Shown here: piece after piece, positions 1 through 23,255 of the stretch
Layout: each line of letters starts with the position of its first letter
Numbering within the stretch: the first letter of the stretch is position 1
IMG/VR virus record: IMGVR_UViG_3300028920_000276
Span: 1 to 23,255 of that record
Reading direction: 5' to 3' (one strand)
Source: a virus
Length of the DNA stretch: 23,255 nt
Translations under genes and position numbers: made by a program
The notes under the pieces: generated by a model
Seen by the model: the letters and a program-made list of their open reading frames with translations, nothing else
Told to the model about the DNA's origin: nothing
Databases searched by the model: none

Positions 1-1000
1 CAACGCCACAAATTTTCTATTTTAGATTTTTTTGAGTGCAATGTAATATAATAAGATACTTTTATTACATTTTATCGTTATTTTTTCCTTATTATTCCTT
101 ATTGATAATAATGAATCTTTTATATCATTATCACTTTAAATGATATATTTGTTTCATAGCAGATAAAAAAAATGGTATATTTGTTTCATTCTTCACGCTT
201 CAAGTAATAAATGTTTCATGATACATATGTTTCAAGTCTTATATAAAATGATATAATTGTATCATTTTTCCTTGATTATAAGTGTAATATAACACTATAA
301 CAGCCGTTAAAACGGCAATTAATTGCGTTAGAAGGCATTTTTTAAAACCATGAATATTTATACCTTAAAGGCAATGAAACGCTGTTAGAACCCCATTCTA
401 AATATCATGTATATGTATACTCTGTATGCTGCTGTTCATGCGGTATCTGGGGCTTCATGCTTCAAATGTTATGTGCTGTATACCGCATTATTGCTTGTTA
501 AATATAACTAATTTTTGGCGTGATTTTTGAAATTATAGTTTCAAAACAATGATATAAGACACTCAAAGATAAAGAAACATAATAGTAATATTATACATGA
601 AACTTTAACCTTTTGAGATCATTTTTATGTTTCAAGGTGTATCATGACGGTTACATGTATAATATTCATTATTGTTTTAATATAAATGTAATACTTGTAA
701 TAAAAAATAGGAAATGTTACAACTTCAAGATGAATGTAAAGGTTTCATGATTAGCCTTAATATATGTTTTACATTACATGAGTTATGTTAAAGTTTCATG
801 AAGTGCAAAATTTTTCAAACATGGGGTTATGTGTCATTTGTGTAACGACTGTGTACGTGGCGTTAAGAAGGTTACAGATATGTACCCTCTAAGTTGCTAT
901 TATGTTACATCTTTTAGGTGCAGTATTGGGTACAAAATAGTTTAATAATAACGGTTTTATCGGTTTAATACGGCATACAAAATTATAGGTATTATTATCG
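1..1000. other. Noncoding, repeat-rich intergenic region
   Basis: I find no convincing gene in this kilobase on either strand; the frames are short and lack ribosome binding sites. It is AT-rich with scattered short words. TTTCAT occurs at about 152, 184, 214, 743 and 794, with its complement at 597, and TTTCAA at about 230, 539, 630 and 813. There are also several TGTAAT/ATTACA words. A 14-nt palindrome lies at 303-316 and a 7-bp inverted repeat pairs 440-446 with 480-486. It lies downstream of the endonuclease gene ending at 1001. It could be a replication origin, a regulatory or packaging region, or decayed DNA. The sequence alone does not decide, and the window edge hides its left neighbour. 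Confidence 0.6.
440..486. repeat. 7-bp inverted repeat, possible hairpin
   Basis: GCGGTAT at 440-446 is the exact reverse complement of ATACCGC at 480-486, with 33 nt between. This is the most GC-rich part of the first kilobase. No poly-T tract follows on either strand, so it does not look like a simple terminator. It may be a small structured RNA element or a protein site. Function unknown. Confidence 0.4.
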
Positions 1001-1029
1001 CTATCGGTTTAAGATACTCTTTAAAATTT
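921..1029. repeat. Imperfect direct repeat, copy A (3' flank of endonuclease gene)
   Basis: This segment covers the last codons and downstream flank of the endonuclease gene ending at 1001. It matches 2298-2409 imperfectly over about 110 nt. Shared blocks include CAGTATTGGGTACAAAATAG at 921-940 (TAGTATTGGATACAAAATTA in the other copy), ACGGTTTTATCGGTTTA at 951-967, TACAAAATTA, and a final TATCGGTTTA followed by CTCTTT and TTAAAATTTT. The copies have diverged, so the duplication is not recent. It marks the 3' boundary of an endonuclease cassette. Confidence 0.8.
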
Positions 1030-2128
1030 TCTCAACACTACTAAATTTATTATAGGGTATTCTCAATAGCTGTATACTATGTTTATCGCAATAATCTTTT
1101 TTCATTTCGTCATGTTTACATGTAATTTTAAACTTTTCTTCTGCTAATTTAGGATTATTCCCACTAAAATCATGAGGTTCAAAATGTTGTTTACCGTCGT
1201 ATTCAATACATAAGTTATAATCTTTTAAATAGAAATCAAATCTAAGGTGTTTCTTATCTTTTAAATCCTCAAACTTATGTTCATAACTAAAGGGTATTTT
1301 ATTCTTTCTTAAATAATTCATTATCTTCTTCTCACCTTTAGATATTAAATATCTACACTTGGGACACCTATTACCCCGCAAAAAATCGTTTGGTTTTGAT
1401 TCCCATTCATGCCCACATTCATTGTGTCTAATTTTTACCCCTGTTTTATTGTTTACATATTCCCCTAAAACAGAGTATTCTTCCCCTACTAAGTCGTACA
1501 CTTCTTTTTTAAATTGCTCTGTTGTTTTTCTGTATACATGTCCAAAACACTTTGGACACCCTTTACCATTTAAAAAAGAAGACGTAGTTGTACCCCATTC
1601 ATGCCCACAAATGTTATGCCTCATTTTTACTTTTTCATTAGCTCCTATATACTCGCCTAAAACTATATACTCATCCCTATATAAATTAAAAACCTCTTTT
1701 TTAAAACCCTCTGCGGCACGTTTAATATACTTACCACATTTAGTACACCTTCTACCCTGTAAGAAACTTGCTGGAGTTACACTATATTCATACCCACATT
1801 TGTTATGCTTCATTAATATCTTAGAATGAGCACCTTCATATTCTCCTAAAATGGTATATTCATTCCCAACTAAATCATATACTTCTTCTTTAAATTTTTC
1901 TGTTGTTTTAGTTCTTGTTTTTCCAGATTTCTTATACCTACAAATAGGACATCCTGAACCTCGTAATATATTATTAGGTACAATTTCCCATTCATGTCCA
2001 CATTTATTATGTCTCATAAGTATTTTAGTTCTATCGTTAATATACTGCCCTAATACTGTATATTCATCACCCACAAGACCATAAACTTCTTTAACAAACT
2101 GCTCTTGTGTCTTTCTTTTACCTCTCAT
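1001..2128 (-). CDS. Putative homing endonuclease, four zinc-ribbon modules plus Vsr-like nuclease
   Basis: This 375-residue protein is probably a free-standing homing endonuclease. Residues about 6-255 are four tandem modules of roughly 60 residues. Each has an F-K-(K/E)-E-V helix, a D/E-E-Y-x-V/I-L-G-(E/Q)-Y segment, an HNxCG motif and a closing CxxC pair, so each probably binds one zinc and contacts DNA. Residues about 262-375 form the nuclease: KGEKKI, RFDFYL, then CIEYDGKQHF and a late LLRIPY strand, as in Vsr/DUF559/EDxHD-type enzymes. The start ATG has AAAGGGG 10 nt upstream. It has its own promoter at 2178-2206 and a start-codon-sequestering inverted repeat. It is paralogous to the gene at 12821-13921. 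Mobility is inferred from the family and the flanking repeats; cleavage activity is not shown. Confidence 0.85.
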   Translation of the reverse strand: MRGKRKTQEQFVKEVYGLVGDEYTVLGQYINDRTKILMRHNKCGHEWEIVPNNILRGSGCPICRYKKSGKTRTKTTEKFKEEVYDLVGNEYTILGEYEGAHSKILMKHNKCGYEYSVTPASFLQGRRCTKCGKYIKRAAEGFKKEVFNLYRDEYIVLGEYIGANEKVKMRHNICGHEWGTTTSSFLNGKGCPKCFGHVYRKTTEQFKKEVYDLVGEEYSVLGEYVNNKTGVKIRHNECGHEWESKPNDFLRGNRCPKCRYLISKGEKKIMNYLRKNKIPFSYEHKFEDLKDKKHLRFDFYLKDYNLCIEYDGKQHFEPHDFSGNNPKLAEEKFKITCKHDEMKKDYCDKHSIQLLRIPYNKFSSVEKILKSILNR

Positions 2129-2184
2129 ATAATATACACCCCTTTAAATATTACAAAAATGTTTCTATTCTGTGTATATTATAT
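2127..2184 (-). promoter_or_regulatory. Inverted repeat that could sequester the endonuclease start in read-through mRNA
   Basis: ATATAATATACAC at 2127-2139 is a perfect 13-bp inverted repeat of 2172-2184, with a 32-nt loop. The downstream arm covers two bases of the ATG, the spacer and the edge of the AAAGGGG ribosome binding site at 2139-2145. The upstream arm contains the -10 box at 2178-2183. Transcripts starting about 6-7 nt past that box would lack the upstream arm and stay translatable. Transcripts arriving from upstream would fold and hide the start. A DNA-level operator is the alternative reading. Confidence 0.7.
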
Positions 2185-2206
2185 CACAGAATTAATAAAA
2201 AGTCAA
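2178..2206 (-). promoter_or_regulatory. SigA-type promoter of the first endonuclease gene
   Basis: On the minus strand, TTGACT (2206-2201), a 17-nt spacer and TATAAT (2183-2178). The -10 box sits inside the short palindrome TTCTGTG...CACAGAA, a possible additional operator. The start of transcription should fall near 2171-2172, about 45 nt before the ATG. Confidence 0.85.
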
Positions 2207-2297
2207 GGGTAGAAATTTACTCTATTAATGACATGTTACATTTGTTAAGCTGAACTACAATGTGAAAAATTATCCTATAGTAACGGTTTTATCGGTT

Positions 2298-2409
2298 TAG
2301 TATTGGATACAAAATTAGTAAACTATAGCGGTTTTATCGGTTCACTATGCCGTACAAAATTACAGGGCATTATTACCACTATCGGTTTAACTCTCTTTTT
2401 AAAATTTTA
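2298..2409. repeat. Imperfect direct repeat, copy B
   Basis: This is the counterpart of 921-1029. It lies upstream (in transcription order) of the first endonuclease gene and directly after the relic endonuclease tail ending at 2379. It contains GCGGTTTTATCGGTT at 2328-2342 and TATCGGTTTA at 2380-2389. A further unit with ACGGTTTTATCGGTTTA lies just outside at 2283-2299, and a variant GCGGTCTTATCGGTTTA occurs at 2588-2604. Together the copies bracket the endonuclease gene. Confidence 0.75.
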
Positions 2410-2534
2410 TCTATATTCTCAAATTCTGTGTGAAGTATTCTAATTAATTTAGTGTTATTACCTATATAGTATTTACTTAATACAGCGAAACTTAACCCGC
2501 AAAATTTAGGGTTTATATATCTTACTATTAACAT
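2379..2534 (-). pseudogene. Chimeric frame ending in a relic endonuclease C-terminus
   Basis: A 51-codon frame from ATG at 2534 to TAG at 2379. Its last 24 residues (TKLIRILHTEF...KILKRELNR) align with the end of the neighbouring endonuclease (IQLLRIPYNKF...KILKSILNR), down to the same LNR-TAG. The first half (containing INPKFCGLSFAVLSKYYIG) has no counterpart in either endonuclease. There is no good ribosome binding site, and a terminator lies just upstream. I read it as the scar of an older endonuclease gene joined to another reading frame. Whether it is expressed is doubtful. Confidence 0.6.
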
Positions 2535-2562
2535 AAAGGTAACACTTTATAAGCCCCAAAAT

Positions 2563-2592
2563 TTGAAAATAAAAAAACCGCATTTCTGCGGT
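2563..2592 (-). terminator. Rho-independent terminator after the methylase region
   Basis: On the minus strand, ACCGCA-GAAA-TGCGGT (2592-2577) forms a 6-bp stem with a GNRA-type loop. A run of T interrupted by one A follows (2576-2563). It would end the transcript carrying the methylase gene and the small frame at 2594-2671. Confidence 0.85.
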
Positions 2593-2593
2593 C

Positions 2594-2671
2594 TTATCGG
2601 TTTATTCGTGTTGCTTCTCTGTACTCTCTATCTTCTATGTCTTTCTTACCTTCCTATATTAATTTTGGCAT
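2594..2671 (-). pseudogene. Small frame interrupted by an amber codon
   Basis: The ATG at 2671-2669 overlaps the methylase stop (TAATG) and has GGGGG about 7 nt upstream. The frame reads MPKLI, then TAG at 2656-2654, then EGKKDIEDREYREATRINR and TAA at 2596-2594, immediately before the terminator. The charged, ungapped second part looks coding. It is either a small gene broken by a nonsense mutation, a read-through product, or chance. No family recognised. Confidence 0.35.
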
Positions 2672-3510
2672 TATTTAACCCCCAAAATTTTATTATCTTC
2701 TACATATTTATATACTTGCCATTGTGCTATAACAGGAGTACCAGTCATATGGTAGATACTCTGCCAATCTGCGTTTAGTATTAAATCCTTATAATATTGT
2801 ACATTATCTCTATCTTTTATACAAATCCAAAAACTTCTTGCATATTCATCCTCATCATATACTTCTTTACCTATTGCTGCGCCCCAAGCACATATTCCTA
2901 CATCATACTTAAAATCTCCTATATATGTTCTTCTATGCTCTTGTCTTTGTTTCGTTACTTCTTTTATCTCTATTATACTATCTTTATAACTTTTACGTTT
3001 ATTAAGCCCAAATTTTGGTCTTTTATAAATATTTAAACAAACAGGTACTTCTCTATCAGTAAACTTTATCCTCCCTAAATTTTCAGAGTAAATAAGATCA
3101 AATTTATATATACTGTTGTCATTGTTTAACTGGCTTATAGGTAATATAAAGGATACATAATCAGCAATTTCAAAGCTTTTATTACAGAAGGCTCTTGCTA
3201 AGTTTAAACTTCTCCCATATGGTGGATTACCTACTACACATCTGCCTTTCTTATACTTAATGTCTAAAGCTAAATAATCTTGTTCCGTTATTCTACTGTC
3301 TTCTGGCTCTATATCATATGCTAAAGTACCTTTTGGTAAGTAATCTAAAAAGTTACCTTTACCTGCTGACGGCTCTATAAATTCACATATTTCAACGCAA
3401 ATCTCTTTAGTCTTATCTACTACATATTTACATATATCTTTAGGCGTATAATACTTATCTAAGTGTAACTTATTACTTTCTTGCCATTCATTTGTCTTAA
3501 ATTGCTTCAT
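2671..3510 (-). CDS. Adenine-type DNA methyltransferase (N-6 class)
   Basis: A 279-residue SAM-dependent methyltransferase that probably methylates adenine in DNA. Motif I is EPSAGKGNF at about 46-54, preceded by YYTP at 20-23. The acidic end of strand 2 is AYDIEPED at about 64-71. Catalytic motif IV is NPPYG at 95-99, the signature of N6-adenine and N4-cytosine enzymes. No endonuclease partner or specificity subunit is adjacent, so an orphan, self-protecting phage methylase is more likely than a restriction system. It starts at ATG with GGGAGG upstream, and a 6-bp-stem terminator follows at 2563-2592. Target sequence unknown. Confidence 0.85.
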   Translation of the reverse strand: MKQFKTNEWQESNKLHLDKYYTPKDICKYVVDKTKEICVEICEFIEPSAGKGNFLDYLPKGTLAYDIEPEDSRITEQDYLALDIKYKKGRCVVGNPPYGRSLNLARAFCNKSFEIADYVSFILPISQLNNDNSIYKFDLIYSENLGRIKFTDREVPVCLNIYKRPKFGLNKRKSYKDSIIEIKEVTKQRQEHRRTYIGDFKYDVGICAWGAAIGKEVYDEDEYARSFWICIKDRDNVQYYKDLILNADWQSIYHMTGTPVIAQWQVYKYVEDNKILGVK

Positions 3511-3552
3511 TAAAACCTCCCATAAGCCGAAATTTTTATTATCTAAACCTTT

Positions 3553-3642
3553 TTAATATTTTACCTCTGTTGTCACAACATGTTCTTCCTCTGAAAGAGA
3601 TACTGATGTATAAACATATATGGCATCTTTTACGTACTCCAT
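3553..3642 (-). CDS. Small hypothetical protein (29 aa)
   Basis: A 29-codon frame, MEYVKDAIYVYTSVSLSEEE and onward to TEVKY, with GAGGG about 9 nt before its ATG. It sits between two well-supported genes in the same direction. Its start overlaps the stop of the upstream 20-codon frame (TAATG), which suggests translational coupling. No family recognised. Confidence 0.45.
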   Translation of the reverse strand: MEYVKDAIYVYTSVSLSEEEHVVTTEVKY

Positions 3643-3704
3643 TAAAATCTACCCTCAAAATATTTCAGTATTTTATACAAGCTACTTACCGTTTCTCCTC
3701 TCAT
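3642..3704 (-). CDS. Very short hypothetical frame (20 aa), possibly a coupling leader
   Basis: A 20-codon frame, MRGETVSSLYKILKYFEGRF, whose stop overlaps the next start by one base. Its own ribosome binding site is unclear. It may serve mainly to couple translation into the 29-codon gene, or may be chance. Low certainty. Confidence 0.25.
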   Translation of the reverse strand: MRGETVSSLYKILKYFEGRF

Positions 3705-3738
3705 ATAATCTTAATCACTATTTAACCCCAAAAATTAA

Positions 3739-4098
3739 TTACTCTCCAACATACCATTTCTCATCACTCGTCCCATACTCCTTATAGAACCATTGGTCTT
3801 TAACTTTACTTACTATAGCGGAATAAAAGCGGAAAATTTTAAACTGTTTTAAAGCCCAAATTTCACCAGTAGCCCATTCATAAACTTCATCTTCAGGAAA
3901 GTATAAATCTCCTTTATCGACTAAAGCGTAGTAAATTGTAACCCTATCGCCTTCCTTGAACTCACTCTCAACCATTAAAGAACCGTTAGCTGTATAAGAA
4001 ACAGGGTAATACTTAACACCGTCCCGATACGATTCAAATTCAGGCTTTACAACCTTTCCGTCTAAACTATCGTCCGTAGACGCTATAAATACTCTCAT
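3739..4098 (-). CDS. Hypothetical protein (119 aa)
   Basis: Not recognised. The 119-residue soluble protein starts MRVFIASTDDSLDGKVV and has many aromatic and charged residues, with no membrane segment or cysteine motif. It starts at ATG with AGGGTGAT upstream and follows the 106-residue gene by 16 nt, so the two are probably co-transcribed. It is one of a run of small accessory genes between the YopX gene and the methylase gene. Confidence 0.75.
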   Translation of the reverse strand: MRVFIASTDDSLDGKVVKPEFESYRDGVKYYPVSYTANGSLMVESEFKEGDRVTIYYALVDKGDLYFPEDEVYEWATGEIWALKQFKIFRFYSAIVSKVKDQWFYKEYGTSDEKWYVGE

Positions 4099-4114
4099 AT
4101 TAACATCACCCTAC

Positions 4115-4435
4115 TCAATCTAAAATATCTCTCATTATTTTAAAATCTTTAAACTCATCATCTATTATCTCAGCTGCTATAAAGCTGTCTTCACTATAAT
4201 TAAGCCGTTTTTGTATCAATAGTTTAGTATCTTCAAGGAATCTTTCTACTTCTTTTATAGAAACAGGGTTTTCTACATACCTTACAAATTGATATGGTGC
4301 TTTATATGTCCCATTAATAGAAATGCCTTTAGGCGTTATCTTAGTAACATCTCTTACCTCTAAATTCTTATACCCAGTTTCTACCATAACTACTTTATCT
4401 CCTAAATTTACAGCATTACCACAAAAATCTTCCAT
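4115..4435 (-). CDS. Hypothetical protein (106 aa)
   Basis: Not recognised at family level. It opens with MEDFCGNAVNLGDKVVMVE, and the GD-x-V pattern resembles small phage proteins with an SH3-like barrel. The C-terminal half, from about residue 55, looks helical and charged. Its ATG directly follows the stop of the upstream 89-residue gene, whose end (TTGGAGGATGATTAA) supplies the ribosome binding site, so translation is coupled. Confidence 0.75.
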   Translation of the reverse strand: MEDFCGNAVNLGDKVVMVETGYKNLEVRDVTKITPKGISINGTYKAPYQFVRYVENPVSIKEVERFLEDTKLLIQKRLNYSEDSFIAAEIIDDEFKDFKIMRDILD

Positions 4436-4705
4436 TTAATCATCCTCCAATTGTCTTTTGTGGATACTATACAGTTCACTCTTATAGCTGCTATGTATAC
4501 TACTAATCTTCTCTACAAAGCGTTCTAAACGCGGAAAATTTATACTGTTTAAATATCCAGTTTCTTCAATTAACCTTAACAACTGAGTCCCATATTTAAA
4601 ATCTAAGTAGTAGCCTGACTTTACTCTTTCAGTTAAATTATCATTAAATGTAATTATTTCCGTACCTTTTAAATTACCATAAATTTTATTGGCTTTATAC
4701 TTCAC
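4436..4705 (-). CDS. Hypothetical protein (89 aa), GTG start
   Basis: Not recognised. The 89-residue protein is mixed alpha/beta, starts at GTG with GGGAGG 6 nt upstream, and ends directly against the next ATG. It is basic at the N-terminus (MKYKANKIYGNLKG) and helical and charged at the C-terminus. No motif points to an activity. Confidence 0.7.
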   Translation of the reverse strand: MKYKANKIYGNLKGTEIITFNDNLTERVKSGYYLDFKYGTQLLRLIEETGYLNSINFPRLERFVEKISSIHSSYKSELYSIHKRQLEDD

Positions 4706-4772
4706 TCTAACCTCCCAAAGTTTTAACTGCCCAAGTCTCTACGAACACTCATGAAACTTTTTAAGGCGCATT

Positions 4773-5147
4773 TTAAATGCTTTTAAGCAATTCAGAGTTG
4801 TCTGCGATGTTTCCGATTATTTTCACTGGGTAATCAAATAAACTGAAATCTCTGTCTCCACATTCAACTCCCCAACATCCTCTTATTTGTTTAACAACAC
4901 CGATTTTTGAAGAAACCGTATTTTTAACAATATCACCTTCAAAAATTTTGTTTCCGTTAGCGTCGTTAATTCCTGTATACTGCTCAATTGTTTCAGGATC
5001 AACCTCACTACCACACAAAACATCTGTTTTCCGGTATATAATATGTCCGTTAGATTGTTTTCGATAATATCCGTGAATGAAATCTCTATCCTTGATGATT
5101 TTCCCCTCAATGTCTACGAGTTTCCCTCTAAACAAAATTTCTCTCAT
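4773..5147 (-). CDS. YopX family protein
   Basis: A 124-residue YopX-domain protein, a common phage accessory family of unknown biochemical role. Diagnostic segments are MREILFRGKLVD at the start, VDPETIEQYTGINDANG at about 49-65, KIFEGDIVKN at about 67-76, and a closing IIGNIADNSELL. These match the family pattern of FRGK, VDPET-QYTG, GDIV and GNI-DNPEL. It is first in a transcript from the consensus promoter at 5190-5218, with AGGAGGAAGT before the ATG. The small unknown genes down to the methylase probably share this transcript. Confidence 0.92.
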   Translation of the reverse strand: MREILFRGKLVDIEGKIIKDRDFIHGYYRKQSNGHIIYRKTDVLCGSEVDPETIEQYTGINDANGNKIFEGDIVKNTVSSKIGVVKQIRGCWGVECGDRDFSLFDYPVKIIGNIADNSELLKSI

Positions 5148-5189
5148 ACTTCCTCCTCTATATACATGTATCTAATCGCCTACTTACTT

Positions 5190-5218
5190 ATAATATACCT
5201 TTTATATTTTATTGTCAA
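5190..5218 (-). promoter_or_regulatory. SigA-type promoter upstream of the YopX gene
   Basis: On the minus strand, TTGACA (5218-5213), a 17-nt spacer and TATTAT (5195-5190). It lies about 45 nt before the YopX ATG and likely drives the block of small genes running to the terminator at 2563-2592. Confidence 0.8.
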
Positions 5219-5265
5219 GGTCTTTTATGTTAAATGCTTGAAAACATTTTGTAAACCCGAAAAAT

Positions 5266-5715
5266 TTAATCGTAAATCCAATCTGCATAACACATAGCTT
5301 CCCTACGCTCACAATCTTTATATTTTTCAGTAACATTTCCTGTAATATCGAAAATATCTCCACCAAACTCAGTTACATAGTGGTACTCTTCAGTAAGATA
5401 CATAATAGACGCTCCGTATAATCTCCTACACAACCAATCCGCAAATGTAAAACACTGTCCATTAGTAAAAGCATATATAAGCGTATCTTCGTGCTCACTT
5501 CCAGCTAATCTAAACTTTTTACACCATTCCTCAGGTGATCCTGTTTTACTCTGATCTGTTATCTCTACTACCTGAGATTCGTAAATATTAAGGCTTACTT
5601 TTGCGTCTAAACCGTTTAAAACGTCTACTATGTACATACCGTTTACTATATTTACAATTTCACCTCTTAGATATTTACTATTTAATAAAAACTCTATTTT
5701 ATCCCCTTTAACCAT
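5266..5715 (-). CDS. Hypothetical protein (149 aa)
   Basis: The first ~50 residues (MVKGDKIEFLLNSKYLRGEI...) look like a small beta-barrel. The rest contains SEHEDTLIYAFTNGQCFTFADWLCRRLYGA and EYHYVTEFGGDIFDITG. The pattern of ALTNGQCFTFA-x-(W)-L followed by E-x-x-H-V-x-x-GG-x-x-x-D-x-x-G is seen in many phage and bacterial hypothetical proteins. The conserved Cys, His and Asp are suggestive of a papain-like or NlpC-like fold, but I would not assign an activity. It starts at ATG with GGAGG 6 nt upstream and lies directly after the frameshifted frame at 5717-5910. Confidence 0.75.
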   Translation of the reverse strand: MVKGDKIEFLLNSKYLRGEIVNIVNGMYIVDVLNGLDAKVSLNIYESQVVEITDQSKTGSPEEWCKKFRLAGSEHEDTLIYAFTNGQCFTFADWLCRRLYGASIMYLTEEYHYVTEFGGDIFDITGNVTEKYKDCERREAMCYADWIYD

Positions 5716-5716
5716 T

Positions 5717-5910
5717 TTACCCTCCTATAGTATTAGCTTTTAAATCGATTCTCTCTTTAATCTCTTCTATATCATAAAGTTATCTTCTGCATACTCTTCT
5801 ACTTTACAACCCCATAAATTTTCCGTGTAAAAATCCGCAAATTTTTCGGTTTTGTTTCGTATATCAATATCTTTAGTGTGTATAGCTCTTGTTAAAAATT
5901 TGTCTAACAC
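5717..5910 (-). pseudogene. Frameshifted small gene
   Basis: Starting at GTG (5910), a frame reads VLDKFLTRAIHTKDIDIRNK, then TEKFADFYTENLWGCKVEEY, AEDNF, and stops at 5767. Entering a different frame at AACTTTATGATATAG gives YDIEEIKERIDLKANTIGG, which stops at 5717 within the ribosome binding site of the next gene. Both halves look coding and join naturally with one indel. It sits just behind a consensus promoter but lacks a clear ribosome binding site. It may be a decayed gene, a sequencing indel, or, less likely, a programmed frameshift. Confidence 0.5.
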
Positions 5911-5934
5911 TTTTGAATTTTCAACTTATATAAA

Positions 5935-5963
5935 ATTGTATATCATCATACCACTACTGTCAA
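5935..5963 (-). promoter_or_regulatory. SigA-type promoter
   Basis: On the minus strand, TTGACA (5963-5958), a 17-nt spacer and TACAAT (5940-5935). It lies just beyond the end of the 215-residue gene and drives the frameshifted frame and the 149-residue gene. Confidence 0.8.
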
Positions 5964-5971
5964 CCAACTCT

Positions 5972-6619
5972 CTACAACTTACCTGTTTTAAAAGCTTTTA
6001 ACAGAGTAACTCCGTCGATGTTATCAATATTATTTTTAATATAATTGCAGTTTTTTCTATACCTGTAAGATAGAGTTTTAGCCCAGAAATCCATTATTAA
6101 CCCATTCTCTCTTAACGTGCTGCCTAAAAGCTCTCGAATATCTGTATAATCTTGGTCTAAAATCTTCAGCTGCCAATCACACATATTTTCTACAACTGCT
6201 TCTATATCTGGTTTATTTATTTTATTTATTTCAGGTACAGAATAACTTACTTTTAAAGACTTTTCTACTAAATACATTCCAACATCTTTATATGTTTCCT
6301 GAATGTATTTAATTTTATCTGTATCTGAACTATCTAAAACTACCGATAATTTAAAGCAAAATTTTTTAAGATTTTTTACTTTTCCGTCTACATCTTTAAC
6401 AGTATCTTTTTTTGTGAAAATCTCTAACCCGTATAGCCCTGAATACCCCAGATACTCGTAGTCAAATACAATAATGTCTATGTTACTATTACCTAATTTT
6501 ACATCAAACGCAAATACTCTATCTATAAACGTATCTTCTACCATAAAATCTGCCATACACTTTCTAAGTGTGTCCTTGTCCATACTTAAAATATCGTTTC
6601 TTCTTACTTTGTAATCCAT
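5972..6619 (-). CDS. Hypothetical protein (215 aa), possible PD-(D/E)XK-like fold
   Basis: The central part reads NIDIIVFDYEY at about 46-56, then LYGLEIFTKKDTVKDV at about 62-77, then a predicted helix and LSVVLD. This order (an acidic residue in a strand, then E-I-x-(S/T)-x-x-D-T, then a helix and a strand) resembles sce7726/MmcB-like nucleases. However, the catalytic lysine of ExK is replaced by phenylalanine (EIF), so the site may be dead or my match may be wrong. It has its own promoter at 6648-6676 and AAAGGAGG before the ATG. Confidence 0.75.
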   Translation of the reverse strand: MDYKVRRNDILSMDKDTLRKCMADFMVEDTFIDRVFAFDVKLGNSNIDIIVFDYEYLGYSGLYGLEIFTKKDTVKDVDGKVKNLKKFCFKLSVVLDSSDTDKIKYIQETYKDVGMYLVEKSLKVSYSVPEINKINKPDIEAVVENMCDWQLKILDQDYTDIRELLGSTLRENGLIMDFWAKTLSYRYRKNCNYIKNNIDNIDGVTLLKAFKTGKL

Positions 6620-6647
6620 TTTAATTCCTCCTTTAAGTTTATACTCA

Positions 6648-6676
6648 AGTATACCTTATTAATATTAATTTGTCAA
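6648..6676 (-). promoter_or_regulatory. SigA-type promoter upstream of the 215-residue gene
   Basis: On the minus strand, TTGACA (6676-6671), a 17-nt spacer and TATACT (6653-6648). It lies directly after the terminator at 6701-6738, marking a clean transcription-unit boundary. Confidence 0.88.
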
Positions 6677-6700
6677 TTAACAGAATGTAACGTTCATATT

Positions 6701-6738
6701 AAAAATAAAAAATCCGCAAACTATTAAATCTGCGGATT
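6701..6738 (-). terminator. Rho-independent terminator
   Basis: On the minus strand, AATCCGCA (6738-6731) pairs with TGCGGATT (6718-6711) across a 12-nt loop, followed by a T-rich tract to 6701. It ends the transcript carrying the metallopeptidase gene and the ThyX/PhoH block above it. Confidence 0.9.
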
Positions 6739-6776
6739 AATGTTCAATAAAATGCTACTCCTTATTCAGTTTAAAC

Positions 6777-7103
6777 TCAACTTTTATGGAAAAGATTTAT
6801 ATCAAAGATGCCTGGATTATCACGAATAAGCATCATTAAAGCCCCAGCTATTCCATCTACTAATTCCTCATCGCTACTCTCACGTTCTCTCCCTAAAATG
6901 CTATTAAATATTCCGTGAGTCAACTCATGTAAGAATATTTTATACATCTGTTGAGGATTACACTCTCTTACATATATCTTGCAATCTTCTTCTACATACA
7001 TCCCACTATAATTTGAAAATTCATCTATTAAAGGTACTACGTCGAAATCAATACCGCCAATTTTAACCTTACCAAAACCGTTTACCGTTTCTCTTTTTTT
7101 CAA
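6777..7103 (-). CDS. Small zinc metallopeptidase-like protein (HExxH)
   Basis: A 108-residue protein with the zinc-binding motif FLHELTHGI (His59, Glu60, His63) in a helix and a downstream acidic EELVDGIAGALM segment (about 80-91) that could supply the third ligand. This architecture matches short phage and prophage metallopeptidase-like domains related to the M78/ImmA group. It lacks an HTH, and the substrate is unknown. It starts at TTG with GGAGG 6 nt upstream. It is the last gene before the terminator at 6701-6738. Confidence 0.8.
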   Translation of the reverse strand: MKKRETVNGFGKVKIGGIDFDVVPLIDEFSNYSGMYVEEDCKIYVRECNPQQMYKIFLHELTHGIFNSILGRERESSDEELVDGIAGALMMLIRDNPGIFDINLFHKS

Positions 7104-7141
7104 TACAAACCTCCAGTGGTTTATTTAGTTAATATCAATCA

Positions 7142-7309
7142 TTAATGGCTTAGTTTTTTGAGTTTAAATAATCGCCAATTTTCCTTATAGTTTTTGTACT
7201 TTTTCCAGTGTTCTTTCTTAGCATCTTCCTCTGTATTTGCTTTCATTATGTACTTTACTTTCTGGTTTGGATTTATCTTTGACTGCATAATAATAAGAAA
7301 CTTCTGCAA
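7142..7309 (-). CDS. Small hypothetical protein (55 aa), TTG start
   Basis: From TTG at 7309, with GGGGGAG about 5 nt upstream, a 55-codon frame reads MQKFLIIMQSKINPNQKVKY followed by a lysine-rich helical tail ending KKLSH. It fills the gap between the metallopeptidase and the 61-residue gene and shares their strand. An internal ATG eight codons in is a weaker alternative start because it has no ribosome binding site. It is highly basic. No family recognised. Confidence 0.6.
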   Translation of the reverse strand: MQKFLIIMQSKINPNQKVKYIMKANTEEDAKKEHWKKYKNYKENWRLFKLKKLSH

Positions 7310-7325
7310 AGTATCTCCCCCTAAA

Positions 7326-7511
7326 TCATTCTAAAACGTTAATAATCTTCTTTATCTTACTCTCAATAACAGCTACTTCAAAAGACTCGCTTGTTTCGTA
7401 TACACCTTGGACATAGCCTAACAAGCTATACAATTTTTCAACTGCTTCGTAGTTTTTATGATACCTCTTGTCATAACTCTCTGCTCTTTTTAATAGTTTA
7501 AGATCGTCCAT
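7326..7511 (-). CDS. Hypothetical protein (61 aa)
   Basis: An unrecognised 61-residue, mostly helical, charged protein (MDDLKLLKRAESYDKRYHKN...) ending in a possible coiled coil. Its ATG overlaps the ThyX stop region (14-nt overlap), with GGAGAG inside the ThyX coding end, so the two are co-transcribed and probably coupled. Confidence 0.7.
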   Translation of the reverse strand: MDDLKLLKRAESYDKRYHKNYEAVEKLYSLLGYVQGVYETSESFEVAVIESKIKKIINVLE

Positions 7512-8094
7512 TCTTTTCTCTCCAATATTTCATTGTAATAGGATAAAGCTCATATAATTTACCCTCTACTTCATCTGCTAATCTATGTATTTCATCCTGA
7601 GCATGGAAATCATTTCTTAGTAATAAGAAATTAAACCAAGCCCTTAGATTCATCTGCCAGTAGAAGTTTACAGCCATTCCTTGAGGTAATACGTACCTCG
7701 CATCTTCTCTATGCACTCCCTCATTTATTAAGTACATATAAATAAGTTCCGCATCTTTATACTGCTGCTCCACTATTTTTAGGTGTTTTTCAGGTACACT
7801 TTCCGGTATTATATACTCTCTTTTAGATACGTTATAACGACCCGAAAATTCTTGAGGGCTTCCTAATCTATGTCTAAACCACTGTCTTGCACAAGGTACG
7901 GAACATTTTACCTCAAAAGTAACAACCGCTCTTTCAAAAGGACTCTCGTGTCCGTGATTAATAAGGAACTTTATCCTCTTATGGACATCTTTCTCTTCTG
8001 TACCTGAATCATGACATATACCCGCAAATTCTGCTATTTTCATATCTGATCCGTAAGAATCTATAACGGCTACAGAAGGTTTAATTATCGTCAT
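7498..8094 (-). CDS. thyX: Flavin-dependent thymidylate synthase
   Basis: ThyX makes dTMP from dUMP using FAD, NADPH and methylenetetrahydrofolate, replacing the ThyA reaction. The signature RHRLGSPQEFSGRY at residues 74-87 fits the ThyX motif RHR-x7-S, with the conserved Ser and following RY. Upstream, CHDSGTEE and HGHESPFERA (about 48-57) match the conserved H-x-S-P-x-E substrate region. The length of 198 residues is typical. It overlaps the thermonuclease gene end by 14 nt and starts at ATG with GAGG upstream. With the dTMP kinase at 11978-12772 it supplies dTTP for phage replication. Confidence 0.96.
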   Translation of the reverse strand: MTIIKPSVAVIDSYGSDMKIAEFAGICHDSGTEEKDVHKRIKFLINHGHESPFERAVVTFEVKCSVPCARQWFRHRLGSPQEFSGRYNVSKREYIIPESVPEKHLKIVEQQYKDAELIYMYLINEGVHREDARYVLPQGMAVNFYWQMNLRAWFNFLLLRNDFHAQDEIHRLADEVEGKLYELYPITMKYWREKNGRS

Positions 8095-8587
8095 TATACA
8101 CCTCTAAAGCCCACATACCTAAACCCTCTTCTTTAGCTAACTCCTCAGCATGTACAAACATTTCTTTATACTTGAACTTATACTTAGTGTAAGCAATACC
8201 ATAACCGTTTCTAACCAGATAGTAGTTTATGAATACACCATCAGATGTGTGTAAATAGCCTAAAAGTCTACCGAAAAAATCTCGTTCTTTCTCGTCAAAT
8301 TCTAAGAAGCATACTGTTCCAACAGGGAACTTTTCTTTAACATGATTCGATGCTTCAATAGCAAAAGGCTGTACTGGTTTAGTCGGATGTACTGATTCAG
8401 GAGTGTCGACACCACTTAGACGAAGTCTCTCCTCTTCACCTCCATACTGTATAACACAGCTATCCCCATCAATCCACCTAACAATTTCTATAATCCGCTT
8501 ACTCATCTGTAGATTAACATCTACTTTTGCACTAAATACTATAAAACTAATCAAAACTAAAACTATTATACTTATATATTTTCTCAC
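8081..8587 (-). CDS. Thermonuclease (staphylococcal nuclease-like), signal-anchored
   Basis: A 168-residue SNase-domain nuclease. Residues 1-20 are a hydrophobic signal peptide or anchor (MRKYISIIVLVLISFIVFSA), so it probably acts outside the cytoplasm or at the membrane. The catalytic set is visible: DGD at 40-42, Arg56 before GVDTPE (Asp61, Thr62, Glu64), and Arg107 in RDFFGRLLGY, equivalent to Arg35, Asp40, Thr41, Glu43 and Arg87 of the S. aureus enzyme. It starts at GTG with GGGGAG upstream. The role could be scavenging host or environmental DNA, or attacking competitors' DNA at the surface; this is inference. Confidence 0.92.
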   Translation of the reverse strand: MRKYISIIVLVLISFIVFSAKVDVNLQMSKRIIEIVRWIDGDSCVIQYGGEEERLRLSGVDTPESVHPTKPVQPFAIEASNHVKEKFPVGTVCFLEFDEKERDFFGRLLGYLHTSDGVFINYYLVRNGYGIAYTKYKFKYKEMFVHAEELAKEEGLGMWALEVYNDDN

Positions 8588-8642
8588 ATTATCTCCCCTT
8601 TATATTTTTAGGCGTACCAAAGCGAAAATTTCCGTGTATAAG

Positions 8643-8825
8643 TTAATCACCTATTTTACCGACAAAATCTTTGCTTTTCGGCATAACGATATTTACGTTT
8701 TTTATAATTTTTTTCGCTACCTCTCCGCAAGCTATGCAGGTTATTTCTTTATCACTATCCTCGATAGGTAACTTCTCGTTAAATTCAATACCACAGTTTT
8801 TGCATTTATATGTATATTTTGGCAT
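8643..8825 (-). CDS. FmdB-type zinc-ribbon protein (60 aa)
   Basis: A 60-residue protein starting MPKYTYKCKNCGIEFNEKLPI, with a second pair CIACG at about 31-35. The two CxxC pairs form a zinc ribbon of the FmdB/CxxC_CXXC_SSSS group, usually annotated as a putative regulatory protein. The basic stretch AKKIIKNVNIVMP follows, as in the family. It lies between PhoH and the thermonuclease in the same operon, with AGGAGT before the ATG. Its partner (nucleic acid or protein) is unknown. Confidence 0.85.
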   Translation of the reverse strand: MPKYTYKCKNCGIEFNEKLPIEDSDKEITCIACGEVAKKIIKNVNIVMPKSKDFVGKIGD

Positions 8826-8835
8826 CTACTCCTCC

Positions 8836-10077
8836 TTATAGTAATTCCGCTGCAAGACTTGCAAGTTCGCTTCTGACACCGTCTTTTAGAGTAACATGCG
8901 CTGTAATCTTGCTCTCTTTAAATTTATTTCTCGCAATTGCAAGACCGCATGATTTTTCGTCTAAGAAAGGCGTATCTATCTGCTGCAAATCCCCTAATAA
9001 TACAATCTTAGAGTTTTCTCCCACTCTTGTTAGTATACTTTTTAATTCTGACCCTGTTATACCCTGTACCTCATCGAAAATTATAAAAGTATTGGATAAG
9101 TTTCTTCCTCTCATGTAAGCTAATGTTTCAAGCTCTATCATCTCGTCTAAATACTCATCATTTGTTTTCTCTTTCAGTAACTCTATATTGTCGAACAACG
9201 GTAAAGCCCAATTTTTTAACTTATCTTCTTTATCTCCCGGTAGAAAGCCTATGTCTTTCCCTATCGGTATAATAGGTTTGATATACAATATCTTTCTATA
9301 CCCTTTCTCAATTGCAGCTGCAAGTGATAGTAAGGTCTTACCTGTACCAGCAATACCTTCTAATGATACAAGCTTAATTGAGTCATCTAATAACGCATCT
9401 AACGCCATTTTTTGTTCCTTGTTTAAAGGCTTTATTCCGCAAACTTCTCTGTCTTTGACGTGTTTAATAACATCGCAGCAATATATCCCTATCGTATCTT
9501 CGTTATACACTATATATTCATTAGGAAATACGTTTTTTAAAGCCGCTTTTTTAACGTCAACGCTGCCTTGTTGCAAGTCCCTTAAAATACTTTGGTTGTA
9601 TTTTGCAGTTGTATAACCTGAGTATTCTTCGTCTACTTTATCAGTAAGATAGTCTTGAGATTCAACACCTAAAGCATCTAACTTAACTCTGAAATTAATA
9701 TCTTTAGTTACTAAGATTGTTTCGTTCCCACTCGTTTCTGATAATACTTTAGTATACAGATAGATGTAGTTATCCTTTAAGTGTTCATCTAAATAATCTG
9801 GCACTTTCATCGAAGTTACGCTATATGCAATTACATACAACTTACCACCATTATCAAGATTAACACCTTCGCTTAAACTTCCTCTTTCTCTCAAGGAGTC
9901 TAAAAACCTAACACATTCCCTACAGTTTGCTCCAAGCTGTCCTTTAGCGCTTTTGAAATTATCTAATTCTTCCAAAACTGTTATAGGAATATAGACGTTA
10001 TTATCCCCGAAAGATGTTAATGAATCTGGTGAATGAAGCAAAACATTAGTGTCCAATACAAAGTTTTTAATTTTCAA
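8836..10077 (-). CDS. PhoH-like ATPase with N-terminal PIN domain
   Basis: A 413-residue fusion of a PIN-type RNase domain (FVLDTNVLLHSP at about 6-17, EELDNFK at 36-42, VTKDINFR at 123-130) and a PhoH P-loop ATPase. The Walker A is EGIAGTGKT (about 240-248), and the Walker B region is FIIFDEVQGI (331-340) followed by VLLGDLQQID. PIN-PhoH proteins (PhoH2/YlaK class) are regarded as sequence-specific RNA helicase/RNases. Phage versions are common but their role is unsettled. It starts at TTG with GGAGG 7 nt upstream. The PIN acidic residues look intact, so RNase activity is plausible. Confidence 0.94.
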   Translation of the reverse strand: MKIKNFVLDTNVLLHSPDSLTSFGDNNVYIPITVLEELDNFKSAKGQLGANCRECVRFLDSLRERGSLSEGVNLDNGGKLYVIAYSVTSMKVPDYLDEHLKDNYIYLYTKVLSETSGNETILVTKDINFRVKLDALGVESQDYLTDKVDEEYSGYTTAKYNQSILRDLQQGSVDVKKAALKNVFPNEYIVYNEDTIGIYCCDVIKHVKDREVCGIKPLNKEQKMALDALLDDSIKLVSLEGIAGTGKTLLSLAAAIEKGYRKILYIKPIIPIGKDIGFLPGDKEDKLKNWALPLFDNIELLKEKTNDEYLDEMIELETLAYMRGRNLSNTFIIFDEVQGITGSELKSILTRVGENSKIVLLGDLQQIDTPFLDEKSCGLAIARNKFKESKITAHVTLKDGVRSELASLAAELL

Positions 10078-10170
10078 TTAAAAGCCTCCTAAACTAAAAA
10101 TAATCTGTTCTAAATTAAATCTGTATTAATCGTAAGGCTTAAAAGGTACTATTTAGCAAAAAACCAACCC

Positions 10171-10398
10171 CTACAAACACGTTTTTTCAATATTGTGCTT
10201 ATCCATGTATCCTTGAATAAGTTTTATCTTTTCATTTGTCTCTATATCCATCCAATATTTATGCTCTTTCATTAAATCCCGTATAGCTTTTGATGTCTGT
10301 TTTATAGAGTAACCTGAATAGATATTCCAATCTCTCCACAAATTATGAACACTTCTCGGTATTCTACCGTCTACCTTTCTCTTCCTCTTTCTACTCAT
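10171..10398 (-). CDS. Hypothetical basic protein (75 aa)
   Basis: Not recognised. A 75-residue protein with a very basic N-terminus (MSRKRKRKVDGRIPRS) followed by helical segments, which suggests nucleic-acid binding. It starts at an ATG overlapping the stop of the 80-residue gene (ATGA overlap), so it is translationally coupled. A 93-nt gap with no clear terminator or promoter separates it from PhoH. Confidence 0.7.
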   Translation of the reverse strand: MSRKRKRKVDGRIPRSVHNLWRDWNIYSGYSIKQTSKAIRDLMKEHKYWMDIETNEKIKLIQGYMDKHNIEKTCL

Positions 10399-10637
10399 AT
10401 GAAGTCCTTTATAGATATAGACCCTCTGTTATAAATAGCTTTAATGTTCTTATCGTACCATATCGATACCTGACCGAAATTTTCCTCTTTATTAGACTCT
10501 TCTATACAGTTATCATTTATTATCTTTAGTGCGTGCCCCTGAATATCTCCAAAGACACGCTCGATGAGTTTCTCTTTTGCTGCTTTTATACTCTTTTTTG
10601 TTTTACTTTTAGCTTTCTCTACATACAATTGGTACAT
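10395..10637 (-). CDS. Hypothetical protein (80 aa)
   Basis: Not recognised. The 80-residue protein has a lysine-rich helical N-terminus (MYQLYVEKAKSKTKKSIKAA) and a C-terminal part with VSIWYDKNIKAIYNRGSIS. It overlaps the next gene by 4 nt and follows the 173-residue gene by 4 nt, so it is part of the same operon. Confidence 0.7.
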   Translation of the reverse strand: MYQLYVEKAKSKTKKSIKAAKEKLIERVFGDIQGHALKIINDNCIEESNKEENFGQVSIWYDKNIKAIYNRGSISIKDFI

Positions 10638-10641
10638 CTAA

Positions 10642-11163
10642 TCACGCTTTCTTTTCTGCTGTTTTCTTACCTCTTCTTAACGTTGTTAACGCACTATCGT
10701 CCATTAATTTTTTACAGATTTTATAATACTCTTTTGTTCTTTCTACTTCATTATTATAATCCCTGTTTACAGCTTCTACGAGATACTCTAAATCCTTCTC
10801 ATCTCCCCACCAAACTATAAACATATCTTCGCTCTTTCTTACTCTTCCGTCGTATGTATTCATGTCTGTACCTGTTAATGTATCATTAAACCTAATACCT
10901 AACAAATATTTTTCGGGGTGTGAGGCTTCTTCCCCTTCTTTATTTATATGTTGGTATTGTGCTCTGTTAGGCATAATTCCTAAAAGTGCTGCTACAATAT
11001 GTCTTTTCTTCGCCTCATAATAATTCTCTAAGAAAGATTTCATGTCAAAAGACTCTGCATAAACATTACACCTTACAGCATCTCCAGTTATAAGCTTCTC
11101 TAAATGCTTATCTAATAGCTTACCTTCTCCTACATTTTTAATCCACTTTTTTAGTAGTCTCAT
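10642..11163 (-). CDS. Hypothetical protein (173 aa)
   Basis: Not recognised. It has a basic N-terminus, a helical region around 45-80 (ENYYEAKKRHIVAALLGIMP), then KYLLGIRFNDTLTGTDMNTYDGRVRK and MFIVWWGDEKDLEYLVEAVN, with a very basic tail (RRGKKTAEKKA). The mixture suggests a cytoplasmic, possibly nucleic-acid-associated protein. Its start overlaps the previous gene by 26 nt, indicating coupling. Confidence 0.75.
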   Translation of the reverse strand: MRLLKKWIKNVGEGKLLDKHLEKLITGDAVRCNVYAESFDMKSFLENYYEAKKRHIVAALLGIMPNRAQYQHINKEGEEASHPEKYLLGIRFNDTLTGTDMNTYDGRVRKSEDMFIVWWGDEKDLEYLVEAVNRDYNNEVERTKEYYKICKKLMDDSALTTLRRGKKTAEKKA

Positions 11164-11728
11164 TTAATTTTTCCTCCACAACTTCTAAGGTTTTAATGAA
11201 GTATTTTTCCTCCACATCTTTATCAAGTATATAAATTTCCGGCTTGTTTAATTCGTATAATCTTTCAAATATTTCTCTGTTAAAGTGTATATAATACTTA
11301 TCGTAATCTCTTACTATTACTCGCTTACCTTTAATAAGGCGGCAAATTTTGTCATAAGCCTTATCTTTAGATTCATTGTTCATGCAATCTACTTTTGTTA
11401 TACTTTGCTGCATTATCATGTCTTTAAATGTTTTCATATGAATAAGTTGGAATACGCTTTTATGGTACGGAAGAGCAGATACTATAAAATCGCCTGTTTC
11501 TTCGTTATAAGGTACGTTAGGTTCAACTTCTTTATTCATATACTCATTAACACCATTTATCTCTTTAACCCAACATAGCTCTTCTGCCACTTCATCTATT
11601 AGAGGTGTAAACCCATAATCTTCAAACGTTTTTATGATACTTTTCCGCATTTTTTCGTCTGTAAAAATGTCTTTCCTTATCAGAAAACTATTCTGTATAT
11701 AGTCCTCAAATGTATTAAACCTGCTCAA
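11138..11728 (-). CDS. Hypothetical protein (196 aa)
   Basis: Not recognised. A 196-residue soluble protein starting at TTG (MSRFNTFEDYIQNSF) with GGAGG 6 nt upstream. The middle has an acidic loop region (about 60-85), followed by helical segments with no catalytic motif I can name. It overlaps both neighbours (14 nt and 26 nt) and so belongs to the operon descending from the dTMP kinase gene. Confidence 0.75.
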   Translation of the reverse strand: MSRFNTFEDYIQNSFLIRKDIFTDEKMRKSIIKTFEDYGFTPLIDEVAEELCWVKEINGVNEYMNKEVEPNVPYNEETGDFIVSALPYHKSVFQLIHMKTFKDMIMQQSITKVDCMNNESKDKAYDKICRLIKGKRVIVRDYDKYYIHFNREIFERLYELNKPEIYILDKDVEEKYFIKTLEVVEEKLNETTKKVD

Positions 11729-11981
11729 GATATACCTCCTGAAATTCTTCCATATCCCCCACAGAACAGTTTACGTCAAAGAAAGTGTCTTTAGACTCTT
11801 TAATGTTTACACCGTCTACGATAGGATCATCATTATCAATAGCTGTTACATAATGAAAAGCGTAGAAAGTAGCGTCGCTAAAATATACTAGATCATAATG
11901 CCTCTCTCCTTCATAGATTCCCATGTATACTTTTAAACCCTCATCAATCTTTTTTAACAATAAGTCCTTGCTTATATTCAT
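11715..11981 (-). CDS. Hypothetical acidic protein (88 aa)
   Basis: Not recognised. A small acidic protein of 88 residues, mainly beta-prone (YDLVYFSDATFYAFHYVTA), with an acidic C-terminus. Its ATG overlaps the stop of the dTMP kinase gene (4 nt), a coupling arrangement. There is no evidence that it is functionally linked to the kinase beyond position. Confidence 0.7.
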   Translation of the reverse strand: MNISKDLLLKKIDEGLKVYMGIYEGERHYDLVYFSDATFYAFHYVTAIDNDDPIVDGVNIKESKDTFFDVNCSVGDMEEFQEVYLEQV

Positions 11982-12772
11982 TTAATCACTCCTCTGATCA
12001 TTAAATGATTCAATATGTTTACATGTATATTATTCACTGTGTCGTCTCCATCAATCTTAATTATTCTTCCTGTTTTATCCTGTTTCCATACATATTGGTA
12101 ATACTCGTATATTCTGTTAAGTTTCGACAAATTCTTCATCTCAAAGTCAAGTCTATCTTCTGCTTCCGCTTGTAGTCTCTGTAAACATATCTTAGGCGGA
12201 GTATTAATATAGAAAGTAATGTCTGGAACAACTCCGAAAAATTCATCGCCTTTAGCGTCTCTTACTCTAATTTTCTCTTCTATATCATCTATATTCATTA
12301 GAGATTCTTTCATTAATTCTTTGTTATTATCTGCCTTAGACAGCCTTAGAAATTTATCTCTCTCTTTTTCAAGCTCATCTTCCAACGATGGTCTTGTAGC
12401 TAATACTGCAATTCTGTTAAGATAATTAAATACATCTCTTGGTATTCTTGAGTACCAATCTCTATAGTATCCTTGATAAACAGTTGTGGAATCAGCCCAT
12501 CTATCACATACTACCGTATGTCCTTGCTCAAGCTCTTCTTTAATTTTTTCTGCTTCAATAGATCGTGCTAAAAGATACCCAAATAATTCTGCTTCGTGAT
12601 TTAGTTCTTTTGTGTATAAGATAATATCTCTTAATTTTCCATCTAAAGCGTCATAGGATGGGTCTGAATGGAAGCGCCACGTCGGGAAGTCTCTCTGTAA
12701 TGCCCTAATCTGTGTAGTCTTGGATGACTTGTCCAATCCCTCAAAACTCAAAAATAAACTTTTTTTATTCAT
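11978..12772 (-). CDS. Thymidylate kinase-like enzyme with internal insertion
   Basis: A 264-residue dTMP kinase-like P-loop enzyme that phosphorylates dTMP to dTDP, following ThyX in dTTP synthesis. The P-loop is FEGLDKSSKTTQ at about 10-21. The DR(Y/W/H) motif is present as CDRWADSTTVYQGYYR at about 89-104, and a sugar/nucleotide loop lies near PDITFYINTP (about 183-192). The protein is longer than the usual 205-215 residues because of a charged helical insertion at about 125-180 (EDELEKERDKF...EEKIRVRDAKGD). Its start overlaps the 17-codon leader frame at 12765-12818. An endonuclease gene lies directly upstream, and a truncated copy of this start lies beyond it at 13996-14046. Confidence 0.9.
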   Translation of the reverse strand: MNKKSLFLSFEGLDKSSKTTQIRALQRDFPTWRFHSDPSYDALDGKLRDIILYTKELNHEAELFGYLLARSIEAEKIKEELEQGHTVVCDRWADSTTVYQGYYRDWYSRIPRDVFNYLNRIAVLATRPSLEDELEKERDKFLRLSKADNNKELMKESLMNIDDIEEKIRVRDAKGDEFFGVVPDITFYINTPPKICLQRLQAEAEDRLDFEMKNLSKLNRIYEYYQYVWKQDKTGRIIKIDGDDTVNNIHVNILNHLMIRGVIK

Positions 12773-12818
12773 CTAATCCCCCATTTTTTTCTGAAATTTG
12801 TTTATTGTTACAGTCCAT
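12765..12818 (-). CDS. Leader frame (17 aa) coupled to dTMP kinase start
   Basis: MDCNNKQISEKNGGLDE, with AAGGAG about 9 nt before its ATG. The ribosome binding site lies inside the last codons of the endonuclease gene. Its stop overlaps the dTMP kinase ATG (ATGAATAA), so translation may be coupled. A related 16-codon frame at 14039-14089 has the same position relative to a kinase-like start, which argues that the leader is an old, retained feature. It could be a real micropeptide or a translational leader. Confidence 0.5.
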   Translation of the reverse strand: MDCNNKQISEKNGGLDE

Positions 12819-12820
12819 AA

Positions 12821-13921
12821 TTATTTCTCCTTTACTATATTATTTTTTAAAATCTTTTTTATATTCTTTAGCTCTGTATAAGGTATCCTAATCAGTCTAA
12901 TATTTCTCTCTTTACAATAGGCATCTTTCATTCTATCTCTTCTTTGACAGCTTTTAAAATTTTCTTCTGCTCTTTCTTGACTTATACCCCCGAATTTTAC
13001 AGGTACAAAATGTTGTTCTCCATCATATTCAATACAAATATTTCTTTCAGGTAAGTAAAAATCAAATCTTAGAGGGTACTTATCCCTTAAATTCTCAAAG
13101 GTCTTCTCTTTTTCAAATACTATACTATTAGCATTTAAAAATTTCTCTATCTTCTTCTCGCCTTTAGAGCATCTACACTTAATACATCGAGTGCCGTGTA
13201 AAAAACTATCTGGAGTTATTAAATATTCATACCCACAAAGGTTATGCCTCATTTTAATTTTAGTTCTTGAGCTAATGTACTCACCTAAAACATAGTACTC
13301 ATCGCCTACTAAATTAAATACTTCTTTTTCAAATTGTGCTTGAGACTTTTTAACTCCTCCAAAACATTTAGAACACTTACGGCCACGTAAAAAACTGTCC
13401 GGTGTTACTAAATACTCATATCCACATTTTTTATGTTTCATAAGTATTTTAGTTTTTGCACTAACGTACTCTCCAAGCACTATATACTCTTCTCCTACTA
13501 ATTCTAACACCTCTTGTTTAAACTGTTCTGTTGCTTTTGTACGTACGTGGCATTTAGGGCATCCAGTTCCTTGTAAAATATGTGATGCTCTTACATCCCA
13601 CTCATAACCACACTTATTGTGCCTCATGAGTATTTTATCATTAGCTCCTGTGTATTCACCTAAAACTTCATATTCATCACCAACAAGATCAAAAACTTCT
13701 TTCTTGAATTTTTCCGTAGTTTTTAAAGCATTAGTAGAACACTTTTGACATCTATGACCCCGTAAAAAATCACTTGATTTAATCTCATATACATAACCAC
13801 AAGTATTATGTCTCATTAATATCTTATCCTGTGATCCTATATACTCCCCTAAAACAGAGTATTCATCGCCCGTTAAAGCATAAACTTCTTTTTTAAACTC
13901 CTCTGTTGTTTTCTTTCTCAT
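12821..13921 (-). CDS. Putative homing endonuclease, four zinc-ribbon modules plus Vsr-like nuclease
   Basis: A 366-residue paralogue of the protein at 1001-2128. Four tandem modules (about 3-250) each carry (T/S)xxxF-(K/E)-(K/Q)-E-V, (D/E)EYxVLGEY, an HxxCGY motif and a final CxxC pair. The nuclease domain (about 253-366) has KGEKKIEKFL, LRFDFYLPERNICIEYDGEQHF, a basic helix, and IRLIRIPYTEL near the end. By family this is a Vsr/EDxHD-like nuclease guided by zinc-ribbon DNA-binding modules. It has its own promoter (13971-13999) and the same start-codon-sequestering inverted repeat as its paralogue. It lies between duplicated dTMP kinase leader sequences, which points to insertion at the kinase start. 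Confidence 0.87.
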   Translation of the reverse strand: MRKKTTEEFKKEVYALTGDEYSVLGEYIGSQDKILMRHNTCGYVYEIKSSDFLRGHRCQKCSTNALKTTEKFKKEVFDLVGDEYEVLGEYTGANDKILMRHNKCGYEWDVRASHILQGTGCPKCHVRTKATEQFKQEVLELVGEEYIVLGEYVSAKTKILMKHKKCGYEYLVTPDSFLRGRKCSKCFGGVKKSQAQFEKEVFNLVGDEYYVLGEYISSRTKIKMRHNLCGYEYLITPDSFLHGTRCIKCRCSKGEKKIEKFLNANSIVFEKEKTFENLRDKYPLRFDFYLPERNICIEYDGEQHFVPVKFGGISQERAEENFKSCQRRDRMKDAYCKERNIRLIRIPYTELKNIKKILKNNIVKEK

Positions 13922-13976
13922 ATAATATACACCTCATAAACCATTATAAAAATATCTCTCTCATGTGTATATTATA
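13921..13976 (-). promoter_or_regulatory. Inverted repeat that could sequester the second endonuclease start
   Basis: TATAATATACAC at 13921-13932 is a perfect 12-bp inverted repeat of 13965-13976, with a 32-nt loop, identical in loop length to the element at 2127-2184. The downstream arm covers the first base of the ATG and touches the GAGG ribosome binding site (13932-13935). The upstream arm contains the -10 box (13971-13976). The loop sequences differ between the two elements while arms and spacing are kept. Confidence 0.72.
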
Positions 13977-13999
13977 GCACGTTTTTCCGTCTTTGTCAA
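13971..13999 (-). promoter_or_regulatory. SigA-type promoter of the second endonuclease gene
   Basis: On the minus strand, TTGACA (13999-13994), a 17-nt spacer and TATAAT (13976-13971), a perfect consensus. The -35 box overlaps the TGA that ends the relic kinase start. Transcription should begin near 13964-13965, just past the upstream arm of the inverted repeat. Confidence 0.9.
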
Positions 14000-14046
14000 T
14001 ACCCTGTAAAATATTTTTTACTTATAAACACACTTTTTTTATTCAT
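13996..14046 (-). pseudogene. Truncated copy of the dTMP kinase start
   Basis: A 16-codon frame, MNKKSVFISKKYFTGY, whose first nine residues match the dTMP kinase N-terminus MNKKSLFLS. At DNA level the first 26 bases differ at only a few positions, then similarity stops. It is preceded by a leader frame like that of the real kinase gene. I read it as the severed 5' end of the kinase gene left on the far side of the endonuclease insertion. Confidence 0.75.
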
Positions 14047-14089
14047 AAAACCAGCTACCTTTTACTGTACTTTGTTTAGTGTTTTCCAT
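14039..14089 (-). pseudogene. Orphaned copy of the dTMP kinase leader frame (16 aa)
   Basis: MENTKQSTVKGSWFYE, with GGAGGG upstream and a stop overlapping the relic kinase ATG (ATGAATAA), exactly as in 12765-12818. The two leaders share the initial AATTATGGA and an ACAAA/AACAAA stretch but have diverged elsewhere. It could still be translated, since its ribosome binding site is intact. Confidence 0.5.
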
Positions 14090-14095
14090 AATTCT

Positions 14096-14242
14096 TTATC
14101 CCTCCATGTTATTCTGTAAGTCTACCATAAATTCCTCCAACATTTCTATCAATTCGCAAATAATTTCATCTTTATCTTCTGCTTTCACATAGCATAATCT
14201 AATTTCTCGTAATCTGTTAAAATACTCTGTATAATCATTCAT
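14096..14242 (-). CDS. Small acidic hypothetical protein (48 aa)
   Basis: MNDYTEYFNRLREIRLCYVK and onward, with a helical, acidic C-terminus (ELIEMLEEFMVDLQNNMEG). I chose the ATG at 14242 because GAGG lies 9 nt upstream. A longer in-frame start at 14293 would overlap the previous gene without a ribosome binding site. No family recognised. It precedes the disrupted kinase leader. Confidence 0.65.
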   Translation of the reverse strand: MNDYTEYFNRLREIRLCYVKAEDKDEIICELIEMLEEFMVDLQNNMEG

Positions 14243-14243
14243 C

Positions 14244-14504
14244 TTATCTATCCTCTTTAGGAAAATTTTCCTTACATAACCGCAAAAATTCAAATACGGT
14301 TAAAATCTTTACTTTCTTTCCTGCTAAATAGCTAATTGGTAAAACAGTTAGATACCCGTCGTCCATTGTAGTAAATTCAATGTCGTACAACTTATCAATA
14401 TCTGTAGGTTTGTAGCCGCTTTCCCATGTAATACTCGATACCTCCTCTATTGCCTCCATAACCACATCATATTTCTCTTTACTATCTATAATTAAAATTT
14501 TAAT
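14244..14504 (-). CDS. Hypothetical protein (about 86 aa), probable non-AUG start
   Basis: The frame encodes KILIIDSKEKYDVVMEAIEE... and ends FLRLCKENFPKEDR. The only upstream in-frame ATG (14528-14526) falls within the -10 box of a consensus promoter (14527-14555) and so should not be in the mRNA. A strong AAGGAGG lies at about 14513-14519, and the in-frame codons at proper distance are ATT (14504-14502) or ATA (14507-14505). I therefore propose ATT initiation. The protein has an alpha/beta pattern and no recognised family. Confidence 0.6.
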   Translation of the reverse strand: MKILIIDSKEKYDVVMEAIEEVSSITWESGYKPTDIDKLYDIEFTTMDDGYLTVLPISYLAGKKVKILTVFEFLRLCKENFPKEDR

Positions 14505-14526
14505 TATACCGCCTCCTTCTGAATAC

Positions 14527-14555
14527 ATTATATACTACTCTATATTACATTTCAA
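14527..14555 (-). promoter_or_regulatory. SigA-type promoter
   Basis: On the minus strand, TTGAAA (14555-14550), a 17-nt spacer and TATAAT (14532-14527). The mRNA would begin about 14520, only a few bases before the AAGGAGG ribosome binding site of the gene ending at 14244. Confidence 0.8.
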
Positions 14556-14577
14556 GTGTTTAAGTGTAACGACTTAG

Positions 14578-15186
14578 TTAAGAAAATTCCTCTTCCGCTC
14601 TTTTTTGGTTATTTCTGTATAATAGATCAAAAGTCTCAAATAACATTACGCGGATTAAACCTGAACACCCTTCGGGTCTGTCTTTTACTCTATCTGGGAG
14701 CGTAAGCATTGCGTATTTACCGTACAATTCGTAAGCATACTTAAGGAAATCAACATGGTTTCCAACATTCTTCTTATTATTATCTAAAATATTCCCTTTA
14801 AAGTGCATGAATGAATCAGGGTCGACAATAGCTGGGTATAACTCTTTTTCAGCTATCTCTTCTCGCATTATAACGACATCTCTAATAGTTCCGTATATGT
14901 GAGATACTACCATTCCTATCTTCTCATTCGCCAGCTCTTCTAAATACATCTGTTTAATCCATTCAGGCGGCAATTGTCTATTCTTCCAATTCTTACACTC
15001 TACTACCCACTTTAAGTAAGGCATCGTACCGTCTGGTAGCATTTCAGGTCTTATATCTCCTTTTATATCTAATCCACCTGAACTTTGAGACCTGCATAAC
15101 TTAACCCCAAAAATTGGTGATAATTTCTTTGCTATTTTTCTTTCAAAGTTTTTACCTTTAATATTTGATCTATTGGCTGTGGCCAT
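14578..15186 (-). CDS. PD-(D/E)XK nuclease, Holliday-junction-resolvase-like
   Basis: About 202 residues from the ATG at 15186 (MATANRSNIKGKNFERKIAK), chosen because AAAGGA lies 8 nt upstream; the earlier ATG abuts the ribosome binding site. The motif order fits resolvase-like nucleases: Glu15 in KNFERKIAKKL, Asp40 in SSGGLD with GDI following, and the catalytic ECK at 63-65 (VVECKNW). Phage proteins of this type are annotated as putative Holliday junction resolvases or PDDEXK nucleases. The C-terminal 100 residues are less typical. It overlaps the end of the next gene upstream by 17 nt and belongs to the recombination cluster. Confidence 0.8.
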   Translation of the reverse strand: MATANRSNIKGKNFERKIAKKLSPIFGVKLCRSQSSGGLDIKGDIRPEMLPDGTMPYLKWVVECKNWKNRQLPPEWIKQMYLEELANEKIGMVVSHIYGTIRDVVIMREEIAEKELYPAIVDPDSFMHFKGNILDNNKKNVGNHVDFLKYAYELYGKYAMLTLPDRVKDRPEGCSGLIRVMLFETFDLLYRNNQKRAEEEFS

Positions 15187-15655
15187 AATGTCCATCCTTT
15201 CCTTTCATGATCTCTATACGCCTTGTAATCTCCCTCGAAACAGTATATAATGTTTTATCAAATATCTTCTCTAACCCTTCAAGTGTTTTCTGCTTAGCTC
15301 TTACATCTAATAAATTTTCATATAACTCTTTTAATGCTGTATTCTGGTTTAAGGCTTTATGCTCTCTTTCTTTTATAGTTTTATACAGTTTGTTATCTAC
15401 ATTTTCTAATTCATAATAAAGTGCCATATCATATTCATATTCAAGCTCTGTTATCTCATGCTTCTTTTGAATAGCTTGGAAAGTATAATAGTTCCAGAAA
15501 GCGTTTAGCCGTATTTGGTAGTCTCTTAGATCATTATCATTCATAACAGGTACTTCTTTAAGCCTATCTATTAAATCTCTATCTTTGCCTGGGTAGGAAG
15601 GTGTAGGCAGGTCGTACTTTTTATACTCATCCTCAATCCTCTGTCTTAATTTCAC
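15170..15655 (-). CDS. Hypothetical helical protein (about 161 aa)
   Basis: Not recognised. An almost entirely helical, charged protein with a long predicted coiled coil (about 60-150: KKHEITELEYEYDMALYYEL...). I chose the GTG at 15655 because GGAG lies 8 nt upstream. It lies between two nuclease genes and overlaps both (17 and 23 nt), so it may be a partner or regulator of recombination proteins. That is inference from position only. Confidence 0.75.
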   Translation of the reverse strand: MKLRQRIEDEYKKYDLPTPSYPGKDRDLIDRLKEVPVMNDNDLRDYQIRLNAFWNYYTFQAIQKKHEITELEYEYDMALYYELENVDNKLYKTIKEREHKALNQNTALKELYENLLDVRAKQKTLEGLEKIFDKTLYTVSREITRRIEIMKGKDGHYGHSQ

Positions 15656-16445
15656 TAAAATCACTCCAGTTTATTTTGTTTTTAAGTAATTTTGATATTT
15701 TTATTTCTTCTTTACAGTATTCCCTATAAGGGCATTTTGTACATTTATCCATTTTTTTCGGCATTAATTCGTCTTTGTATGTCGCTTCTAAAATATCTTC
15801 TATTCTTTTAAGTATATACTCTATCTTTCCTTCGTCGTAAGTTAAATAGAACTCAATAATGTTCTGGTTGTTTTTATCCTCGTAAACTACAAATCCTTTA
15901 TGAATACCTGTTAGGTACATATAGAATTGAAGCTGTATTTCATGGTCTTTAACAGGTTTCTGTAGTTTACTTGCCTGCATTGTGTTCATCGACTTCATCT
16001 CTATAATGTACTCTTCATCTTTTATAGTAATAATATCATCCGCAAACCCTTTTATTCTGTATTTATCACTATATAGCGGCCTTTCTTCTTCCACTAAAAT
16101 ACCCATTTTGTCGAAGTATTCCGCATACCTATCATGTACTGAGTTACCATTATCAAAAATACGCTTTAATTTAGCCGCATTTTCTATCTTTTTACCGAAT
16201 AATTGAAAAGCGTCTTTCTCTAATATTTTGTCTAAAACATCTTCTTTAAAAGCGTACCTGCAAAATTTATATTGTACTTTTCTCTGACAACCGTTTTTAA
16301 GTATTGTAGATGGGTGAAAATAGAAAGGCTCTCCTCTATGTTTATTGTTTAAAGCTCTATTACTTAGGAACTCGTCTATTAGCTCTTTAACACTAGGTAC
16401 AATCTCTGGAATTTCTTCTTTTTTAGTGTAAAACCCTTTTAACAC
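15633..16445 (-). CDS. Cas4/RecB-like PD-(D/E)XK exonuclease with Fe-S cysteines
   Basis: A 270-residue nuclease from GTG at 16445, chosen for the GGGGGAG 5 nt upstream; longer in-frame starts run through the preceding gene. RecB-family motifs are visible: His104 (SVHDRYAEY), Asp136 (GFADD), the E-M-K triad at 149-151 (IIEMKS) and QLQFYMY at about 171-177. Cys53 (NGCQRKV) and Cys235, Cys238 and Cys244 (CTKCPYREYC) match the four-cysteine Fe-S cluster of Cas4 and AddB-type nucleases. With RecA, SSB and the resolvases adjacent and no CRISPR array in view, a role in DNA end processing during recombination is more likely than spacer acquisition. Confidence 0.88.
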   Translation of the reverse strand: MLKGFYTKKEEIPEIVPSVKELIDEFLSNRALNNKHRGEPFYFHPSTILKNGCQRKVQYKFCRYAFKEDVLDKILEKDAFQLFGKKIENAAKLKRIFDNGNSVHDRYAEYFDKMGILVEEERPLYSDKYRIKGFADDIITIKDEEYIIEMKSMNTMQASKLQKPVKDHEIQLQFYMYLTGIHKGFVVYEDKNNQNIIEFYLTYDEGKIEYILKRIEDILEATYKDELMPKKMDKCTKCPYREYCKEEIKISKLLKNKINWSDFSEIKTED

Positions 16446-16446
16446 A

Positions 16447-16704
16447 TCATCTCCCCCTACAAAGAAATCTTTCTCCGTTGTTTCTAAATTCATATACTGT
16501 ATCTGGATATTTAACACACATAAAGTTTGATTCCGGCACATTTTCTGGTTTAATTTTGCTGTATACTGTGTAATCCCAACCATTAAAAATATTCTCAAAA
16601 ACATTACTAATTTCACGTTTAGATAATAACTCTATCCCTTTAAACTCTGATCTTATATCATTTATATGTGTATCTTCATCTATTATTCTTATAAATTTTT
16701 CCAT
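16447..16704 (-). CDS. Hypothetical protein (85 aa)
   Basis: Not recognised. An 85-residue alpha/beta protein (MEKFIRIIDEDTHINDIRSE...) ending one base before the start of the Cas4-like gene, whose ribosome binding site lies in its last codons. It starts at ATG with GGAGG upstream and follows the palindromic terminator at 16721-16742. Confidence 0.7.
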   Translation of the reverse strand: MEKFIRIIDEDTHINDIRSEFKGIELLSKREISNVFENIFNGWDYTVYSKIKPENVPESNFMCVKYPDTVYEFRNNGERFLCRGR

Positions 16705-16720
16705 ATTCCTCCTAAAAGTA

Positions 16721-16742
16721 AAGCCCCAAAATTTTGGGGCTT
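16721..16742. terminator. Perfect 22-nt palindrome, possible weak terminator
   Basis: AAGCCCC followed by AAAATTTT and GGGGCTT forms a perfect palindrome on both strands. On the minus strand the following tract is TACTTTTAGG, only moderately T-rich. It overlaps the stop codon of the resolvase gene and precedes the 85-residue gene, so it may attenuate transcription between the two or act as a protein site. Confidence 0.6.
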
Positions 16743-17067
16743 ATTTCAAGTAATCTTCCTGAAGCATAGCAAAGAAGTCATCTTCTTTAGCTATAATAAA
16801 CTTATCGTGTCCTATCTCTACTTCCATTAAAGGAATCTTATTCTTAAATATAGCTTCTTTATTGACCTTGTCAAAAATCGCCTTTTTTAATGAGAAAGAT
16901 TTCTTATCAGTAGTTTTACACTCAATTAAAAAAGAGTTACTTTCAACATCTGCTTTATCAAATTCAGTAGTAGCACCGGAATTAATCGTCAATCTCCCGT
17001 TCAATCTGTTTGCCAGTGCTTTCTCCTGATTCTGTGACTTCCTTCTCATCTGATCCATTAACTTCAC
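16741..17067 (-). CDS. Holliday-junction-resolvase-like nuclease (108 aa)
   Basis: A compact PD-(D/E)XK protein. The pattern RRKSQNQEKALANRLNGRLT, then SGATTEFDKADV with Asp40, then the catalytic IECK (Glu49, Lys51) and a closing GHDKFIIAKEDDF matches short phage resolvase-like nucleases. It overlaps the RecA gene end by 86 nt, an unusually long overlap. The ATG/GTG codons at the 5' end lack a good ribosome binding site. The conserved RRKSQNQEK segment argues for a start at or before the third Met. Likely role: cutting branched recombination intermediates. Confidence 0.82.
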   Translation of the reverse strand: MKLMDQMRRKSQNQEKALANRLNGRLTINSGATTEFDKADVESNSFLIECKTTDKKSFSLKKAIFDKVNKEAIFKNKIPLMEVEIGHDKFIIAKEDDFFAMLQEDYLK

Positions 17068-18043
17068 ATCCGTTTATAATTTTTTTCATAAAGTCTCTGT
17101 ATATCTCAGGGTTATCGTATAGGTAATTGACAAACTCTGTCTTACCTTGAAACTTCTCATCTCCGTAATAGTGCCAAGCCCCAGCTTGTGTTATTAAACC
17201 TATATACTTAGCCTGTGTAATAACGAACGGGCTGCAATCACAGTACCCTGACGGGAATATTTCATCTCCACCTATGTACATCGTCCAGTACCCATACTTA
17301 CCCTCACGAGAAGTCTTATTCTTATTAGTCTTAGCCCGTATCTCAACGTGTTTCTTTTCCTTAGTGCTGCTGTCTGTAACAGTCTTACCTTTAGATAGCT
17401 CTATACGCATTGCTGCTACATGTTTGATACCTTTACCGCCCGGTGTTGTTGTAGGATCGTACATGTTCATCGTATCCCTTATTTGATTTATAAGAATAAG
17501 AGTAGGCTTTCTTTCAGAAGTACCTATAACACTGTTTAATACACGTGCAGCTTTATTCATTAGAATTGCTTTCTTACCCATTATAACGGCTTCTGCTTCT
17601 TTCTCTAACTCATTCTTAGGTACAAGTCCTTCAATAGAGTCTAATACGATTAAATCCGCAACTTCTCCAAGTATGAGTTCTTTTATGAAATCTAATCCAA
17701 GCTCACCATAAGGTATCTCGCTATATACAATGAGCTCTTCTGTGTTTACTCCTTGTACTGCCGCCCATTCATAATCGAATGTATTTTCTGTATCTACGAA
17801 CACGCATACCTTACCGAGTGCCTGGTTAGCGGCTATACATTTTAAAGTAGCTAAAGTCTTACCTACGCTATAATACCCGTATAGCTCTACAACTCTACCA
17901 GTGGGATACCCCCCACCAGTAATAATATCTAAAGTGTCAATTCCTGTTGGAATACGTTCGGGTATGAACGCATTATTCGCAGTTGTGATGTTATACTTCT
18001 TACCGAACTTCTTTAAGATGTTGGCAATGTTTTTATCCGCCAT
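16982..18043 (-). CDS. RecA/UvsX-type recombinase
   Basis: A 353-residue strand-exchange ATPase. Features in order: GIDTLDIITGGGYPTGRVVE (34-53), Walker A GYYSVGKT (56-63), catalytic Glu86 in DTENTFD, Walker B LIVLDS (131-136), and INQIRDTMN with the L2 region TTTPGGKGIKH. The acidic, glycine/serine-rich tail is typical of RecA. Bacterial RecA is of similar length, but the sequence is divergent in the manner of phage recombinases. The gene lies directly downstream of the SSB gene (4-nt gap) and overlaps a resolvase gene, as expected for recombination-dependent replication and repair. Confidence 0.93.
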   Translation of the reverse strand: MADKNIANILKKFGKKYNITTANNAFIPERIPTGIDTLDIITGGGYPTGRVVELYGYYSVGKTLATLKCIAANQALGKVCVFVDTENTFDYEWAAVQGVNTEELIVYSEIPYGELGLDFIKELILGEVADLIVLDSIEGLVPKNELEKEAEAVIMGKKAILMNKAARVLNSVIGTSERKPTLILINQIRDTMNMYDPTTTPGGKGIKHVAAMRIELSKGKTVTDSSTKEKKHVEIRAKTNKNKTSREGKYGYWTMYIGGDEIFPSGYCDCSPFVITQAKYIGLITQAGAWHYYGDEKFQGKTEFVNYLYDNPEIYRDFMKKIINGCEVNGSDEKEVTESGESTGKQIEREIDD

Positions 18044-18047
18044 GCAA

Positions 18048-18860
18048 TCACAACTTTACGTCTTCACTGAACTGTTCAGGTACATCTCCTTCATCTTCAT
18101 CGTTTGAAATGTTAGGTTTTGTTTTAGAGAGCCTCTCAACAGCTTCTAATTCATCTTTTTCCCATTCTTCGTACATAGCTTTCTGTACTGTTGCTGTAGT
18201 ACATTCGTCAATGTTGAAGAACTCGCATACAAGTGATTTCTCATCGTCTGTAAGTGGGTTTTCGTTCCTTGTTACCTGTGTCTTAATCATAGGAATGTTG
18301 TTCTTGCTTCCTGCCCGTGTCTTCCAGAACTTAATATCGCAAAATGTAAGGTAGTCGTTAGGATCGTCTCCTACTTCTTCCCTAATATCATCTAAACTCT
18401 GCTGAATTTCGGTAATAACACTTCTCGCTACCATCAAGTAACCTACTCTCATCTCTGTATCAAGTTCTTTCTGCGGATTACCGTTCTTTGCAGGTACTAC
18501 AACTTTATGTGGTCTTACCAACACAGGAAGGATGAATTTATCTTGGAATTTCTTATATCTTTTATTCTTATCTGTATGTGAATTATAGTGCTCTACACAG
18601 TGAGGACATTCTACGTCGTGCTCTCTAATACAGAAATCCCAAAATCTTCCTGTATTTGAGATGTATTCAAGAGCCGCTGTGTCGTTCCAATTCTTAGCGC
18701 CAAATAAGCTATGTACTCTAACTTCTCCACCATCAGCCAAAATTCTTACAGACATCTTTTCAGAACCATTGTCGTAGTCAGGTACGTAAATTTCTCTTCT
18801 TCTATTACTTCCATATGAGTTTTCTACAGCTTCCATTCCTTTTTTAATCCCTTTAATCAT
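18048..18860 (-). CDS. Single-stranded DNA-binding protein, gp32-like
   Basis: A 270-residue protein with the hallmarks of T4 gp32-type SSBs: a basic N-terminus, a zinc-binding stretch with Cys77, Cys85, Cys88 and His91 (FCIREHDVECPHCVEH), basic and aromatic residues around YKKFQDKF, and an acidic tail (ISNDEDEGDVPEQFSED). Such tails recruit partners like RecA and helicase. It sits 4 nt upstream of the RecA gene. It is expected to coat single strands and load or assist the recombinase. The assignment rests on architecture and context rather than a strict motif. Confidence 0.8.
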   Translation of the reverse strand: MIKGIKKGMEAVENSYGSNRRREIYVPDYDNGSEKMSVRILADGGEVRVHSLFGAKNWNDTAALEYISNTGRFWDFCIREHDVECPHCVEHYNSHTDKNKRYKKFQDKFILPVLVRPHKVVVPAKNGNPQKELDTEMRVGYLMVARSVITEIQQSLDDIREEVGDDPNDYLTFCDIKFWKTRAGSKNNIPMIKTQVTRNENPLTDDEKSLVCEFFNIDECTTATVQKAMYEEWEKDELEAVERLSKTKPNISNDEDEGDVPEQFSEDVKL

Positions 18861-18874
18861 TCGATCACCCTTTT

Positions 18875-19078
18875 TTAATTTTTAAATCCTTCTGCTATTT
18901 CTTTCAATAATTCAGTCTGCTTTTCTTCTAAAAATTTCGCACATTCTTCGTACGCCTTTTCTTCGTCAATAGGTTTATCCTCATCATACTTCTTAATCCC
19001 AATCTCTACTCTTACTGACTCATAATTACCCATATTCTTTGTGAATCCTGTACTAGCCCAGACTTCTTTAGTTTTCAT
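18875..19078 (-). CDS. Hypothetical protein (67 aa)
   Basis: A 67-residue protein beginning MKTKEVWASTGFTKNMGNYE, then SVRVEIGIKKYDED, and a helical acidic C-terminus with ECAKFLEEKQTELLKEI. I recall similar short beta-then-helix proteins near phage SSB genes, but function is unknown. It overlaps the membrane-protein gene by 11 nt and lies 14 nt before the SSB gene. Confidence 0.75.
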   Translation of the reverse strand: MKTKEVWASTGFTKNMGNYESVRVEIGIKKYDEDKPIDEEKAYEECAKFLEEKQTELLKEIAEGFKN

Positions 19079-19385
19079 CCTCTGTGTCCTCCTTATATTC
19101 TATTTCTATTCCATATTTGAAAAAATCATACGCTCTTAGTGGTAAATTTACTACATATATAATAGCTTGTATGTACAATAAGTCTTGCCACGATACACTC
19201 ATCGCTAAACCTGACCTAACAAGTATAGACGTTATTACAGGAGCAAAAATTATACTTGTTACTATAAACACCAAAGATGTGAAAAGTAATTCTTCTACCC
19301 AATCTAAGAGCCTCGTCCAGATGACTGCAAGATAGATGCTTGTTCTACTAAATTCTTGTCTACTATCGTCTTTAATTCTTCCCAC
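19068..19385 (-). CDS. Small membrane protein (105 aa)
   Basis: A 105-residue protein with two predicted membrane helices (about 32-52, LLFTSLVFIVTSIIFAPVI, and about 65-85, DLLYIQAIIYVVNLPLRA) separated by a short loop. The charged tail is EYKEDTEDEN. It starts at GTG with a weak ribosome binding site. Family unknown. A holin-like role is possible from topology alone, but nothing around it is a lysis gene. Confidence 0.7.
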   Translation of the reverse strand: MGRIKDDSRQEFSRTSIYLAVIWTRLLDWVEELLFTSLVFIVTSIIFAPVITSILVRSGLAMSVSWQDLLYIQAIIYVVNLPLRAYDFFKYGIEIEYKEDTEDEN

Positions 19386-19391
19386 CCCGTT

Positions 19392-19541
19392 TTAAGATTT
19401 TTTGTCTTTATTATCATTCCGCTCTGTAATTTTTTGCCTACGTTTAAGTTTAATGAAATCTCGTAAATGCTTATCACCTACTTTATTCTCTATATTTTTT
19501 AAATGCTCTTTATGTAAAACCCAAAAATCGTAATAATCCAA
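19392..19541 (-). CDS. Small basic protein (49 aa), TTG start
   Basis: From TTG at 19541 with GGAGG 5 nt upstream (inside the end of the previous gene), the frame reads MDYYDFWVLHKEHLKNIENK and ends in a basic tail (KLKRRQKITERNDNKDKKS). It fills the gap between two genes. No family recognised; the basic tail suggests nucleic-acid or membrane contact. Confidence 0.65.
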   Translation of the reverse strand: MDYYDFWVLHKEHLKNIENKVGDKHLRDFIKLKRRQKITERNDNKDKKS

Positions 19542-19844
19542 TTATTCCTCCATATATACACCTGGGTCATTGTTTCTAAATAAGTCTAAATCATCATAAC
19601 TCCAAAATCTTTTTAATTTTTTAGTTGTATACCCTTTTCCTGTCATTAATCTGTCCCGTAACTCTATAGCATCATATGTGTTATTGAATACCTCTATGTT
19701 ATACGTATTTCCATCTAATGTTCTTCCTCTAAGCACATAAACATACCTATCATTGTCCTTATCTGCAAGTACATTATGAACCGAAAACGCTACGAACTGG
19801 TCTATTCTAACCGCTTCATTATACATCACCACAAAATTTTTCAT
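19542..19844 (-). CDS. Hypothetical protein (100 aa)
   Basis: Not recognised. A mostly beta protein (MKNFVVMYNEAVRIDQFVAF...RYVYVLRGRTLDGNTYNIEV) with a C-terminal charged segment ending NDPGVYMEE. It starts at ATG with GAGGAAGT upstream and overlaps the end of the 58-residue gene by 26 nt. Confidence 0.7.
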   Translation of the reverse strand: MKNFVVMYNEAVRIDQFVAFSVHNVLADKDNDRYVYVLRGRTLDGNTYNIEVFNNTYDAIELRDRLMTGKGYTTKKLKRFWSYDDLDLFRNNDPGVYMEE

Positions 19845-19995
19845 CTACTTCCTCCTCGTAATCTTTTAATCCTTGTTTTACCATCCTATTTGAAATAGCT
19901 TGCCTGAACTGTTTTCGTTGATACTTTCTATCAGACCTACTACCCCAACCGCTCCCTCTTACATTTTCAAGTTTCTTTATAATTCTTCTTTCCAT
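19819..19995 (-). CDS. Small basic protein (58 aa)
   Basis: MERRIIKKLENVRGSGWGSR, then SDRKYQRKQFRQAISNRMVK and an acidic end (DYEEEVDEKFCGDV). The ATG at 19995 has AAGGTAGGTG about 8 nt upstream. It is the first gene after the large structured RNA region and could be translated from read-through of that transcript. The N-terminal half is strongly basic with Gly/Ser, suggestive of nucleic-acid binding. No family recognised. Confidence 0.6.
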   Translation of the reverse strand: MERRIIKKLENVRGSGWGSRSDRKYQRKQFRQAISNRMVKQGLKDYEEEVDEKFCGDV

Positions 19996-20000
19996 TAACG

Positions 20001-20035
20001 ATCACCTACCTTATTAGAAGATAATCACCTACCTT
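20001..20035. repeat. Direct repeat of a ribosome-binding-site segment
   Basis: ATCACCTACCTT occurs at 20001-20012 and again at 20024-20035 (minus strand AAGGTAGGTGAT). The copy at 20001-20012 is the ribosome binding site of the 58-residue gene; the other lies 23 nt upstream with no start codon behind it. A small tandem duplication. Confidence 0.7.
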
Positions 20036-20046
20036 TAAATAATATA

Positions 20047-20072
20047 CCTGTTGATTATAGAAGCTCAACAGG
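20047..20072 (-). terminator. 3' hairpin of the large RNA
   Basis: CCTGTTGA (20072-20065) pairs with TCAACAGG (20054-20047) across a 10-nt loop, GCTTCTATAA. The following bases TATATTATTT are only loosely T-rich, so it may be a weak terminator or a processing boundary. The loop GCTTC is complementary to GAAGC at the predicted 5' end (about 20621-20617), allowing a possible 5'-3' contact. Confidence 0.55.
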
Positions 20073-20108
20073 CAAAGCTCCGTTTTAATATAGTTAAAAA
20101 CTTAATAA

Positions 20109-20139
20109 TGCGGTTTTGGTAAGGAGAACCGCAAACTCC
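20109..20139 (-). other. Predicted H-type pseudoknot inside the large RNA
   Basis: GGAG (20139-20136) pairs with CTCC (20126-20123). The loop contains TGCGGTT (20133-20127), which is fully complementary to AACCGCA at 20115-20109. The two stems interlock, the classic H-type arrangement. It supports a folded functional RNA rather than random sequence. Confidence 0.6.
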
Positions 20140-20628
20140 TAACAACCACACCCATATAGAGTTATGTGGAAGTCTTTACTAATACTGGCTTTTTATTCAG
20201 GAAATAAACCAGTGAACCTGTCGATGCATGCACCTTGAATAGTATCAAGCAGAGTCCGTTGAAGCACTCCACTATCTCCATCTGCCATTGGCAGACAAGT
20301 CTCAAGGATACCTTTTTGAGCGTCCTCGCAAAGCTATCCAGTACCCTTTCTATCGTAGATAGATGGGCGAAAGACGTTTTTGTTCACAAGAGAACGCCCA
20401 AACTCCGTTCCTTACTCGGCGAAGGAAATGAACTGACTCCGAGTCGCAACGCTACCGCTGACTGTTCGTTGCGATTTGTTTTAAGCGGCGGCATTAACTT
20501 TTTTTAATCGGGGAAGTATGCTTTAACCCCAACCGAAAGAGCTATCTAAATAGCGGGAACGGCTCTCTTACACCTTCATGGATAATATACGTGAAACGCA
20601 TAAGACCCTTCGCAGTGCTTCATAAATA

Positions 20629-20657
20629 AGTTTACCATAAAAAATCAACTTTGTCAA
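20629..20657 (-). promoter_or_regulatory. Strong SigA-type promoter of the large RNA
   Basis: On the minus strand, TTGACA (20657-20652), a 17-nt spacer ending TATGG, and TAAACT (20634-20629). A perfect -35 box and optimal spacing, directly abutting the structured region, fix both the strand and the approximate 5' end of the RNA. Confidence 0.88.
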
Positions 20658-20685
20658 GTTTCTTAATGTAACGGTTTTGTAACGT

Positions 20686-20799
20686 TTAATAAAGGTGTTC
20701 TAAACGCCGAATGTTTACCAAAACTTTTCCGCCAAAATAAAATATTGCATTTAAAATTTTGCTTAACTGCTCATCTGTACATATCTTACCATAAAGCAT
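20686..20799 (-). CDS. Possible small protein (37 aa)
   Basis: An ATG at 20799 opens MLYGKICTDEQLSKILNAIF, followed by YFGGKVLVNIRRLEHLY and stop. The composition looks protein-like, but there is no clear ribosome binding site. A weak promoter-like pair (TTGATT and TAAGAT) overlaps its start. It fills the gap between the HTH gene and the RNA promoter. Low certainty. Confidence 0.35.
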   Translation of the reverse strand: MLYGKICTDEQLSKILNAIFYFGGKVLVNIRRLEHLY

Positions 20800-20823
20800 T
20801 ATTACGAATCAAGTCTTTATAGG

Positions 20824-21246
20824 TTACGAGTTTGTTACTGATCTTGATAGCGGCTTGTACACAAATGCGCTTCTTTCGTACTGAGCCAAAAGAGGATCAG
20901 TCTGCCAATGTTCTAATACAAAGTTATACATATAATGTTTATTACGATTTGTAAACCCGCCTTTTTTCTTGTACTTTAAAATACCAAGATGTAATCCCTC
21001 AAATTGATGCCAGATGTATAATCTATGATATGGTATTTTACTATTACCTGTCGGATATAAAATTGGCGTTTCAGGTATGACTCCATTCTTAATCCAATTT
21101 CTAACAGTAGCAATGTTCATGTTTAAAAATTCCGCTATGTTATTTATCTTATACCCATTCCTATAATAAGGTTCGTTATCAGTGCCAAAATTATATAGTG
21201 AAGGCATGTGTGCATACGTCTCAATCATTTTCTTCTTATTAGCCAC
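20824..21246 (-). CDS. MerR/excisionase-type HTH protein (140 aa)
   Basis: Residues about 30-70 form a winged-helix DNA-binding domain of the MerR/HTH_17 kind: NGYKINNIAEFLNMNIATVRNWIKNGVIPETP. There is a recognition helix at IATVRNWIKNG and a wing-like YPTGNSKIPYHRLYIW. The remaining 70 residues are unassigned. It starts at GTG with GAGG 10 nt upstream and follows the helicase gene by 15 nt. It may regulate phage transcription or act in replication as a DNA-binding accessory; the target is unknown. Confidence 0.8.
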   Translation of the reverse strand: MANKKKMIETYAHMPSLYNFGTDNEPYYRNGYKINNIAEFLNMNIATVRNWIKNGVIPETPILYPTGNSKIPYHRLYIWHQFEGLHLGILKYKKKGGFTNRNKHYMYNFVLEHWQTDPLLAQYERSAFVYKPLSRSVTNS

Positions 21247-21261
21247 TAGTTATCATCCTCT

Positions 21262-22653
21262 TTAAATCCATTTTAATCTTTTCATGTTTAAACGGTTGCT
21301 TTCTAATCCCATCTCTGAATATACAACCCTTCTCTTATAGAAAAACGCTTTAAACACCTTAGAGTCATCTATAAAATCATATACATCTACATTCTCATTC
21401 TTTCCTTCTTTTTTCCTTGTTAATCTACCTACTGCCTGTATGACACCACTTCTTCCTGCGATTGGTGTGGCGAAAATTAGCGTGTCAAGAAGCGGCAAAT
21501 CTACACCTTCTTTAGCTACTCCATAAGTAGCAAATACAAAATCTGCTGTTTTAGCTTTCTGTCTCTCCTCATCTTTTGAAGCTCCTATCAACAAACATAC
21601 TTCTTTTTTAGGGAATAATTTTACCATGTTTTTATAAAACATTCTTGCGTGATCTACTCTGCAAGTTAAAAATAATGTTTTTCTATCGTTCTTACCCATT
21701 GTGTTTAAGCATCGGTACAACATTTTATTCCTATACGAATCTTGTGTCATTTTCGTTAGAGCAGTCGCTAAATTTGCATTTCTTCTATTATAAAAACTAT
21801 GCGTTCTATCTTCCCAGCCTGTATAACATTCCCAAATTTTCGGCTTAATTTCCTGCTCCATTTCTATCTTAAATGGTTTCCCTATACATAGTTTGAATAC
21901 GAAATCTAATCCATCGTTTCTAAATGCTGTTGCTGAGAATCCTATCCTTATCTTAGCCGGAAATTTTGAGATACATTGGTAGAATGTTTCTGCACTGAAA
22001 TTATGTGCTTCATCAACGATAACAACATCAAAAGAATTAAAAAAATCTGCTTCTACAAGTTGAGTATACTTTTTCTTATGATATGGTTGAATAGACTGAA
22101 CTGTTGCTATTACAACATCATATTGTTCACTTATCTCCATTTTTCCGCTTCCGAGAAGCCCGACTTTTGCGTTACTAAATTCATTAAATGCTTCTTTCCA
22201 CTGATTCATCAATGATTTCTTATGTACTAATACCAAAGCCCTTCTCTTGAAATGTGTTATCGCTGATATTCCAGTAACAGTTTTTCCGCTTCCAGTAGGC
22301 ATTTCTATAATCAAGTTACCATTAGCATCTATAATAGCTTCCATTGCCTTAGATTGGTTCTCTCTTAACGTTTTACCGGCCGCAAATTCTAAGTGATCTT
22401 TTGGGTTAGCCCATGTCGTAGCGTCTATCAAGTTATCCATAGGTATTGCGTTGTTTCTGTACATTCTTGGAACTTCAATATAATCTTTCGTTTCTGTATA
22501 GAAGTTTAATTCGCTTTTAATCCCTTTCGTTGACCTGTTAGCTTTAGCTGCTTCCCTGAACGCAGGGTTTACAACTTTCAGGTCATTTTTAATATATACT
22601 TTAAATTCTTTGGGTAATTTTAAGGTCTCTGCATAATACAATTTAATCTCCAC
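21262..22653 (-). CDS. Superfamily 2 DEAD/DEAH helicase, UvsW/Hef-like
   Basis: A 463-residue SF2 helicase. Motif I is MPTGSGKT (118-125), motif II DEAH at 213-216 (VVIVDEAHNF), motif III GFSATAFRNDG, and motif VI QAVGRLTRKKEG near residues 409-420. The N-terminal ~95 residues (LRENQSKAMEAI at 96-107 is the Q-motif-like part) precede the motor. T4 UvsW has this size range and unwinds branched recombination and replication intermediates; that role fits with RecA, SSB and resolvases nearby. The start is ambiguous: GTG at 22653 with a poor ribosome binding site, or TTG four codons later with GGAG 6 nt upstream. It overlaps the primase gene by 34 nt. Confidence 0.92.
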   Translation of the reverse strand: MEIKLYYAETLKLPKEFKVYIKNDLKVVNPAFREAAKANRSTKGIKSELNFYTETKDYIEVPRMYRNNAIPMDNLIDATTWANPKDHLEFAAGKTLRENQSKAMEAIIDANGNLIIEMPTGSGKTVTGISAITHFKRRALVLVHKKSLMNQWKEAFNEFSNAKVGLLGSGKMEISEQYDVVIATVQSIQPYHKKKYTQLVEADFFNSFDVVIVDEAHNFSAETFYQCISKFPAKIRIGFSATAFRNDGLDFVFKLCIGKPFKIEMEQEIKPKIWECYTGWEDRTHSFYNRRNANLATALTKMTQDSYRNKMLYRCLNTMGKNDRKTLFLTCRVDHARMFYKNMVKLFPKKEVCLLIGASKDEERQKAKTADFVFATYGVAKEGVDLPLLDTLIFATPIAGRSGVIQAVGRLTRKKEGKNENVDVYDFIDDSKVFKAFFYKRRVVYSEMGLESNRLNMKRLKWI

Positions 22654-23255
22654 TCCATATAGTTTTTTTCTTTTATATTTAGCGTTTTTAAATCGCCAAA
22701 ATCTTTGATTCCAGCAGGGTATTCAACAACGCTTAGTTTATGTCCTTTTGTTGATAAGTATCTTCCAATTTTTTCTGTTGCAATTCGTCCCCAGTTTTGT
22801 TTCTTGTTAAAATCATTGTCGAGGGCTAATACAACTTCTGTTGCATACTTATTAATAATCTTCTCTTGTTCTTTACTTAGTTTAGTCCCCATTATCCCTA
22901 CAACATTTGTAAGCCCTAAAGAATAAGCCCTTAAAACGTCGAAATTTCCTTCAACAATAGTTACTCTGCCTGGCTTTAAAAATTGCGCCCCATAAACGGT
23001 TTTACTCTTCTCTACCTCATGCTTATACCTCATTTGAGTATTGTTTATAAATCTAAATGTAAACCCTTGTAGCTGTTTGTCATCTGTATATATAGGAAGT
23101 ACGATAGCGTTTTGTATAGGGTCAACGCCTATGTCAAACATTTCAATAACTTCCTCCGAAATTCCGCGTTCTTTCAGGTAATCAGTTTTAAGATTTAATT
23201 TATAATAGTCTACAAGGTAATCTTGTGAATCTTCAAAATGAACAATATCTTCAGT
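22620..23255 (-). CDS. DnaG-type primase, TOPRIM part (5' end outside window)
   Basis: A partial gene, at least 211 codons, open to the window edge. Visible parts: a DnaG core-like segment (YLKERGISEEVIEMFDIGVD, NAIVLPIYTDDKQLQGFTFRFI), then the TOPRIM domain with the catalytic acidic motif VTIVEGNFDVLRAYSLG and the DxD motif as VVLALDNDFNKK. The order and the GFTFR...KY element match the RNA polymerase domain of bacterial and phage primases. The N-terminal zinc domain would lie outside the window. The protein lacks a fused helicase after the TOPRIM, ending MEWRLNCIMQRP, so the helicase is separate. It primes lagging-strand synthesis. Confidence 0.9.
   Translation of the reverse strand, partial: TEDIVHFEDSQDYLVDYYKLNLKTDYLKERGISEEVIEMFDIGVDPIQNAIVLPIYTDDKQLQGFTFRFINNTQMRYKHEVEKSKTVYGAQFLKPGRVTIVEGNFDVLRAYSLGLTNVVGIMGTKLSKEQEKIINKYATEVVLALDNDFNKKQNWGRIATEKIGRYLSTKGHKLSVVEYPAGIKDFGDLKTLNIKEKNYMEWRLNCIMQRP

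Follow-up and report, generated by a model that had tools for sequence, protein, structure and literature searches.

Large, ornate RNAs of phages are, to our knowledge, few in number, structurally striking, and without known function; ROOL RNAs often lie near tRNA islands in phages. ROOL forms a homo-octameric RNA cage (PMC12286853), and the L. salivarius ROOL RNA that served as our positive control is an abundant long non-coding RNA (lncRNA) of the megaplasmid pMP118 (PMC5643018). Lytic phages also carry lncRNAs that are unclassified, such as that of ICP1, which measures about 800 nt (PMC7567579), and those of phage K (PMC9241854). We describe here a stretch of viral DNA for which a sequence-only reading had proposed a structured RNA, non-coding and driven from its own promoter, that would belong to the ROOL class or be a new relative. 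The sequence evidence supports the first part of this proposal, but the assignment to ROOL is not supported, for want of a match to the model, and the best reading is that the RNA belongs to an undescribed family.

The DNA is an IMG/VR record of 23,255 bases, used in its complete length as the window and hence a genome fragment. Its recognizable genes all lie on the minus strand and are co-directional. They comprise a primase piece (22620-23141), a helicase (21262-22653), RecA/UvsX (16982-18043), Holliday junction resolvases, a Cas4-like exonuclease, PhoH, ThyX, thymidylate kinase, and an HNH-type nuclease. The stretch of interest sits in a replication/recombination module, with the helicase on one side and SSB-like and RecA genes on the other. 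Directly upstream lies a gene for a small protein of 140 aa (20824-21246, minus strand) with a weak HTH match (PF12728, E 4e-4, under the curated cut-off), which by position only is a candidate regulator. Downstream, a 58-aa basic ORF (19819-19995, minus strand) heads the run leading to RecA, followed by a 100-aa ORF, the SSB-like protein, and RecA itself. A 12-nt word, AAGGTAGGTGAT, is duplicated directly ahead of the 58-aa ORF (20036-19995, minus strand), its second copy occupying the ribosome-binding-site position. The 23-kb fragment contains no tRNA genes, so the claim that the RNA does not lie beside tRNAs holds within the fragment and reaches no further.

Two other features of the record deserve mention. 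At the left end, about 1 kb of AT-rich sequence (1-1000) lacks any ORF of at least 50 aa and contains inverted repeats as well as 13 of the record's 30 GTTTCATG-like sites (at most one mismatch), making it a candidate iteron-type replication origin or regulator array. Furthermore, a related pair of proteins (1001-2128 and 12821-13921, minus strand) carries, as read from the sequences, repeated zinc-finger-like units and a C-terminal nuclease-like domain; the second has matches among HNH/homing endonuclease families and shares 47% identity with a protein of Lactobacillus phage LfeInf, and both are probable free-standing homing endonucleases.

The putative lncRNA comprises about 578 nt (20045-20622, minus strand), with its start placed by the promoter and its end by the last hairpin. 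Of the extent originally claimed, 20047-20657, the RNA part can be kept as about 20622-20045, whereas 20623-20657 is promoter. The stretch indeed has no coding frame on the minus strand, where the longest ORF measures 47 aa, and every one of the six frames scores negative for codon usage (-0.48 to -0.91 bits per codon), as against +0.16 to +0.31 bits per codon for five genes of the record. A 90-aa ORF with a TTG start on the plus strand (20235-20507) was rejected as a gene, having a codon-usage score of -0.58 and no PHROG match; an ORF of at least 90 aa arose on one strand in 16 of 500 mononucleotide shuffles. The stretch had also been described as less AT-rich than the genome, and its GC content (0.434) exceeds that of all 578-nt windows sampled (mean 0.330, sd 0.030), the maximum of 0.429 coming from a window that overlaps it. 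Likewise, its AT skew is matched solely by overlapping windows of this length. GC skew keeps its sign across the stretch but amounts to -0.08 versus a mean of -0.28 in the record; such near absence of strand skew is expected of a sequence that pairs with itself. The composition turns at the promoter, making the stretch unlike the remainder of the record, and the combination of the highest GC content, a nearly absent skew, and no coding signal from the promoter onward argues for a discrete RNA.

The predicted promoter (20657-20629, minus strand) has the claimed layout, with a -35 hexamer TTGACA (20652-20657) and a -10 hexamer TAAACT (20629-20634) separated by 17 nt, matching the consensus at 10 of 12 positions and carrying a TG extension before the -10 (TGG-TAAACT). 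Since promoter-like matches as a class are no more common in the record than in shuffled sequence, the consensus match by itself is weak evidence. What makes this promoter convincing is a box, CGTTACA, that it has in common with others. This presumed regulator-binding site lies 9 nt 5' of the -35 (20667-20673, minus strand; CGTTACA-N9-TTGACA), and a second exact copy is found further upstream (20678-20684), 11 nt from the first. The rest of the record holds three more copies, two of which are placed exactly 9 nt 5' of the -35 at two intergenic promoters with 17-nt spacers (14571-14527 and 6692-6648, minus strand), identical in box and spacing. The composite pattern of box and promoter, allowing up to two mismatches, has three instances in the record versus one in 30 whole-record shuffles; because the heptamer was picked after its doubled copy had been seen, the fair count is two further sites versus about 0.03 expected. 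Judged by these counts, the boxed promoter is not a chance arrangement. Most simply, the box would be the binding site for a phage or host regulator and, being common to at least two other phage promoters, probably for one and the same regulator. The three intergenic promoters (20684-20629, 14571-14527, and 6692-6648, minus strand) share a CGTTACA-N9-TTGACA/TTGAAA-N17-TATAAT-like layout and may form a small phage regulon under a putative regulator. Read from the sequence, a possible leaderless ORF of 15 codons, MKHCEGSYAFHVYYP (20623-20576, minus strand), places its ATG where transcription of the RNA is predicted to start.

Counting from 20622 as RNA position 1, at least 10 stems are predicted with a pairing probability above 0.8, where the sequence-only reading had claimed at least seven: 15-43, 21-37, 69-82, 89-117, 127-176, 134-169, 255-280, 260-274, 410-439, and the 3' hairpin at 549-578. 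The predicted first nine bases, UGAAGCACU (20614-20622), can pair with AGUGCUUCA (20260-20268, RNA 355-363) to form a helix, P1, that would enclose a 5' domain of 363 nt. Of 575 RNA positions, a single one, the predicted first base, has a perfect 9-nt complement downstream. P1 is present in the minimum-energy structure if the RNA is folded to 20040, its ensemble probability varying from 0.2 to 0.5 with the assumed 3' end, and it faces competition from another closing helix (RNA 56-64 with 491-499). Within the 5' domain, a hairpin GGUUGGGG/CCCCGAUU (20506-20534, probability 0.96) is predicted, as is a stem GCCGCU/AGCGGU (20444-20489, 0.91 to 0.94) that overlaps a perfect 8-bp inverted repeat, UCGCAACG/CGUUGCGA (RNA 134-179). 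By complementarity, the latter two constitute a possible H-type pseudoknot, so that the pseudoknot claimed in the sequence-only reading is a possible one; a second possible pseudoknot combines CCUUGA/UCAAGG with ACUUGUC/GACAGGU (RNA 316-407). A 13-bp helix, UUUGGGCGUUCUC/GAGGACGCUCAAA (20315-20402, RNA 221-308, 0.69 to 0.82), is predicted around two further stems, and the 3' domain has a predicted hairpin ACUGGUUU/AAGCCAGU (20184-20213, 0.89). The closing hairpin that had been claimed is found at 20074-20045, with 10 bp, a 10-nt loop, the tail UAUUAUUU, and a probability of about 1.0 (0.97 to 1.0). The palindrome UGCAUGCA was discarded as a dimerization site, an 8-nt palindrome being expected by chance at such a length. 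As for possible base pairing of the RNA with other parts of the record, the longest word that they share measures 14 nt.

The minus strand folds with an energy of -177.5 kcal/mol (z -3.22), a value reached by none of 60 dinucleotide shuffles, and the plus strand gives z -2.1. Among 80 other 578-nt windows (average z -0.48, sd 1.2), two fell slightly below -3.22, each judged on 12 shuffles only. The count of long inverted repeats is modestly above that in shuffles. Since 200-nt windows across the stretch are unremarkable, fold energy supports structure rather than proving it, and the predicted structure is supported, though not by energy alone. Together, the z score, the unique 5' complement, and the stable 3' hairpin favor a discrete RNA.

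On balance, we consider it somewhat more probable than not that the stretch encodes a discrete, regulated, trans-acting lncRNA of the phage. Host-type RNA polymerase would initiate at about 20622 from the sigma-70 promoter, which the CGTTACA box would tie to at least two other phage promoters, probably via a regulator. Pairing of the first nine bases with bases 355-363 would close the 5' domain, and a smaller 3' domain would finish with a stable hairpin serving to mark or protect the 3' terminus. Made during phage replication, the RNA would most likely act in trans as a scaffold or RNA-only particle, the scaffold role being the weakest step of this proposal.

The main rival, which we think unlikely, is a long structured 5' leader that regulates the downstream operon (58-aa ORF, 100-aa ORF, SSB-like protein, and RecA) in cis. 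It is kept alive by the non-canonical 3' hairpin together with our failure to find a good promoter between the RNA and the start codon at 19995, and the co-directionality of all genes also fits it. The hairpin at 20045-20074 was not reported by the terminator scan and its tail has no U-run; the record does have canonical terminator-like sites at other places, which makes it uncertain whether transcription ends at this hairpin. However, leaders are short at the other two boxed promoters, whose start codons follow within about 60 nt, whereas the next start codon past the RNA, at 19995, lies 627 nt from the predicted transcription start, which favors a discrete RNA. In addition, at 580 nt and with its 5' domain closed, the stretch would make a long leader, and no riboswitch or leader family in Rfam matches.

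We regard it as quite improbable that the stretch is a spacer or decayed sequence without a functional RNA. This explanation draws on the lack of evidence for conservation and on the modest fold z, which 2 of the 80 other windows equal relative to shuffles. At the nucleotide level, blastn with the RNA yielded no homologue in 72,556 plasmids or, with a threshold as lax as E ≤ 10, in 50,697 phage records, nor did a DNA search of 789 genomes of one clostridial class and its phylum, in sets of 391 and 398. The four matches of 25 to 32 nt that turned up in these two sets plus three single genomes were rejected as chance, lying in or beside protein genes (e.g., dnaE) or in AT-rich sequence. Exact-word scans of IMG/VR with TGCATGCATCGACAGG, GAAGCACTGCGAAGGG, and CCTTGAGACTTGTC returned chance matches only, as did a scan of genome contigs with AGTGCTTCAACGGACTC and, among the matches listed, an IMG/VR scan with GCGAAGGN{20,30}CCATGAAGG. 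Because these IMG/VR scans relied on exact words, the missing homologues do not prove absence. The proteins of the record have distant relatives only, with the helicase showing about 31% identity in known phages and, among the matches listed, at most about 34% over the best segment in IMG/VR. The helicase and the HTH protein, each scanned singly against IMG/VR, brought up no relatives, and the SSB-like protein had none among phages. Two helicase alignments (A1 and A3), scanned against IMG/VR, gave only distant relatives that lack the RNA, in the case of A1 among the matches listed. The RNA is thus a candidate that rests on a single sequence. A spacer would, however, explain neither the boxed promoter, which is not chance, nor the shift in composition at that promoter, and spacers of 600 nt are rare in phages, which seldom keep them. 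Still, the absence of a homologue, a fold z that is not unique, the modest excess of long inverted repeats, the intermediate probability of P1 with its competitor, and the non-canonical 3' end do weaken the case for a discrete RNA.

It seems to us very unlikely that the RNA has diverged from a known class (ROOL, GOLLD, or a group I intron remnant) so far as to escape the Rfam models, although its size and setting resemble those of ROOL. Permissive-filter Rfam searches of the stretch, spanning 601 to 901 bases at E ≤ 10, gave a sole match, on the plus strand and far under the cut-off (E 1.3 to 1.9), which we attribute to chance. No covariance match to ROOL (RF03087) was obtained at E ≤ 10, either with full Rfam or with the ROOL model alone, and with the same library the ROOL of L. 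salivarius scored 130.4 bits (E 9e-27). The suggested comparison with ROOL, GOLLD, and ARRPOF gave no match to any of them, which is the first of the two outcomes that the sequence-only reading had named as jointly refuting it. Likewise, the stretch showed no covariance-model match to group I/II introns, RNase P, tmRNA, OLE, raiA, or riboswitches, and the whole record contained no Rfam family at gathering level. Membership in ROOL, GOLLD, or any other Rfam family is rejected on the evidence of these covariance models, with a working positive control. Moreover, the topology is unlike that of ROOL, and the stretch is intergenic rather than inside a gene. Least probable of all is an origin transcript that primes replication locally in an R-loop-type manner, or DNA that is itself the origin, as the location within the replication/recombination module might suggest, because the stretch is GC-rich and not AT-rich and the repeat-bearing sequence at 1-1000 looks far more like an origin, while the GC skew does not change sign and neither ARRPOF nor another Rfam family matches.

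Beyond the reading of a discrete lncRNA, it is conceivable, albeit doubtful, that we are dealing with a novel family of large ornate RNAs in phages, without relation to ROOL or GOLLD, that is expressed from a phage-regulated promoter in a replication module and forms an RNA-only assembly. If true, one more phage class without kinship to the others would point to repeated origins of such RNAs, and its ties to replication genes and to a defined promoter box of the phage would offer a way into the timing and purpose of their production.

In comparison with the lncRNAs of ICP1 and phage K, the RNA would similarly be a long non-coding transcript from an ORF-less gap, in the case of ICP1 also one not beside tRNAs; those lncRNAs are, however, transcripts, whereas the present RNA is known from sequence alone and has no nucleotide similarity to the phage collection. 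With GOLLD, which is large, structured, carried by phages, and of unknown function (PMC12286853), it shares these general traits, but GOLLD is larger, often more than 800 nt, and has a conserved 3' region, and the present RNA has no covariance match to it. ROOL (RF03087; 574 model positions) is likewise borne by phages and mobile elements, strongly folded, and non-coding. In the ROOL model, however, base pairing joins the 5' and 3' ends, whereas in the present RNA the first nine bases are predicted to pair internally (RNA 355-363), and single-sequence folding produces a 5'-3' helix only with the untranscribed -10 region included. Within the 23-kb fragment, no tRNA gene accompanies it. We have not filed the RNA as ROOL or GOLLD because no model matches and its 5' end is predicted to pair internally. 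The role that we propose would nevertheless be modeled on what is supposed for ROOL and GOLLD, without membership in either.
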